Below are positions 1-64,000 of a stretch of DNA of 64,000 bases, in pieces (the first letter of the stretch is position 1; the number at the start of each line of letters is the position of its first letter). The position numbers were made by a program, and so were the translations under genes. The notes under the pieces were generated by a model that searched no databases, was not told the DNA's origin, and worked only from the letters and a program-made list of their open reading frames with translations. The DNA comes from Chloroflexota bacterium (GTDB lineage Bacteria; Chloroflexota; UBA11872): contig JAJDZD010000046.1 of NCBI GenBank assembly GCA_022824865.1, positions 62,001 through 126,000 of the forward strand, in the 5' to 3' direction.

Positions 1-1377
1 TCCCTCGGGCATCCCCAGGATGAAGTCGTACGCCTGCGCATCCTTTGCCGCCGCGATTACCTGCTCCAGGTCCGCGTCCGGACTCCCATACGCGATGTTG
101 TTTCGCACGGTGTCGGAAAACAGGAACGGATCCTGCGGCACGATCGACACCGCCGAGCGCAAGCTCTGCAAGTCAAAGCTCCGCACGTCCTGACCATCCA
201 CCTGCACGTTGCCGCCAGCCGCGTCGTAGTAGCGTGGAATCAGGTTCAGCAGGCTGGACTTCCCCGAACCGGTCGGACCCACCACGCCAACCACAGCGCC
301 GGCGCCGGCAGCCGCGCTGACCCCGGACACGACCGCTCGACGGTTAAACGCGATGTCCACACCGTCGTAGTCCACCCGACCCTTGATGTCCGTCCGCTTC
401 GCGGCCCCTGGCGGACTCTCGATTCCCACCGGCTCGTCCAGCAACCCGAACACCCGATCAGCCGACACCGCCGTGCGCGCCACCTGCTGCACGATGAAGC
501 CAAGTCGCCGCGACGGCTGGATGAGCCGTGTGAAGTAGTAGTAAAACGCCAGCAGCACGCCGATGGAAATCGAACCTTCGATTGCCAGCAGCCCGCCGGC
601 CCAGATCACCACCAGCGACCCAATGCCCGTCAGCAGCAGCATCAGCGGCATTGCCTTCGCTCGCAGCCGAATTGGCGCCAGAGCCCGTTGCCGCATCGCT
701 TCGGACTCAACTCCGAACGCCCGGATCTCACGCTCTTCGGTCGCGAATGCTTTGACCACTCGAATCCCGTTCAGATTCTCCGTAAGCACCCGAGTCAATT
801 GCGCTTGCTGGCTCCGGTAGGCTCGCCACATCGGTCGCACCACCCGCCCGTACACCATGGCCACGGCCACCATCAGCGCCAGGACCACCAGTGCCATCAG
901 CGTCAGCTGCGCACTGGCAATAACCATTCCCGTCACGATCACGACGTAAATGCCCACCGTCCGCACGGCTTCCATGACCCCGTAGCCGGTAAAGCCCTGC
1001 ACGGTCCGGGTATCGCTGATCGCCAGCGTGATCACGTCGCCGCTGTCCACCCGGTCGTAGTAGGCATACGGCAGGCGCTGCAACTTGTCGTAGACCTCAT
1101 TTCGCAGTTGGCGGCTTATCCCCGCCTGGTACCAGCGCTGACAGAACCGCGCCCCGAACAATGCAGCTCCGCGCAACACGATCAGGGCCGCTGCGAGAAG
1201 CGAGAGCGCCACCAGGCGCGAGCGGTCGCCCGCCACGATGCCCTCGTCAATCACCCGTGCCAGCACCTGCGGCACGACCAGGTCCATCGCCGCGGACACC
1301 ATCCAAACCAGCACGCTGAGCAGCGCCAGCGGCCAGTACGAGCGAATGTAGGCGAGCGTTCGCCAGATGGACCTTAT
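1..1377 (-). CDS. ABC exporter, fused membrane and ATPase domains (partial)
   Basis: Half-transporter of the MsbA/LmrA type, cut by the left window edge. Reading leftward there is a hydrophobic membrane domain with the loop YYDRVDSGDV, followed by a nucleotide-binding domain with Walker A GPTGSGKSS (about 255-279) and a Q-loop VPQDPFLFSDTV. The signature motif and Walker B lie outside the window. It should export a lipid, drug or peptide; the substrate cannot be read. The start is odd: no ATG, GTG or TTG lies at the expected place. In-frame ATA (1377-1375) overlaps the TAA of the upstream permease gene, ATC is at 1368, and the first canonical codon is GTG at 1314, which would cost about 20 residues and part of the first membrane helix. 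Family call is secure, start is not. Confidence 0.85.
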   Translation of the reverse strand, partial: MRSIWRTLAYIRSYWPLALLSVLVWMVSAAMDLVVPQVLARVIDEGIVAGDRSRLVALSLLAAALIVLRGAALFGARFCQRWYQAGISRQLRNEVYDKLQRLPYAYYDRVDSGDVITLAISDTRTVQGFTGYGVMEAVRTVGIYVVIVTGMVIASAQLTLMALVVLALMVAVAMVYGRVVRPMWRAYRSQQAQLTRVLTENLNGIRVVKAFATEEREIRAFGVESEAMRQRALAPIRLRAKAMPLMLLLTGIGSLVVIWAGGLLAIEGSISIGVLLAFYYYFTRLIQPSRRLGFIVQQVARTAVSADRVFGLLDEPVGIESPPGAAKRTDIKGRVDYDGVDIAFNRRAVVSGVSAAAGAGAVVGVVGPTGSGKSSLLNLIPRYYDAAGGNVQVDGQDVRSFDLQSLRSAVSIVPQDPFLFSDTVRNNIAYGSPDADLEQVIAAAKDAQAYDFILGMPEG

Positions 1378-2612
1378 GGCTGGCCCTCGTCCTTGGACGC
1401 CTCAGCTGCCACTGTCGCCGGACTCGCGTCGTCCGGAGCCCGTGGGTTGGGCGTTTCCGGCCCATCCCGCATGGGCGATACGGGCAAGTCGCTCGCAGCT
1501 GCTGCCAGGGCCATACGCGTCCTTCGTCGCTGCATCACGAGGAATTCCCTGAGGAATCCTCGCAGCATCGTCCAAAGCAGCGCCCCAATCGGAATCCCGA
1601 AGAGCACGCCCCAAAACCCCGCCGCGATACCCCCCAGAATCACGCTGGACAGCACCACGATCGGATTCACTCCAATTGCCGTCCCCATGATCCGCGGCTT
1701 CACCACGTTTTCGATCGCCAGCGACACCAGGGCCAGCGCAACCCCAACCCAGATCGCCAGATCGAGACGAACCGTAAACGCCATGATCGTCGGAATTGCT
1801 ATGCCCACGATCATCCCAAAGAAGGGAATGAACATCAGGATGCCGGTACCGACGGCCACCAGCAGGCCAAACTCCAGCCCCGCGATCAAATACGCCACGA
1901 CCACCGCGATTCCCCAGATAACCGACGCCAGGAACTGACCGCCCAGCCAGGCCCCAAACGTGTGCTCGCTGGCCCGTACGCCACGGTGCAGGCGCGCCGC
2001 CCAGTCCGGCGGCAGCGCGTCCGCCAGCCGGTCCACGCCTCGATCCCAGCCCAGGACCAGGTAGAACGAGATGATCAGCGTCACGATCGTGGCGGCCACG
2101 CCGCCTGCGATAGTTCCCGTCGTCGTTATGACGCCGGAAGCCAGTTGCTGTCCCATCGATGCCAGGTTGTGGCTGACATCCTCCGTGACCGTGCCCACGA
2201 TGTCGTCAGGCGCGCCCAGCCCGGAAAGCCAGGTTTGCAGGTTGCTCAGGCCCTCTGGAATTCCCCGAGCCTGCGCGGTCAGGCTCTCCGCCGCGTGCCC
2301 GACTTCCGTAAAGAATGGCGGCAGCACGAAGAACAGACTTGCGCCGGCGATGCTCAGTACCACCAGGTACACCAGCGCCGATGCGACCGGACGTGGAATC
2401 CGTAGCCGCTGCAGCAATCGCACCGGGCCCAGCGTCGCCACTGTGACAATCCAGGCCACCAGCAACATCACGACGAATACGCCGGCCTGGCTCAGCACGC
2501 CCCACAGGAATTGCAGCAGCCAGGCGGCCGCCACGGCGATGCCGAGGTAGATCAGGATGAGAAGTGGGCGCTGCGTCTCGACGGGCGAGGTTCCTCTATG
2601 GACCGCTCGCAA
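1374..2612 (-). CDS. AI-2E/PerM-family membrane transporter
   Basis: A 412-residue polytopic membrane protein. Hydrophobic segments near residues 17-60, 75-100, 160-190 and 215-350, with a long soluble stretch after the third helix, match the AI-2E/PerM (YhhT) family. Members include AI-2 exporters and Na+/H+ antiporters, so the substrate is not predictable. The C-terminal 60 residues are hydrophilic. The apparent start is TTG at 2612. A Shine-Dalgarno-like AGAGGAA lies just downstream of it (about 2591-2597) with no canonical start at a good distance, so the true N-terminus is uncertain. The stop overlaps the presumed start of the ABC exporter gene, which suggests an operon. Confidence 0.85.
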   Translation of the reverse strand: MRAVHRGTSPVETQRPLLILIYLGIAVAAAWLLQFLWGVLSQAGVFVVMLLVAWIVTVATLGPVRLLQRLRIPRPVASALVYLVVLSIAGASLFFVLPPFFTEVGHAAESLTAQARGIPEGLSNLQTWLSGLGAPDDIVGTVTEDVSHNLASMGQQLASGVITTTGTIAGGVAATIVTLIISFYLVLGWDRGVDRLADALPPDWAARLHRGVRASEHTFGAWLGGQFLASVIWGIAVVVAYLIAGLEFGLLVAVGTGILMFIPFFGMIVGIAIPTIMAFTVRLDLAIWVGVALALVSLAIENVVKPRIMGTAIGVNPIVVLSSVILGGIAAGFWGVLFGIPIGALLWTMLRGFLREFLVMQRRRTRMALAAAASDLPVSPMRDGPETPNPRAPDDASPATVAAEASKDEGQP

Positions 2613-2702
2613 CCCTCGATTCTATCCGCCCGGCGGTCGATTTCGACCTGCCTAGAATTGGCTGACGCGGTGCAGCGCGCACCGCGCCGCAGCACATATC
2701 CA

Positions 2703-4655
2703 ATGACTCGCGAAACCGTCCGTCCCACTATCGAAGGCAAGCTGGCCGAGTTGCCGGAGGCCCCCGGCGTCTACCTCATGCGCGCCGCCGACGACCGTGT
2801 GCTCTACGTCGGCAAGGCCCGCTCACTGCGCAGTCGCGTCCGCAGCTACTTCCGCCGCGGCAGCCACTCGTACAAGACCCGCTCGATGGTCGCCCGGATT
2901 GCCGACTTCAACGTCATCGTCACCGACTCCGAAGTCGAAGCCCTGGTCCTCGAAAACAACCTGATCAAGGAACACCGCCCCCGCTTCAACGTCACCTACC
3001 GCGATGACAAACAGTTCCTCTACCTCAAGGTCACGGTGCAGGAGACGTATCCCCGCGTCGCCACCACCCGAATCATTGCCAAGGATGGCTCGCTCTACTT
3101 TGGTCCTTACACCAGTGCCAAGTCCCTGCGCCAGACCCTCAAGCTCCTCAACCGCCTGTTTCCCTACCGCACTTGCAACATCAGCATGGCCAAGCCGATC
3201 CCGCGGCCCTGCCTCAAGTACGACCTCGGCCTCTGCAACGCCCCCTGCACCCGCTACGTCACCGTCGATCAGTACCGCGAGGTCGTCGATGGCGCCGTCC
3301 GCTTCCTCCGCGGCGAGTACGAGCACGTCAAGGAGAGCCTCACGGAGCAGATGTGGGCCGCCTCCGACGCTCAGGACTACGAGGAAGCCGCCCGCTTCCG
3401 CGACCGCATCACGGCCATGGACAAAGTCGTGGCCGAGCAGAAGGTCTCCGACCCCGACGCCCGCGAGCGCCAGGTCGACGTCATTGCCGCCGCGCGCCAG
3501 GACCGCGACGCCATGGCCACCGTCTTCCGCATCCGCGGCGGCAAGCTCATCGGCCACCACCACTACGAACTCACGGTCACCGGGGAGGAAACCGAGACTG
3601 AGATGCTGGACGACTTCGTCCGCGAGTATTACGACCGCGCCGCCGAAGTCCCACAAATCGTACTCGTCCCCCACGACCTCACCGACGTCGAGGTGCTCCA
3701 GGACTGGCTCAAGTCCCTGCGCGGCGCCTCCGTCGCCGTGCGCCGCCCGCAGCGCGGTCCCAAGCGCCGACTCGTCGAAATGGCCGCCCGCAACGCCGCC
3801 GAGACCCTGCACCTTGAACGCACCACCTGGCTCAACAGCGAGCGCAAGCGCCGCCAGGCTCTCCTCGAAATCGGCGTGGCGCTCGACCTTCCCCGCCTCC
3901 CCCGCCGCATCGAGTGCTATGACATCTCTCACATCCAGGGTTCGCTGGCCGTCGGGTCGCTGGTGGTCTTTGAGGACGGCGTCGCCAAGAACGGCAAGTA
4001 CCGTCGATTCAAAGTGCGCGGCGGCTCGGGCAACGACGACTTTGAATCTCTTCGCGAAGTCCTTCGCCGCCGCCTGCGCCGCTATGCCGAAGAGACAGCG
4101 GTGGCGGCTGCCGCTGGTCACGATCCCCGCGCGTTGGCCAGTGTGCCGATGGCCGGATTCAATCCGGACGACCAGCTGCCGGAAGTCTCAGAACCCACCG
4201 CCGGTTCCGCCAAGGAGTGGGGCGTCACCCCCGACCTCATGCTCATCGACGGCGGCAAAGGTCAGCTCAGCGCCGCGCTGGAGGTCTACGAGCAACTGGG
4301 CCTCGACCGCTCCAGTCTCCCCCTCGCCGCCATCGCCAAGCGCCGCGAAGAGCTTTATCTCCCCAACCGATCCGGCCCGGTTCTCATGCCCGTCGACGGA
4401 CCCGGCCTCCATCTCGTGCAGCAAATCCGCGACGAAGCCCATCGCTTCGCCGTCAGCTTCCACATCAAGCTGCGCACCGCGCGCGGCCGCCGCTCGATCC
4501 TGGACGAGATTCCGGGCATCGGCCCCAAACGCAAGCGCAACTTGCTGCGCACCTTCGGTTCCCTCAAGCGCATCCGCGCCGCTTCGCTTGAGGACCTCGC
4601 CGCCGTCGACGGCATGACCGCCTCCACCGCCAAAGCCCTCAAGGAGGCTCTATAG
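2703..4655 (+). CDS. uvrC: Excinuclease ABC subunit C
   Basis: UvrC makes the two incisions around bulky DNA damage after UvrAB loading. The 650-residue length is normal. In order: an N-terminal GIY-YIG nuclease domain (GVYLM, then LYVGKARSLRSRV, residues about 20-60), the cysteine cluster KYDLGLCNAPC, a UVR helix pair that contacts UvrB (near QDYEEAARFRDRI), the RNase H-like nuclease domain (ECYDISHIQGSLAVGS), and a C-terminal helix-hairpin-helix pair (IPGIGPKRKRNLL). ATG at 2703 was chosen because it precedes the GIY-YIG domain by the usual 20 residues; longer in-frame starts run into the promoter region of the divergent permease. uvrA lies far away at 55.8 kb. Confidence 0.97.
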   Translation: MTRETVRPTIEGKLAELPEAPGVYLMRAADDRVLYVGKARSLRSRVRSYFRRGSHSYKTRSMVARIADFNVIVTDSEVEALVLENNLIKEHRPRFNVTYRDDKQFLYLKVTVQETYPRVATTRIIAKDGSLYFGPYTSAKSLRQTLKLLNRLFPYRTCNISMAKPIPRPCLKYDLGLCNAPCTRYVTVDQYREVVDGAVRFLRGEYEHVKESLTEQMWAASDAQDYEEAARFRDRITAMDKVVAEQKVSDPDARERQVDVIAAARQDRDAMATVFRIRGGKLIGHHHYELTVTGEETETEMLDDFVREYYDRAAEVPQIVLVPHDLTDVEVLQDWLKSLRGASVAVRRPQRGPKRRLVEMAARNAAETLHLERTTWLNSERKRRQALLEIGVALDLPRLPRRIECYDISHIQGSLAVGSLVVFEDGVAKNGKYRRFKVRGGSGNDDFESLREVLRRRLRRYAEETAVAAAAGHDPRALASVPMAGFNPDDQLPEVSEPTAGSAKEWGVTPDLMLIDGGKGQLSAALEVYEQLGLDRSSLPLAAIAKRREELYLPNRSGPVLMPVDGPGLHLVQQIRDEAHRFAVSFHIKLRTARGRRSILDEIPGIGPKRKRNLLRTFGSLKRIRAASLEDLAAVDGMTASTAKALKEAL

Positions 4656-4683
4656 CGCCGGCCGACGGACGGTAGGCGATGGG

Positions 4684-5184
4684 CTACGCAGGCTGCGGCC
4701 GCTGCTCCCAGAGCGGCAGAATCGCCAGCAAATCCAGGTACCCTACCGGCCGGTTCTCGCTATCCACCACCGGCAATCCGGCCTGGCCTGACCGGTGCAG
4801 CGCAATGAATGCGTCGTGCAGCGTGTCCGTCAGTGAGACAGATTCGGCCTCAAGCATGATCTCGCCGGCGTTCGGGTGAACCATGTGGTCCCCGAATTGC
4901 AGCGCGCTCTCGAACGACGTCACGTCCGCCATTGCCGCGCCCGGATACACGTCGGCGAAAAGAGCGCCGTAAAAGGCCCGCATTGGAATGATGCCGGTCA
5001 GCCCGCCATCGACGTCAGTCACGGCCACCGTGCGCACCAGAGGTCTGGATTCAATCGCCCGCACAAGCTCCTCGAAGCTGGCGTCAGCTCGAACCACGCT
5101 GAACGGATCAAGTAACCCACGCGCCCGTAGGTGGCTGACCCGCGACTCCGCGGTGTCTAGCGGTTGCTGCTCGTCAGGCCCCAT
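4684..5184 (-). CDS. CBS-domain pair protein
   Basis: A 166-residue soluble protein made almost wholly of two CBS motifs (residues about 25-80 and 95-160, the second with AGLPVVDSENRPVGYLDLL). Such pairs bind adenine nucleotides and act as ligand-sensing modules. It lies 22 bp downstream of the ArsB/NhaD-type permease gene on the same strand. A plausible inference is that it senses energy state or regulates that transporter; nothing in the sequence proves this. It faces uvrC tail to tail with a 28-bp gap. Confidence 0.85.
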   Translation of the reverse strand: MGPDEQQPLDTAESRVSHLRARGLLDPFSVVRADASFEELVRAIESRPLVRTVAVTDVDGGLTGIIPMRAFYGALFADVYPGAAMADVTSFESALQFGDHMVHPNAGEIMLEAESVSLTDTLHDAFIALHRSGQAGLPVVDSENRPVGYLDLLAILPLWEQRPQPA

Positions 5185-5206
5185 GGGCGCCTCCCGTCAA
5201 TCCCGC

Positions 5207-6508
5207 CTAGGCAAACGCCAAGTAACGCAACCATACCCAGATGGTGCCGATGATCAGCACCATGACGGTCACCGGAATGCCGTACTTCATGAACTGGACA
5301 AACCGAATGTGGTGGCCCTCACGCTCCGAAATACCGGCCAGGATCACGTTCGCCGACGCCCCGATAATTGTGGCGTTTCCTCCAAAGTCCGCCCCAATCG
5401 CCAGCGACCACCACAGGATGTTGTCCGGGTTAAGGCCTTCCGCCGTCAACCGCTGGACCACCGGCAGCATCGTCGCGGTATACGGAATGTTGTCCACGAC
5501 GGCCGAGAGAACGGCGCTCAGCCACATGATCAGCAGCGCCGTGGCGCCCACGTTGCCTTGCGTCAACTCGATGGTGAAATCAGCCACCGCATCCAGCACG
5601 CCCAACTCCACCAGCCCGCCGACCATCATGAACAAGCCCACGAAGAACAGCACGCTGGCCCATTCGACCTCGTTGTATACCTTGTGCACGTCCGGTCGGG
5701 TCAGAATCATCAGCAGCGCCGCTCCCGCCACCGCCACGGTCGCCGGCTCCCAACCCATCGCACCGTGAATCAGGAATCCGAAGATGGTCAGCCCCAGCAC
5801 GCCCAGTCCGATGTACATGCCGCGTCGGTCGGTGATGGCGTCGGCGGGATCCAGCGTCGCCAGCGCAGCCGCGCGCTCTGGAGCCGCCACCACCTGCGAT
5901 CTGAACATCCAACGCATCACGATCAGCAAAAACACCAGTGAAATCACGGCCGGCGGCGTCATGTGCGCCGCAAACACGGCGAAGTCCAGGTTGCCCGCGC
6001 TGGCAATCAGGATGTTCGGCGGATCCCCGATCAAGGTCGCCGCGCCCCCGACGTTCGACGCCAGGATCTCCGCGATGAAAAACGGCACGGGGTTCAGTCC
6101 CAGCCGCGACGCCACGAAAATGGTGATTGGAGCAATCAGGATCACCGTGGTCACGTTGTCCAGAAACGCCGAAAGCACGGCCGTAATGAGCGATAGCGCC
6201 AGCATCAGCTGCACACCGTCGCCCTTGGTCCAGCGCGCCGCCAGGATCGCCAGCGCTTGAAACGCACCGGTGTGGCGAACGATCCCGGCCAGCACCATCA
6301 TCCCCACAAGCAAAAGGATCACGTTCAAGTCGATGTGCTCGAACGCGTGGTGCTGATCCAGGATTCCGATCAGGATCATCAGCGTGCCGCCGCCCAGCGC
6401 CACCGCCGACTTCGGCACCTTGTCGCTCGCGATCAGCGCATAGGCGACGACGAAAATCACAACGCCGGCCACAATCAGGCCGGTTCCAACAGCTTCGTGC
6501 TCGCTCAT
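5207..6508 (-). CDS. ArsB/NhaD-type ion permease
   Basis: A 433-residue integral membrane protein with about eleven hydrophobic segments, of the ion transporter superfamily that includes ArsB, NhaD and the P protein. Two pseudo-repeats each carry a re-entrant motif: FLDNVTTVILIAPI with GGAATLIGDPPNILIAS in the first half, and VVDNIPYTATMLPVV with DFGGNATIIGASANVI in the second. These Asn/Asp-containing loops form the ion site in the family. The substrate could be sodium/proton or an anion such as arsenite; no arsenic-resistance genes are near. It is transcribed with the downstream CBS-domain gene. Confidence 0.9.
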   Translation of the reverse strand: MSEHEAVGTGLIVAGVVIFVVAYALIASDKVPKSAVALGGGTLMILIGILDQHHAFEHIDLNVILLLVGMMVLAGIVRHTGAFQALAILAARWTKGDGVQLMLALSLITAVLSAFLDNVTTVILIAPITIFVASRLGLNPVPFFIAEILASNVGGAATLIGDPPNILIASAGNLDFAVFAAHMTPPAVISLVFLLIVMRWMFRSQVVAAPERAAALATLDPADAITDRRGMYIGLGVLGLTIFGFLIHGAMGWEPATVAVAGAALLMILTRPDVHKVYNEVEWASVLFFVGLFMMVGGLVELGVLDAVADFTIELTQGNVGATALLIMWLSAVLSAVVDNIPYTATMLPVVQRLTAEGLNPDNILWWSLAIGADFGGNATIIGASANVILAGISEREGHHIRFVQFMKYGIPVTVMVLIIGTIWVWLRYLAFA

Positions 6509-6653
6509 TGGATCATTTCTTGGAGGCCCGTAGGCGCCGGATACCTGAAATGCGCGACGGCGGCGTCACGAGACAGTGACAGCCCGCCGCGGCGACATGG
6601 TACGCCACCGATTCGGCGGGGTGGCCGCGCCTCGGTCGTGACCTCGGCCTATC

Positions 6654-7409
6654 TCAATCCACCTCATTGACAGCACTGACCGCCGCCGCCGCTCCTCTCA
6701 GGGTCCCCAGCGCGGTCCCCAAATCTCGCCTGAACTGCCTGATCGCCCGGAGTTCCACCGGCCAGCGCGCCAGCCCGAGGATGTCAGGCCACAGGCTCCC
6801 TCCCTGGACGGCCGCCAGCGCCGCCACGCTATGCGGGATGTCGTGCCCCATCGGATCCAGCACCACGCGCAACCCCACCGCCGGCACTCCTGCCCGATGT
6901 GCGCCCGCCAACAGCGCGTGCGTTTCCATGTCGACCCCAATGAATCCGGCCTCGCCCAGCCGGCGCTTCTCATCCTGGCGCGACAGCGCGTCCACCGCTG
7001 CGAGCGGACCCACGCGAACCGGCGTGCCAGCATCCTGCAAGCTCTCGGTCAGAGCCTTCACTAAGCGTGCGTTCGCGGGCGTTGGATAGGCAAACAAGGG
7101 CCCTGCGCCGCTTGCTACCAGCACGTCGCCGGCCGACTGGCCAGACTGAGTTCCACCCGCGACGCCGACGATCAGGAGCTTGTCAATCCGCTTGGATTCC
7201 AGCACGCGTTCCAGGGTGGCAACAGATCGACGCGCCCCTAGCCCGGTCACGATCCCAATAGCTTCGACGTCGCCGAATCCGAACTGTCGTGCACCGCCGA
7301 TTTCCGGGACGGACAAGCCTGCAACGGCGTCGCCAACAAACGCTGTCAGCTCGGCCCTAGTCGGCGCCAGGACACCCAGTACCGCCGTCTCGTTTTCAGT
7401 CGAACGCAC
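6654..7409 (-). CDS. Nucleoside phosphorylase/nucleosidase family protein
   Basis: A 251-residue protein of the PNP/UDP phosphorylase fold, which includes MTA/SAH nucleosidases. Supporting motifs are LLIVGVAGGTQ near residue 82 and GFIGVDMETHALLAGAHRAGVP near 140. The latter has the Met-Glu pair that binds ribose in this superfamily. The exact reaction (purine nucleoside, methylthioadenosine, or a hopanoid-type substrate) cannot be told. It begins 9 bp after the stop of the upstream unknown gene at 7419-8183, so the two are likely co-transcribed. Confidence 0.75.
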   Translation of the reverse strand: MRSTENETAVLGVLAPTRAELTAFVGDAVAGLSVPEIGGARQFGFGDVEAIGIVTGLGARRSVATLERVLESKRIDKLLIVGVAGGTQSGQSAGDVLVASGAGPLFAYPTPANARLVKALTESLQDAGTPVRVGPLAAVDALSRQDEKRRLGEAGFIGVDMETHALLAGAHRAGVPAVGLRVVLDPMGHDIPHSVAALAAVQGGSLWPDILGLARWPVELRAIRQFRRDLGTALGTLRGAAAAVSAVNEVD

Positions 7410-7418
7410 CGAACCCGA

Positions 7419-8183
7419 TCAATCCGCCACGAAGAATGTGTGCCGCGCGGGTTGGGCAACGACGTCCTGATAGTCCTCCACCTGGCCCACCTGTTCACCG
7501 TCAACCAGATAGGGCGTCGGCCCTCGAAGCACGTACTCAGCCCGGTCGAATCGGTTGAACACCGTATGCGCCAACCGCAGCCAGCACATTGGATCTGCCT
7601 CCGATGAGTCCAGGTCGGCCCAGAGCATAGGTCCGGTGTCCATCTGGAATAGAACGCGCTCCGGGTGGTAGTTGAATGTCTTGACCGGGTATTCCAGGAC
7701 GGCGCGTCGGGTTCCTACCTCGTTCCGAATCTCGGTCTGTATCACCACCGCGCCCAGTGATTCCGCAGCCGCCACCAGAGCCTTGTTGTCGTTCGCGGGA
7801 CTTGGATTCGGCAGTGGCGTTAGTGCGTAGTCGAGTTCGAGGTAGCGCTCGTCGATCGGTACGGGCTGCGGCCTCAGATCGGGATCGGCGAGGTCGCGAC
7901 TGAAGCGCAGCGCCCGGTCCTTGCCCTGCGCCCACGCGAGCCGATATTCGCCACCCGGCTGCTGGATGCAGGTGTCGTCTCGATACATCCACTCCGTGCG
8001 GCACGGCGCGATCAGGTAGAACTCTTCGTCCAGTCCCTTGGCCGAGTCAATAAGACGCGCTCGCGCATCCAGAAGAATGCGCACGCTGTTGCCGTAGGGC
8101 TTGTGACCCGGTGCGCGCACATCGGACGTCGTCGGGGCCGTTGTCCAGCGCAGATAGGAACGGCCGTAGTCCAGCGGGTGCAT
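7419..8183 (-). CDS. Conserved-looking protein of unknown function
   Basis: Not recognised. 254 residues, soluble, with no signal peptide or membrane segment and ordinary codon use. It is rich in Tyr, Trp and Asp and contains several aromatic-acidic clusters (YLELDYALTPLPNP, DTGPMLWADLDSSEADPM, CWLRLAHTVFNRFD). The short spacing to the downstream nucleoside phosphorylase-like gene suggests a shared transcript. No catalytic motif could be assigned. Confidence 0.6.
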   Translation of the reverse strand: MHPLDYGRSYLRWTTAPTTSDVRAPGHKPYGNSVRILLDARARLIDSAKGLDEEFYLIAPCRTEWMYRDDTCIQQPGGEYRLAWAQGKDRALRFSRDLADPDLRPQPVPIDERYLELDYALTPLPNPSPANDNKALVAAAESLGAVVIQTEIRNEVGTRRAVLEYPVKTFNYHPERVLFQMDTGPMLWADLDSSEADPMCWLRLAHTVFNRFDRAEYVLRGPTPYLVDGEQVGQVEDYQDVVAQPARHTFFVAD

Positions 8184-8302
8184 TACAACTCCGGATCTTG
8201 TGACCGGCTGACTATTGTGCGCGCCTCAAGCGGTTGGCGTGTCGAGATACTTCGCGCGCGGCCGACCTTCAGACCGCCGATTCAGGGTGCCGCGCGCTAA
8301 CG

Positions 8303-8689
8303 CTACCCGGGCACTCGTGGCATGGCCTGAAGCGTCGCCCCCACGTCCACGCTGCATGAGCCTCGACTGTAGGCGCCGTCAAAGTGCTCGCACTGCCAAC
8401 CGGCCTGCGCGGTTCCGGCGAGGTTGCATACCTCCATCAGACCGGGCGCCCCGCTACCCGGCGCGACCACGGGCATTCCCAGGTACTGCCCGCCAAAGAA
8501 GTCACAACCGGTCTTCAACTCAGCGGCGTTCGGCACTCGGGACTGATACCGATTCTCCTCGTTCGCAAACTCCGCGTTCTCAATCTGAAATCGGATACCG
8601 ATCACAATCAGCGCAACCAGCCCCACCACCACCACGATGCTGAAGATGCGCAGCCCATTGCGAATAATGAAAGGTTCTCGTTCAATCAT
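8303..8689 (-). CDS. Single-pass membrane protein of unknown function
   Basis: A 128-residue protein with one N-terminal membrane helix (residues about 12-34, IFSIVVVVGLVALIVIGI) and an outside domain with five cysteines (KTGCDFFGGQYLG, VCNLAG, WQCEHFDG, GSCSVDVG). The even pattern suggests disulfides. ATG at 8689 was chosen because it places the helix at the N-terminus; an in-frame ATG at 8764 adds 25 hydrophilic residues. It follows the DUF3105 gene on the same strand by 93 bp, and both encode anchored extracytoplasmic proteins. Confidence 0.55.
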   Translation of the reverse strand: MIEREPFIIRNGLRIFSIVVVVGLVALIVIGIRFQIENAEFANEENRYQSRVPNAAELKTGCDFFGGQYLGMPVVAPGSGAPGLMEVCNLAGTAQAGWQCEHFDGAYSRGSCSVDVGATLQAMPRVPG

Positions 8690-8782
8690 CCAGGAGCGCT
8701 CCGAACGCGTCTGTGGCGGCGACCGTCTGGCCCACCATAGGCCATTGCCGCCGGTTGCTTCCAATCAATTGTCCGCTGCCGC

Positions 8783-9403
8783 TCAAGGCGCCCGCTCCGG
8801 ACCGCGGTCCAGGAACTCCCGGTAGAAGCGCTCGATCCGTCCGGCGTCGAACTCGTCGAATGGTTCCTGCCAGTTCCACGCAATCAGCATGAACCGCGAG
8901 CCAAAGTCACCCTCGTACGGCGTCGCCAGCAGTTTCACTTCGCCGAACGCGCCATCCGGCAGCGACGCGTATACCCGGTTGATGTCGGCCCGTACTTGCT
9001 CGCAGTCGTCCGTGCACGCATACAGCAGCACGATCGCGCCGTGCTCCAGGTTGTGGACCCAGTACCCGGGGTTCACGGGCTCATCAAACACACCGTAGCG
9101 CGACCACACCGGATAGTGATCGCCTGACGCCGGCGGGTCTGCCCCGTATTCAACCACGCTGCCTTCGGCCACGTGCTGCCGACCTTCATTCTCAATTCGG
9201 ATGCGCTCGGGAGCGTCCGCCTCCGGTCCGCGTCCCAGAGCAATCACCAGGACCGCCAGCGCCGCAATGACGCCTGCGCCAAGGACTGTCATCCCGGCCA
9301 GTCGCAGGCGCCGCATCATACGCGCGGCACGCTGGCGCTCCTCCCGCGCGGCGCGGCGTCGCGCGCGTCGGGCCTCGGCGGCTGATGGTCGTGAAGCGCT
9401 CAT
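8783..9403 (-). CDS. DUF3105 membrane-anchored protein
   Basis: A 206-residue protein with an Arg/Ala-rich cytoplasmic start, one membrane helix (residues about 36-57) and an extracytoplasmic DUF3105 domain. The family is recognised from EYGADPPASGDHYPVW and NLEHGAIVLLYACTDDCE, in which the histidines and the NLEHG segment are the conserved core. The function of DUF3105 is unknown. The gene diverges from gnd with 83 bp between the starts, so the promoters of both must lie there. Confidence 0.8.
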   Translation of the reverse strand: MSASRPSAAEARRARRRAAREERQRAARMMRRLRLAGMTVLGAGVIAALAVLVIALGRGPEADAPERIRIENEGRQHVAEGSVVEYGADPPASGDHYPVWSRYGVFDEPVNPGYWVHNLEHGAIVLLYACTDDCEQVRADINRVYASLPDGAFGEVKLLATPYEGDFGSRFMLIAWNWQEPFDEFDAGRIERFYREFLDRGPERAP

Positions 9404-9486
9404 GGTCTTGGACTCAATCTTGCCAGAGCCGCCGAGCCGCCGGCCGAATAGGCCAGAATAGGCCGCCGCTCCTCCCGGTACTTGTC

Positions 9487-10923
9487 ATGGAATCCACCTC
9501 CGTCGGACTCGTCGGCCTTGCGGTCATGGGCCGCAACCTCGCCCTCAACATCGAGCGCAACGGCTTTCCCATCACCGTTTTCAACCGCACTGTCGAACGC
9601 ACCGATGAGTTTCTGGCCGGCGACGCGGCGGGCACGTCCGTCCGCGGCGAGCGAACGTTGGAAGCATTCGTCTCATCGCTCCAGCTCCCCCGCCGCATCA
9701 TTCTCATGGTGCAGGCCGGCCGCGGCGTGGACGCTGTGTTGGACCAGCTCCTCCCGCTTTTGGCGCCCGGCGACGTGGTCATGGACGGGGGCAACTCGCT
9801 CTTCCACGACACCGCTCGACGCTTCGAACGCGTCCAGGCCACAGATGTCATGTTCCTCGGCACCGGCATTAGCGGCGGCGAATCGGGCGCCCTGCTCGGA
9901 CCATCCATCATGCCGGGCGGACCCTCGGCCGCTTACGAGGCCATGCGCCCCATCCTGGAGCGCATTGCCGCCAGGACTGACGACGGCCCTTGCACCGCCT
10001 ACTGCGGCGCTTCCAGCGCCGGGCACTACGTCAAGATGGTCCATAACGGCATCGAATACGGCGACATGCAGTTGATCGCCGAGTCCTATGCCGTGCTGAA
10101 GGCCGCCGGTCTCACCCCACCGGAGTTGGCCGACGTATTCAGCGACTGGAACGAAGGCGAGCTTGAGTCGTTCCTTATCCAGATCACCGCCGATGTCTTT
10201 CGAGTCCGCGATACCCAGGGCGATGGCTTTCTGATTGACCGCATTCTCGACGCCGCCGGACAAAAGGGCACCGGCCGCTGGATGTCACAGGACGCGCTTG
10301 AACTCGGCGTCCCAATCCCAACCATTGACGCCGCCGTCTGGTCCCGCAACATATCGGCCAGGAAGAACGAACGAGTCGCCGCCGCAGGCAGTCGCACGGC
10401 CCCAACCCTGCAGCGCACGGCGGACCTAGTCGACCAAGTCCGCCAGGCACTGTACGCCGCCAAGATCTGTTCTTACGCCCAGGGCATGGACTTGCTGCGC
10501 ACGGCCTCTCAAGAGCGAGACTACGGCATCGACCTGTCCGAAATGGCGCGCATCTGGAAAGCTGGCTGCATCATCCGCGCGCGCCTGCTGGGGCTGATCC
10601 AGGGCGCGTTCGGTGACGACCCGGACCTGCCCAATCTGATGGTCGAGCCATCCTTCGCCAGCCAGTTGGCCACCGCCCAGCCCGCCTGGCGTGCCGTCAT
10701 CGCCGCAGCCAAGGCCGCCGGTATCCCCTGCCCCGCTCTCAGCGCCTCGCTCGACTACTACGACGCGTACCACTCCGTCCGCCTGCCGGCCAACCTCATC
10801 CAGGCCCAGCGCGACTACTTCGGCGCCCATACCTACCAACGCACCGACCGGGAAGGGATCTTCCACACGCGATGGGAATCCGGCGCCAAGGCGGGAAGCG
10901 CCGCCAGCGACCCGGTGGGCTAG
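9487..10923 (+). CDS. gnd: 6-phosphogluconate dehydrogenase, decarboxylating
   Basis: Oxidises 6-phosphogluconate to ribulose 5-phosphate and CO2 in the oxidative pentose phosphate pathway, making NADPH. 478 residues, the usual length of the long homodimeric form. Evidence: Rossmann start GLAVMGRNLALNIERNG, the substrate loop GTGISGGESGALLGPS, the catalytic-site segment HYVKMVHNGIEYGDMQ with the conserved Lys, and the C-terminal tail AQRDYFGAHTYQRTD typical of this form. ATG at 9487 was chosen because it puts the Rossmann fold at the N-terminus. Confidence 0.96.
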   Translation: MESTSVGLVGLAVMGRNLALNIERNGFPITVFNRTVERTDEFLAGDAAGTSVRGERTLEAFVSSLQLPRRIILMVQAGRGVDAVLDQLLPLLAPGDVVMDGGNSLFHDTARRFERVQATDVMFLGTGISGGESGALLGPSIMPGGPSAAYEAMRPILERIAARTDDGPCTAYCGASSAGHYVKMVHNGIEYGDMQLIAESYAVLKAAGLTPPELADVFSDWNEGELESFLIQITADVFRVRDTQGDGFLIDRILDAAGQKGTGRWMSQDALELGVPIPTIDAAVWSRNISARKNERVAAAGSRTAPTLQRTADLVDQVRQALYAAKICSYAQGMDLLRTASQERDYGIDLSEMARIWKAGCIIRARLLGLIQGAFGDDPDLPNLMVEPSFASQLATAQPAWRAVIAAAKAAGIPCPALSASLDYYDAYHSVRLPANLIQAQRDYFGAHTYQRTDREGIFHTRWESGAKAGSAASDPVG

Positions 10924-10935
10924 CGGACCGTCGGC

Positions 10936-11421
10936 TTACCGCCGCTGTGCGATATGCCGCCGCAACAGCGGCAGAATTGCCTGCTGCTGCGCATTGTTGA
11001 GAAAAAGCGAAACATCGCCTCGCGCCGAGGAACGTAGTTGCACGACACCCCCGGCGCGCCGATACGTATCAAAGCTGTCCCACGTCCAGAACCTACCCGT
11101 ATGCAGGCCAACCCCGCGGTCCGTGAAGTAGTAGCTCACCGGAAACAGCAGCCAGCCCGCCACCAGCAACAACGACACTACGTCGGCACCCTCGGTCGTC
11201 CATGTCCCAGGCAACAACCGAATCCCTAGAAATATCCCCAGGATCAGCAGCAGATACCAGCGGTACAGCAGGATCCGCGCCCGAAACGACGTCCGCAGCT
11301 GCATCACCTCATGCCCCGGGCGCGACCGCGCCCACGGATTGAGCGTCCCACTTACCATCGCCCCATACACCAGCGCCGCCAGTGCGACGCTGAAGTAGCG
11401 GGTCAGGTCCGGCGCGTCCAA
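10936..11421 (-). CDS. Small membrane protein of unknown function
   Basis: 161 residues with two to three hydrophobic segments (about residues 9-25, 53-70 and 80-98) and a hydrophilic C-terminal 60 residues ending in VSLFLNNAQQQAILPLLRRH. The layout of short membrane anchor plus a small beta-rich tail (FTDRGVGLHTGRFWTWDSF) resembles bacterial PH-like membrane proteins, but I cannot place it in a family. It lies tail to tail with gnd (12-bp gap) and diverges from yebC. Confidence 0.5.
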   Translation of the reverse strand: MDAPDLTRYFSVALAALVYGAMVSGTLNPWARSRPGHEVMQLRTSFRARILLYRWYLLLILGIFLGIRLLPGTWTTEGADVVSLLLVAGWLLFPVSYYFTDRGVGLHTGRFWTWDSFDTYRRAGGVVQLRSSARGDVSLFLNNAQQQAILPLLRRHIAQRR

Positions 11422-11590
11422 GAGCCAAGTCCAAACGTCGATAGGCGGCCTCCCGCGATGCTAGCAGGACGCCAGAGAACCATCGGAATGCGGTCATGCA
11501 CGCGCGTTCCCGATCTTGCCCGCCGGACGGCTGAAACAGGCCCTGTCCTATACTCGCGAACTAGGCAATGTGCATGATGTCGCAACCCTG

Positions 11591-12343
11591 ATGGCCGGCC
11601 ACTCCAAGTGGGCGCAGATCAAGCGCCAAAAGGCCGTGACCGATGCTAAGCGCGGCCAGCTCTTCACCAAGCTGGGGCGCGATCTCACCATTGCCGCTCA
11701 GCATGGCGGCCCGGATCCAGCCGGCAACTTTCGGCTTGAGCAGGCCATTGCCAAGGCCAAAGCCGCCAACATGCCCAAGCACAACATCGAGCGGGCCATC
11801 CAGCGCGGCGTCGGCGGTGGGTCGGACGGCGGACTACTCGAAGAACTGCTCTACGAGGGGTACGCCGTGGACGGCGCCGGGCTGCTGATCGAGGTCGTGA
11901 CCGACAACCGCAACCGCTCCGTCGCCGAAGTTCGCAATGCGCTCAACCGTCTGGGTGGCACGCTGGCCGCCAGCGGGGCGGTCGCCTGGCAGTTTGAGAC
12001 GCGCGGGGCAATTGAAATCCGTCTCGACGGCCATGATCCGGAAGACCTCGAACTTGCCGCGATCGACCTTGGCGCTGTAGATGTTGAACACACCGACGCA
12101 TCGGTCTTCGTCTATACCGACGCAACCGACCTGGCTCGGGTCAAGACTGCACTGGCCGCTGAAGGCGCCGAAATCACCTCAGCCGAACTCACCAAGTCGC
12201 CCACCACGCCGATGACGCTGGCGGATGATCGTGCCGCCAGGGTGCTGGCCATAATCGATTCCATCGAGGATCTGGACGACGTCCGCCGCGTCCACACCAA
12301 CCTGGAACTCAGCGATTCGCTGCTCGAGCGAATCGGTGCCTGA
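11591..12343 (+). CDS. yebC: YebC/PmpR-family transcriptional regulator or translation factor
   Basis: 250 residues, the normal length. The diagnostic start MAGHSKWAQIKRQKAVTDA, then AANMPKHNIERAIQRGVGG, LIEVVTDNRNRSVAEVRN and GGTLAASGAVAWQFE are all family hallmarks. YebC proteins act as DNA-binding regulators or as ribosome-associated factors that help at proline stretches. ATG at 11591 is fixed by the MAGHSKW start. In many bacteria yebC precedes ruvC, as here. Confidence 0.95.
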   Translation: MAGHSKWAQIKRQKAVTDAKRGQLFTKLGRDLTIAAQHGGPDPAGNFRLEQAIAKAKAANMPKHNIERAIQRGVGGGSDGGLLEELLYEGYAVDGAGLLIEVVTDNRNRSVAEVRNALNRLGGTLAASGAVAWQFETRGAIEIRLDGHDPEDLELAAIDLGAVDVEHTDASVFVYTDATDLARVKTALAAEGAEITSAELTKSPTTPMTLADDRAARVLAIIDSIEDLDDVRRVHTNLELSDSLLERIGA

Positions 12344-12380
12344 GCCCGGCCGGTTGACCTCCTCCGTATCGCTGCCAGAC

Positions 12381-12413
12381 CAAAGCCGAGGGCACTAGTG
12401 CCGGGCGGCTTTG
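12381..12413. other. Imperfect inverted repeat between yebC and ruvC
   Basis: Outer arms CAAAGCCG and CGGCTTTG flank an inner palindrome GGCACTAGTGCC with short mismatched bulges. It sits 38 bp after the yebC stop and 29 bp before ruvC. There is no T-tract, so a Rho-independent terminator is not well supported; it could attenuate read-through or be an mRNA structure. Confidence 0.45.
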
Positions 12414-12441
12414 AGGCTGGCCCAGTTAGAGGACCCTGCAA

Positions 12442-12942
12442 GTGCTGACGCTCGGTATTGATCCGGGCACGGCCCGGTTTGGCTTCGGACTGATCGAAGG
12501 CGACCGCAATACGCACCACGTAACCCACGGCTGTCTCACCACGCCGGCGGGCCAGCCGCTGGGCACTCGGCTCGCGCGGATTCGCGACGGATTACAGCGG
12601 CTGTTCGAACGGCATGCCGTCACCGATGTCGCCATCGAGCGTCTCGGCTATGCCCGTCGTCTCACCTCCGCCGTCGACGTCTCGCACTCCATCGCCGTCG
12701 CCCACTTGGTGGCTGCGGATCACGGCGTGCCAGTCGAGGAGTACGCCCCGCCCGAGATCAAGCTCGCCGTCACTGGCTATGGCGGCGCCGACAAGGACAG
12801 CGTGCAGGAAATGGTCCGGCGCTTCCTCGAACTCGAGCGTCCGCCCCGGCCCGATCACGCATCCGACGCCCTGGCGGTCGCGATCTGCCATGTCAATTCC
12901 TACGAGACCCGCGCGTTGGAACGGGAGGTCGGCGCCAGGTGA
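12442..12942 (+). CDS. ruvC: Holliday junction resolvase RuvC
   Basis: Cuts Holliday junctions symmetrically with RuvAB. 166 residues. The RNase H-like fold is shown by LGIDPGTARFGFGLIE (first catalytic Asp), the Glu in DVAIERLGYAR, and the C-terminal acidic cluster RPDHASDALAVAICH. It starts with GTG at 12442 behind an AGAGGA-like ribosome site. The stop overlaps the GTG of ruvA by four bases, implying translational coupling. Confidence 0.96.
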   Translation: MLTLGIDPGTARFGFGLIEGDRNTHHVTHGCLTTPAGQPLGTRLARIRDGLQRLFERHAVTDVAIERLGYARRLTSAVDVSHSIAVAHLVAADHGVPVEEYAPPEIKLAVTGYGGADKDSVQEMVRRFLELERPPRPDHASDALAVAICHVNSYETRALEREVGAR

Positions 12943-13529
12943 TCGCAGAGCTGCGCGGCGAGGTGATCGACCGGCGCGAGGACAGTTTGGTTGTGCTTGC
13001 TGACGGCACCGGCATCGGTCTCGAAGTGATGGTCCCGGATCGAGCGCTGGCTGATGGCGAGTCACATGTCCGTCTCTTCACCTCGCTCCACGTCGCCACC
13101 GACGGCCCCATGCTCGCCGGCTTTGGAACCCCGGAAGAACTCCGCGTATTCAAGGCTCTTCTCAATGTGAACGGCGTCGGACCCCGCATGGCCGTTCGCG
13201 TTCTCTCCACCCATCCCGCCAGTCGCATCTACGAGGCCCTGGACCAGGAAGATCCCAAGCCTCTCCAGGCGGTCTCCGGTATAGGCGCGCGAACCGCCAA
13301 CCGGATCATTCTCGAGCTCCGCGGCAAACTCGTCCCTGAGGACAAGGCTCCGGCTGAGACTGCCGACGACGAGAACACCCGCGAGGTCCTCGACGCCCTT
13401 CTTGGTCTCGGCTACACCCGAACCGAGGCAACCATCGCCCTCAACCAGACTATCGGCGAGCCACTGTCGGTCGAAGCCCGGATCGCTGCCGCCTTGCGTG
13501 ATCTCGGTGGCCGAGGCCGTCCGGCGTGA
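12939..13529 (+). CDS. ruvA: Holliday junction branch migration protein RuvA
   Basis: Tetrameric junction-binding subunit that loads the RuvB motors. 196 residues: OB-fold N-terminus ([19 protein letters not shown]), helix-hairpin-helix pairs ([16 protein letters not shown] and [19 protein letters not shown]), an acidic flexible linker, and a C-terminal RuvB-contact domain ([16 protein letters not shown]). It starts with GTG overlapping the ruvC stop and ends in a GTGA overlap with ruvB. Confidence 0.96.
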
Positions 13530-14560
13530 ACGAGCGCGTCGTCGCCGTAGAGTCAGGCGCCGGCGACCAGCGGCTGGATCGCGCCCTCCGTCCCCGCGAC
13601 CTTTCTGACGACGAATTCATCGGCCAGGAAGGTGTCAAGCGCGCGCTTCGCCTCATGATCCAGGCGGCCAGGCAGCGCGAAGAACCCGTCGATCACATTC
13701 TCCTCGGCGGCCCCCCCGGCCTCGGCAAGACCACGCTCGCCCACATCGTGGCCAATGAGATGGGTGGGCGCCTCCGAGTCACCTCCGGCCCAGCCCTCGA
13801 ACGGCCCGGCGACCTCGCCTCTACCCTCAGCAGTCTCGACGCCGCCGAAGTCCTTTTCATCGACGAAATCCACCGCCTCGGCAAGACGGTCGAGGAGATT
13901 CTCTACCCGGCCATGGAAGACTTTGCCCTCGACATCGTCGTCGGCGCGGGAAAGGCTTCAGCCCGTACCTATCGCCTCGCCCTGCCCCACTTCACCGTCG
14001 TCGGTGCCACCACCAGCGCCGGCTCTCTCACGTCCGCTCTTCGCGACCGCTTTGGCGCGGTCCACCGCCTCGAGTTCTACAGCGCCGGGGAATGCGCCCG
14101 CATCGTCCTGCGTTCGGCCGAGATTCTCGGCGTCGACATCACCGACGCCGGCGCGCTCGCCATCGCCCAGCGCTCCCGCGGCACCGCCCGCGTCTGCAAC
14201 CGGTTGCTCCGACGCGTCCGAGACTTCGCCCAGGTCGAGGCGGACGGCATCATCACCGACACCGTGGCCGCCCAGGCCCTCGCCGAACTCGACGTGGACA
14301 GCCAGGGCCTCGACGCCATGGACCGCCGCATCCTCACCACGCTCATGGACGCCTTCGCCGGCGGGCCGGCCGGCCTTCAAGCCCTGGCCGCCACCCTCGC
14401 CGAAGACGTTCCCACTCTTGAGTCCTACTACGAACCCTTCCTCCTTCAGGCCGGCTTCATCGCCCGCACCCCTCGCGGTCGTGTCGTTACGCGCCTCGCC
14501 TACGAACACCTCAACCGCGCTCCCCCGCGCACCGCGCCCGAGCAGGCGGCGCTGCTCTGA
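13526..14560 (+). CDS. ruvB: Holliday junction helicase RuvB
   Basis: AAA+ motor that drives branch migration. 344 residues: Walker [14 protein letters not shown], Walker [11 protein letters not shown], sensor segment [20 protein letters not shown] with the arginine finger region, and the C-terminal winged helix ([22 protein letters not shown]). The first 20 residues precede the usual [15 protein letters not shown] start. GTG at 13526 overlaps the ruvA stop, so the three ruv genes form one coupled unit. Confidence 0.97.
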
Positions 14561-14561
14561 C

Positions 14562-14858
14562 GTGGAACCCGAACCCCTATGCACCCAACGGCTCCACGCA
14601 ACTATCCGAGGCCGCGTGCAAGGCGTTGGCTTCCGCTTTTTCGTCGCCCGCGTGGGCCGACGACTCGGCCTGCACGGCCACGTACGCAACCTTCCCGACC
14701 ACCGTCGCGTGGAGGTAATCGCCCAGGGACCGCGTCCGGCGCTGGAGGCACTCGTCCAGGAGTTGCAGGTTGGACCGCCCCTTGCCATCGTCGAATCGGT
14801 TACTGTGGCGTGGGCAGCGCCCGACGGCGACCTGCCGGCGTTCGCGATTCGCGCATGA
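14562..14858 (+). CDS. acyP: Acylphosphatase
   Basis: Small enzyme hydrolysing acyl phosphates. 98 residues with the family signature GRVQGVGFRFFVAR, in which the Arg binds the carboxyl-phosphate, and the catalytic Asn in HVRNLPDHRRVEV. The start is taken as GTG at 14562, one base after the ruvB stop; a start at the internal CTG is less likely. It belongs to the same transcript as ruvCAB. Confidence 0.88.
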   Translation: MEPEPLCTQRLHATIRGRVQGVGFRFFVARVGRRLGLHGHVRNLPDHRRVEVIAQGPRPALEALVQELQVGPPLAIVESVTVAWAAPDGDLPAFAIRA

Positions 14859-14868
14859 GGGTCAAGTG

Positions 14869-16110
14869 ATGCAGCACCTCCCGGACTCCCGAACGCACAC
14901 TCGCGGGAACGTAACCCCGACGCGTGAGCGCCACCGCGGTATGCAAGCGCTTGCCTGGCTCTCGTTGCTCGTCGCGCTCAGTCTTCTCGTCACGGCCATC
15001 CTCTACATCCCCGGCGCCGTCGGCGCCGTGTTCGGCGGCGTCAGCGAATCGCGCCCAACGTCGGCAACGGTTCTGGAAGGCACCGTCCTGGTCCAGCCCC
15101 CTGCCACCGCCACCTGGCAGGGACTCGCTACCCGGGCCGAGCTCGCCGAGGGCACGCGTCTCCGGACCGACGACCGATCACGAGCCTTCCTGCGCACCCG
15201 GGAAGGCTCCACCGCGCTCCTCTACAACGACACCGAGCTTGCCGTGCAGCGCATGCGCTACGGCCGCTTCAACCCAGCCCTTCAGGACAGCGTTCTGCGG
15301 CTCTTCAACGGCCGGGTGCAAATCGGCGTTGCGCAACACCCAGTGACGCCTGAACGCCGCATCACCGTCCTCGCCGCCGAGGGTCGCCTCGACCTCCGCG
15401 AAGGCACCTACAGGGTCGAGATGGAAGCGGACGGCGCCGTGCATCTCAGCGTGCGGCAGGGCACCGCCTTGGTCTGGCTTGGCAGTCGCGTCGTGGAAGC
15501 GCCCGCCGGTCGGCGCGTTGTGCTGCAACCCGACGGAAGCATCCTGGGTCCCCTCCCGCTCGAGCGCGATCTTCTCCGTGACCCCCTGCTCGACCACCTG
15601 ACGGACGGAACCGCCTGGACCGCATTTGTCGTCACCGAGGCCGGAACTTCTGGCACCGTGACCCCCCAGCCGACCGCTGTCTGGTTCGAACGCCAGACCC
15701 CCGACGGAAGCACCGACCGCCACGGTGAAAGCGGTATCGTTCAGGATCTGGACCGCGACGTTCGCGATTATGTCAACTTGAGTCTGCGCGCCGACGTTCG
15801 TACCGATCGTCAGACCCTCTCCGGCGGCGGTACCGCCGGCACCGAGTACCCCCTCATGCTGCGCCTTACCTACCTCGACGCCGAAGGCCGCGAGCAAATC
15901 TGGGCCACGGGCTTCTACCACCAAAACGACGCCGGCCTCAGCGTCAAGCTCGGACGCCAGATTCCCCTCGGCGAATGGATCGCCTTTGACCACCCCACCC
16001 TGCTGCAGGAAATTCGCCCCGCTCCCGTTCGCCTGCGCAGGCTTGAAGTCCTCGGCAGCGGCTGGGAATACCGCTCCGCCGTCCGCCGCGTGGAGCTGAC
16101 CGGCTATTAG
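14869..16110 (+). CDS. FecR-like single-pass membrane protein
   Basis: About 413 residues with one membrane helix (residues about 28-50) and a large extracytoplasmic part. The first half (about 65-230) reads as a FecR-type beta domain (ATVLEGTVLVQ, EGTRLRTDDRSRAFLRTREG, RLFNGRVQIGV, REGTYRVEMEADG), which in other proteins senses or scaffolds at the cell surface. The second half is beta-rich and unassigned. GTG at 14866 directly precedes ATG 14869, so either may be used. No sigma factor or TonB receptor is near, so a classical FecIR role is unlikely. Confidence 0.7.
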   Translation: MQHLPDSRTHTRGNVTPTRERHRGMQALAWLSLLVALSLLVTAILYIPGAVGAVFGGVSESRPTSATVLEGTVLVQPPATATWQGLATRAELAEGTRLRTDDRSRAFLRTREGSTALLYNDTELAVQRMRYGRFNPALQDSVLRLFNGRVQIGVAQHPVTPERRITVLAAEGRLDLREGTYRVEMEADGAVHLSVRQGTALVWLGSRVVEAPAGRRVVLQPDGSILGPLPLERDLLRDPLLDHLTDGTAWTAFVVTEAGTSGTVTPQPTAVWFERQTPDGSTDRHGESGIVQDLDRDVRDYVNLSLRADVRTDRQTLSGGGTAGTEYPLMLRLTYLDAEGREQIWATGFYHQNDAGLSVKLGRQIPLGEWIAFDHPTLLQEIRPAPVRLRRLEVLGSGWEYRSAVRRVELTGY

Positions 16111-16489
16111 CCCCGCCAGACCCCGCCTCACCGCCGGCGTCGACGCCATAGAAATCGCCCGCATTCAGGCCGCCCTCGACCGCTTCGGCGAGCGTTTCAT
16201 CCACCGCCTCTACACCGAACGCGAGCAGCAGTATTGCCGTGGTCGCGCCGAAGAACTCGCCGCTCGCTTCGCCGGCAAGGAAGCCATCTCCAAGGCCCTC
16301 GGCACCGGCATGCGCGGCGTCCTCTGGCGCGAGCTTGAAATCCTGAACGACCGCCGCGGCAAACCCACCGTCAATCTGCACGGCGCCGCCGCTGCTCGTG
16401 CCCGCGAGCTCGGCCTCACCGCCTTCGAAATCAGCCTCACCCACAGTCGCGAACTCGCCATCGCCTTCGTCGTCGCCACCGCGGACTGA
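16106..16489 (+). CDS. acpS: Holo-[acyl-carrier-protein] synthase
   Basis: Transfers phosphopantetheine from CoA to acyl carrier protein. About 127 residues, with the magnesium-binding Asp in TAGVDAIEIARI and the FAGKEAISKALGTG helix with the second metal ligand, then ILNDRRGKP and FEISLTHSRELAIAFVVA, all family hallmarks. No ATG, GTG or TTG exists between the upstream in-frame TGA and the GVD motif. The only start-like codon at a fitting place is ATT at 16106-16108, which overlaps the TAG of the FecR-like gene. The family call is strong; the start is a guess. Confidence 0.88.
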   Translation: MSPARPRLTAGVDAIEIARIQAALDRFGERFIHRLYTEREQQYCRGRAEELAARFAGKEAISKALGTGMRGVLWRELEILNDRRGKPTVNLHGAAAARARELGLTAFEISLTHSRELAIAFVVATAD

Positions 16490-16494
16490 CCATC

Positions 16495-18099
16495 GTGATC
16501 GGCGCGCAAAGCGCGGGACCCCGCCCAGCCTTCAACCGCATCGTCACCGCGGCGGAAATGCGAGCCCTTGAGACTCAGGCACCTCCCGGCGTCAACCTCA
16601 TGCAGAACGCCGGCCACGCCATCGCCGCCGCCATCCTGCGCCGCACAGGATCCCTGGGCGCCCGCTTCGTCGTCGTGCTGGTCGGTCCCGGTGACAACGG
16701 CGGCGACGCCCTCATCGCCGCTGCCCGCCTTGCCGCTACTGGCGCACGCGTCATCGCCTGGGCCTCCCGTCAACGGCCCAACGACCCGCTCGTCACGGCC
16801 GCAACCGCTCGTGGCGTTCGCTGGCGCATCTGGAGCGGCGAGCCGCGTCCGCTTGCCGATGACGTTCGTCAGGCGTTCTGCATCGTGGACGGACTCCTTG
16901 GCATCGGCAGCAGCCCACCCTTGCGCGGCCCCATCGCCGAGATTCTGGCTGCTCTGCCGGCTGAGACCGGGCAAATGCGCTTCGCCGTCGACATTCCCAG
17001 TGGAATCGACGCGGACACCGGCGCCGTCGACCCGTCGGCGTTTCAAGCCGACGTCACACTGGCTACTGGTCCCCTGAAGTTTGGCACGCTCCTCCACCCC
17101 GCCATTGAATTCGCCGGCCGCCAGATCGAGCTCGACATCGGGCTCCCCGCCCGAACGTACGCGCCGCTTCGAATCTCAAGCATCAGCGCCCGCATGGCGC
17201 GTCGTCTGTTGCCCGTGCGCCCGCTGGATGGCCATAAGGGCACCTTTGGACGCCTGGCCATCGTGGCCGGCTCATCGCGTTACCGTGGTGCGGCCGCGCT
17301 CGCCACAGTCGCCGCGTTACGCGCCGGTGCCGGACTGGTCAACCTCGCGTCGGTCGAACCGGCCTGCGCCGCTACCGCCGCCAGGGCGCCGGCCGCAACG
17401 TTCGTGCCGCTTCCAGCCACACCGTCAGGCCACCTACAGGCCAGTCCCGCCGCCGTCGCGGCATCGTTGGCTCAACCCGACGCGCTCTTGCTCGGTCCTG
17501 GTCTGGGCCGCAGTGAGTCGGGCGATGCGCTCGTCTATGGCCTGATTGACACGCTGTCGGACACGCCAATGGTCATCGATGCCGACGGTCTCAACGCACT
17601 GGCCGACCGTGCCGATCTCATGGATGCGCTCGGTCCCGGATGCGTGCTTACCCCGCACCCGGGCGAACTCGCGCGGCTCCTGCGACTGGGTGCACCGCCC
17701 GAAGGCCGTGAACGGCTCGTGGCTGCCAGGGACCTGGTTGCCCGAACGCGGGCCATCGTCGTGTCGAAGGGCTCACCGACGTTCGTTTGCGTCGATTCGC
17801 GGGTGCGAATCCTCGCCCGTCCCAACCCCGCCCTGGCCGCCGCAGGTTCCGGCGACGTGCTGGCCGGCGCCATCGCCTCGTTGCTGGCCCAGGGACTTCC
17901 AGCCGCGGACGCGGCCGCCCTGGGCGTCTGGGTCCACAGCCGCGCGGCTCGAATCGCCGGCGGCCGGGACGATCGCGGCGTGCCGATGGAACAGGTCGCG
18001 GCCGCCATGGGAGCGGCTGTCAACCTGAGGTACGGAAGACCTCGTCGCGGCCGGTGGCGAAGGCGCCACCGGCGCCGGCGTCAATCGGGTGCGCCGTAG
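16495..18099 (+). CDS. nnr: Bifunctional NAD(P)HX epimerase/dehydratase
   Basis: Repairs hydrated NADH and NADPH. 534 residues. The N-terminal YjeF_N epimerase domain shows VTAAEMRALE, VLVGPGDNGGDALIAARLA and FAVDIPSGIDADTG. The C-terminal carbohydrate-kinase-like dehydratase domain shows KGTFGRLAIVAGS, LLGPGLGRSES, VIDADGLNALAD, VLTPHPGELARLL and ALAAAGSGDVLAGAIASLLAQG. It starts with GTG at 16495, six bases after acpS, a common pairing. The last 19 bases overlap the 3' end of recX on the other strand. Confidence 0.93.
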   Translation: MIGAQSAGPRPAFNRIVTAAEMRALETQAPPGVNLMQNAGHAIAAAILRRTGSLGARFVVVLVGPGDNGGDALIAAARLAATGARVIAWASRQRPNDPLVTAATARGVRWRIWSGEPRPLADDVRQAFCIVDGLLGIGSSPPLRGPIAEILAALPAETGQMRFAVDIPSGIDADTGAVDPSAFQADVTLATGPLKFGTLLHPAIEFAGRQIELDIGLPARTYAPLRISSISARMARRLLPVRPLDGHKGTFGRLAIVAGSSRYRGAAALATVAALRAGAGLVNLASVEPACAATAARAPAATFVPLPATPSGHLQASPAAVAASLAQPDALLLGPGLGRSESGDALVYGLIDTLSDTPMVIDADGLNALADRADLMDALGPGCVLTPHPGELARLLRLGAPPEGRERLVAARDLVARTRAIVVSKGSPTFVCVDSRVRILARPNPALAAAGSGDVLAGAIASLLAQGLPAADAAALGVWVHSRAARIAGGRDDRGVPMEQVAAAMGAAVNLRYGRPRRGRWRRRHRRRRQSGAP

Positions 18100-18566
18100 G
18101 TTTCCCACAGCTCGGTCACCAGCGACTCGGCTGTCGAATGCTCGAATCCCCGCCGCACCAGGAATGCCCCCAAGCGCTGCCGAAACTCCCCAAACCCACG
18201 TCCCTGCAACCGTTGCGCCTGTCGCTCCGCCACCGGCCGCGCAATCTCAAGCTCGTCGCCGTAACCCGCCTCTAAGGCGCAGGAGGCCACTTCCGCGCTG
18301 ACACCCTTTGCCTCCAATTCCTCCGCCACCAGCCGCCGACCGCGAGCCCGGCGTTCGGTCCGAGCGCGGATCACCGCCGCCGCAAACTCCGCATCGTTGA
18401 CGTAGCCCAACTCTCGCAACCGCTCCAGCACGCCTTCGACTTCCTCGGCGTCCACGCCTCGCGCATCCAGCCGACGACGCACCTCGGCTTCCGATCGCGA
18501 GCGCGACGCAAGAAACCGCAGGGCAATGGTCATTGGATCGGCGCGTCGGCCGCGACGAGCCGCCAT
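18081..18566 (-). CDS. recX: Regulatory protein RecX
   Basis: Modulates RecA filaments. About 161 residues of three-helix repeats: ALRFLASRSRSEAEVRRRL, GYVNDAEFAAAVIRAR with RARGRRLVAEELEAKGV, and RLGAFLVRRGFEHSTAESLV. The start was taken at ATG 18566, 13 bp after the plsY stop. An in-frame ATG at 18617 would add 17 residues but overlap plsY by 38 bp. The gene ends inside the 3' end of nnr on the opposite strand. Confidence 0.85.
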   Translation of the reverse strand: MAARRGRRADPMTIALRFLASRSRSEAEVRRRLDARGVDAEEVEGVLERLRELGYVNDAEFAAAVIRARTERRARGRRLVAEELEAKGVSAEVASCALEAGYGDELEIARPVAERQAQRLQGRGFGEFRQRLGAFLVRRGFEHSTAESLVTELWETYGAPD

Positions 18567-18579
18567 CAGGGGCGCTGGC

Positions 18580-19248
18580 TCAGTCTCCGCCCTGGTCGCT
18601 TGAGCCGCGGCTCCCAATCAACTCCGGCCACGGAGCCAGGCGCCGCTCCGTACCGGCGAACAGACGCTGCAAATTGTCCAGGTGCTGTGACGTCAGAAAC
18701 ACTACGAAGATCGCCACCAGCGTCACGTGGAAACCTGTAACGCCAAGGCCCAGGGCATAGAACACGATCGCTCCCACCAGGAATCCAAGAGCCCCGACCA
18801 GCGATCCCAGCGAGACGTAGCGTCCGATCGCCACGGTGGCCAGACCGACCGGGAAGCCAACCAGGGCCGCGAGCGGCGCCAGGGCAATCACCGCCCCGGC
18901 GCTCGTCGCCACCCCGCGGCCGCCGCGCAGGCCAATAAAGACCGACCAGTTGTGACCGACCGCGGTGAGCACGGCCACGATCAGCGGGACCAGCTGCAAG
19001 TCGCCAACCAGGATCCGTGCGACCAGCGTCGGCAGAAATCCCTTCAGCATGTCGCCCAGAAACACAATTACCGCCGCGCCGCGGCCGACCGTTCGGTATA
19101 CGTTGGTCGCGCCCGAGCGTCGGCTACCGTGCTCGAAAATGTTGACGCCAAAACCGACGCGGCACACCAGCCAGCCCATTGGCACCGCGCCCAACAGGTA
19201 CGCGCCGACCAAGAGGCCAACGACCTGTACGGCTTGGATCGTAGTCAC
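18580..19248 (-). CDS. plsY: Acyl-phosphate glycerol-3-phosphate acyltransferase
   Basis: Membrane enzyme that starts phospholipid synthesis by acylating glycerol 3-phosphate from acyl-phosphate. 222 residues, about six hydrophobic segments. Motifs: GSRRSGATNVYRTVG (acyl-phosphate and phosphate site) and GHNWSVFIGLRGGRGVAT (glycine-rich loop). The C-terminus after residue 200 is hydrophilic. PlsC, the next acyltransferase of the pathway, is encoded nearby on the same strand. Confidence 0.94.
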   Translation of the reverse strand: MTTIQAVQVVGLLVGAYLLGAVPMGWLVCRVGFGVNIFEHGSRRSGATNVYRTVGRGAAVIVFLGDMLKGFLPTLVARILVGDLQLVPLIVAVLTAVGHNWSVFIGLRGGRGVATSAGAVIALAPLAALVGFPVGLATVAIGRYVSLGSLVGALGFLVGAIVFYALGLGVTGFHVTLVAIFVVFLTSQHLDNLQRLFAGTERRLAPWPELIGSRGSSDQGGD

Positions 19249-19326
19249 CGGGAGCGCCCCACAGCCCGACGATATTGGGCCAGCTTCGGCCCGCCTCGTC
19301 CCGCTGTCAAACCAGAGACCCGCCTT

Positions 19327-20682
19327 CTAAGACGACCGCAAACTCAAGCGCATCGGCGTTCCGTCAAACCCAAATTCCTGTCGCAACCCGTTCTCCAGGT
19401 AGCGCACATAGCTGCGATGCACGTGTTCGGGATTCGAAAAGAACAGTGCGAACTCCGGTGGCGCGGTCCCGGTCTGCGTCGCGTACTTGAACCGAGCCGC
19501 TCGACCGCGCCGTGAAGGCAGATCGCGCCGCCCCACCCACGCCCGCAGGAACGCGTTGAGGCGTGAGGTCGGGATGCGCTGCTGCCGAATGCGGTGGATT
19601 TCCAGCGCCATCGGCAACACGTGATCCAGGTTTCGCCCCGTCTTGGCCGAAATCCGGGCCAGCGGGCTTTGCGGCAGGAAATGGAAGATGCGTCCGAGGT
19701 GGTGCTCCACCCGCGCCACCTCTTCCTTCCCGCGCACCAGATCCCATTTGTTGGCCGCCACCGTGACACCCTTGCCGGCGTCCAGCACAAATCCCGCCAC
19801 GTGCGCGTCCTGCTGAGTCGGTCCTTCAAATGCGTCAATCACCACCACCCCCACGTCGGCGTGCTGCATCGAGCGCATCGCCCGCAGCACGCTGTGCTGC
19901 TCGATGCCGCGCTCGATATGACCGCGACGCCGGATGCCGGCCGTATCCACAAGCCAGACCTCGTTGCCTTCCCACTCCACCAGCGTGTCCACGCTGTCGC
20001 GCGTCGTCCCGGGCGCGTCGTGCACCAACGCCCGCGCCTCGCCAAGCAGCGCGTTCAGCAGGGACGACTTCCCCACGTTCGGTCGCCCCACGATGGCAAT
20101 GCGGGGCCGCGTATCCGCCGCGGCCCGATAGTCGGCACCCGGCAGGCGCTCGGCTATGGCATCCAGCAAATCGCCGGTCGCCGTTCCGTGCATGGCGGAG
20201 ATCGCCATCGGATCGCCCAACCCCAGCGCGTAAAACTCGGGAACGCTGTCTCGGTGCTGAGGCGCGTCCACCTTATTGACCACGAGCAGGTACGGGATCC
20301 CCGCCCGCAACACTTCGCGCGCCACCGCCAGGTCGAGTTCGGTTGGTCCCGTCGTCGCGTCCGTCACAATCAACGCCAGGTCGGCCTCTGCCGCCGCCAG
20401 CCGCGCCTGCGCTTCCGCGTGCGCGGCCACCGGCGCCGGGTCGCGCCAGGCGATTCCAGCCGTATCCACGATCGCCAGACCGCGTCCCCGCCACTCGATC
20501 TCGCCGTAAATGCGGTCCCGCGTCGTCCCCGGCTCGTCGGCCACCACCGCCACCCGCGAGCCCATCAGTCGATTGAACAGCGTGGACTTGCCGACGTTCG
20601 GACGGCCCACGATCGCAACCAGCGCCGCGCCGCCGGCCACTGCGGTGACTGTGCTCGAACCGCCGCGGTCTCCGTTAGCCAT
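19327..20682 (-). CDS. der: Ribosome biogenesis GTPase Der (EngA)
   Basis: Double GTPase for 50S assembly. About 451 residues: first G domain with GRPNVGKSTLFNRLMG, EPGTTRD, VDTAG and VNKVD; second with GRPNVGKSSLLNALLG, APGTTRD, VDTAG and ANKWD; then a C-terminal KH-like domain. ATG at 20682 was chosen because longer starts only add low-information residues read through plsC. It overlaps the end of plsC by eight bases. Confidence 0.96.
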   Translation of the reverse strand: MANGDRGGSSTVTAVAGGAALVAIVGRPNVGKSTLFNRLMGSRVAVVADEPGTTRDRIYGEIEWRGRGLAIVDTAGIAWRDPAPVAAHAEAQARLAAAEADLALIVTDATTGPTELDLAVAREVLRAGIPYLLVVNKVDAPQHRDSVPEFYALGLGDPMAISAMHGTATGDLLDAIAERLPGADYRAAADTRPRIAIVGRPNVGKSSLLNALLGEARALVHDAPGTTRDSVDTLVEWEGNEVWLVDTAGIRRRGHIERGIEQHSVLRAMRSMQHADVGVVVIDAFEGPTQQDAHVAGFVLDAGKGVTVAANKWDLVRGKEEVARVEHHLGRIFHFLPQSPLARISAKTGRNLDHVLPMALEIHRIRQQRIPTSRLNAFLRAWVGRRDLPSRRGRAARFKYATQTGTAPPEFALFFSNPEHVHRSYVRYLENGLRQEFGFDGTPMRLSLRSS

Positions 20683-21346
20683 ACGGTCCCCGGTAGCTCG
20701 GCGGCAGATTCGCGGAAATAGCCCGCATGATCGTTTCGCCCGCCGCCTGCAACTCATCAGCGGGAATCCGGCCCGGTCGACGTCCCAACGCCAGCGGTTC
20801 GCCAACCCGGAGGTTCACCGGCATTCGGCCCTTCGTGAGCCGTCGCCGCCAGGAGAACGCTTCGGTGCCCCAGATCGACACCGGAACCACTGGTGTGCCC
20901 AGCTTCATCGCCGCGTACGCGGCCCCCGGTTGCGGCCGGCGCAACTTCGCATCCCGGCTGCGCGTGCCCTCCGGATACATCATCATGGCCTGGCCGCTTC
21001 GCAGGATGCGCAGCATCTGCCGCACCGCCGGCAGATCCATCCCATCGCGATTTACCGGCAGCACGCCCCACGCGCGGCACAACCACCCAACCGTCCGCGA
21101 TTCCACCACTTCCCGCTTCGCCATGAAGGTCAGGTAGCGCCGCACGTACGAGCCCGTCAGGATCGGATCGAACTGCGTGAAGTGGTTCGACGCCACGATG
21201 ATGGCGCCCTCGTCCGGAACCCGCTCAACCCCCTCCACGCGCACCCGAAACAGGAACGGAAACACCACAAAGCGGCCCAGCAGCTGCCAGAACGAATAAA
21301 TCGTCGTGATGATCCACGGCGGTTCCCAGCTTGAGTCCCGTCGCAT
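20675..21346 (-). CDS. plsC: 1-acyl-sn-glycerol-3-phosphate acyltransferase
   Basis: Makes phosphatidic acid from lysophosphatidic acid. 223 residues with one hydrophobic segment near residues 12-32. Catalytic motif I is NHFTQFDPIL (the HX4D pair), and the substrate motifs are LPVNRDGMD and MMYPEGTRSRDAKLR. ATG at 21346 lies two bases after the cmk stop, so the operon runs cmk-plsC-der. The fused gene order of cmk, plsC and der is common in several phyla. Confidence 0.93.
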   Translation of the reverse strand: MRRDSSWEPPWIITTIYSFWQLLGRFVVFPFLFRVRVEGVERVPDEGAIIVASNHFTQFDPILTGSYVRRYLTFMAKREVVESRTVGWLCRAWGVLPVNRDGMDLPAVRQMLRILRSGQAMMMYPEGTRSRDAKLRRPQPGAAYAAMKLGTPVVPVSIWGTEAFSWRRRLTKGRMPVNLRVGEPLALGRRPGRIPADELQAAGETIMRAISANLPPSYRGPYG

Positions 21347-21347
21347 T

Positions 21348-22040
21348 TCAGTATCGGCCGTCCAGGCCGCGCTCGCGCAGGAGCGCCTCAATCTGCGTGA
21401 CGACGTCCACCGGTCCGGAGTCGGCGGAATCAATCCACACCGCGTCGTCGGCTGCCGCCAACGGCGCGTCCGTACGTGTACTGTCGATCCGGTCTCGCGT
21501 CTCCAGCAAGCCCCGCACGCTGGCCAGATCGACACACTCCCCGTCCTCCCGCCGTTGCTTCCATTTGCGGAGGGCGCGCGTTTCCAGCGGCGCGTCCAGG
21601 TACACCTTCAACTCGGCCTCCGGCCAGACCACCGTGCCAATGTCGCGCCCCAGGGCAACCACGGCGCCTTGCCCAATCACCCGTCGCTGCTCGCCCAGCA
21701 GGTGAGCGCGGACTTCCGGTAGCCGCGACACGTCCGAAACAATGGCCTCCACCTTCGCGCTGTACACGCCCTCGGTCACGTCTTCGCCCTCGGATAGCAC
21801 CCGCGTGCGATATGCGCCGTCGGCCTCCGGACGGAAAGCCAGATCCAAATTCGCAATCGCCGCCAGCACCTCGTCGGCGTTTTCCGGGTCTGCGCCCGCT
21901 CGCAGCGCCGCCAGCGCCGCCGCGCGGTAGAACAGCCCGCTATCCACGCACACGTACCCGCATCGCTCTGCAAGCAACTGTCCGACAGTGCTCTTCCCCG
22001 ACCCCACGGGTCCATCGATCGTGACGACCGGCGCTGACAT
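21348..22040 (-). CDS. cmk: Cytidylate kinase
   Basis: Phosphorylates CMP and dCMP. 230 residues: P-loop IDGPVGSGKSTVGQLLAE, CMP-site residues CVDSGLFYRAAAL, RDIGTVVWPEAELKVYLDA, and the C-terminal basic segment. ATG at 22040 was chosen because it puts the P-loop at residues 9-17; longer readings are unsupported. It is the first gene of the cmk-plsC-der run. Confidence 0.95.
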   Translation of the reverse strand: MSAPVVTIDGPVGSGKSTVGQLLAERCGYVCVDSGLFYRAAALAALRAGADPENADEVLAAIANLDLAFRPEADGAYRTRVLSEGEDVTEGVYSAKVEAIVSDVSRLPEVRAHLLGEQRRVIGQGAVVALGRDIGTVVWPEAELKVYLDAPLETRALRKWKQRREDGECVDLASVRGLLETRDRIDSTRTDAPLAAADDAVWIDSADSGPVDVVTQIEALLRERGLDGRY

Positions 22041-22332
22041 AAGGCGCACCAAACCCGCAGACTTTCTCGGGGACGGCCGCCCAGTATAAAAACAGCTCAC
22101 GCTCCATCTTCGCCGCGCTCCTTCGTCGCGGCGAACCCCGCATGTTCCATCTCTGGCGCATCCTGTCATCGAAGTGTCCAACCGAATCACGAGCTTGACC
22201 CCCAGCTACCAGAACGCCGGGCTCGTATTCCTCGTGCGCCACACCGCAGTCGCTACCCATTGCGAACCTCGGCTCCAAGTGCAAGCATGGACGTATCGAA
22301 CTGGTACATGGGCGGTAGATAGACCAATTGCA

Positions 22333-22629
22333 ATGGCTACGGACGCCGCCCCGCTGACCCGAGACGACCTGCGCGACGAACTACAGCGCGCACTGACGCA
22401 CTATGCGACCAAGGCCGATCTGGCTGAGTTGCGCGACGAGTTGCATCGCACCCTGGCGCTCTACGCGACGAATGCCGATTTGGCCGACTTGCGAGCCGAA
22501 CTCCACGCGACGCGCGCTGAATTCAAATCGGACCTCCATAGCCAGACCCGCTGGATGGTGATCGCCGTCTTTGGATCGGTCAGCGCCGCCGCCGCCGCCA
22601 CTGGACTCATCGTCCGATTCTTCGGCTGA
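22333..22629 (+). CDS. Small coiled-coil membrane protein
   Basis: 98 residues: two near-identical 20-residue heptad-type repeats (THYATKADLAELRDELHRT then ALYATNADLADLRAELHAT) followed by a linker and one C-terminal membrane helix (WMVIAVFGSVSAAAAATGLI). This layout is like small DUF1640/CCDC90-type coiled-coil anchors. ATG at 22333 was chosen; a longer reading from 22174 adds 53 residues with no coiled-coil character. Function unknown. Confidence 0.6.
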   Translation: MATDAAPLTRDDLRDELQRALTHYATKADLAELRDELHRTLALYATNADLADLRAELHATRAEFKSDLHSQTRWMVIAVFGSVSAAAAATGLIVRFFG

Positions 22630-22750
22630 GCGCCTGGCGCGAGCGACAGAGCATCCCGGATTAAGTCCACCACGCCCGAGTCCCACGATTCTCGAACAGA
22701 TTTCCCCCAGGCTGTGAAGGGAATCGCGTCCGGCCCCTAAACCCCAATTG

Positions 22751-24484
22751 ATGGCTGGAAGACAACTCGGCTTGATTGGGAATTGGACAAAGGAAACCAC
22801 CTCGGTCGCCTGTCGCCTACACTCGGAAGATGCTCCGTTACTCGCCTCACTGCCCTTGCCTGACGTAACCGTCGCTGACGCCATCGCCGGCTTCTTGGCC
22901 CAGCAAGGCGTCAACCGTGCCTACGGCGTCACCGGCGGCGAAATGCTTCCGGTGCTTGACGCCCTCCAGCGCCACGGCGTCGAGTTCATCCTGACCCACC
23001 ACGAGGCGGCCGCCGCCTACATGGCCGACACCGAAGGCCAGCTTACCGGCCGGCCCGGTGTTTGCGTCAGCACCCTCGGACCGGGCGCCGCCAACCTCTT
23101 CGCCGGCTTGGCCCAGGCCACCCTCGAGCGTTCGCCGGTCCTTGGCATCACCGCCGACGTCACGCCCCACGAAGCCGCCGGCCAGCGGCATCAGGTCTAC
23201 AACATTCCCGGCGCCATGGCCCCCGCGGTCAAATACACCGCCCGTGTCACCCCGGACAATCTGGCCACGGTCTTGCCGGCAGCCTGGTCGGCTGCCATCC
23301 AGGGCATGCCCGGCGCGGCTCACCTCGCCGTTCCCAGCTCCACCGCTACGCTCCCCGCCGCGGCAACTCCTGACTCATCCGGGAACCACTCGGCGCCCCC
23401 ACCGGCCATCCCACCCGCGCTGCACGACGTCGAGGCATGCCTGGCCCGAGCCAGCCGCCCCGTCGCCGTCCTCGGCCTGGAAGCGCGCACGCCGGCCATC
23501 GCGAAGCACCTCGCCCAACTGGCAGACATGGCCGACATTCCCGTCGTTACCCAGGTCAAGGCCCGCGGCTGGTTTCCGGGTAACCACGCCCTCCATGCCG
23601 GCACCCTGGCCTCGTACGGATCGCGCGGCGTATTCAATCTCATCGGCGGCGCCGATTTGGTGCTGGGCGTCGGCCTGGACGGCGTTGACCTCATCTGGCC
23701 CTGGGACGGCCCGGCCGGCTTCAATCTCACCGCCTACGACATGCCAGACGGCTCGCTGCCGCACACCCCGGTCGTCGGCGATGTGGCCGCCATGCTGAAG
23801 CGCCTGGCTGGAGTTGACCGTCCCGCGCATCGCGCAGACGCGGCTGACCGCGCCTCGCAAGCCCGCCGCGCCGCCCGAGCGGACCTCCAGGCGGGACCTG
23901 CCGGTACCGATCACCCGGCCGACGCCCCGTCCGACGGTATCGCCGTCGACCCGCTCTTCCAGGCCATTCGCGCTGTCGCCCCGGCTGACACGGCCCTGGT
24001 CTCGGATGTCGGCATGCACAAGCTCTATCTCGCCCAGTATTGGGACGCCCCCGCGCCCGACACCTACTTCGTGGCCAACGGCCTGTCCGGCATGGGCTGG
24101 GCGCTCCCCAGCGCCCTGGGTTTCAAACTCGCGTGCCCCGACCCTGCCGCCCTGGCCGTCACTGGCGACGGCGGCGCCCTGATGTTCGCCGGCGAACTCG
24201 GCACCCTGGCCCGTCTGCGGCCGGCGGGCCTTGTCTACCTGGTGCTCGTTGACGCCTCCCTCGCCCTCATCCGCCTCAAAGCCGAAGAGCTCGAACACGA
24301 CCCGCTGCCCAATGACTTCGCTCCGCCCGACTTCGTCGCCCTGGCCCAAAGTTTCGGTCTCAGGGCGGAGAGTGTGGATTCCCCGGAGGGCGCCGCTACA
24401 GTGGTACGTGACGGCCTTACGGCCTCGGAGCCGCTCGTTGTCGAGGCGCCCATCGACTACGGCGCCTACCAGCGCATGACCTGA
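22751..24484 (+). CDS. Thiamine-pyrophosphate enzyme, acetolactate synthase-like
   Basis: About 577 residues with the three-domain layout of the acetolactate synthase/pyruvate decarboxylase superfamily. The TPP-activating Glu is in LTHHEAAAAYMAD, the central domain begins near residue 215, and the TPP/metal motif is GDGGALMFAGELGTLAR. The paired Asn expected after that motif reads Val-Asp (LVLVDASLALIRL); Asp in the second place is known in some relatives. FAD-type residues are not evident, so true acetolactate synthase is less likely than a decarboxylase or oxo-acid-lyase relative. ATG at 22751 follows an in-frame TTG. Confidence 0.75.
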   Translation: MAGRQLGLIGNWTKETTSVACRLHSEDAPLLASLPLPDVTVADAIAGFLAQQGVNRAYGVTGGEMLPVLDALQRHGVEFILTHHEAAAAYMADTEGQLTGRPGVCVSTLGPGAANLFAGLAQATLERSPVLGITADVTPHEAAGQRHQVYNIPGAMAPAVKYTARVTPDNLATVLPAAWSAAIQGMPGAAHLAVPSSTATLPAAATPDSSGNHSAPPPAIPPALHDVEACLARASRPVAVLGLEARTPAIAKHLAQLADMADIPVVTQVKARGWFPGNHALHAGTLASYGSRGVFNLIGGADLVLGVGLDGVDLIWPWDGPAGFNLTAYDMPDGSLPHTPVVGDVAAMLKRLAGVDRPAHRADAADRASQARRAARADLQAGPAGTDHPADAPSDGIAVDPLFQAIRAVAPADTALVSDVGMHKLYLAQYWDAPAPDTYFVANGLSGMGWALPSALGFKLACPDPAALAVTGDGGALMFAGELGTLARLRPAGLVYLVLVDASLALIRLKAEELEHDPLPNDFAPPDFVALAQSFGLRAESVDSPEGAATVVRDGLTASEPLVVEAPIDYGAYQRMT

Positions 24485-24513
24485 CCGCCCTCCTGTATGG
24501 ACCGATCGAACTC

Positions 24514-26415
24514 GTGAGCATCGGCACCCTTCGTCGAGATCTCCTGCGCGGACCGCTGCGCCTTCTGGCCTGTGCGGCGGCGCTGACGCTCGTCGTCACA
24601 GCGCCGGCCTCGTCCCGGGCCGATGTGCTACCCCTTCAGACCGGCCAGACCATTCGCATCGAAGGCCAGGGCTGGGGTCACGGCGTCGGCATGTCCCAGT
24701 GGGGCGCCCGCGGTCGGGCCCTGGCCGGGCAGTCCGCTGACGACATCGTCCGCGCCTACTACACCGGCATCGACATCACCGATTCCCCAACCGATCAGAC
24801 CCCAATCCGCGTACTGATCGACCGCAACTACCGGCCAGCGGCGATCGACGGCTCCGCAGCCTCCTCCAACGGGCTTTCGGGCGACATCGTCGGGATCGGC
24901 GGCCAATGGGCTATTTCGGGAGTCACTAATCCGCTGCCGCCCGGCGCCAGACTGCGACTGCTCGACCACCCGGGCGTCCACCGAATCACCGTTCGCCTGA
25001 TCGACGCCGCGGGCGGGCACATACGTGACTTCGACCTCCCCGGCCAGATCGAAGTCGTCCCCCTTGAGCCCCACTCCCGCCTGCTGGTGCACTACAAGTA
25101 CACCACCGAGGCCGAGGGCTTGCCCGGCCAGTACTACGACGTCTACCGCGGGTCCGTACGCGTCTATCAGGACGCCGAAGGCCTGGTGGATACCGTCAAC
25201 GTGGTATCGCTCGAGGACTACCTGCTCGGCGTCGTGCCGGCCGAAATGCCGTACCACTGGCCCGCCGAGGCCCTCAAGGCCCAGGCCATGGCCGCCCGCA
25301 CCTACGCGCTGATCAGCCTCGATTCGGGTAACCCGATCTTGGATGTCTTTGATACGACCCAGGACCAGGTCTATCTCGGCGTCAACCACGAGAGGCCGGA
25401 AACCACCGCCGCCGTTCAGGCCACCGCCCGCCGAGTATTGACTCATGACGGCCAGCCCATCATTTCGTACTTCTTCAGCGCGGCAAACGGACGTACCGAG
25501 GCCAATGAGCACGTGTTCGGCGGTCAACCGGTTCCGTACTTGCGCTCCGTCGTCGACCTTGATCCCAACGGCCGGCCCTGGGACGCCGATTCCCCGCTGA
25601 GCACCTGGTCCACCCCCGAATTCTCCGCCGGTCTCTTGCAGGGCCTGTATCACGAATCGATCGGCACGCTCGAATCGCTGGACTTCAGTAACCGCTCACC
25701 GACCGGTCGATTGATCATCGTCGGTCTCAACGGCCAGCGCGGTCGTCAGACCATCAGCGCCTGGGACTTCGCGCTGCGCTTCAATCAGCGCACCCCACGG
25801 GAAGCCGGGCTGATCTACAGCACAAGATTCGCGATCGTCCGCGACTACCCGCTGATCGAACGCGTCGAGCCTCTCAATCTGCCCGGCGGGCAGTCCATCT
25901 ACTTCGACGAGACCGGCCACAACGTGCGCCATGGTTTCCTCAAGTACTTCAATGCCCGCGGCGGCGTGGCCGCATTTGGTCTCCCACTCACCGAGGAGGT
26001 CGTCCAGAACGGCCGCACCGTCCAGTACTTCGAGCGCGCCCGTTTCGAGTACCACCCCGAACTGGCCGGCACGCCCTACGAGACCCAGCTCGGCCTACTC
26101 AACGACGCGCTCACCGCCCCACGCCGCCCATTTGCCGGCGACACCCCCTTCCCCAACGTGCCCCAGCACCGCTACTTCCCCGAGACCGGCCATAGCGTGC
26201 ACTTCGGCTTCCTCCAATTCTGGGAAACCCAGGGCGGCCTCGAACGCTTCGGCTATCCCATTTCCCAGGAGGTCGTCGAGCACGGACGCACCGTCCAGCA
26301 CTTCCAGCGGGCTCGGCTGGTGTGGGTGCCCGAGGCTCCGTCAGGCCAGCAGGTCCAGATAGCCAAGGTCGGCAGCGAATACATGCGCGCCTTCGGCCTC
26401 GCCCCGCCGATCTAG
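24514..26415 (+). CDS. Secreted SpoIID/LytB-like protein with ETGH repeats
   Basis: 633 residues with a signal peptide (residues about 1-36, ending SSRADV). The glycan-binding motif [15 protein letters not shown] is near residue 52, before the SpoIID core ([49 protein letters not shown]), an order also seen in actinobacterial LytB-like proteins. SpoIID enzymes are lytic transglycosylases on denuded peptidoglycan. The tail has two repeats ([15 protein letters not shown] and [15 protein letters not shown], each ending in FG-P-E), a hallmark of secreted Chloroflexota proteins. GTG at 24514 is the start. No other sporulation gene is nearby. Confidence 0.85.
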
Positions 26416-26557
26416 GGCTACGCGCCCGCCACCGACACAGCCGCCTCGTTTGCGTTCGCTGCGCCTTGCCCAGACGTCAGCGCCATCGGAAAGCGTGGGC
26501 AGGAACGCGCTCGGCTCCCTATACTCATCTCACTGGCGCAACCGGCGGGAATCTGTG

Positions 26558-27826
26558 ATGCCGCTCAGTCTCTACGAGCAACTGGAGATTGAGGCGCTGC
26601 GAGCTACGGAGACGTCAAGAACGCGTCGAGAGACCGTACCCGCCATTGAAGACATCCTCTATGAGCCTTTCCCGGTTCTTGACCATGGCTTCGTTCGGGT
26701 GGTCGACTACATGGGCAGCGACAGCGCCGTCGTGCAAGCGGCTCGTGTTTCCTATGGGACAGGCACGAAGCGAAAGCGCCAGGACGCCGGGCTCATTCGA
26801 TACCTCATGCGGCACTGGCACACCACGCCGTTCGAAATGTGCGAAATCAAGTTCCACGTCAAGCTGCCCATCTTCGTCGCCCGCCAGTGGATCCGGCATC
26901 GCACCGCCAGCGTCAATGAGTACTCCGCCCGCTACTCCATCCTCGACAATGAGTTTTACATCCCCTCCCCTGAGAACCTTGCCGCTCAGTCAACCAGCAA
27001 TCGACAGGGACGTGGCGAGGTTCTCAAGGGCGATGAAGCCAAGCGAGTCTTCCACCTGCTTCAGACGGACTCACAGCGGGCGTACGCCCACTACGAGGAA
27101 ATGCTCAACGAAGACGCCCAGGGTAATGTACGAGACGAGTCGCGCAAGGGCCTTGCCCGTGAATTGGCCCGCATGAATCTCTCACTCAACTTCTACACTC
27201 AGTGGTACTGGAAGGTGAACCTGCACAACCTGCTGCACTTTCTCTGGCTGCGCAGTGACGCCCACGCGCAATTCGAAATCCGTGCTTACGCGAATGTGAT
27301 GTTGGAAATAGTCCGCCGGTGGGCTCCTATCGCCTTCGCTGCCTTCATGGACTACCGCAAAGGCAGCGTAAACCTGTCTGCAAAGGCAATGGAGGTTGTA
27401 CGGCTACGGCTTCAAGGCCAGCCGGTTTCCCGCAAGGACGTCGGCATGTCGCTGACCGAATGGCGGGAATTGCGCAATCTGCTCAAGGAAACTTGGTACC
27501 AGTATCAGATGCCTATTTCCACGATAGCACCAGTAGCCTCAGACTATCCCGAAAGCGCGCCCAAAGTTCTCGGTCTTGATGACTCCACGAATGGACGCGC
27601 TGAAAGAGGGGATGGACTGACCATCCATCAAGAAACTTCAAGGGACATGCATATTTCTCGCGACATATCGTGGCCGAGCTACTCCGAGCTTTCGGCGCAG
27701 AGAAATGGAAGCGTGTCGTACGAATCTGTGGAGTCAATGGAGTTTAGTGAGCAAAGTGACCTTTGGTCTGACGATGAAGCACTCTCGAAAGACGATGAGA
27801 GAGTACGAGTCTTCGAGTCCGCTTAG
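26558..27826 (+). CDS. thyX: Flavin-dependent thymidylate synthase with C-terminal extension
   Basis: Makes dTMP from dUMP using FADH2. The ThyX signature is [15 protein letters not shown] (RHRX7S), with a long N-terminal lead and [18 protein letters not shown] later, as in the ~300-residue bacterial form. This protein has 422 residues. After about residue 325 it carries a ~95-residue Ser/Asp/Glu-rich tail unlike the family and of visibly lower GC than its neighbours. ATG at 26558 was chosen because MPLS is the usual start. The tail may be a late fusion or read-through into foreign DNA. Confidence 0.9.
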
Positions 27827-28036
27827 GACCTAGTATAGTAACGCTAAATTCCGTCCAAGATCGGTCAGCCAGCGTATCTGAGAGCCGAGTTTGTCACCTG
27901 AGTTTAGTTATCCAATCACCTAATGGGATCATATAGTATCAGTGTTTATTTTCACTTTCTCTCCGCAATTGCGACGCAATAGACGTAGAGGCCTCGTCGC
28001 TCGCGTGCCGCAGCTTTCTCGGAGGCTACCCGTCGC
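27827..28036. other. AT-rich intergenic stretch between thyX and kamA
   Basis: About 210 bp between two convergent genes and clearly more AT-rich than the rest of the window, with runs such as TAGTATAGTAACG and AGTGTTTATTTTCACTTT. No gene or clear hairpin terminator was found. Together with the low-GC thyX tail it looks like a scar of acquired DNA. Confidence 0.4.
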
Positions 28037-29155
28037 CTATTCGTTGAACGCCGGAAAGTAGTCCTGAATCGTGTCCGCGTCGTACCCCGCCGCCGGGTAC
28101 TCGTACTCATTCCCCTCGTAATTCCGCACCACGATCTTGTCGTCCGTGAGCTCCACGATCCGCGACGGCGACACCGGGATCTTCCCGCCCCCGCCCGGCG
28201 CGTCGATGATGTACTGCGGCACACCAAACCCGGTTGTGTGCCCCTGGAGGGCCTCCATGATCTCCAGGCCCTTCTGCACCGACGTGCGGAAGTGGTCGGT
28301 CCCTTTCACCAGGTCGGCCTGGTAGATGTAGTACGGCTTCACCCGAGCCTTCAGCAACTCGTGCATCAGCTGTTTCATCGTCTCGGGATCGTCGTTCACG
28401 CCTCGCAGCAGCACCGTCTGGCACCCAACCGGAATCCCGTGATCCACCAGCCGCCCGCAGGCCTCGCGAGCCTCCGGCGTGAGCTCACGCGGATGGTTGA
28501 AGTGCGTGTTCAGGTAGAACGGCTGATACCGCGCCAGCATTTCGCACAGTTCGTCAGTGATCCGGGCCGGGTTGACACACGGAATCTTGGTCCCCATGCG
28601 GATGAGTTCGACGTGCGGAATCTCGTAGAGGTTCGAGATGATCCACTCCAGCGCGTTGTCCGTGAGCGTCAGCGGATCGCCCCCGCTCAACAGCACGTCG
28701 CGGATCTCGGGATGCGCACGGATGTAGTCGAACACCGCCTCAAGCTCGTCCGGCGGCGGCACCGGGTTCTTGCCGACTTTCCGCTTCCGCGTGCAGAACC
28801 GGCAGTACATCGCGCAGGTGTGCGTGACGACAAACAGCACACGGTCCGGATACCGGTGGGTGAGATGCTTCACCGGCATGTCGTCTTCTTCGTCCAGCGG
28901 ATCGTCTTCCAGGAATGCGGAATCCTCGAACTCCACCGCATCCGGCATCTGCTGGATGTAGATGGGGTCGCTGGCGTCCATCTCCTCGATGAGGCTCAGG
29001 TAATACGGCGTCGTGAAGAACGGATATTCCTTGGCGACGGCCTCCAGCCGCTCGTATTGCTCCTCGGTCAGGCCGGGAATCGACCGCACGTCGCGCACGC
29101 CCTGCGCAAGCTGTTCCTGCCATTCGGCGCGTGGACGGCGGACCTTTGGCGGCAT
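28037..29155 (-). CDS. kamA: KamA-family lysine 2,3-aminomutase-like radical SAM enzyme
   Basis: 372 residues. The radical SAM cluster motif is CAMYCRFCTRKRKVG, preceded by VLFVVTHT. SGGDPLTLTDNALEWI, GTKIPCVNPARI and PYYIYQADLVKGTDHFRT are typical of the KamA/EpmB/YodO group with PLP. The substrate is probably L-lysine (to beta-lysine), but glutamate 2,3-aminomutase cannot be excluded. ATG at 29155 was chosen; the reading frame upstream adds 84 residues without family character. It diverges from the suf operon. Confidence 0.88.
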   Translation of the reverse strand: MPPKVRRPRAEWQEQLAQGVRDVRSIPGLTEEQYERLEAVAKEYPFFTTPYYLSLIEEMDASDPIYIQQMPDAVEFEDSAFLEDDPLDEEDDMPVKHLTHRYPDRVLFVVTHTCAMYCRFCTRKRKVGKNPVPPPDELEAVFDYIRAHPEIRDVLLSGGDPLTLTDNALEWIISNLYEIPHVELIRMGTKIPCVNPARITDELCEMLARYQPFYLNTHFNHPRELTPEAREACGRLVDHGIPVGCQTVLLRGVNDDPETMKQLMHELLKARVKPYYIYQADLVKGTDHFRTSVQKGLEIMEALQGHTTGFGVPQYIIDAPGGGGKIPVSPSRIVELTDDKIVVRNYEGNEYEYPAAGYDADTIQDYFPAFNE

Positions 29156-29285
29156 GGTTGCTGTAATCCTCCGAAACACGCCCGCCCGTCGCGGCGAGAC
29201 GCCCTGTCTGACCGCCCCAAGCCTACGAAATGCCACGCGCCCCGTCGGCCCGCCCGGGGTTTTCGCTGAAAAACCGGCATAAACT

Positions 29286-29314
29286 TGGCCGCGCGTACGC
29301 GCGATGCTACGTTT
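29286..29314 (+). promoter_or_regulatory. Putative suf promoter with palindrome in the spacer
   Basis: A sigma-70-like pair TTGGCC (29286-29291) and TACGTT (29309-29314) is spaced by 17 bp. The spacer region contains the perfect 14-bp palindrome CGCGCGTACGCGCG (29291-29304), a suitable place for a repressor. It lies about 105 bp upstream of sufC. Pattern-based only. Confidence 0.35.
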
Positions 29315-29418
29315 GGGAAGAGCAGTTGGGCCCGGCCAGGAGCCCAGCGCGAACCATCCAACGACCCGCCAGGATTGTGTTTCTTGGCGACCATCGCCGG
29401 GAGACACATAGCCTGCGA

Positions 29419-30192
<774 letters not shown>

Positions 30193-30194
30193 CC

Positions 30195-31601
<1,407 letters not shown>

Positions 31602-31674
31602 CGTTACTGACCAACGTTGCCGACACACTCAAGCACGGGCCGTCCCGCCGGCTGATACCGTCTCGCCCACGTCA

Positions 31675-32967
31675 ATGACAAGCACAACCCGCGACCTGAT
31701 TGCCGACCTGTCAACGTCACACGGCGAGCCTGGCTGGCTGCGCGAACGACGCGCCGCCGCCTGGCACGTCTACGAGACGACTCCCGCCCCAACCTGGAGC
31801 GACGAAGAGTGGCGGCGCACGGACACCAGTTGGGTTGACTGGGACGGCGCGGCCCCGGCCGCCAACGGGGCTGATCCGGCCAGGCTCGCCCTGCCCATGG
31901 AAGTCTCAAGCGCCAGCGCGCTGCTGCGACAGCGCGGAAGCATGGTCGAGGTGCTGTACACCTCGCCGGAAGCCCGAGACGCGGGCGTAACCGTCGTCAG
32001 CCTGGCGGCGGCGGCGGACACGGACGGCGCCACGGTCGCTGACCGTCTGGGCACGGATCTTGCGCCACCGTCAGCCGGCAAATTGCAGGCGATGAATGCC
32101 GCGCTGTGGAGCGGCGGAGCGTTCGTGCGCGTTCCGGAAGGGGCGAAGTTGACCGCGCCGATCGTGATCGTGATCGACGCCGCCGACCAACCGATCTTTC
32201 CGCGCACGCTGGTTTCCACGGGCGCCGGATCGTCGGCCGACGTGCTCGAGTGGTGGCGTTCGAGTCAGGCGGCAACACTAGGCTTTGCGAATGGCTGTGT
32301 GGAACTGTTCGTCGGGGCCGGCTCGAAGCTCAGCTACACGCACGTGCAGGCCTGGGGCAGTCACACGGGCAGCTTTCTCACGCAGTACGCAAGCGTCGCG
32401 CGCGACGCCGAACTGGCGACAACCAACGTGACGCTCGGGGGACGCTTCCACAAGGGAGCCATAGCCGCCACGTTGACCGGTCCGGGCGCCAACGTGCGGT
32501 TGAACGGCATGGCCTACCTGGACGGTGAACAGTTCGCCGATCACCACACGCTCCAGGACCACCGAACCACGGACGCGGCCAGCGACCTGCTATACGTGAA
32601 CGTGCTTGACGGCTCGGCGCGGTCGGTTTACGCCGGAACCATCATGGTTCAACCGCACGCGCAGCGATCCAACGCCTATCAGCAGAACCGGAACCTGATG
32701 CTGCAACGTGGGCCCCGCGCCGACTCGATACCCAGGCTCGAAATCATGGCGGACGACGTTCGCTGTACCCACGGCTCCACCACGTCCACCATCGACCCGA
32801 TGCACCTCTACTACCTCGGATCGCGCGGCCTCGGCCTTGACCAGGCTCGCTCCCTCATCGTCGACGGAACCTTCGAACCGGTGCTGGACCGGATCCCGGA
32901 CGCGACCGTCCGATCCGCCGTGCGCACCGCGGTCCGGGCGAAGTTGCACGGAACCGCCGCGGCCTGA
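31675..32967 (+). CDS. sufD: Fe-S cluster assembly protein SufD
   Basis: 430 residues. The N-terminus (EPGWLRERRAAAWHVYE) and the beta-helix with FVRVPEGAKLTAPIVIV, then EIMADDVRCTHGSTTSTID near the C-terminus, identify SufD. The conserved His that helps cluster formation is in CTHGST; the usual following GQLD reads STID here. ATG at 31675; it is 73 bp after sufB, the widest gap in the operon. Its TGA overlaps the ATG of the Rieske gene. Confidence 0.95.
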   Translation: MTSTTRDLIADLSTSHGEPGWLRERRAAAWHVYETTPAPTWSDEEWRRTDTSWVDWDGAAPAANGADPARLALPMEVSSASALLRQRGSMVEVLYTSPEARDAGVTVVSLAAAADTDGATVADRLGTDLAPPSAGKLQAMNAALWSGGAFVRVPEGAKLTAPIVIVIDAADQPIFPRTLVSTGAGSSADVLEWWRSSQAATLGFANGCVELFVGAGSKLSYTHVQAWGSHTGSFLTQYASVARDAELATTNVTLGGRFHKGAIAATLTGPGANVRLNGMAYLDGEQFADHHTLQDHRTTDAASDLLYVNVLDGSARSVYAGTIMVQPHAQRSNAYQQNRNLMLQRGPRADSIPRLEIMADDVRCTHGSTTSTIDPMHLYYLGSRGLGLDQARSLIVDGTFEPVLDRIPDATVRSAVRTAVRAKLHGTAAA

Positions 32968-33287
32968 TGGGCGGGTTTGTCGACGTGGCAGCCGCCGAGG
33001 ACATTCCGCCCGGCACGGCGCATCAGGTTCTGGTGGGAGAGCGACGCATCGGCGTGTACAACGTGAGTGGCGATCTCTACGCGATGGACGATCTGTGCAG
33101 CCACGACCAGGCGTGGTTGTCGGAAGGCGACTTTGACCCCGAGCGCCGCTCGGTCCGTTGTCCGCGGCACACCTCGACATTCGACCTGACCAGCGGACGT
33201 CCGCGGACGCTCCCCGCCATCCGACCGGTCGCGACCTACGACGCGAAGTTTGAGGCTGGGCGCGTCCTGATTCTTGTCGATACTTAG
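32967..33287 (+). CDS. Rieske-type [2Fe-2S] ferredoxin in the suf operon
   Basis: 106 residues. Cluster ligands CSHD at about residue 45 and CPRHTSTFD at about 70 give the Cys-X-His and Cys-X2-His pairs, with LSEGDFD between, as in NirD/BphF-like small ferredoxins. Encoded with a one-base overlap after sufD and just before sufS, so it probably takes part in cluster assembly as electron donor; that role is inferred from position. Confidence 0.9.
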   Translation: MGGFVDVAAAEDIPPGTAHQVLVGERRIGVYNVSGDLYAMDDLCSHDQAWLSEGDFDPERRSVRCPRHTSTFDLTSGRPRTLPAIRPVATYDAKFEAGRVLILVDT

Positions 33288-33292
33288 GGCAC

Positions 33293-34543
33293 ATGACTGT
33301 CCCAAATTCCACCGCCGACGGGCTGGACGCCACAGCGATTCGGGCGGACTTTCCGGTTCTGGCCGAGCAGGTGCACGAGCGTCCGCTTGTCTACCTGGAC
33401 AACGCCGCCACGTCGCAGAAGCCGCGAGCCGTCATCGACGCCCTGCAGACGTACTACGAGACTTATAACGCCAACATTCACCGCGGCCTGCACGCGCTGA
33501 GCGAACGAGCCACGGCCGAGTACGAGGACGCGCGAGCGCGCGTGGCCCGCTTCATCAACGCCGAGCATCCTCACGAGGTGATCTTCACGCGCGGAACCAC
33601 CGAGGCGATCAACCTGGTGGCCCGCGGCTGGGGCGACGAATACGTTGGCGAGGGCGACGAGATCCTGCTGACCGAGATGGAACACCACAGCAACCTCGTC
33701 CCCTGGCAGATGCTGGCGCAGCGATCCGGCGCCTCGCTGCGCTACATCCCAATGGACGACGAGGGCCGGATTGACCTGCAGGCCTACGCGCGGATGTTCG
33801 GACCGCGTTCTCGACTGGTCGCGGTCACGCACATGTCAAACGTGCTTGGCACCATCACGCCGGCCGCCGAGCTGATCCAGATCGCCCACCAGCACGATGT
33901 GCCCGTGCTGCTGGACGCCGCCCAATCGATTCCGCACATTCCCGTGGATGTGCAGGCGCTTGACGCGGACTTTGTAGCGTTTTCAGGCCACAAGATGCTG
34001 GGCCCAACCGGGATCGGCGTCCTCTACGGTCGCGAAGCGCGACTGGACGCCATGGAACCCCTCTTCGGCGGTGGCAGCATGATCCGCGTCGTGGAGTTGC
34101 ACCAGTCAAGTTGGACCACGCTCCCGGAAAAGCTGGAGGGCGGGACGCCGAACATCGCCGGCGCGATTGGCCTCGGCGCGGCGGTCGATTACTTGCAAAC
34201 CGTCGGCATGCCGGAGGTGATGGCCCACGAGCATGAGCTGACCGAATACGCGCTGAACCTCTTGAGCGATCTCGATGGCGTACGCCTCTTCGGTCCCAAG
34301 GACGCAAGGGATCGTGGCGGGGTGATCTCGTTCTATGTTGGCGACGTGCATCCACATGACGTCGGAACATTGCTTGATGCCGAAGGCATTGCCGTTCGGG
34401 CGGGACACCACTGCGCTCAGCCCCTGATGCGCAAGCTGGGAGTCGCGGCAACCGCGCGGGCCAGCCTGTACCTTTACAACACAGCCGCTGAAGTAGATTG
34501 CCTGGCCGATGGCATCGCCCGCGCGAAGGCGTTCTTTGAATGA
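33293..34543 (+). CDS. sufS: Cysteine desulfurase SufS
   Basis: PLP enzyme that releases sulfur from cysteine for Fe-S clusters. 416 residues: PLP region NAATSQKPRAVIDAL, TRGTTEAINLVARGWG, EMEHHSNLVPWQML, PLP Lys in FSGHKMLGPTGIGVLYG, and the active Cys in VRAGHHCAQPLM. Group II (SufS/CsdA) by the spacing. It overlaps sufU by four bases. Confidence 0.97.
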   Translation: MTVPNSTADGLDATAIRADFPVLAEQVHERPLVYLDNAATSQKPRAVIDALQTYYETYNANIHRGLHALSERATAEYEDARARVARFINAEHPHEVIFTRGTTEAINLVARGWGDEYVGEGDEILLTEMEHHSNLVPWQMLAQRSGASLRYIPMDDEGRIDLQAYARMFGPRSRLVAVTHMSNVLGTITPAAELIQIAHQHDVPVLLDAAQSIPHIPVDVQALDADFVAFSGHKMLGPTGIGVLYGREARLDAMEPLFGGGSMIRVVELHQSSWTTLPEKLEGGTPNIAGAIGLGAAVDYLQTVGMPEVMAHEHELTEYALNLLSDLDGVRLFGPKDARDRGGVISFYVGDVHPHDVGTLLDAEGIAVRAGHHCAQPLMRKLGVAATARASLYLYNTAAEVDCLADGIARAKAFFE

Positions 34544-35010
34544 CGCTTGAGGACCTCTATCGCGAGGTCATCATGGACCACTACCGGCGGCCGCGGAACC
34601 GGGGCACGCTCGGTGAAGCCAATGTCGTCATGGAAGGCGTCAACCCGCTCTGCGGCGACGAAATCAAGCTCTGGCTGAACATCGACGACGCCGGTGTGAT
34701 CACCGGCGCGTCCTTCGACGGTCACGGCTGCTCCATCAGCCAGTCGTCCGCCTCCATCATGACGGAAGCGGTAATCGGCAAGCCGCTGGCTGACGCCCAC
34801 ACCGTGATTGCCGATTTCCGCGGCATGATGCTGGAGGGCGAAGCTCCCGACGAATTGCTGCTCGGCGACGGCGTCGCCCTGGAGGGCGTTCGCAAGTTCC
34901 CGGTGCGCATCAAGTGCGCCGTGCTGAGCTGGAACACCCTGAAACTTGGCCTCGACGAGCATGCCGCCGGCGGCGGCCAGCGCGTGGAGCTGCAGCACAG
35001 CGAAACGTAG
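34540..35010 (+). CDS. sufU: Zinc-dependent sulfurtransferase SufU
   Basis: 156 residues, partner that takes sulfur from SufS in bacteria lacking SufE. Zinc ligands are Cys in NPLCGDEIKLW, Cys in GHGCSISQSSASIM and Cys in RIKCAVLSWNTL, with Asp in CGDE. Distinguished from IscU by its insert between the second and third Cys. It starts in a four-base overlap with sufS and closes the operon; a 182-bp gap follows. Confidence 0.95.
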   Translation: MTLEDLYREVIMDHYRRPRNRGTLGEANVVMEGVNPLCGDEIKLWLNIDDAGVITGASFDGHGCSISQSSASIMTEAVIGKPLADAHTVIADFRGMMLEGEAPDELLLGDGVALEGVRKFPVRIKCAVLSWNTLKLGLDEHAAGGGQRVELQHSET

Positions 35011-35192
35011 TCCGGCATGGCCAGTGGGCGACTGGCCGTGGCTGTCCGATGCGGGCTCGTGACTCAACGTCCGCGGTTCCCTACGTGGCACAACTTTCCC
35101 TCACGGTGACCAGGGCGCCGTGGCCAGCCTCAAGGGCCGGGCGACGCGATTAGACTCTCGGCATTGCCTGGCCCCGGAGCGACCGTCGAACG

Positions 35193-36434
35193 TTGACGCC
35201 GCTGATCGGTTCGCTCCTACGTCCGCGCCTTCACGCCATGCGGACGAACCCCGACTTGCTGGCGCTTTGGTTCGCCTACGCCTTGATGCTCTTTTCTATG
35301 GCCGCTATGGGGCCGGTATTGGGGGAGGTCAAGGACGAATTTAGTCTCACGCCCGCGACCACTGCCCTGCTGGTCGCCGTGCAGGGGATGGGACGCGGCG
35401 GATTCATGCTGGTGCTGGCCCCCCTCGCCGACCGCATGTCGCCCCGCCTTCTGCTGCCGCTGGGCTTGCTGGTCACCGGCCTGGCCTCGTTGATCACCGC
35501 CGCGGCCCCAAGCGAGTGGATCTTTGGCCTGGGGATCGTGGCCAGCGCCGCCGGCAGCGGGCTGGTCGGCCCCGGCGGCCAGGTGCACCTGGCGCGCCGC
35601 GGCCAGGGTGAGGAGCGGCGCCGCAACATTGCCCGAGTGATGTCCGGCGGCATGTTTGGGGCTTTCGTGGCGCCAATTGCCGCCGGAGGCGCCGCCAGCC
35701 TGCTTGGCTGGCGCGCGGCGTTTGTGCTGGTAGCCGTACTGTCTATCGCCATCGCCGCCGCCGTCGCGTCTGTCAGGTCGCTCGAGTCCACGGCACGCCC
35801 GCTGCCTGCGCCCGAAGGACCGGCCAGGCCGCGCGCCAAGCGGCCGGCGTTCGGCATTGGCCGGGTCGTATTGGAAGTCTCGGTTCTGGCCGTCCTGCTT
35901 TGGGGATGGAACAACACCACCCGCGGCTTTGTACTCCCCTTCTATGGCAGCGAAGCCCTGAAGCTGGATCCCGGTGGCATCGGCATTCTCATGGGCTTGG
36001 CTCTGGGAGGACGAGCCGCCCTGACCTATGTCAGCGGTACTTTCATCAATCGAGTGGGTCTCTCGTCGTCGCTGCTGATCGCCACGATCATTGGGGCAGC
36101 CGGCACCCTGGTGATGTACGCCCCGGCCGGACTGCCGGTGTTCGTGGGGTTGGTGGTCGCCTACACCCTGACCGGTATCAGCTCACCGATCGTCATCATG
36201 ATGCTCACCGAGCGAGCGCCACCGCAGCGGCTCGGTCAGGCGATGGGCGTGACCCAGTTCCTGGTGGACGGAGTCGGGCTTGGCCTTACTCCGCTGATTG
36301 GGCTGATTGTGGGCGCGGCCGGCTTCGGCGTCGTGGGCGCCTTGCTGGCTGCCATTTCGCTTGCCGCCGGCGCCTGGGGTGTCTGGATCATGCGGCTCGG
36401 CGAAGCAGAGTCTTCCGGCGCCCCAAAGAGCTGA
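35193..36434 (+). CDS. MFS transporter
   Basis: 413 residues with about twelve hydrophobic helices, and a central charged loop (residues about 195-225, RPLPAPEGPARPRAKRP). The pattern DRMSPRLLLPLG after helix two resembles the MFS A-motif. Substrate unknown. The start is TTG at 35193; an in-frame ATG at about 35238 is an alternative. It converges on the ABC operon with 12 bp between stops. Confidence 0.82.
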   Translation: MTPLIGSLLRPRLHAMRTNPDLLALWFAYALMLFSMAAMGPVLGEVKDEFSLTPATTALLVAVQGMGRGGFMLVLAPLADRMSPRLLLPLGLLVTGLASLITAAAPSEWIFGLGIVASAAGSGLVGPGGQVHLARRGQGEERRRNIARVMSGGMFGAFVAPIAAGGAASLLGWRAAFVLVAVLSIAIAAAVASVRSLESTARPLPAPEGPARPRAKRPAFGIGRVVLEVSVLAVLLWGWNNTTRGFVLPFYGSEALKLDPGGIGILMGLALGGRAALTYVSGTFINRVGLSSSLLIATIIGAAGTLVMYAPAGLPVFVGLVVAYTLTGISSPIVIMMLTERAPPQRLGQAMGVTQFLVDGVGLGLTPLIGLIVGAAGFGVVGALLAAISLAAGAWGVWIMRLGEAESSGAPKS

Positions 36435-36446
36435 ATCTCTCGGAGG

Positions 36447-37229
36447 CTAGTCCTCCACGAACTCGATCCGCTGTCGCAATTCGGGGATGTCGATGTCCAG
36501 TTCGCCTTCCGCCAGCTCCAGGCGTCCGTCCTCCATCAGCCACGACTCGTCGGCAAACTGGCTCAGCGCCGGGTCGTGGGTAGCCATGATGACCGTCAGC
36601 CCCTCGGTGTCCACGATGCGGCGAAACAGCAGCATGATCTCCAGTCCCGTAATGCTGTCGAGTTCGCCCGTGGGCTCGTCCGCAATCAGCACGGCCGGAC
36701 GGTTGGCAATGGAACGGGCGATCGAGACGCGCTGCTGCTCACCGCCGCTGAGCTCGAACGGCCGATGGCCGGCACGGTCGCCCAGCCCCACCATGTCAAG
36801 CACTTCCATGGTTCGGGAAGCACGCTCGCCCGCTGAGCGGCCCGCAATACGCATGGTGAGTTCCACGTTTTCGAATGCCGACAGCACCGGTAGCAACGCG
36901 AATGACTGAAAGACGAACCCAAAGTTGTGGCGACGGATCTTTGTGAGTTGGGACTCACGCAAGCGGCTCACCTGGCGGCCCCGGAAGTAAATCTCGCCTT
37001 CGTCGGGCTTGTCGAGCGAGCCCAACTGGTTGAGCAGCGTCGTCTTACCCGAACCGGAGCGTCCGCGGACCGTGATCAAGCGGCCCTCGTGGGCCACGCA
37101 CGACACGTGGTCGACAGCCCGGATCTCCTCCGTGCCAACCCGAAAGACGCGGGAAATGTCCCGTGCTTCGATAATGGCTTCCGGCTCCCGGGTGTCGGCT
37201 GGCGGCCGTGCGCCGATGACTTCAGTCAT
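36447..37229 (-). CDS. ABC transporter ATPase of the LolD/MacB type
   Basis: 260 residues: Walker A RGRSGSGKTTLLNQLG, Q-loop FVFQSFALLPVL, signature ELSGGEQQRVSIARS, Walker B VLIADEPTGELDS, and H-loop MATHDP. The MacB/LolD subfamily is shown by LDKPDEGEIYFRGR and the FtsX-type permease encoded upstream. ATG at 37229 overlaps the preceding ATPase gene by eight bases. It is the last gene of a four-gene export operon. Confidence 0.9.
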   Translation of the reverse strand: MTEVIGARPPADTREPEAIIEARDISRVFRVGTEEIRAVDHVSCVAHEGRLITVRGRSGSGKTTLLNQLGSLDKPDEGEIYFRGRQVSRLRESQLTKIRRHNFGFVFQSFALLPVLSAFENVELTMRIAGRSAGERASRTMEVLDMVGLGDRAGHRPFELSGGEQQRVSIARSIANRPAVLIADEPTGELDSITGLEIMLLFRRIVDTEGLTVIMATHDPALSQFADESWLMEDGRLELAEGELDIDIPELRQRIEFVED

Positions 37230-38370
37230 CGCGCGCGTCTCCGCCAGCGGGCGGTGCAAAGGGCCGATGTTCGTCTGGAACGTCCTGCGGGCGCTTCGGT
37301 CTGGAGGGCTCGTGGGCCGGGCGCGAAGGCTTGGGCGGCACGGGAGCTGGCCGGCGTCGGGCGGGAACAACCGTTTGGGCCAGTTCCACGCGCGCGGGAA
37401 TGACCGACTGGTCGGCCGGCGGTTCGGCGGCGTCGGCTTCCGGCGTTGCCGCCCGCGACGCGGCAACCGTGGAGATGCCCGACGTGCCGGGTCGGATCAC
37501 GATGCGGTCGCCTTCGATGTCGACGACGGCGCGTCCACGGATGCTCAGTTGGTCCAGCATTTCCTGCGGCACCTGCAAACGGCCGGTGTCATCCACGATC
37601 ACGAACTCGTCGTGCGTGTGGTCGTCGCCGTCTTCGTGAATGCTCACGCGCCGAACGGTTTCCGTGCTGGTGCGGCCGTCGCGAATCGCAACCACCCGAT
37701 CGACCTGGCGGGCGATGTTTCGGTCATGGCTCACGATGATGATCGTCAACCCGCGTTCCCGATTGAGATAGCGCAGGATGTCGTAAATCTGGCCGGCGGT
37801 CTGCGTGTCAACCTCGCCAGTCGGCTCATCGGCCAGCAACAGGTCGGGGTCGTTGGCCAGCGAGATCGCGATCGCCACTCGCTGCTGCTGTCCGCCGGAG
37901 AGCTGGCTCAGCCGGTGATGCATGCGGTCCTCAAGCCCCACGGCCCGTAGCAGCGACTTGGCGCGATCCGAAGCCTTGCGCATGTTCCCGAACAGCATCG
38001 GCAACCGCACGTTCTCGAACGCCGTCAGGTACGGCACCAGGTTGCGGGAACTCTGCTGCCAGACGAATCCGACGTGGTGGCGCTTGTAGTCGACCAAGTC
38101 GGACTCGGACGCCTGCAGGATGTCCAGGTCGCCTACCCGGCACTGCCCCGCAGTCGGTCTGTCCAGTCCCCCCAGGACGTTGAGCAGACTTGACTTGCCC
38201 GAACCGCTGTTGCCGATGATCGCCATCATCTCGCCGCGCTGGACTTCCAGATCCAGTCCCTGCAACGCAACGACCTCCAGATCCTCGGTCTTATAGATCT
38301 TCACCAGGTTGTCGCACACGATGTAGGGTCGCGCCCCGTTGGTGCGGTCGGGAGCCTGCGCCGCGCTCAT
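37222..38370 (-). CDS. ABC transporter ATPase with AbrB-like C-terminal tail
   Basis: 382 residues. Residues 1-240 form a MacB/LolD-type ATPase ([64 protein letters not shown]). Residues about 255-300 ([18 protein letters not shown] then [18 protein letters not shown]) read as a SpoVT/AbrB-like swapped-hairpin domain. After this is a Pro/Arg-rich tail of about 80 residues. The tail is unusual and could dimerise or regulate the ATPase. ATG at 38370 overlaps the permease stop by four bases. Confidence 0.88.
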
Positions 38371-40169
38371 CCCTGCTCCTCGCCGAACTTCACGGCCTCG
38401 TTAATCCGGATCTTGGACAGCAACCAGGCGCTGACGGGGAACGCCACCGCAACGACTGCGCCGAAGAGGATGTAAATCTTCAGCACGTCCGCCCACGCCG
38501 TAATGATCACGAAGGGCGGCGTGTCGCCAAACTGGTCCACGCTTAGCTGCAGGAACGGGATGAACAGGTTGCCGGTAAGCACCCCCAGCGCCGTGCCCAG
38601 CACGACGCCCAGCAGGATCAGGAACCCGTTCTCAAACGCGTAGATGCCCACGAGCTGCCGAACCGAAAGGCCCATGGCCCGCAGGATGCCCAACTGCTGC
38701 ATCCGCCGCCGGAACGACATGTACGAGTACATCAGGAAGCCCATGATGGTAAGCACCGCGGCAATCAGGAAACCGATGGACAGGATCCCGAAGATGCCCA
38801 CACGGGTCGCGTCATCGCGCGCGGCGGCAATCTCGGCCCGAGCATCCCGTGCGTCAAGCGGCTTGAAGCGCTTGAGCAGCAGCGTTTGGCGCAGTTCCAG
38901 GGCATGGACGTCCGGGTCCGTGTGTGCCAGCACCGTCCACGGTGTTTGCCCGAGGCTACGCTCTACGTAGTCCAGATTCACGATCACGAACGGCCCATCT
39001 TCCGGATAGTGGGTGGGAAACAAGTCGGTCCACCCCGCAATAAAGAACTCAAGCGTTTGGGGCGTACCAAAGTCAATGCGCAGCGGGTCACCGAGACTAA
39101 GGTTCAACTCGCCTTGAAACTTCTCACGCGAGGCAATGAGCGCCTGCTCGTCTAACGCCAACTGGTTCATCAGACTGTTTAGCGGCCAGGGGCTGAAGTC
39201 GTCGCGCCACCAAGCCGTCTGCGCAAAATCGAGTGGATCAACGCCGTATGTCTTTACTCCCACTCGCAGTGCTTCGCCGGGGCGCCGGAAGCCCGTGTCC
39301 TCGTTTTCCCAGAGCCGCGCCACACTCAGAATCTGGGGGACTTCCAGGTGCCGCTCCACTGGTAGAAACGACCATTCCTGCGTTTCCTCGTCGTAGTCGC
39401 CGATTTCCAGGAAGTCCGCCTGCGACCCGACCGAGTAGTACACCCGGTCATCGAAGTTGCGGTCCATCGTGGCGGCCATCGAGGCACTGAACGACCCGAT
39501 GGCCAGGGTGAGCACCAGCAGAAATATCAGGCGCGTAAATTGCCGCGGCTCACGGGCGATCTGCCGCAGGCCCAAATGCATCGACACGCCAAGGAAACGA
39601 TTACCAAGGAGCGCCAGACCGGCGACCATTAACGGGAAAAAGCGTAAGAACAGCAGCGTAATGGCAAACATGAACATGATGGGAATAATCACGAGCAGCG
39701 GATCGGAGAACAGGTCGCCGCCCTCACCAACCGTCACGAGTTGGTCGCGCTGACGCAGGGTGAAATACCCGTAAGCCGCGCCTATGACCACGATGACGTC
39801 AATAAAGTAGCGCTGAAACCACGGCCGGTCGGTGCTCCGTGAGACTTCTTGCTTGTACGTGACGATGCTGTGGCGGGCGGCTCCGACGGCCGGCAACAGG
39901 GTAGCCACGATGGCCAATGCAGCCGCGGCGCCGGACCAGACGAAGTGTTGGGTCGTGATATCGATGGGCAGTGGTTCTCGGTTGGTGAACACCAGGAACG
40001 TGAACGTCTTCCCGATGACCTGGGCCAGGAGCGATCCAAGGAATGGGCCGGCGGCCGTAGCTATCCCTCCAATCAGCAGACCCTCAAGCACATAGATCCC
40101 CACGATCTGCAATGTGCCGATGCCTCGACTTTTCAGGATGGCAATTTCATTGCGTTGCCGATCAACCAC
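38367..40169 (-). CDS. FtsX-type permease, C-terminal part after a frameshift
   Basis: Reads from VDRQRNEIAILKSRGIG through the middle to the second FtsX domain (SIGFLIAAVLTIMGFLMYSYMSF, GILRAMGLSVRQLVGIYAFENGF). It is the second part of one MacB-like permease whose first part is read at 40133-41206 in another frame. The only start here is GTG at 40169, inside what should be a conserved helix-to-loop junction. The total would be about 945 residues. It could be a pseudogene, a sequence error or, less likely, two separate genes. Confidence 0.8.
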   Translation of the reverse strand: MVDRQRNEIAILKSRGIGTLQIVGIYVLEGLLIGGIATAAGPFLGSLLAQVIGKTFTFLVFTNREPLPIDITTQHFVWSGAAAALAIVATLLPAVGAARHSIVTYKQEVSRSTDRPWFQRYFIDVIVVIGAAYGYFTLRQRDQLVTVGEGGDLFSDPLLVIIPIMFMFAITLLFLRFFPLMVAGLALLGNRFLGVSMHLGLRQIAREPRQFTRLIFLLVLTLAIGSFSASMAATMDRNFDDRVYYSVGSQADFLEIGDYDEETQEWSFLPVERHLEVPQILSVARLWENEDTGFRRPGEALRVGVKTYGVDPLDFAQTAWWRDDFSPWPLNSLMNQLALDEQALIASREKFQGELNLSLGDPLRIDFGTPQTLEFFIAGWTDLFPTHYPEDGPFVIVNLDYVERSLGQTPWTVLAHTDPDVHALELRQTLLLKRFKPLDARDARAEIAAARDDATRVGIFGILSIGFLIAAVLTIMGFLMYSYMSFRRRMQQLGILRAMGLSVRQLVGIYAFENGFLILLGVVLGTALGVLTGNLFIPFLQLSVDQFGDTPPFVIITAWADVLKIYILFGAVVAVAFPVSAWLLSKIRINEAVKFGEEQG

Positions 40170-41206
40170 ATTCCCGCCGTAAGGATGATGTAGTAGAGCG
40201 TGAGAGCGACGATGGGGGCGCTGAGGATCAACAGCAACAGGGTCAGGAAGAAAAGCTTCTGCTCGAAATCGAAGAAGATCGGCTCCGGCGAATTCTCGAG
40301 ACGAGTGCCTTCCCAGACGGCGTTGGCGTTAATACGGATGAGTACCAGGCCGCCGGTGATGCGCCGGTAGTTGGTGGCCCGAATGGCGTCAATGTCGAAA
40401 TCGGCGTACCAGGTCGCCTCGCTAAAGGCCGACGGTGCGTAGTCCAGCAGGGGGCCGAGGTACGCCGACCGCTCGATGTAAATCCCGCCCTCGTCGTACG
40501 CCGCGCGAACCGGATAGGGCCAGTAGTTGCTTTCGGGATCCTCGGGGAGCACCCGGGCCACGATGCGAACGGCTACCGGAGCCGGATCGCCGGTGGCGGG
40601 ATCGGGAAACTGCATACCGACCACGTCACCAACCAGCAACCCCAGCTTGTCCAGCGCGTTACTGGTCAGGGCGCCTTCAAACAGGGGCATCCTGGCGCCG
40701 GCCGGGCCGATGAACAGGCCGGTCTCGGCAGACGGCCGCCGGCCTTCGGTGATGATGACGTTGTCGAAAAGTCCGTTGATCGAGTACAGAAACGCGAAGC
40801 CGAATCGTCGCGGCGGCGCCGAGACATCGCCATCCTCCGGAGGCGAGAGGTCAAGCATGGCCCGACGCCCTGTCGAGAGATAGCTGATTAGTTGCGTGGT
40901 TGGAAGCCCCACGGCCTCGGGAATCAGGGAACGAAAGAACCGGTCGTAGGCCAGGTAGTCCCCGGCGCTGGTCGGGGCCGTGGCATCTGTTTCCTTGTGC
41001 CGGATAAAGATGCTGGATGACGGCTGAGCCTGGGGAATCGGCTTGCGCAGCTCACGCTGCAGCAGCAGACCGCTGATGCCCTCCGCGTAGAGAGGAACAG
41101 ACGTAGCCAGCGTCACGGTCACGAGGAGCCCGATCGCCGTGGAACTTATGAGCGCCCGATTGCTGAACAGGCGCTTCGCCACGAAGCGAATGATGGCTAG
41201 CGGCAC
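40133..41206 (-). CDS. FtsX-type permease, N-terminal part before a frameshift
   Basis: 357 residues: an N-terminal helix (ALISSTAIGLLVTVTLATSVPLY), a large extracytoplasmic domain, and a helix LFFLTLLLLILSAPIVALTLYYI that normally continues into VERQRNEIA-type sequence. Here the frame turns to WLIGNAMKLPS and stops, while the adjacent frame carries on as VVDRQRNEIAIL. One missing base near 40168-40175 (ATGTGG where ATGGTGG would fit) explains it. It follows the long adaptor gene by 42 bp. Confidence 0.8.
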   Translation of the reverse strand: MPLAIIRFVAKRLFSNRALISSTAIGLLVTVTLATSVPLYAEGISGLLLQRELRKPIPQAQPSSSIFIRHKETDATAPTSAGDYLAYDRFFRSLIPEAVGLPTTQLISYLSTGRRAMLDLSPPEDGDVSAPPRRFGFAFLYSINGLFDNVIITEGRRPSAETGLFIGPAGARMPLFEGALTSNALDKLGLLVGDVVGMQFPDPATGDPAPVAVRIVARVLPEDPESNYWPYPVRAAYDEGGIYIERSAYLGPLLDYAPSAFSEATWYADFDIDAIRATNYRRITGGLVLIRINANAVWEGTRLENSPEPIFFDFEQKLFFLTLLLLILSAPIVALTLYYIILTAGMWLIGNAMKLPS

Positions 41207-41248
41207 TGGACTCGCTCGGAAACGCTCGGCATGCCCGGCAGCGCTTGC

Positions 41249-43717
41249 CTAGGGCGCGGCGAAGATCATCTGGCCCTCGTCCAATCCCGAGAGGACTTCG
41301 ACCTCGCTGTCGCTCCGAATGCCGGTAACGACCGGCAGACTGCGTCGCTGCTCATTGACCACGGTTTCGACGAACGTGCGCTCGTTCAGGTCGCGCAGGG
41401 AGGTGACGGGGACCTTCAGGACATCATCCTTGATCTGCAACGTGATATTGACCCGAGCCAGCATGCCCATGCGCACCTCCTGACCTTCAAAGTCCACCTC
41501 AACCAGCGCATCGGGGATTCGCACGGTCTGCCCCGTCTGGGTGACGATGGTGCGCGGAATAGCGCTTACATTGCCACCGAATTTCACGCCGGGAAACGCG
41601 TCCAACGCAACCTCGGCCGGCTGCCCAACCGACATCTTGGACTGGTCTTGTTCGGCAATCCTGACTTCAATGATCAGATCCGACGGATCAGCGATCCCAA
41701 TCACCTCATTGAACGCCCTGGCCTGAGAACCCGCCCGTCCTCGCGTGAACGTAATCACTCCATCGAACGGCGCGCGGATCACGTTGTCCTCGGACTGTGT
41801 GAGCAGGGCTTCCAGAGCAATCCGGCTGCGCTCCACTTCGTTCTCCAGGATTTGGAGTTCAAAGTCGGTTGCCGACTCGCCCCGCTCGAACCGATCAAAG
41901 TTCTCAACCGTGGCATCAAATTCCAGCCGCGCGGCCTCTTCGTTGTTCAGCGCAACGCGCAACGTGGCCTGCGAGGGAGCACCCGTGACTTCCTGAAAGC
42001 GGGCCTCGGCCACGCGCAAATCCGCCAGAGCCGCTTCCAGCGCGGCCTCGGCGTCGGGCAGCGCCGTCAGACTGGTAGTCCGGACCTCGTCGGCGTGGCG
42101 CGCCAGGGCTTCGGCTTCCGTCTGGCCGCGCAAATACTGATCGATCCTGGCCGACGCCGCCTGCACGCGGGCTCGCGCAGCGGCCAGAGAGCTGTTCTGG
42201 TCAATCTGGATCGCGCTGGCTATTCGAGCGATGGCTTGCTGGATGGTTCCGCTGCCGACGAGAGAGTCAAGGCTAATCTCCGCCTCCCGCAGCCTGTGGT
42301 TGGCCAGTTGGACATTGGCTGTTGCCGTCGCCACGTTGACTCGGTGTTCAGCTAGAGCCTTCTGCACCAGCTGCTCGGCCTCTTCCTCCTCGGTGCCGTC
42401 GTCCAGCAGCTCGGCGAGCTCGGTTTCAAGCAGGTCCAGCGCCGCCAGCGCGTTGTCGTAGCTTGCCTGGGCTGTTGCAATCTCCGCCGGCGTCGCCGGC
42501 ATGATGGCCTCGTTGTACGCCCGCTGCGCGGCCCGAAAATCAAGCTCGGCGCGCTGCTTGGCCTGAGCGGACGCACGCGAACTCTGGTTCATGATCTCAT
42601 CCCGCGTCAGCCTCGCCTTCTCCAAATCTTGCTCGGCAGCCTCCACGACGTGTGGAAACGGCTGAAACGTCACTTCGTGTAGCGTCTCGGCGAGTCTCGA
42701 CACTTCGGCGCGTTTGGCAACGATGGCAGACCGCTTGGCAACGATGGCGGCCCGCTCCCGGCTACTGTCATCGCGTGTCTGGGCGCGCATGGTCGCGGCA
42801 ACGGTTTCCAGTGCATTCTGCGCATTCACCAGATCCTGATCAGCGCGCACGACCGCGGACCGGGCCCCGGTCACGGCGGCAATGGCTGCGTTCACCTGGG
42901 CGCGGGCCGTGTCTTCCGGAGAGGCTCCGGTGGATACTGTCCCGGCCTCGAGAGCCCGCAGGTTTTCGGTCGCCACGGTCAGATCGGCCTGGAGCCCGTC
43001 CAGTGTGGCTTGTGCCTGCGCCCGCGCCTGCGCCTCCGAAACAACTCCGGCCGCCTCGGCCTTCACTTCGGCCAGTCGGCCTTCGGCATTCGTCACGGCC
43101 CGCTGCGCACGGACCACCGCGGCCTCGGCCTCGGTAAGGCTCAGGTCCACCTCGCCCCGATCTTCTCGGGCTGCTAAGTCGATGTTCAGCGCCTTAACCT
43201 GCTCGGCCGTGGCGCGCCGCAGCAGCTGGTCGAACGCTTTCCGTTGGTTCTCCAGCGCCAACTCGGCGTTGGCGACCGCGCGCTGAGCCGCCGCCCGTTC
43301 GTCGCGCGCGCGAGTACGTGCGGCATCCAGTCGCAACTCCGCGTTTTGCAGGGCCTCCTGCGAGCTCTCGATGTCCGATTCAAGGCGACCAGTCTCCAAT
43401 TCGGCCAGGATGTCGCCTTGCTTGACTTCGTCGCCTTGGGCGACATACATGGTCTTGACCCGACCGTCAGCTTTGAACGCCAGTTCGGTGCGGTCGAGCG
43501 CCTCAACGCGGGCCGTTGTTCGAATGGCCTCGATGAGTTGGCCCCGTGTCACCGGCACCATGGGCCGCTGGCGCACCGACTCGGTTCGAGTGATCAGGGT
43601 GGGCGTCGGTTCCACCGTTTGAAAAAACGTCTCGCAGGCAGCCAGCACGGTTCCGGCCAGCGCCAGGGCCGCCAAGCCGATCAGTCGAAGCGTGAGAGTG
43701 CGTCGCAACAAGGCCAT
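41249..43717 (-). CDS. Very long HlyD/MacA-type efflux adaptor lipoprotein
   Basis: 822 residues, roughly twice the usual adaptor length. Lipoprotein signal ending LAGTVLAACETFF; biotinyl-lipoyl half-motifs VKTMYVAQGDEVKQGDILAELE near residue 90 and NVIRAPFDGVITFTRGRAG near 640; between them about 500 residues of Ala/Glu/Arg-rich coiled coil. The C-terminal beta-barrel (EVRIAEQDQSKMSVGQ, KVPVTSLRDLNERTFV) is complete. First gene of the operon with one permease and two ATPases, so a MacAB-like exporter. A lipid anchor and no outer-membrane channel gene fit a single-membrane cell. Confidence 0.88.
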   Translation of the reverse strand: MALLRRTLTLRLIGLAALALAGTVLAACETFFQTVEPTPTLITRTESVRQRPMVPVTRGQLIEAIRTTARVEALDRTELAFKADGRVKTMYVAQGDEVKQGDILAELETGRLESDIESSQEALQNAELRLDAARTRARDERAAAQRAVANAELALENQRKAFDQLLRRATAEQVKALNIDLAAREDRGEVDLSLTEAEAAVVRAQRAVTNAEGRLAEVKAEAAGVVSEAQARAQAQATLDGLQADLTVATENLRALEAGTVSTGASPEDTARAQVNAAIAAVTGARSAVVRADQDLVNAQNALETVAATMRAQTRDDSSRERAAIVAKRSAIVAKRAEVSRLAETLHEVTFQPFPHVVEAAEQDLEKARLTRDEIMNQSSRASAQAKQRAELDFRAAQRAYNEAIMPATPAEIATAQASYDNALAALDLLETELAELLDDGTEEEEAEQLVQKALAEHRVNVATATANVQLANHRLREAEISLDSLVGSGTIQQAIARIASAIQIDQNSSLAAARARVQAASARIDQYLRGQTEAEALARHADEVRTTSLTALPDAEAALEAALADLRVAEARFQEVTGAPSQATLRVALNNEEAARLEFDATVENFDRFERGESATDFELQILENEVERSRIALEALLTQSEDNVIRAPFDGVITFTRGRAGSQARAFNEVIGIADPSDLIIEVRIAEQDQSKMSVGQPAEVALDAFPGVKFGGNVSAIPRTIVTQTGQTVRIPDALVEVDFEGQEVRMGMLARVNITLQIKDDVLKVPVTSLRDLNERTFVETVVNEQRRSLPVVTGIRSDSEVEVLSGLDEGQMIFAAP

Positions 43718-43935
43718 GGGCTTTCAGGTTGTGGTGGCGGGATGAGTTCCCGTGCGCGGTGCGATTGGCGGGAGTTGAAACCATTGTTTCACATGCGCCG
43801 CCACCAGTCCGGTAAGAATCTTGACAGAAGCCGGGAACTGCAAGACGCCATTAGCCGCGGATTCAGGCCGGTCCAGCCTGCGCCCTCGCACTGGTAGACT
43901 TTCCCAGTCCCGGGCCCCAAAATAAATCAGACCGT

Positions 43936-45378
43936 TTGACGCCCCTGAGCACAACGGCAGATCCGACGGCAAAGGACCAGCGAGAGGCCGCCCGGCTCAT
44001 TGGCAGGGCCACGCCGCTCGGGAGGACTGAGCCGGCGGATGCCGCCAGCACGCCGTGGCGGATTGCCCCCAGCCCCTTCCCGCTTTCTCAGTCCGCCGTG
44101 GATGAGCTGGAGCGGCTCGGCAACGATCTGCTCGCCTTCTACATGGCGGCCAACCGGCTCTACACCAGCGCCGCGCGCGGCCGCGCGCCCGCCTGGGTGC
44201 TGACCTGCCTCGAACAGGGCAAACCGGAACGCGTGCGCGAACTGGGACGGCTGCGCCGCTATCGCTCCGCGCTCCCCGTCATGATCCGGCCCGACCTCAT
44301 GGCCCTGGACGGCGGCGGATTCATGGCCACCGAACTGGATGCCGTCCCCGGGGGCTTCGGTGTGCTCGGCGCCATCAGCCGCGCCTACCAGGATCTGGGA
44401 TTCACACTGGTCGGCGGCGACGATGGCATGGTGCGGGGCTTGGCTGCCGCCCTCCGCGGCGCGGCCAGCGTTGACGATCCGTCGGTCGCCCTGGTGGTCG
44501 CCGACGAGTCCGAGGACTACCGGCCTGAGATGGACTGGGCCGCCACGGCCCTTCGAGAAGCCGGCCTGCCGACCCGCCAGATCCATCCGCGCGACTTGCG
44601 GCTCCAGGACGAAGCGCTTGAAATGCGCAACTGCCACGGTTGGGAGCCCGTCAACCTCGTCTACCGGTTCCTTGAACTCCATGACTTGCCCAACATCCCC
44701 AAGATCGACCTGGTCATCTACGCCATGAAGCACCGGCTGGCAACGGTCACGGCCCCGTTCAAGAGCTACTTGGAAGAAAAGCTGCTCTTTTACCTCTTTC
44801 ATCACCCCGAGTTGGACGAGTTCTGGCGTGGCGCGTTGGGTAAGGACACGCAGGCGCGATTACAGCGCATGCTGCCGCCGACTTGGCTGCTCGATCCCCA
44901 ACCCATTCCCCCCACCGCGGCCGTGGACCCACCCCTGATGGCCGGGAAGCGTCGGATCCGGCACTGGGACGACCTGCGCGGGCTTTCCCAGCGCGAGCGG
45001 CGGCTGGTGCTTAAGCCCTCGGGCTTTTCGGAACTGGCCTGGGGCAGCCGCGGCGTAACGATCGGGCATGATGTGAACCAGGATGTATGGAACCAAGCCG
45101 TGGACAACGCCCTGGCGAGCTTCGAGACGACCCCTTACATCCTCCAGCAGTTCCACCAGAGCCGCCGGGTTCGAGTGAGCTACTACGACGTCGAATTCGA
45201 CGCGGTTCATCCAATGACTGGACGAGCGCGCCTGTCGCCCTACTACATGGTGGTAGACGGCACGACCCGGCTCTGCGGGGTGTTGGTGACGGTCGTGCCG
45301 GCCGCCAACAAGGTCATCCACGGCACCTCGGAGTCCGTGATGATGCCGGCCATGGTCAGCAACGACGCCGAGATCTAA
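43936..45378 (+). CDS. Possible ATP-grasp-type protein of unknown function
   Basis: 480 residues, soluble. The C-terminal third (LVLKPSGFSELAWGSRGVTIG, then YILQQFHQSRRVRVSYYDVEFD) resembles ATP-grasp ligases of the glutathionylspermidine-synthase kind, where a Lys and acidic residues hold ATP. The first half has no clear match. Start is TTG at 43936. It converges on the siroheme-type gene with stops overlapping by four bases. Function not assigned. Confidence 0.5.
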   Translation: MTPLSTTADPTAKDQREAARLIGRATPLGRTEPADAASTPWRIAPSPFPLSQSAVDELERLGNDLLAFYMAANRLYTSAARGRAPAWVLTCLEQGKPERVRELGRLRRYRSALPVMIRPDLMALDGGGFMATELDAVPGGFGVLGAISRAYQDLGFTLVGGDDGMVRGLAAALRGAASVDDPSVALVVADESEDYRPEMDWAATALREAGLPTRQIHPRDLRLQDEALEMRNCHGWEPVNLVYRFLELHDLPNIPKIDLVIYAMKHRLATVTAPFKSYLEEKLLFYLFHHPELDEFWRGALGKDTQARLQRMLPPTWLLDPQPIPPTAAVDPPLMAGKRRIRHWDDLRGLSQRERRLVLKPSGFSELAWGSRGVTIGHDVNQDVWNQAVDNALASFETTPYILQQFHQSRRVRVSYYDVEFDAVHPMTGRARLSPYYMVVDGTTRLCGVLVTVVPAANKVIHGTSESVMMPAMVSNDAEI

Positions 45379-46064
45379 TTTTCCGCGTCGAAATCCTTCT
45401 GCGAGGCGGCCCAGGCCTCGATTCGAGTCTCGACAAGCGCCTGTGCGGCCTCGGGGCCTTTGGTGCGTAGCAGGTCATACAAACCTTCGGCACGTAGGCC
45501 CCGCCACAAACGCTCGCGTTCGACAAACGTATCCACCCGCTCCCGCACAAGCCGGCGCCAGGCCAGATAGTGCGCCAGGTGGTCTTCGATCTCCGGTCCA
45601 TAGCGTTGCGCCAGGTCGTCTTTGAGCGCGCCCGTGAAGCCGGGACTGGCGCCGCCGCTGTTCACGGCGATCGAGATCGCCCCATGCTTCACATATGCCG
45701 AGGCGAAGAAGTCGCAATGCGCTGGGTCGTCCACCACGTTCACCAGCAGCCCGAGGTCACGGGCGTCGGCCTCGATGGCGTAGTCAACCAACCGGTCGCC
45801 AGTCGCAATGATCGCAACGCGATGCCCATTGAGGTCTGACGGCGCATACGACTGGCGCCTGAGCCGAATCTCCCCAGCGTCGCTCATGTCCCGCAGCCGC
45901 TGGTCGAACGGGTCGGCAAAGTCCGGCGGGGCGATCACCGTGGTCGCCACGCCAAAGTCCGCCAGCAAGCAGGCTTTGAAGTACGCCGCCTCGCCCGTGC
46001 CAACCACCACGGCCGACTGCCCCTGAAGATTCAGAGCGACAGGAAGATACGTACGTCCGCTCAT
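45375..46064 (-). CDS. Precorrin-2 dehydrogenase/sirohydrochlorin ferrochelatase-like protein
   Basis: 229 residues of the CysG-N/Met8 type: YLPVALNLQGQSAVVVGTGEAAYFKACLL (NAD site; the usual glycine pattern is slightly altered), ATGDRLVDYAIEADAR, and the active-site region LLVNVVDDPAHCDFFASAYV with ISIAVNSGGASPG. It oxidises precorrin-2 and may insert iron to make siroheme. No other siroheme or sulfite/nitrite reductase gene is in the window. Confidence 0.85.
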   Translation of the reverse strand: MSGRTYLPVALNLQGQSAVVVGTGEAAYFKACLLADFGVATTVIAPPDFADPFDQRLRDMSDAGEIRLRRQSYAPSDLNGHRVAIIATGDRLVDYAIEADARDLGLLVNVVDDPAHCDFFASAYVKHGAISIAVNSGGASPGFTGALKDDLAQRYGPEIEDHLAHYLAWRRLVRERVDTFVERERLWRGLRAEGLYDLLRTKGPEAAQALVETRIEAWAASQKDFDAEN

Positions 46065-46168
46065 GGCGACGGCGGGCGCGGGATCACGGGAGGGAGAAGG
46101 CCTCTACTTGGAACGCGTGGTATCGGATCGCATGATAGGAGGGCCGGTGCCAGGTCGGAGATAGAGCA

Positions 46169-47215
46169 ATGGCGGCCCCTCCTCAGATGACGTGTGTGCG
46201 CTGCCCGGGCGATCTGCGGGTCGAGGTGGGAAGCGCCGCGGTGGACGAGCCGGGACCTGGCGAGATGCGGGTACGGACCATGATGTCGGCCATCTGTGGC
46301 AGCGACCTCCATCACTACCGCACGCCCGCGGCAACGCGCGACGCGAACGGCTTTAGTCAATGGGCGCTGGGTCACGAAAACACGGGGATCGTGGACGCGG
46401 TGGGACCGGGCGTCGGCTACCCCGCCGTCGGCGATCGGGTGGTGGTGTACGGCATCGTGGGCTGCGGCCACTGCGTGCATTGCCGCAGGGGTGAGGATGT
46501 GTTCTGCGCCGACGCGGAGCACTTCAGCCGGCACCGGCATGGTACGAACATCGCCTACCTGTTGGCGCCGGCGCGGAACGCGCTGCCGCTGCCTGACGAC
46601 TTCGACTGGGAGATTGGCGCGTTGCTTTCGTGCAACGTCGGGACGGCCTACGGGGCGTTGCGCAAGACCAAGGCCTCCGGCGACCGGCCGCTGGCGGTGT
46701 TTGGGCTGGGCCCCGTGGGGCTGGCCTGCGTGATGCTGGGCCGGGCACGCGGCGCCACGGTCATCGGGGTTGATCCTGTTGCTGAACGCCGGGCGCTGGC
46801 CCTCGAATGCGGAGCGCAAGTCGCGTTGGACAGTTCTGACCACGATCTCATCGGGCGCATTGTCGAGGCTGCCGGTGGCGAAGGGGTGGCCGCATCGATC
46901 GACACCAGCGGACACCCGGCGGCGCGTGCCGCGGCGGTGGACGCGCTGAGGATCCAGGGGACCTATGTGGAGGTGGGCGTCGGACACGATCCAACGATCG
47001 CGCCCAGCCAGCAGATCATCTTCGGGGAGGTGACTCTGCGCGGATCCTGGTTGTACAAGCGGCACGAATGGGAAGGGCTGCTGGACTTCGTGCGCCGTCG
47101 ACGGATCCCGATCAAGTCGCTGATCACGCATCGGTTCCGGCCCGAAGACGCAGTGGAGGCCTTCGAACTGGCCGATGGGGCCACTGCGGGAAAGATCCTG
47201 TTCGACTGGAGCTAG
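46169..47215 (+). CDS. Zinc-dependent alcohol dehydrogenase family protein
   Basis: 348 residues of the medium-chain dehydrogenase family. Catalytic zinc site CGSDLHHY and GHENTG; structural zinc cysteines CGHCVHCRRGEDVFC; Rossmann motif VFGLGPVGLACVMLGRARGATVIGVD. The substrate could be a polyol or sugar alcohol, judging from the CGSDLHHY type. ATG at 46169 follows a 104-bp gap with the divergent siroheme gene. Confidence 0.88.
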   Translation: MAAPPQMTCVRCPGDLRVEVGSAAVDEPGPGEMRVRTMMSAICGSDLHHYRTPAATRDANGFSQWALGHENTGIVDAVGPGVGYPAVGDRVVVYGIVGCGHCVHCRRGEDVFCADAEHFSRHRHGTNIAYLLAPARNALPLPDDFDWEIGALLSCNVGTAYGALRKTKASGDRPLAVFGLGPVGLACVMLGRARGATVIGVDPVAERRALALECGAQVALDSSDHDLIGRIVEAAGGEGVAASIDTSGHPAARAAAVDALRIQGTYVEVGVGHDPTIAPSQQIIFGEVTLRGSWLYKRHEWEGLLDFVRRRRIPIKSLITHRFRPEDAVEAFELADGATAGKILFDWS

Positions 47216-47242
47216 TGAAGAGCCGTTGCGATTGGCGGTGAC

Positions 47243-47890
47243 GTGACGGACAACGGCAAGACGAGGCTGGGGGAGCGGTTTCTCAGCCGGCGGGGCGAAG
47301 TGCTGGGCGACCTGGGGTTCGAGGACGATCCGGGGCGGCCAGAGCGGCGGGCGGACGGTGGGGTGACGTTCTGGCATTACACGCGGCGTAACCGGCTGTC
47401 GATGATCCTGGGGACGGCGGGCGGGTTGTGGGCGAGGAAGCGGGCGTTTTTCAGCACGGAGCTGACGCCGGAGTTCGAGGGGATGTACACGGTTGAGGGG
47501 TTCCTGGATCCGAAGCCGGAGTGGCTGGACGACTCGCCGTACTTTGGCGGCGAAGGCGGACGCCAATGGCGCGGAGGGATTGGCGAGGTGCTGCTGCGCG
47601 TTGATCTGCCTGCCGGGTTTCGGAATGTCTGGGTGGCGGATCATGGGCATCCCCTGGAGGTCAAGGCGGTTCAGCGGGGGCATCGGGCGCCGCTGGGGCT
47701 GGGGTACGACTGCCGGACGGGGCATGAGGCGAACCGGGCGTATGCGCACAGCCTGGTGCCGATCGAGCGCTACCGGGGAGGGCACCTGGCGCCGGTGGTG
47801 ACGGTGATGCGGGCGGGTCCGGGGATTGCGATTCCGCGAGCCTGCGTGTCGGTGGCGGAGGTGCAGCCGCGGATGCAGCGGACCGGCTGA
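47243..47890 (+). CDS. Unknown protein with an HYT...GGLW N-terminal motif
   Basis: 215 residues, soluble. The segment TFWHYTRRNRLSMILGTAGGLWARKRAFFSTE (about residues 42-75) has the order H-x-T...I-x-G-x-W seen near the NAD site of ADP-ribosyltransferase-like proteins, but the similarity is weak and the rest is unrecognised. GTG start at 47243, 27 bp after the dehydrogenase stop. A hairpin lies 22 bp past its stop. Confidence 0.5.
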   Translation: MTDNGKTRLGERFLSRRGEVLGDLGFEDDPGRPERRADGGVTFWHYTRRNRLSMILGTAGGLWARKRAFFSTELTPEFEGMYTVEGFLDPKPEWLDDSPYFGGEGGRQWRGGIGEVLLRVDLPAGFRNVWVADHGHPLEVKAVQRGHRAPLGLGYDCRTGHEANRAYAHSLVPIERYRGGHLAPVVTVMRAGPGIAIPRACVSVAEVQPRMQRTG

Positions 47891-47911
47891 ACAGGGGGTC
47901 TCGCGCGCAAT

Positions 47912-47935
47912 AAGAGTTTTTTCCAAAAAACTCTT
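47912..47935 (+). terminator. Perfect AT-rich hairpin after the 47243-47890 gene
   Basis: Arms AAGAGTTTTTT (47912-47922) and AAAAAACTCTT (47925-47935) with a two-base CC loop, 11 bp perfect. It is AT-rich in a GC-rich genome and starts 21 bases after the stop. The U-run would be inside the stem, so it is not a textbook terminator, but it is the best candidate for ending this transcript. Confidence 0.5.
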
Positions 47936-48629
47936 GAGGCAAATCGGGGTGCATTCTGGCAGGGTTTGGGGCGTGGTTAGGGCGGCCTCAAGCGACGGGG
48001 GTGACGCGCGGCGAGACGGTCGGAAGATCCGCCGCCTGACGCGCTCGAGCGGGGAGCGGGAGCAGGAATCGGGCGGAGAGAGCTTGGCGAGGGACCGGAG
48101 CGGGGTGGGACGGTGGGTCGACAGGCGCGCCATCCACGTCAGCAGGGCGCGCAGAAGCGGGGGGAACCGGAGGCATGGCGGGAGGCGGAACAGCAGCGCG
48201 ACGAACCAAGTGGCGGACATCAGAATTCGGGTTGCAGGGCTTACCCCGATAGTGTACACTTTCTGGGAACAGGTGGCAAGTGGAGGGAGCAGTGGTTGGT
48301 GGCCAGAGACAAGGGTTACAGGTGGACGGAGTGATGGGGGAAGGAGTGAGCGGAGAGCAGTGAGAGATGGGAGAAGAGGGCGAGGAGAGGACGAGTCAGG
48401 AGGGTCAGACTGGGGCGGGTGTTGGGCTGGCGAGGTCGGGGATTGGACCGGCGCCGGTGATGGGGATGCCGGCAGTGACGGCAATGCAACTAACGCAGGC
48501 AAAGCATGCGTTGCTGACAGTGCAGGCAAGGCTGGCAGGGATTGTGTTGTCAGCGACGGGCGGGTGGAGAGGGTGGATGAGCCGGTGGCGGGGTATCCGA
48601 AACGGGCTGGGCCGACCAGGGCTGCTCCG
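47936..48629. other. Non-coding, repeat-bearing stretch before the methyltransferase remnant
   Basis: About 690 bp of purine-rich DNA with no credible gene. It holds one copy of the GTGAGCGGAGAGCAG repeat (48341-48380) and, at about 48462-48541, a segment similar to 59990-60060 (ATGCCGGCAGTGACGGCAATGC type). Long open frames here are artefacts of base composition. Confidence 0.5.
48341..48380 (+). repeat. Interspersed repeat, GTGAGCGGAGAGCAG family, copy 1
   Basis: AAGGAGTGAGCGGAGAGCAG followed by TGAGAGATGGGAGAA. Similar copies occur at 53521-53545 and 59245-59280. No coding sense; a genome-wide intergenic repeat is likely. Confidence 0.6.
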
Positions 48630-48803
48630 GTACGGGAACTGCGGCGGCGGACGCTGACGAATTTGTATAACGAGCGGCCGCAGTGGTTGGTGGATGCGCA
48701 TGGGGAGTTGGATGGGGCGGTGGCAGGGGCTTACGGGTGGGAGCCAGACGTTTCCAACGACCAGGCTCTCCGCAAGCTATTGGAGTTAAACTCGCGAGGC
48801 TAA
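48630..48803 (+). pseudogene. C-terminal remnant of a DNA methyltransferase
   Basis: The frame reads RRRTLTNLYNERPQWLVDAH, then LDGAVAGAYGW and a Leu-rich LRKLLELNSRG end before a stop. This matches my memory of the C-terminus of large class I SAM-dependent DNA methyltransferases of restriction systems (pattern TLTNLYN-RP-WL...LD-AV--AYGW...LL-LN). Only the last ~55 residues remain; no catalytic NPPY or SAM motif is upstream. A decayed restriction-modification gene is the simplest reading. Confidence 0.6.
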
Positions 48804-48840
48804 ACCTAAAGTCAATCCAAGTATCGATCAATGGGGATCC

Positions 48841-49584
48841 TTAGGTACGGATCTGACACTCGCCGCCTCCAGCAATGCTGCGAGCGCGCCTATAGGGACC
48901 AATTTTTCGCACACTCCAAGACGAAGCGCGCTGTTTCTCTTCGGCAGTGAGTTGGACCCATGTCTCTTCACTGATGCGACCCGGACTGGGACCGTCAACA
49001 AACACAGTTACGTTATCCGTCTTGTAGATGACCCAGAAGTCGGGCATGTGCTTGTTACCTAGTGAATCACGACAGTACGGACGCATGTGCGCAGGGGTTT
49101 CGCCACCAATTCTGGCTGATTCGTCCACCAGTATCTCCGTGTCATACAGGACTCTGAACGACTCACCACCCCGGAGACTGTGCGGCAATGACATCGTTGA
49201 ATCCCCGGCGGGCGAGAAAATGAGCTCGGCGGTTGTCTGATCGTTGTTGCCACTTTCTAGGGTTCTACCGATCTCAAATGCGAATGAAGTGATTTCGATG
49301 TTCCTAAATCCGACGTTGGCTACGGTGAAGCCGTCCTACGACTGTGTTGTCAGGTCGCCGGACGGCCCAGTATGACTCGAACTGTGACCTGTTGAGGTAA
49401 TCCGTACTGCAGGTTTTTCACGCTCTCGCTCCCGCCGATCTGATGCCGCAAGCAACCGGGATTGCACCTCGAGCAACTGAGCTTGTCTTCGAGTGAACCA
49501 CGCTTGCCCAAGAACTGCGACCGCAATGACGACCGTAAGGATGAGATTGATCAACTGCTCTGGCGTAAGTGGAATAGTCGTCAT
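48841..49584 (-). pseudogene. Membrane-anchored protein gene with an internal amber codon
   Basis: One continuous frame of 248 codons, broken only by TAG at 49336-49338. The first 82 residues have a membrane helix (INLILTVVIAVAVLGQAW) and a coiled region (RRQAQLLEVQSRLLA). After the TAG the same frame continues as DGFTVANVGFRNIEITSFA, a beta-rich domain, and then from ATG 49194 to the end (117 residues). TAG is an ordinary stop elsewhere here (e.g. uvrC), so a nonsense mutation is likely. Function unknown. Confidence 0.6.
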
Positions 49585-49957
49585 GTCCCCTCTTGTGATC
49601 TCGACTGCTCGACGATCGATGTGATTGGAGTCGTCGGATGTTGGTCTTGGCGATGAGTGTCCTCTCGGTGTGGATCTTATGCAAGTCTCGCCGGCATCTG
49701 CGTCAAGGCGTTGGCGCTCCGCGCCCTCAGCTAGTGGCCTTACGATTTAGCTCGCCACAATCGGCGGTGAACTGAGGGGTGGGTGCCCCAAAGAGGCTGG
49801 TCGGAGACGCGGCCCCTAAGGAGGATGGGGCAGGGAAGAGGGGGCGGGGAAAAGCTGAATCTAGCCTGAAGGGCTGAGATGACGCCAGTGAGGAAGGCCT
49901 CTCGCGGGAGAACTGAAGGGGGCCTGCGGGGGCGCGGGCCTCGAAGCAGCCACCTGC
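49585..49957. other. Intergenic stretch with no recognised feature
   Basis: About 370 bp between the amber-interrupted gene and the DUF4276 gene. The right half (49770-49930) is G-rich on the plus strand and looks like the low-information spacer DNA around the repeats. No gene, RNA or hairpin was convincing. Confidence 0.4.
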
Positions 49958-50560
49958 TCACGCGAGTGCGAGGAGCGTGTCTACGAATATCTTGGCACAT
50001 GGAGATGCGGTGGTGACTTTTTCCGGATCCAGACTGGCCAGGATTTCGAAGCTGTGCCGGCTCTTGTGGTAGCGGCCTCTTGTGGTGGCTCGGGTAGCCC
50101 GTTCAAGACCGCTGAGGACGTCTTGCTTGGGGACCTGTTCGATCTGCCTGGGATTGCCCGGCAGCGCATTTGGCCGGAACCCTTGCTGGTAGAAGTTAGC
50201 TAGCGCCTTGCGATCCGCGAGAAACCAGGATTCCATGACCTGGACCATGAGGTGGCATTGGTCGTTTGTTGCGCCAGTTGGGCGGGGCCAGGAGTCGCGC
50301 GTGTTCAGGTGAGTCCACGAGTTCTGAGCTGTGACCGGGGCTTCGGCATCGACCAGGAGCACGGCGATTCGAGTTCCTCTTTCGTGCGCTGTCTTGAAAG
50401 CGTCGTAGGCCTGCTGGCGGCCTCCGGCCGCCTCAATGCTGGGCAGTTTGCCTGCGAGGCCGGCCTCTTCGAGGAATGTCGCGAACGCTCGGCGGCACTC
50501 CCGATTCAGAGATTTCGACTTTCTATCGCCGCCGCCCTCAACGATGAGCTTGACGCTCAC
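49958..50560 (-). CDS. DUF4276 TOPRIM-like protein, partner of the AAA ATPase
   Basis: 200 residues. The family is recognised from KLIVEGGGDRKSKSLNRECR, IEAAGGRQQAYDAF, TGATNDQCHLMVQVMESWF and FRPNALPGNPRQIEQVPK. The N-terminus fits a TOPRIM fold: Glu8 in VEGGGD and the Asp71-x-Glu73 pair in VLLVDAEAPV are placed like the metal ligands of OLD-type nucleases. Its ATG overlaps the TGA of the ATPase gene by four bases, so the two are translated together. A nuclease effector is inferred. Confidence 0.85.
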   Translation of the reverse strand: MSVKLIVEGGGDRKSKSLNRECRRAFATFLEEAGLAGKLPSIEAAGGRQQAYDAFKTAHERGTRIAVLLVDAEAPVTAQNSWTHLNTRDSWPRPTGATNDQCHLMVQVMESWFLADRKALANFYQQGFRPNALPGNPRQIEQVPKQDVLSGLERATRATTRGRYHKSRHSFEILASLDPEKVTTASPCAKIFVDTLLALA

Positions 50561-51750
50561 CAGCGATTGCCGCCGATGTGACCGCTGGTCCAGATTTCGC
50601 CGAGGCGATATTTCTCAAGCCAGGGTTTGAGTTCCTCGGCGTTGAGCCGTTGGAGTTGGGTGGCGCCTTCGGATTTTTCGCAGACGATGATGGCCTCGGG
50701 CGTGTCCGAGAGGGCGTCAACAAGGATGTCGGAGTGGGTGGTGACAACTAGTTGGGTGCGGGTGGAGGCTTCGAGAAGGAGCTTGGCGACTTGCGAGATT
50801 ATGTCCGGGTGCAGGCCAAGTTCCGGTTCTTCGAGGCAGATGACGGGTGGGGGGGCGGGATGACAGAGGACCGAGAGTAGGCAGAGGTAGCGAAGCGTTC
50901 CGTCAGAGAGACGAGTGGCTGGTAAAGGATGGCGCAAGCTTGTTTCGTGAAAATATACTTGGACTCTCTGACCGCTTATGCTGGAGACAACATCCTCGAC
51001 CAATGGATTGAATACTCGGAATCGATCCATAATCTGTCTCTTTATCCCAGGACGATTTGAAAGATAGTTCATAACTAATGCGAGATTAGATGCATCCTCC
51101 AGTAAGTATTCTTGTTCGAGGTCAAAATCCTGAGGCTGACGAGGCAGAGAATTCGGGCCAAGATCCCATTCGCGATAGAAAGTAATGAGGTGAAACTGAT
51201 CGCCCAAGTAGGTCAACTCTGGGTATGTATCCGGGTCATTCCTCTGAGAAATAATCGACTGTTTACGATTCAATCTCCTGACGCGTCGTGTTGGTCTTGT
51301 AGTCTGCCCATCAGTGGCAATCGTAAGCACTGGCTCGCCGTCGTTATAGCGGTAATAGAACGTCACCTCATCATCGTCACTCTCGCAACGATGATCCTCG
51401 ACCGCTTCGTCCTGCAAATCAAAGCTCGTACCCGTCTCAGTAAAGGACAGAAGATATCTGAGTGGTATGGATCCTTTGGAGTTTTCGACCGTCGTAGCCA
51501 AGCTTGCTGTTCCGAGTTGACCAGCACCTTTCCAGAGCCATTCATGAATCCCACCCCCCTTGCGGATAGTCTCTTGCAGGTCGTGAGGTGTAGAGGCAAG
51601 GAGGGACAGAGCCTGGAGCACATTGGACTTGCCGGAGGCGTTGGGGCCGATGAGGACGTTGAGGGGTTCGAGCGGGAGTTCGGGGGTGTCGGGGCCGAAG
51701 GAGAGGATGTTCCGGAGGCGGATGGAGCGGAGGAAGCGTTTGCCGTCCAT
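50557..51750 (-). CDS. AAA-family ATPase of the OLD/RecF type
   Basis: 397 residues. Walker A IGPNASGKSNVLQAL at residues 34-48, signature-like RLSDGTLRYLCLL, Walker B VICLEEPELGLHP, and H-motif VVTTHSDILVDAL define an AAA15/AAA_21 ATPase with ABC-like head. The central 200 residues are variable. No TOPRIM domain follows the ATPase; instead the DUF4276 protein is encoded next. This is the organisation of split OLD or PARIS-like defence pairs (inference). A five-base gap free of promoter signals precedes only intergenic DNA upstream. Confidence 0.88.
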   Translation of the reverse strand: MDGKRFLRSIRLRNILSFGPDTPELPLEPLNVLIGPNASGKSNVLQALSLLASTPHDLQETIRKGGGIHEWLWKGAGQLGTASLATTVENSKGSIPLRYLLSFTETGTSFDLQDEAVEDHRCESDDDEVTFYYRYNDGEPVLTIATDGQTTRPTRRVRRLNRKQSIISQRNDPDTYPELTYLGDQFHLITFYREWDLGPNSLPRQPQDFDLEQEYLLEDASNLALVMNYLSNRPGIKRQIMDRFRVFNPLVEDVVSSISGQRVQVYFHETSLRHPLPATRLSDGTLRYLCLLSVLCHPAPPPVICLEEPELGLHPDIISQVAKLLLEASTRTQLVVTTHSDILVDALSDTPEAIIVCEKSEGATQLQRLNAEELKPWLEKYRLGEIWTSGHIGGNRW

Positions 51751-51956
51751 GGGTTACTCCAGCCGGGGCAGGGGGCGACGGGGGAGTTGGGGACGCGGTG
51801 GGGTCGGCGTTTCGGCGCGCGGGTGAGTGGCCAGAAGCCGAGTCTTGAGGGTTGGCTGTGCGAGCTTCCCGGGCTTCGATTGGGCGTGGGCGTTCACTTC
51901 GGCTGCGTCGGACGGCGGGTTGACCATTCTAGGGTGTGCCCCGGAACTGCCGGCGT

Positions 51957-52250
51957 CTAGTCCGAAGTGGTGCCGTCGCCCGTTGAGGCTTCGCCCTCAG
52001 GCTGCCGCCTAGACGCTTCGTCAGGCTTGACGCCGCCGGTTGTGCCCAGAGGTTCGGGTGGCGGCGGGCGCTCCGTGATTCGGGACGCGGACGAGTTAAC
52101 TCCGCCTTTCCACACCAAGCCGCCCTTGAAGACATAGTCGCCAGCGGACGTGGCGCGTCTGACGTCTTTGTTGGCTTCCAAATCGCTGCTTTTGTGCGCA
52201 GGTCGACCGAGACGTCGCAAGCCGCGCCGGAGCCTAGCGCGAAGTGTCAT
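51957..52250 (-). CDS. Small protein with RPPPPEP core (second paralogue)
   Basis: 97 residues with a basic N-terminus (RARLRRGLRRLGRPAHKS), then DYVFKGGLVWKGGVN, SRITERPPPPEPLG and an acidic/polar tail. It shares the pattern F-[KR]-G-G-L ... S-R-[IV] ... RPPPPEP with the gene just upstream. ATG at 52250 was chosen; it overlaps the preceding gene by 17 bases. No family recognised. It is the third gene of the DUF6338 cassette. Confidence 0.55.
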   Translation of the reverse strand: MTLRARLRRGLRRLGRPAHKSSDLEANKDVRRATSAGDYVFKGGLVWKGGVNSSASRITERPPPPEPLGTTGGVKPDEASRRQPEGEASTGDGTTSD

Positions 52251-52452
52251 CGTCTTCCGAGGGCGTCTGCTCGCCATTCCGCCGGCCGTTGCGCACGCCG
52301 GCCGCAATCATCTCCAGGGTGACGATCGGCTCAGGGGGTGGAGGACGCTGTTTGACTCGGGAGACATCCGGATTGCGGCCGTGTTTCGCCAAGCCACCTC
52401 GAAAGATATGACCTTTAAGCCACGCAGAGTCTTTTCTGTCGCTATCAGCCAT
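52234..52452 (-). CDS. Small protein with RPPPPEP core (first paralogue)
   Basis: 72 residues: WLKGHIFRGGLAKHGRNPD, SRVKQRPPPPEPIV and an acidic tail (EDDDTSR). Same core as the next gene, so the two are tandem duplicates. ATG at 52452 overlaps the end of the DUF6338-like gene by eight bases, implying coupled translation and joint function. Function unknown; the Pro run and basic patch suggest a protein-binding tail. Confidence 0.55.
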   Translation of the reverse strand: MADSDRKDSAWLKGHIFRGGLAKHGRNPDVSRVKQRPPPPEPIVTLEMIAAGVRNGRRNGEQTPSEDDDTSR

Positions 52453-53245
52453 CAGACAGTTTCTCTTCCTGGCTGTGTCCCGACCCTCGGTGGGGAAACT
52501 CGATGTGGACATCCGACCCACCTTTAGCGAAGTAGAGCAGCGGAACAGCCCCAGTCTGTTGTCCTTCACTATCGTACATTATGACGTCTTTCAGCAACAA
52601 CTCCCGCATTTTGCCCGTCTCAGAGAAGATATGCACCCAACCAGCATATATGATTCCGCGCTTAAAATCTCTCACATGCACGTATTCGACTTCCTCCCCG
52701 GATGACGCGAATGTAAAGTCCCAGACATCTTCGTGATCGTATTTACTGGTTGCCTTCATCAGAAAAAGAAGTTTGTTTAGCAACTTGTAGTTTGCTATAT
52801 AGATCCAGACGATTGCCAGCACGAACGACAGCACGGCAGAAACTATGATCTCGTCTACGAATTCACCCCGCAACAACCGGGTGGAACCTGGGCCATCAAT
52901 GCCGAAGTCCGAGAAATCTCGCCCGAATACCCTGTAGCCTACATACGCTATTGCATATGTCGACATACCAAACAGAAAAGCTCTAATTACAAATTCCGCC
53001 TGCCCAGGCTTTTCTTTCGCTGCGTAGCGCGCATCAATCTGGGCCCAGATCAGGCCGGGCAGGAAGATGATGGCGAACTGAACGAGGATGATGTCGATGA
53101 GGGTCAGACCTTCGACTGATGCGGCGGCCGACAGTGTTGGGTCAATGCCGCGCCGTACAGGGAACTGCGCGCTGCGTCGAACCGCCCATCCCACGCTCTC
53201 TGCGCAATCCCCGTTCGGGGGATTGGCCCGGCCACTTGAGGCCAC
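52445..53245 (-). CDS. DUF6338-like membrane protein
   Basis: The secure part has about 220 residues from LTLIDIILVQFAIIFLPGLIW. It has an N-terminal hairpin helix with the FLPG motif, two further membrane segments (AFLFGMSTYAIAYVGY and IIVSAVLSFVLAIVWIYI), and a cytoplasmic tail with VWDFTFASSGEEVEYVHVRD and GWVHIFSE, which fit DUF6338. The start is uncertain: no canonical codon precedes LTLID closely (a CTG lies at 53107), while GTG 53194 and ATG 53245 add residues read from repeat-like DNA. Confidence 0.65.
   Translation of the reverse strand: MASSGRANPPNGDCAESVGWAVRRSAQFPVRRGIDPTLSAAASVEGLTLIDIILVQFAIIFLPGLIWAQIDARYAAKEKPGQAEFVIRAFLFGMSTYAIAYVGYRVFGRDFSDFGIDGPGSTRLLRGEFVDEIIVSAVLSFVLAIVWIYIANYKLLNKLLFLMKATSKYDHEDVWDFTFASSGEEVEYVHVRDFKRGIIYAGWVHIFSETGKMRELLLKDVIMYDSEGQQTGAVPLLYFAKGGSDVHIEFPHRGSGHSQEEKLSDG
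53205..53225. other. Short perfect hairpin with CAATCCCC arms
   Basis: CAATCCCC, loop GTTCG, then GGGGATTG. It lies at the edge of the repeat-rich stretch and inside the doubtful N-terminal reading of the DUF6338-like gene, which argues against the longest start for that gene. Confidence 0.45.
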
Positions 53246-53324
53246 CGGTCTTGCAGGGACAGGGAATTTTAGCAGGAGGGACTCGGGAGTTTGGGCGCCG
53301 CCGATGGTGGTAGGACGCGGGTCT

Positions 53325-53350
53325 CCCTTCGACCAACTCAGGACAGGCTG
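53325..53350 (+). repeat. Interspersed repeat, CTTCGACAGGCTCAGGACAGGC family, copy 1
   Basis: CCCTTCGACCAACTCAGGAC followed by AGGCTG. Five more copies lie at 59388-59670 and 59913-59938, two of them in pairs. In the reverse direction it gives the sequence CCTGAGCCTGTCGAAG, known to me as a very common intergenic repeat in environmental bacteria. Confidence 0.65.
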
Positions 53351-53460
53351 AGCACGAGCGGAAGGTGGGCTGGGGGTGGTTGGCCGGAAGAGGCCGTCTC
53401 ACACGCGGCCCTTACGCCGGAGCGGATGCAGACGGCGGAGGCTGGGTTGCTGCGGGCTTT

Positions 53461-53510
53461 GTGGTTCGACACGGGCCTCCGACGGACTCCGGCGCGGCTC
53501 ACCACGAATG
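53461..53510 (+). repeat. Interspersed hairpin repeat, GGTTCGACACGG family, copy 1
   Basis: Begins GTGGTTCGACACGGGCC and ends CGGCTCACCACGAATG, with a variable middle (CTCCGACGGACTCCGG). The ends GTTCG and CGAA(C/T) are complementary, and the middle can fold. Confidence 0.6.
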
Positions 53511-53520
53511 GGGGGTGGGG

Positions 53521-53545
53521 AAGGAGTGAGCTGAGAGTAGTGAGC
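53521..53545 (+). repeat. Interspersed repeat, GTGAGCGGAGAGCAG family, copy 2
   Basis: AAGGAGTGAGCTGAGAGTAG then TGAGC; two to three differences from copy 1 at 48341-48380. Confidence 0.55.
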
Positions 53546-53706
53546 GTTGATGGTGCGGAAGGGTAGAGGGGAGAGCGCAGAGGAGTGAGATGGGGGGAAG
53601 AAAAGGTTGGTTGCCAGGGGTGGCTTGGGTGCGCTCTTGGGGTGGGTTGCTGCTGGGTCCCGGCCGGGGATGCCGGGATGACTGAGGGGTTGGTCGCCGT
53701 ATCTGG

Positions 53707-53755
53707 GTGGTTCGACACGGTCTTCCGCGGACTCCACACCGGCTCACCACGAACG
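53707..53755 (+). repeat. Interspersed hairpin repeat, GGTTCGACACGG family, copy 2
   Basis: Begins GTGGTTCGACACGGTC and ends CCGGCTCACCACGAACG. The middle differs from copy 1. Confidence 0.6.
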
Positions 53756-53827
53756 TTTGGGGCTGTGATGTTGGTTGCTCGGAAGACGGGTGGGTCACAG
53801 ACCCACCCCTACGAAAGACGGGGCCAA

Positions 53828-53877
53828 GTGGTTCGACACGGGCCGGTGGGTGCACCGGCCCGGCTCACCACGAACGG
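53828..53877 (+). repeat. Interspersed hairpin repeat, GGTTCGACACGG family, copy 3
   Basis: Begins GTGGTTCGACACGGGCC and ends CCCGGCTCACCACGAACGG. The middle GGGCCGGTGGGTGCACCGGCCC folds as a strong stem, so this copy is the most complete hairpin. It ends 10 bp before the stop of the SDR gene. Confidence 0.65.
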
Positions 53878-53887
53878 AAGGGACTGA

Positions 53888-54736
53888 TCAGTAGGGGAGT
53901 TGGGTGGTTGGGTTGTCCTGGATGTAGTGGGCCTGGGCGACGCCGAAGTTTTCCTGGATCTGGAGGGAGTGGCCGCCGTCGACGACGAGGGTGTGGCCGG
54001 TGATGAAGGAGGCGTCTTCGGAGCAGAGGAAGGCGACGGCGGCGGCGATGTCCTGGGGGCGGCCGCAGCGGCCGACGGGGTACTGGGCTTCGAAGAACTC
54101 GTAGCCGGAGGGGTTGTCGTCCCAGATGCCGGCCTGGATGTTCTCGGTGACGATGTGGCCGGGGGCGATGGCGTTGACGCGGATGCCGTCCCGGCCGTAC
54201 TCGACCGCCATCTGTCTGGTGGCGGCGATGAGGGCGGCTTTGCCGGTCTCGTAGACGAGGGCGCCGGGAGCCACAAGCAGGCCGTGGATGCTGGAGATGT
54301 TGACGATGCTGCCGCCGCCGGCCCGGCGCAGGTGGGGCACGCCGAATTTGGCGGACAGGTAGCTGGCCTTGACGAGGACGGCCATGGCGCGGTCGTAGAC
54401 GTCGGGCGGGACGTCTTCGGCACCACCGGTCACGGCTTCCATGGCGGGGTAGGCGTTGTTGACGATGATGTCGAGGCGGCCCCACAGATCTACGGCGGCC
54501 TGGATCATGGCCTGGACCTGGTCGATTTCACCGACGTGGGTGGCGCGAGCGGCGGCGACGCCGCCGGTGGCCTGGATGCGGGCGGCGCGTTCTTCGGCGC
54601 CTTCAGCGTTGATGTCGGCGATGAGGACGGATGCGCCTTCGACTGCGAGGCGTTCGGCGATGGCACCGCCGATTCCGGTGGCGCCGCCGGTGACGACCGC
54701 TCCGCGGTCCTGGAATCGACCGGTTGCTGCTGTCAT
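53888..54736 (-). CDS. Short-chain dehydrogenase/reductase
   Basis: 282 residues of the classical SDR family: cofactor motif VVTGGATGIGGAIAERL, DINAEG after strand two (NAD preference), IIVNNAYP, catalytic Ser in SIVNISSIHG, and YETGK with the Tyr-x3-Lys pair. C-terminal VAFLCSEDASFITGHTLVVDGG is typical. ATG at 54736 was chosen. Substrate unknown. It lies downstream of the Imm-Mrr gene on the same strand. Confidence 0.9.
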   Translation of the reverse strand: MTAATGRFQDRGAVVTGGATGIGGAIAERLAVEGASVLIADINAEGAEERAARIQATGGVAAARATHVGEIDQVQAMIQAAVDLWGRLDIIVNNAYPAMEAVTGGAEDVPPDVYDRAMAVLVKASYLSAKFGVPHLRRAGGGSIVNISSIHGLLVAPGALVYETGKAALIAATRQMAVEYGRDGIRVNAIAPGHIVTENIQAGIWDDNPSGYEFFEAQYPVGRCGRPQDIAAAVAFLCSEDASFITGHTLVVDGGHSLQIQENFGVAQAHYIQDNPTTQLPY

Positions 54737-54783
54737 GGATGCCTGTCCTTCACTGCGAGTCCGGTGGTTACGGGTGCGACGAG

Positions 54784-55722
54784 TCAGCCGGCCAAGCTGA
54801 GGTAGTGGACGGGGGCGAGGCCGGATTGGGTGCGCCATTGGTTGAAGGTCATGCCGTCGATGAGGAAGAGGCGGTCTTTCATGGTTCCGCTTTCGATCAT
54901 GCGCTGGGCGTCGTCGGAGAAGTTGCCGGTGGTGATGAGGTAGGCGCGTTGGGCTCCGTGAAGCGACATGGATCCGAGGAGGTCGCTTACGGCCCGGTAC
55001 TCGACGGCCTCGTCATGCGACTGCAGCTGGCACTGCACGATTGCCGAGGGTCGGGATTGATCGCCGCCGGATTGGAAGGTCTTGATGTCGATTCCGCGGC
55101 TGGAAGCATCGTCCGCGATCTGGACGTCTTCGTCATCGAAGCGGCGTTCAAGGGTTTCGGCGACTACGCGTTCGAACTGGCTGGGCACGACGACGTAGAG
55201 GGCCTCGCCCTGGTACTCGGGCTGGACCTCGGGCACCGGGGCCGTCTCAGTCTCGGGTTCGGGCTCGGGTTCGGAATCCTCGGCAATCGGGGGCTGACGT
55301 TCCTGTTGTTGAAGGCTTTGCTGTTGTTCGGTCAGGGCCGCCAATCTCTCCTCGTACTCGGCCTTGAGGCGATCGAGTTCAGCCTGACGTTGGGCAAGTC
55401 CGTCGTCTCGCGGCGACGCACGCGACCTGACCAGTTCGAGTTGCGCACGATGTTTGCGGCGCACCTCTTTCAACTCGGTCTCGTGACTGCCCTTCAGCGC
55501 CTCGACGGTCAAGGCTTGATTGGCTTGCAGCTGCTCGATGCCTTCTCGCGAAAGCGACATATAGAGGGCAATAAACCAACAAATCACCGTCCAGCCCAGG
55601 AAGAAATTAAGCGCGACCACCATTGTCTTTTCGCGATGAATCTTGGTGGAAACTATGATTGTTGGAAGAAAATACAGAACAATTATTGCGATAACCGTAA
55701 AGAAGCCGCCGATACCTTCCAC
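54784..55722 (-). CDS. Superinfection-immunity membrane domain fused to an Mrr-like nuclease domain
   Basis: 312 residues. Residues 1-57 form two membrane helices with IVLYFLPTIIV and LNFFLGWTVICWFIALYMSL, the pattern of the Imm superinfection-immunity family. Residues about 60-140 are a coiled coil, 142-172 an acidic Glu/Pro linker (EPEPEPETETAPVPE). Residues about 178-300 resemble the Mrr_cat restriction domain: FERVVAETLERRF, SRGIDIKTF (catalytic Asp place), IVQCQLQSHDEAVEYRAV, AYLITTGNFSDDAQ and LFLIDGMTF. The usual Gln-x-Lys reads Gln-Cys-Gln, so cleavage may be lost or changed. It sits 38 bp downstream of uvrA. Confidence 0.75.
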   Translation of the reverse strand: MEGIGGFFTVIAIIVLYFLPTIIVSTKIHREKTMVVALNFFLGWTVICWFIALYMSLSREGIEQLQANQALTVEALKGSHETELKEVRRKHRAQLELVRSRASPRDDGLAQRQAELDRLKAEYEERLAALTEQQQSLQQQERQPPIAEDSEPEPEPETETAPVPEVQPEYQGEALYVVVPSQFERVVAETLERRFDDEDVQIADDASSRGIDIKTFQSGGDQSRPSAIVQCQLQSHDEAVEYRAVSDLLGSMSLHGAQRAYLITTGNFSDDAQRMIESGTMKDRLFLIDGMTFNQWRTQSGLAPVHYLSLAG

Positions 55723-55760
55723 TTGAATCGTTCCTTTCTATTCAGTCATGCTCAGGCGCC

Positions 55761-58709
55761 TCAGGCTGGCGCGACAGCCTTGGCCTCCGTGGATTGTGGC
55801 GAAGTCGATTCGGGCCGGACATCCGGCGATGCCGGGCCGGCGGTCCGGCCGTTGCGCGAGGGGCGGCGGGGACGGTCGCCGGGGGCGAGGACGCGCTGGA
55901 GGTATTGGCCGGTGTAGCTGTCGGGTTTGGCGGCGACGTCTTCGGGGGTGCCTTCGGCGATGAGTTCGCCGCCGGCGTCGCCGCCTTCGGGGCCCAGGTC
56001 GATGATCCAGTCGGCGGACTTGATGACGTCGAGATTGTGTTCGATGACGATGACGGTGTTGCCGGCGTCGGCGAGGCGCTGGAGGACCTGGATCAGTTTG
56101 CGGGTGTCGGCGAAGTGGAGGCCGGTGGTTGGTTCGTCGAGGATGTAGACGGTTTTGCCGGTGGCGCGCTTGGAGAGTTCGGAGGCGAGCTTGATGCGCT
56201 GGGCTTCGCCGCCGGAGAGGGTGGTGGCGGGCTGGCCGAGGCGGATGTAGCCGAGGCCGACATCGACGAGGGTGCCGAGCTTGCGCTCGATGGACGGAAT
56301 GTTCTGGAAGAAGGCGTGGGCGTCTTCGACGGTCATGGCGAGGACGTCGGCGATGGTCTTGCCCTTGTAGGTGATGTCGAGGGCTTCACGGTTGTAGCGG
56401 GCGCCCTCGCAGACCTCGCAGTTGACGTAGACGTCGGGCAGAAACTGCATCTCGATGCGGTTGAGGCCCTGGCCCTCGCAGGCTTCGCAGCGGCCGCCCT
56501 TGACGTTGAAGGAGAAGCGGCCGGGTTTGTAGCCGCGGGCGCGGGATTCGGGGACGGCGGCGAACAAGTCGCGGATGGGGGTGAAGGCGCTGGTGTAGGT
56601 GGCGGGGTTGGAGCGGGGCGTGCGGCCGATGGGGGATTGGTCGATCTCGATGGCTTTGTCGATGTGTTCAAGGCCGCGGATGCGGGAGTGCTCGCCGGGG
56701 ACGTTGCGGCTGCCCCAGATGCGCTGGGCAAGGGCGCGGTAGAGCACGTCCTCGACAAGGGTGCTCTTGCCGGAGCCGGAGACGCCGGTGACGCAGATGA
56801 AGCAGCCGAGGGGGAACTGGACGTAGAGGGACTTGAGGTTGTTGGCGCGGACGCCTTCCAGGGTGAGGTTGGCGCCGTTGCCGGAGCGGCGGGCGATGGG
56901 AACGGGAATGTGTTCGCGGCCGGCGAGGAAGTCGCCGGTGAGGGAGTGGGGGTTGCTTTCAATCTGGTCGGGCGTGCCCTCGGCGACAACCGTACCGCCG
57001 TGTTCGCCGGCGCCGGGACCGATATCGATGACCCAGTCGGCGGAGCGGATGGTCTCTTCGTCGTGCTCGACGACCATGACGGTGTTGCCGAGGTCGCGCA
57101 GGCCCTCAAGGGTGCGGACGAGGCGGGCGTTGTCGCGCTGGTGAAGGCCGATGCTGGGCTCGTCGAGGATGTACATGACGCCGACGAGGCCGGAGCCGAT
57201 CTGGGTGGCCAGACGGATGCGCTGGGCCTCTCCGCCCGAGAGGGTGCCGGCGGAGCGTTCGAGGGTGAGGTACTCAAGGCCGACGGCTTCGAGAAAACCG
57301 AGGCGGGCGTTGATTTCCTTGAGGACCTGCACGGCGATGGTGGCGTCGCGCCGGCTGAGCTCGAGGCCGGTGAAGAATTGCGCGGCGGCCTGGATCGTCA
57401 TGGCGGTGGCGTCGTGGATGGAACTGCCGCCGATGGTGACGGCCATTGACTCGGGTCGCAGCCGCGCGCCCAGGCAGACGGGGCACATGCGGCGGGTCAT
57501 GTAGCGCTCGATTTCGCCGCGGATGTACTCGGACTCGGTGTTTTCGTAGCGGCGGCGGAGGTTGGGGATGACGCCTTCGAACTCGAACTCGTAGGCGCGG
57601 CGGCGGCCGGCGGCGTTGGTGTACTGGACAACCAGGGGCTGGCCGGGCGCGCCGTAGAGGATGACGTCGACGATGGCGGGGTCGAGACGCTCGACCGGAG
57701 TGTTGGTGCGGAAGCCGTACTTGCGGGCGAGGGATTCGATGACGTGGCGGGTGAGGGAGGTCTCGCGGGTGTGGGCCTTGACCCAGGGGGCGATGGCGCC
57801 CTGGGAGATGGAGAGGCTGCGGTTGGGAATGATGAGGGCGGGATCGAGTTCGAGCTTGGAGCCCAGGCCGTTGCAGTCGGGGCAGGCGCCGTGGGGGGTG
57901 TTGAAGGAGAAGAGGCGGGGTTCGAGGTTGGCGAGGCTGACGTGGCCGTTCTTGCAGGCCAGGCGCTCGCTGAGGGTTAGCTCGTCGCCGTCGACGATCT
58001 GGATGGTGACGAAGCCTTCGCCCAACTGGAGCGCAGTTTCCAGCGAGTCGGCGAGGCGCATACGGGAGTCGGGCTTGGGCGTGAGGCGGTCGACGACGAT
58101 GTCGATGTCGTGCCAGAGGTTGCGGTCGAGATCGGGGACGTCGTCGAGCGGAACGACCTGGCCGTCGACGCGGGCGCGGACGAAGCCGGCGCGGCGGGCG
58201 TCGTCAAACACGCCCTTGTGCTCGCCCTTGCGGTGAATGATGACGGGGGCGAGGACCATGAAGCGGGTGTCCTCGTCCCAGTCGAGGATGAGGTCGACCA
58301 TTTCCTGGATGGTCTGGGAGGACAGCGGCTCGCCGCAGGTGTGGCAGTGGGGCTGGCCGATGCGCGCCCAGAGGAGGCGCATGTAGTCGTAGATCTCGGT
58401 GACGGTGCCTACGGTGGAACGGGGGTTGTGGGAGGTAGCTTTCTGGTCGATGGAGATGGCCGGGGAGAGGCCCTCGATCTGGTCGACGTCCGGCTTCTCG
58501 AGCTGGCCGAGGAACTGGCGGGCGTAGGCGGAGAGGGACTCGACGTAGCGGCGCTGGCCTTCGGCGTAGAGGGTGTCGAACGCGAGGCTGGACTTGCCGG
58601 AGCCGGAGATGCCGGAGATGACCACGAGCTTGTTGCGGGGGATCTCAAGGTCGATGTCCTTGAGATTGTGTTCCCGCGCGCCGCGGATGACGATGGAGGA
58701 GTCGGCCAT
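55761..58709 (-). CDS. uvrA: Excinuclease ABC subunit A
   Basis: Damage-sensing ATPase of nucleotide excision repair. 982 residues: first ATP site [20 protein letters not shown], zinc module CHTCGEPL and [23 protein letters not shown], signature [16 protein letters not shown], second ATP site [16 protein letters not shown], zinc pair CEACEGQG and [25 protein letters not shown] and [13 protein letters not shown]. The last 40 residues are a Pro/Ser/Arg tail. ATG at 58709 is set by the [15 protein letters not shown] start. Confidence 0.97.
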
Positions 58710-58880
58710 AACAGTCCAGCTTAAGCGATTGGGGCTCGGGCTGTTGGCGGCGGGCAATTGCGTCGCGGGTCACTTTGAGTTTCGGGTGGCGCGCAGCGGC
58801 GGCGTAAACGGCGGTCGAGGGGATCGGACGAGACCGCGGGCGGGCACCCGGCGGCGGAAATTGGTGGGGGTGAAGGGGGG

Positions 58881-58937
58881 AGCTATCTCTCGCCAGCCCG
58901 AACCCCCAGAGGGGGTTCGGGCTGGCGAGAGATAGCT
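58881..58937. repeat. Perfect 27-bp inverted repeat with three-base loop
   Basis: Left arm 58881-58907 begins AGCTATCTCTCGCCAGCCCG and ends AACCCCC; loop AGA; right arm 58911-58937 is its exact complement. It lies 171 bp upstream of the uvrA start. It has no T-tract and faces no gene end, so it is not an obvious terminator. A short non-autonomous element or a regulatory structure are the options. Confidence 0.8.
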
Positions 58938-59244
58938 TAGGCCGGTCTTTTGGGCGGGCCGGCGACGAAGGTTGGAGTTGTGAGCGGACGGCAAGAGGAC
59001 TCCAGGGACGCTGGGTGCACGGACGTGGCGAGGGGTTGAAGCGGAGGCGTCTCGACCGGAAGCCGCCAGTCTGAGCCCGGCGCCTAGGCAAAGGGAGGAA
59101 CCAGCCGGGACGCTCGGTGGCGAAAGCGGCGAGGAGGCGGAGGAGGCGGAGGAGGCGGGCGAGCATGGAGGTTCCGGGAGTGGGACGTGGGAAAGGGCAC
59201 GTCAAGTGTACACGAGATGCTTACGAAGGGCAAGGGGGCGGAGG

Positions 59245-59280
59245 AAGAAGTGAGCGGAGAGCAGGGAGGGGTGAGAGAAG
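59245..59280 (+). repeat. Interspersed repeat, GTGAGCGGAGAGCAG family, copy 3
   Basis: AAGAAGTGAGCGGAGAGCAG followed by GGAGGGGTGAGAGAAG, close to copy 1 at 48341-48380. Confidence 0.6.
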
Positions 59281-59387
59281 GCGGGGACGGCGAAGCGGCA
59301 GGCGGACCCGAAGGTCGGAGAGCCGGGGATGCAGGGGATCACCGGGTGGCAGGGGGCGCTGAGATTGACCATGGCGCTGGGTCCCCC

Positions 59388-59435
59388 ACTCGACAAGCTC
59401 AGAGCAGGCCCCTTCGGCAGGCTCAGGACAGGTCT
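59388..59435 (+). repeat. Paired CTTCGACAGGCTCAGG repeats, copies 2 and 3
   Basis: Two units head to tail (ACTCGACAAGCTCAGAGCAGG, then CCCTTCGGCAGGCTCAGGAC), followed by TCCGGGGACACCAGGATGAC and, 60 bp on, by the first 21-nt array. Confidence 0.65.
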
Positions 59436-59495
59436 CCGGGGACACCAGGATGACGGGGCACGAGGGCGCGGGACGGAGGTTGGGCGCGGTTTCTG

Positions 59496-59601
59496 ATGTG
59501 TTCAGTCGATGAGGGCAATGTGTTCAGTTTCCGGCCCGATGTGTTCACTTTTAGGCTGAATGTGTTCACTATTGAGGGCCATGTGTTCAGTGCTCGGCGG
59601 C
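59496..59601 (+). repeat. Array 1 of five 21-nt repeats, ATGTGTTCA type
   Basis: Units start at 59496, 59518, 59539, 59560 and 59581, so the spacing is 22, 21, 21, 21. Each opens with ATGTGTTCA(G/C)T and goes on with a diverged part such as TTCCGGCCCG or TTTAGGCTGA. It is followed by two CTTCGACAGGCTCAGG repeats and then by array 2. Confidence 0.8.
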
Positions 59602-59621
59602 ACGCGGCCCCCTCAAGGCCC

Positions 59622-59670
59622 CCATCGGCAGGCTCAGGGCAGGCCGCTTCGGCAGGCTCAGGACAGGTTT
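59622..59670 (+). repeat. Paired CTTCGACAGGCTCAGG repeats, copies 4 and 5
   Basis: CATCGGCAGGCTCAGGGCAG then GCTTCGGCAGGCTCAGGACA, followed by CTGGGGACGCTGGGATGAC and array 2. The order repeat pair, GGGAC...GGATGAC linker, 21-nt array is the same as before array 1. Confidence 0.65.
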
Positions 59671-59694
59671 TCTGGGGACGCTGGGATGACGGGG

Positions 59695-59821
59695 ATGTGT
59701 CCACTCTGACAGGCCGAGGTGTCCTGTTTTTGGCCCGATGTGTCACCTTTTCGGCCGAATGTGTCCAGATTCCGTCCGGATGTGTCCACTTTGGCGGGGC
59801 AGGTGTCCCGTGAGGAAGGGG
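59695..59821 (+). repeat. Array 2 of six 21-nt repeats, ATGTGTCCA type
   Basis: Units start at 59695, 59717, 59738, 59759, 59780 and 59801, spacing 22, 21, 21, 21, 21. Consensus is close to A(T/G)GTGTCCACTTTTCGGCCG. It differs from array 1 mainly by GTCC instead of GTTC. The same direct orientation and the same first 22-nt spacing show a common origin. Confidence 0.8.
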
Positions 59822-59912
59822 CGAGGGAAGAGTCGTGAGGGGTGCGAGAAAAGGGGCAGGTGCGCTCGGGATGGATGCGGGGACGGGGGCGATTGAATCT
59901 GGCGCTGGGTTC

Positions 59913-59938
59913 CCCTTCGACAGGCTCGGGGCAGGCTC
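59913..59938 (+). repeat. CTTCGACAGGCTCAGG repeat, copy 6
   Basis: CCCTTCGACAGGCTCGGGGC then AGGCTC, followed by TCCGAAGACGCCGGGAATAC, a variant of the linker seen after the paired copies. Confidence 0.6.
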
Positions 59939-60150
59939 TCCGAAGACGCCGGGAATACGACGAATGGGATCGGGGGACGAGCCGGGGCCGGGGATGGCGG
60001 GTGCTGGCAGTGATGTCAATGCCAGCAGTGCAATCAGTGCTTGCGTTGCCGGCAACCGAGGCGCGTAGAGCTCGGCGGCGGGTGCCGAGGCGTTGTGGAT
60101 GCGAGGGCTATGGTTGGGGCGAAAACCCCCAGGTAACCAGGTGCGAGTAG

Positions 60151-61491
60151 ATGCTGCGGTTGTTGCTGGAACGATTGGAGGCGCGGGCCGCGGCGGGCCG
60201 GCCGGTGATGGTGGCGCTGGCAGGCGCGGGGCGGTTTGGGACGAGTGTTGCGGCGCAGATTGCGCAGATCGACGGGTTGCAGTTGGCGGCGGTGGCGGAT
60301 CCCAATGTGGATAACGGGGTTGAAGCGCTCAAGGCGGCCGACTGGGCAAAGGGGCAGTGGCGGCAGTGCGAGGGCGCGGGCGAGGCGCGAGGGGCGCTTG
60401 AGGGCGGGGCGGCCGTGCTGGCGCCGGACGCGGAGGTGCTGGAGTCGGCGCCTATCGACGTGCTGGTGGAAGCAACCGGGATTCCAGAGGTGGCGGCTCG
60501 CAATGCGTGGAACGCCCTGCGACAGGGGCGTCACGTGGTGATGGTGACGGTTGAGGCCGACGTGAGTTGCGGGTGGGCGCTGGCGCGGGAGGCGCGGCGG
60601 CAGGGTGTGGTCTACAGCCTGGCGGCGGGCGATCAGCCGGTGGCGATCATGGAGTTGTACGACTGGGCCAAGGCGCTGGGCCTGGAAGTCGTGGCGGCTG
60701 GACGGGGGACGCGGCGATACCCAGCGGACCGGCATGGCGATCCGGACCGAGCGCTGGCGCGGCTTGGATACGACACCGAGGCAACAGCGCGGCTGCGGCT
60801 GAACGCGCAGATGTACAACTCGTTCCGGGACGGGTCGAAAGCCCAGATCGAGATGTGCGCGGTGTCGAACATGACGGGGCTGCCGCCGGACCGGCGGGGG
60901 ATGCACGAACCGCCGGCGGGACTGGCCGCGTTGCCTGACCTGTTCGCGTCCGCGGATTCAGGCGGATTACTGAAGAGCAGCGGCGTCGTGGACCTGGCGA
61001 ACGGCGTGGGTCCCGACGGCGAGTCGGAGCTGTCCGAGAACATTGCCGACGGCGTGTGGGTGGTGGTGACGTCCGAGCGCGAGCACATCCGGGAGGACAT
61101 GCGGATCCACGGGACACGAGTCTCTGCCGACGGACAGCGGATGGCGCTGTTTCGGGAGTACCACCTGTGCGGGATCGAGACGCCGCTGAGCATCGCGCAG
61201 GCGGCGCTGCTGGGGGCTTCGTCGGGACTGCCGCTCGAGACGCCAACCTCGGAAGTGTTGGCGTATGCGAAGCGTGACCTGCGGCCTGGGGACACGTTGG
61301 ATGGCTCGGGCGGGCGGCTGGTGTACGGGATGATCGACCGAGCCGAGACACTGGAGGCCGAAGGCGTGTTGCCGCTTGGGCTGTCATACGGGTCCAGGGT
61401 GCTCGAACCGATCGCGGCGGATCAGCCGATTCCGGCGGGGGCGGTTGAGGTCAAGGATGGGTCGTTTGTGGCGAAGCTGCGTGAGGGTTAG
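60151..61491 (+). CDS. Homoserine-dehydrogenase-like oxidoreductase with SAF domain
   Basis: 446 residues. Rossmann motif VMVALAGAGRFGTSVAAQIA, then LEATGIPEVAARNAW-like VEATGIPEV and VEADVSCGWALAREA, as in homoserine-dehydrogenase-like NAD(P) enzymes. The last ~100 residues (EVLAYAKRDLRPGDTLDGSGG to VLPLGLSYGSRVLEPIAADQPIPAGAVEV) fit a SAF domain, a small substrate-handling fold of sugar-acid enzymes. It probably acts on a sugar acid or branched polyol; not proven. It begins after the repeat island. Confidence 0.75.
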   Translation: MLRLLLERLEARAAAGRPVMVALAGAGRFGTSVAAQIAQIDGLQLAAVADPNVDNGVEALKAADWAKGQWRQCEGAGEARGALEGGAAVLAPDAEVLESAPIDVLVEATGIPEVAARNAWNALRQGRHVVMVTVEADVSCGWALAREARRQGVVYSLAAGDQPVAIMELYDWAKALGLEVVAAGRGTRRYPADRHGDPDRALARLGYDTEATARLRLNAQMYNSFRDGSKAQIEMCAVSNMTGLPPDRRGMHEPPAGLAALPDLFASADSGGLLKSSGVVDLANGVGPDGESELSENIADGVWVVVTSEREHIREDMRIHGTRVSADGQRMALFREYHLCGIETPLSIAQAALLGASSGLPLETPTSEVLAYAKRDLRPGDTLDGSGGRLVYGMIDRAETLEAEGVLPLGLSYGSRVLEPIAADQPIPAGAVEVKDGSFVAKLREG

Positions 61492-61727
61492 GCCGTCGTC
61501 CGTTAGTTGCGGGTGACGATTCGCGGCGTCCGCCGTGAACGATTCCCAGGGGAGCGCCGCCAAGGAGTCGCCAGCGGGATGCGCGGTATGGTTGGGTGTA
61601 GGAGCGGCGGTTCCCCGTCGGCGTTTACCAGGGGCGACGCGGCTCCGAGTTGTCGAAATCGGGCCGGGCCGTTGCGCCCGGCTTTACGAGCCGCACAGGG
61701 CGGACTGCGGGTCTGAGGTCAGCACTC

Positions 61728-62150
61728 ATGGACAAGCAGACTGCCAACGACCAGCCTCGTCACGCCCTGGCGTTCTTTCTGAATCTGCACGCATCCCAAC
61801 CGCTCATGGTTGGGCTCACGATGCGGTATGAGCTTGACGACGACGTCTGGGTTGGCGTTTGCGAGGAGCTAGGAACCTCCACCTACGACTCGGACCTCGA
61901 GACCGTGATGCACGAACTAAGCGCGCTTGTGCTGCACGAACTCAATGTGCTCGAAGCCGACGGCGAGCGCGAGGGCGTCTTCAGCCGGTGCGGAATTGAA
62001 ACGCTGGCGGTACCGGCCAACGTTCTTCGCCGGTTTCGCGACCCCGACGCGCCGATACCACCGACCAAGAGAGGTCTACCCGAGACCCCGAATGGCGTCT
62101 GGGCCCCGCAAGACCAACTCGCGCCCGCGCTGGAACCCGCCCACCTTTAG
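61728..62150 (+). CDS. HicB-like protein without visible HicA
   Basis: 140 residues. The part MRYELDDDVWVGVCEELGTSTYDSDLETVMHEL (residues about 33-65) follows the HicB-type pattern of a partial RNase H fold (W-V--C-EL...T...S--E----L). The rest has a Pro-rich tail. No small HicA toxin gene lies beside it, so an orphan antitoxin or an unrelated HicB-fold protein are both possible. ATG at 61728 chosen over a longer reading from 61650. Confidence 0.55.
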   Translation: MDKQTANDQPRHALAFFLNLHASQPLMVGLTMRYELDDDVWVGVCEELGTSTYDSDLETVMHELSALVLHELNVLEADGEREGVFSRCGIETLAVPANVLRRFRDPDAPIPPTKRGLPETPNGVWAPQDQLAPALEPAHL

Positions 62151-62490
62151 CCCGGAGCAGACGGATGTCTCCGCGCCTGCTTGTCAGGCTTTCTCGACGC
62201 GAGGGCTGGCATAAGCGGCCAAGCCCTCACGGGATTCTGTTCACCACCGGCAGTGGGCCACTTACCGGAGAGCGACAGTTCCACTCAAGCGTGATCCCAT
62301 TCCGCGGGGGACGTTAGGAGCAATCCTTGGACCCAAGCAGACTGGCTGGGGACAGCGCGGACTGGATGCGCTCTTGGCCAAGCATGGCCTAAGCAGAGGC
62401 AAGGGACCCCGGGCGAGCAGGGGACGACGAGAACAGGCTTGAAAGCTGCGGCGTTGCCGGCCTGGCCTCAAGCAGCGGGGCAGGAGACAG
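62151..62490. other. Intergenic stretch with no recognised feature
   Basis: 340 bp between the HicB-like gene and the convergent VOC gene. No open frame of quality, no clear hairpin and no copy of the repeat families was seen. Confidence 0.4.
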
Positions 62491-62877
62491 CTAGTCGATG
62501 GGCTGGTGGAAGTAGAAGCAGAGGCCGTCGGGGGCGATGAGGAAGAAGACACTCATCTTCTGGCCGCTGTGGTCGTCGATGCGTGATTCGCCGGGGGTGA
62601 GGCCGCTGGCTTCGAGTTCTCGGCGGGCGCGCTCGATGTCGGTGACGAGGATGGCGGCGCCATCGTTGCTGGCGTCGCCGCCGTTGATGGCGAAGCCGAT
62701 CCGGATGCCGTCGCGCTGCATGATGACGGTTGGGACAGGGTCGTCGCGGCGTTCCACTTCCGTGAGGCCCAAGGCATTCGCGTACCACTGCGAAGCCTGG
62801 TCCAAGTCCTCCACCGGGAGCGCCAGGACATCGTCCTGGTACGGGCGGGCCGCCTTGAAGAGTGGTTCGGTGTTCAT
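62491..62877 (-). CDS. VOC-family (glyoxalase/bleomycin-resistance fold) protein
   Basis: 128 residues: ALPVEDLDQASQWYANALGLTEVERR at the start and DHSGQKMSVFFLIAPDGLCFYFHQ at the end give the paired beta-alpha-beta modules of the vicinal oxygen chelate fold. The His and Glu expected at metal sites are only partly present, so the reaction is unknown. ATG at 62877 chosen. The next upstream gene (tag) starts 89 bp before. Confidence 0.8.
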   Translation of the reverse strand: MNTEPLFKAARPYQDDVLALPVEDLDQASQWYANALGLTEVERRDDPVPTVIMQRDGIRIGFAINGGDASNDGAAILVTDIERARRELEASGLTPGESRIDDHSGQKMSVFFLIAPDGLCFYFHQPID

Positions 62878-62965
62878 GGCCGCGATTTCCTTGGTCCTGC
62901 ACAGGCGCTGGGTGTGCAGCCGTGTCACGTCAGAGCGTACTACCGGGATTGCGGGCGGTTGCCGG

Positions 62966-63529
62966 TCAGACTTTGTGGTAGCGGAAGCAGGTGACGAGGT
63001 GGTCGTTGACCAGGCCGGCGGCTTGCATGAAGGCGTAGCAGATGGTGGGGCCGACGAACTTGAAGCCACGGCGATTGAGGTCACGGCTCATGGCGCGGGA
63101 AACGTCGGTTTCGGCTGGGATGTCGTCCAGGGTGCGGAAGGCGTTGCGTTGCGGGCGGCCGTCCACGAAGGACCAAATGAGCGTGTCCAGCGAGCCGAGT
63201 TCGTCGATGGCTCGCAGCGCCGCCCGGGCGTTGCCGACCGTGGCCTGGATCTTGGCGCGGTTGCGGATGATTCGGGGGTCGGCGCGGCGGGCTTCGATGT
63301 CGGCGGGGGTGTAGGCGGCGATTCGCTGGATGTCGAAGTTGTCGAACACCTCGCGGTAGCCCTGGCGGCGGTGGAGGACGGTACGCCAGGAGAGGCCGGC
63401 CTGGGCACCTTCGAGGGTGAGGAGTTCGAAGAGAGCGCGGTCGTCGTGGAGAGGGACGCCCCATTCCTGGTCGTGGTAGGCCTGCATGAGCGGGTCGTCG
63501 CCGGCCCAGGGGCAGCGGGGGCGGTTCAC
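62966..63529 (-). CDS. tag: DNA-3-methyladenine glycosylase I
   Basis: Removes 3-methyladenine from alkylated DNA. 187 residues: RCPWAGDDPLMQAYHDQEWGVP at the N-terminus with the zinc Cys and His, FELLTLEGAQAGLSW (catalytic Glu), and GLVNDHLVTCFRY at the C-terminus with the other zinc His and Cys. ATG at 63529 overlaps the end of the GNAT gene by four bases. Confidence 0.94.
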   Translation of the reverse strand: MNRPRCPWAGDDPLMQAYHDQEWGVPLHDDRALFELLTLEGAQAGLSWRTVLHRRQGYREVFDNFDIQRIAAYTPADIEARRADPRIIRNRAKIQATVGNARAALRAIDELGSLDTLIWSFVDGRPQRNAFRTLDDIPAETDVSRAMSRDLNRRGFKFVGPTICYAFMQAAGLVNDHLVTCFRYHKV

Positions 63530-64000
63530 GAGGGCTCGCTGAGATCGCGGGCGTAGCGGACCAGGTGGACCAGGCCGTGCCAGTCGTGGGTGCCTTCCGC
63601 GCCGTCAAAGTCCCAGCCGGTGGCCTCGTAGAACCGGCGGGTTGGCGGCAGGTCACGCAGGGTCCAGAGGACGGCGGCGCGATAGCCGCGGGCGCGAAGC
63701 GCCTTAGTCAGGGCACCGAGCAACGCTCGTCCCACACCGCGCCCCTGCCAATCAGGATGGACATAGAGCGCGCGAATTTCACCCACGTCGGATTCCAGGC
63801 AGGCGTCGCTCGCCGGTTCGGCCATGCCCATTCCGATGAACCGATCGCCAGCGCGGGCGACCAACACTGCCGATCCTGCGGTGTCTTCGATCACGTCGCG
63901 GCAGCGCTGGATACGGTGCGGCGGGAGCGTGAGGCCGTCCAGGAACTCGTCCGAGACAATTCCGCGGAAGCAGGCCTTCCAGGTGGCGATGCGTACAGCC
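63526..64000 (-). CDS. GNAT-family N-acetyltransferase (partial)
   Basis: Cut by the right window edge. The visible part reads RIATWKACFRGIVSDEFLDG at its start, then RALYVHPDWQGRGVGRALL (the acetyl-CoA loop Q-x-R-G-x-G) and RRFYEATGWDFDG, typical of the family. A GTG at 63894 is not the true start, since family-like sequence continues upstream of it. It is translated before tag in the same operon; the target is unknown. Confidence 0.85.
   Translation of the reverse strand, partial: AVRIATWKACFRGIVSDEFLDGLTLPPHRIQRCRDVIEDTAGSAVLVARAGDRFIGMGMAEPASDACLESDVGEIRALYVHPDWQGRGVGRALLGALTKALRARGYRAAVLWTLRDLPPTRRFYEATGWDFDGAEGTHDWHGLVHLVRYARDLSEPS

Follow-up and report, generated by a model that had tools for sequence, protein, structure and literature searches.

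Gene, domains and genomic site

The window, a 64,000-nucleotide stretch of DNA from an uncultured Chloroflexota genus, contains an open reading frame with a GTG start and a 312 aa product. A likely ribosome site, AGAAAGGA, was read by eye ahead of the start codon. The gene, the parts of its product and the two flanking genes are listed below by their coordinates in the window.

54784..55722, minus strand: whole gene, encoding an Imm_superinfect two-helix domain, a helical/coil region, an acidic linker and an Mrr_cat domain (ORF and Pfam)
55552..55677, minus strand: Imm_superinfect (PF14373), residues 16-57 (Pfam, phrog_1039 and hydropathy)
55294..55551, minus strand: helical, probably coiled-coil region, residues 58-143, the core of the hypervariable block (model helices and pair comparisons)
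55207..55293, minus strand: acidic Pro/Glu-rich linker, residues 144-172, of differing length among relatives (sequence and alignment)
54835..55185, minus strand: Mrr_cat (PF04471), residues 180-296, with a PD-(D/E)xK-type fold (Pfam, model and Foldseek)
55087..55089, minus strand: codon of the catalytic Asp (D212 of GID), retained in the window copy (alignment)
55027..55029, minus strand: codon at the Lys position of QxK, Gln (Q232) in the window copy (alignment)
55761..58757, minus strand: uvrA, directly upstream of the fusion gene with a 38-base gap (ORFs and relatives' loci)
53888..54736, minus strand: short-chain dehydrogenase, directly downstream of the fusion gene, its start set at an internal ATG (ORFs and relatives' loci)

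A preliminary description of this DNA had read the frame as a fusion of an Imm membrane domain with an Mrr-like domain, and the profile searches bear this out. In the window protein, Imm_superinfect scores 46.9 bits against a Pfam cut-off of 27.9 and Mrr_cat scores 53.9 bits against a cut-off of 21. The two domains give separate matches above cut-off in all nine full-length copies that were recovered, and the motifs quoted earlier are present in the frame in Mrr_cat order. Misassembly joining two genes was rejected, since 9/9 copies have intact full-length frames. An NCBIfam scan of the window protein returned only matches far below their cut-offs, and a PDB sequence search with this single protein gave nothing significant (best E 0.28). 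Between 53800 and 56000, no promoter-like site was found, and the single terminator-like match lies on the other strand, where shuffled sequences give as many.

The nine copies are carried by 8 of the 13 genomes of the window's genus, and the other five genomes have no fusion gene. In a search of 400 genomes of the phylum, which included this genus and scored at most five candidates per genome, the fusion was found in the window's genus only. A general genome contig collection yielded seven loci, in Chloroflexi/Chloroflexota MAGs, with search patterns drawn from the genus alignment; such patterns would miss a fusion that arose independently in another phylum. No full-length relative was detected among IMG/VR viral contigs. 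Phage and plasmid collections likewise gave no full-length match, and the rows listed cover one half of the protein each. Matches were obtained to 82 phage records, none of which holds 80% of the fusion protein, and the 20 that are listed cover query residues within 2-90. A prophage origin of the gene was rejected on the basis of the lack of a full-length viral or phage match and of its constant chromosomal site after uvrA.

This site is the same in 8/8 genomes carrying the fusion: The gene begins 38 bases after uvrA and is followed by the short-chain dehydrogenase, with extra genes between in two cases. The extra genes are a second fusion copy plus a small ORF in genome G005 and a small ORF in G012. 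The tandem fusion pair of G005 (L008:1501-3479) shows 66% and 54% identity to the window copy and a mutual dS of 0.91. At the G005 and G012 loci, a small charged protein of ∼170 residues with a CxxC motif is encoded between fusion and dehydrogenase (L041:11423-11929, with a second copy at L036:4141-4662); the L041 copy has no Pfam match.

Among the genomes without the fusion, three (G009, G011 and G003) have the dehydrogenase immediately after uvrA. In G002, uvrA is present and the dehydrogenase is not its neighbor in the stretch examined, and no uvrA was detected in G007 at the threshold applied. The sister genus has uvrA followed by a dehydrogenase homolog, with no fusion gene, in 5/6 genomes. 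The intact junction in these genomes therefore points to clean gain or loss of the gene at this position. The locus does not look like a mobile island, and no defense island at the site is common to the relatives.

Other features of the window lie farther from the gene. An AAA_21 (putative AbiEii-like) ATPase gene and then an overlapping DUF4276 gene occupy 49958-51750 on the minus strand, a pair that resembles a defense module. Beyond the dehydrogenase, 52445-53245 (minus strand) encodes a DUF6338-matching protein. The stretch that holds this gene has no ORF in common with the relatives' regions, and five relatives share a different block there. The GC skew flips from about -0.05 to +0.19 near position 46000, and no tRNA was found in the 64-kb window.

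The Mrr_cat domain and its catalytic residues

The C-terminal part was proposed to have PD-(D/E)xK topology, and structure prediction agrees. A model of the C-terminal 148 residues, built on 30 sequences that include 21 Mrr domains from elsewhere in the class, is confident (mean pLDDT 86.4, pTM 0.84). Its predicted order of helix, three strands, helix and strand is the core topology of this superfamily. A Foldseek search with the model places MspJI first (E 4.9e-5, TM by query 0.54) and EcoT38I and AspBHI at ranks 6-8, and MspJI is also the top match in a PDB sequence profile search (E 2.4e-11). Thus, MspJI and AspBHI are among the nearest solved structures by fold and profile. Both are modification-dependent restriction enzymes that are soluble and carry a separate DNA-reading domain. 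The full-length model, which draws on nine sequences, is poor (mean pLDDT 51, pTM 0.22) and therefore was left out of our fold claims; in this model, the coiled coil shows up as no more than long helices with moderate confidence.

As the preliminary description pointed out, the Lys of the QxK motif is replaced by Gln in the window copy (Q230-C231-Q232), whereas MspJI keeps QAK at the aligned place. Over the nine copies, this position is Lys in six, Gln in two (window and G010) and Ala in one (G012). The catalytic Asp is retained in eight copies and is Ala in G004. One canonical catalytic residue is missing in 4/9 copies, and both are kept in 5/9.

For comparison, 63 Mrr_cat matches were collected from 41 genomes of the class. 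Nine of these are the fusions, and 46 of the 54 others were examined. All 24 higher-scoring nonfusion matches have both Asp and Lys. Among 22 mostly weaker ones (including L033, L143 and L144), which were judged by eye, 17 keep both residues, and one (L170) has Arg in place of the Lys. Four weak-scoring matches from one genus, g8 (L163, L164, L168 and L169), have neither residue; they apparently form an inactive group of Mrr_cat relatives. In total, Asp is present in 42/46 and Lys in 41/46. Residue loss is commoner in the fusion than in the other Mrr_cat matches (4/9 versus 5/46, with rows that are not independent), and the five losses among the latter indicate that worn Mrr domains also exist elsewhere in the class and are not specific to the fusion.

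These counts strengthen the earlier suggestion that the window domain may bind rather than cut. The neighboring K214, two residues past the Asp, is Lys in eight copies and Arg in the ninth, and could be a migrated catalytic Lys standing in for the lost one. Loss of cutting is therefore uncertain. The Mrr core also gives a weak match, below cut-off, to the inactive REase family NA-iREase1 (PF22722; 23.7 bits, cut-off 27). Parallels to such domains are described in parts of the literature: Inactivated PD-(D/E)xK domains are retained, probably for nucleic-acid binding, according to a passage of PMC11090510, and inactive enzyme domains act as effectors in conflict systems according to one of PMC7159879.

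The domain is further distinguished by its charge. In the fusions it is Lys-poor and acidic, with a net charge of -3 to -9 and a median of -8. The median for 24 class relatives is 0 (Mann-Whitney p 9e-5, with nonindependent rows). One of the 24 relatives is more acidic still, at -11. This acidity does not favor DNA binding.

A hypervariable mosaic between two ordinary neighbors

Both the Imm and the Mrr part of the protein are under purifying selection despite the residue losses. Among the pairs listed, dN/dS is 0.08-0.41 for the Imm part, where one pair has no synonymous change, and 0.08-0.28 for the Mrr part. The window and G010 copies, both with Gln, have a value of 0.08 for the Mrr part. 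These data bear on the idea that the gene is a decaying restriction gene without present function. Such decay might be read from the loss of catalytic residues in four copies and from the absence of the gene in 5/13 genomes of the genus. We consider it highly improbable, because the nine frames are intact and full-length, all but three of the last 24 residues are invariant, and the Imm and Mrr parts have dN/dS ratios of about 0.1-0.3 for nearly all pairs listed, including the pair that has no Lys. Simple neutral decay was rejected on the basis of these low ratios.

Between its two ordinary neighbors, the fusion gene is a hypervariable mosaic. When the window copy is aligned with those of G001, G004, G006 and G012, which are related rows rather than independent ones, identity is 90-97% in the first 200 bases, drops to 54-67% in the 300 that follow, and recovers to 71-80% at bases 500-700 and 87-97% at bases 700-900. 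In the same four pairs, dS of the stalk and linker is 1.5-1.9, a value that gaps in the stalk alignment can inflate, whereas dS is 0.22-0.23 for uvrA and 0.21-0.28 for the dehydrogenase. The clustering of synonymous differences within the gene was matched by 0/2000 shuffles of codon positions in each of these four related pairs. Clustering is weak between the window and G010 (37/2000 shuffles).

No clustering within the gene was observed against G008 or the two G005 copies, G005a and G005b (911, 495 and 596 of 2000 shuffles, respectively), because here the whole gene has diverged (dS 1.22-1.67) and its neighbors have not. Against G008 and G005a, for example, dS is 1.45-1.67 for the fusion gene, 0.24-0.25 for uvrA and 0.29 for the dehydrogenase, and the gap-free Imm and Mrr parts still give 1.1-1.5. 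In 30 comparisons of five neighboring genes, dS is ≤0.51 in 29 and 0.95 in the remaining comparison, which sets a gene close to the end of L034 against G010. Raised divergence is therefore not unique to the fusion gene. The uvrA tree groups G012 with G005, G008, G009 and G011, whereas the Imm part of the fusion places G012 nearer the window group. This discordance, together with the mosaic identity, is as expected from exchange of alleles by recombination. Recombining alleles fit genes involved in an arms race or in recognition, and the hypervariability also fits surface or kin-recognition genes.

The contrast with uvrA also informs a proposal based on the position of the gene. The product might be a partner of UvrA in genome maintenance, co-transcribed with uvrA and tethering DNA to the membrane in the manner of RmuC. 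The 38-base spacing and the downstream dehydrogenase, each found in 8/8 genomes, would fit this role, and RmuC offers a precedent in that it combines a predicted N-terminal membrane helix with a PD-(D/E)xK-superfamily domain, as described in a passage of PMC10270631. However, uvrA is nearly invariant and the fusion gene is a fast mosaic. In addition, 3/5 genomes of the genus without the fusion keep uvrA beside the dehydrogenase, so uvrA does not need the fusion gene, and a Pfam scan of the window protein found no match to RmuC (PF02646) up to E 10. On this evidence, a partnership with UvrA is unlikely.

Membrane module and proposed function

In the N-terminal part of the window protein, residues 6-24 and 35-53 each form a hydrophobic stretch, and residues 5-74 match the PHROGs family phrog_1039, 'immunity to superinfection' (E 1.3e-17). 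T4 Imm, a member of the same family group (PF14373, phrog_1039) that has the two-helix membrane domain in common with the fusion, blocks phage DNA entry. It is conceivable that the fusion is an entry blocker of this type, in which the two-helix domain would act on DNA translocation and the Mrr domain would be accessory. The profile match and the 82 matching phage records speak for such activity. However, T4 Imm proper is a small stand-alone phage protein, whereas the fusion is encoded by a larger chromosomal gene, and the distribution of the domain in the phylum makes this reading improbable.

PF14373 is present in 49 of the 400 phylum genomes, in 48 of them above cut-off. Of the 58 listed rows that are not fusions, 41 are open frames no longer than 130 codons. 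A Pfam scan of five longer ones gave TPR repeats in L145, fn3 in L147 and DUF2510 in L107, and no family match for the long N-terminal parts of L146 and L148. Readings of L146 and L148 by eye as FecR-like and FN3-like were unsupported by Pfam. The domain is thus mostly a short stand-alone protein that is also joined to unrelated domains, and its presence does not carry T4 Imm function. Its sequence distribution is that of a general membrane module in Chloroflexota. The Imm label by itself does not support a function in blocking DNA entry. By profile score, the N-terminal part is more than generic helices, but in the phylum it behaves as a generic membrane module.

A stand-alone Imm frame of 87 codons occurs in five genomes of the genus (L009, L010, L014, L029 and G005:C60) and is 41-45% identical to the N-terminus of the fusion. 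This frame is a possible source of the fusion's anchor.

More generally, when Pfam labels a protein of a cellular genome 'superinfection immunity protein', this does not indicate phage exclusion. A passage of PMC5900883 reads Imm_superinfect genes of Acidobacteria as immunity genes left from decayed prophages, and the Chloroflexota data suggest caution over this interpretation.

Charge was used to assess on which side of the membrane the Mrr domain resides. In 9/9 fusion copies, the interhelical loop is more basic than the 15-residue stretch past helix 2. The same comparison in 36 other Imm frames gives 24 for, eight ties and four opposite. By the positive-inside rule, a basic loop would place the stalk and Mrr domain outside. 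On the other hand, the 50 residues past helix 2 are net positive in 8/9 fusion copies, which argues against this placement. The simple charge counts around the helices, a weak predictor, tentatively favor a location outside the cytoplasm.

If the domain were displayed in this way, then the protein might be a surface-exposed recognition protein rather than a nuclease, with the stalk and a worn Mrr-fold head serving outside the cell as a variable binder. It could serve in phage adsorption, in kin recognition or in the capture of external DNA by binding. The charge comparisons, the acidic and Lys-poor domain and the hypervariable alleles are all consistent with this explanation. So are L107 and L146, where a secreted-looking N-terminal part before the module would, by eye, put the basic loop inside. 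Nevertheless, charge counting is weak, the positive residues past helix 2 disfavor export, and Asp and Lys are both kept in 5/9 copies. A PD-(D/E)xK fold is not known to us from any surface receptor. A surface protein of this kind, and likewise any of these targets, seems rather unlikely to us.

Membrane-anchored Mrr proteins are already known, as is the arrangement seen in ShdA of the Shield system. Passages of PMC10270631 describe ShdA as a membrane-bound protein with a PD-(D/E)xK-superfamily domain that is alone sufficient for immunity, is DNase-active in vitro and brings DNA to the cell edge, and a passage of PMC11090510 describes its long coiled coil. The fusion resembles ShdA in having a predicted N-terminal membrane anchor followed by a C-terminal domain of this superfamily. 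The two differ in that the C-terminal domain of ShdA is RmuC (PF02646; about 520 residues), whereas the window fusion combines an Imm anchor with an Mrr_cat domain that lacks the Lys.

Similar architectures were sought among other proteins. The Thauera plasmid protein WP_096453017.1 has N-terminal hydrophobic stretches (two, by eye) and Mrr_cat, as in the fusion, but it carries a zinc ribbon and does not match Imm_superinfect at E 1e-4. Hydropathy was checked in 26 further Mrr frames of the class: L132 and L136 show hydrophobic helices ahead of the Mrr domain and are likened to the fusion on that basis alone; L116 has hydrophobic stretches only far upstream, in a frame without a set start. Unlike the window copy, WP_096453017.1, L132 and L136 all retain QxK. 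The best PADLOC match of the window protein is PDC-S02 (E 4.8e-10), a family whose system is itself a candidate, and it is the top match of the 8/8 other copies as well. PDC-S02 aligns with the Mrr part in all nine copies, and in some with part of the stalk or linker. The matches start beyond the first 40% of the profile, and that of the window protein spans positions 213-336 of 390. A Pfam scan of the window protein found no NACHT domain. Among the open-access papers listed by literature searches, none on a fusion of Imm_superinfect with Mrr_cat appeared. The novelty lies in the Imm module as anchor, in the mosaic of alleles and in the missing Lys.

The explanation that we favor, though tentatively, is that the gene encodes an envelope-anchored, diversifying defense protein of the ShdA type directed against phage or other incoming DNA. 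The product would be a chromosomal single-gene membrane protein anchored by the two-helix Imm-type module, and the helical stalk probably drives oligomerization. The Mrr/MspJI-like head would then recognize a ligand near the membrane, most likely DNA or another product of infection. Copies that have both D and QxK (5/9) may cut, whereas the window copy, with Gln, more likely binds and holds its ligand. The rapid mosaic exchange of alleles at one site is best read as an arms race, which makes defense the most likely role. Patchy presence in the genus, the tandem pair in one genome and the PDC-S02 best match also count for defense. Against it count the conserved site after a DNA-repair gene, the lack of a defense island common to the relatives, and the charge counts that place the Mrr domain outside the cytoplasm in 9/9 copies. 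Computation establishes the two domains, the predicted fold, the purifying selection, the mosaic, the constant site and the residue losses, whereas location in the membrane, oligomerization, the ligand and the part in defense are inferences.

A further possibility, which we regard as doubtful, is that the Mrr-fold head is membrane-displayed and catalytically dispensable, recognizing incoming DNA or phage at the envelope and holding it uncut, and that stalk and head are swapped by recombination beside uvrA. Equally doubtful is the likeness that this would imply between the swapping and that of variable immune or self-recognition receptors.

Evidence that membrane-anchored proteins of the PD-(D/E)xK superfamily, ShdA among them, defend cells is of recent date. 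In the collections searched, the fusion gene is confined to one genus and one site, exists in copies with and without the Lys, is under purifying selection and has exchanged its stalks. The question of whether such proteins need to cut or only to bind is therefore directly testable here.
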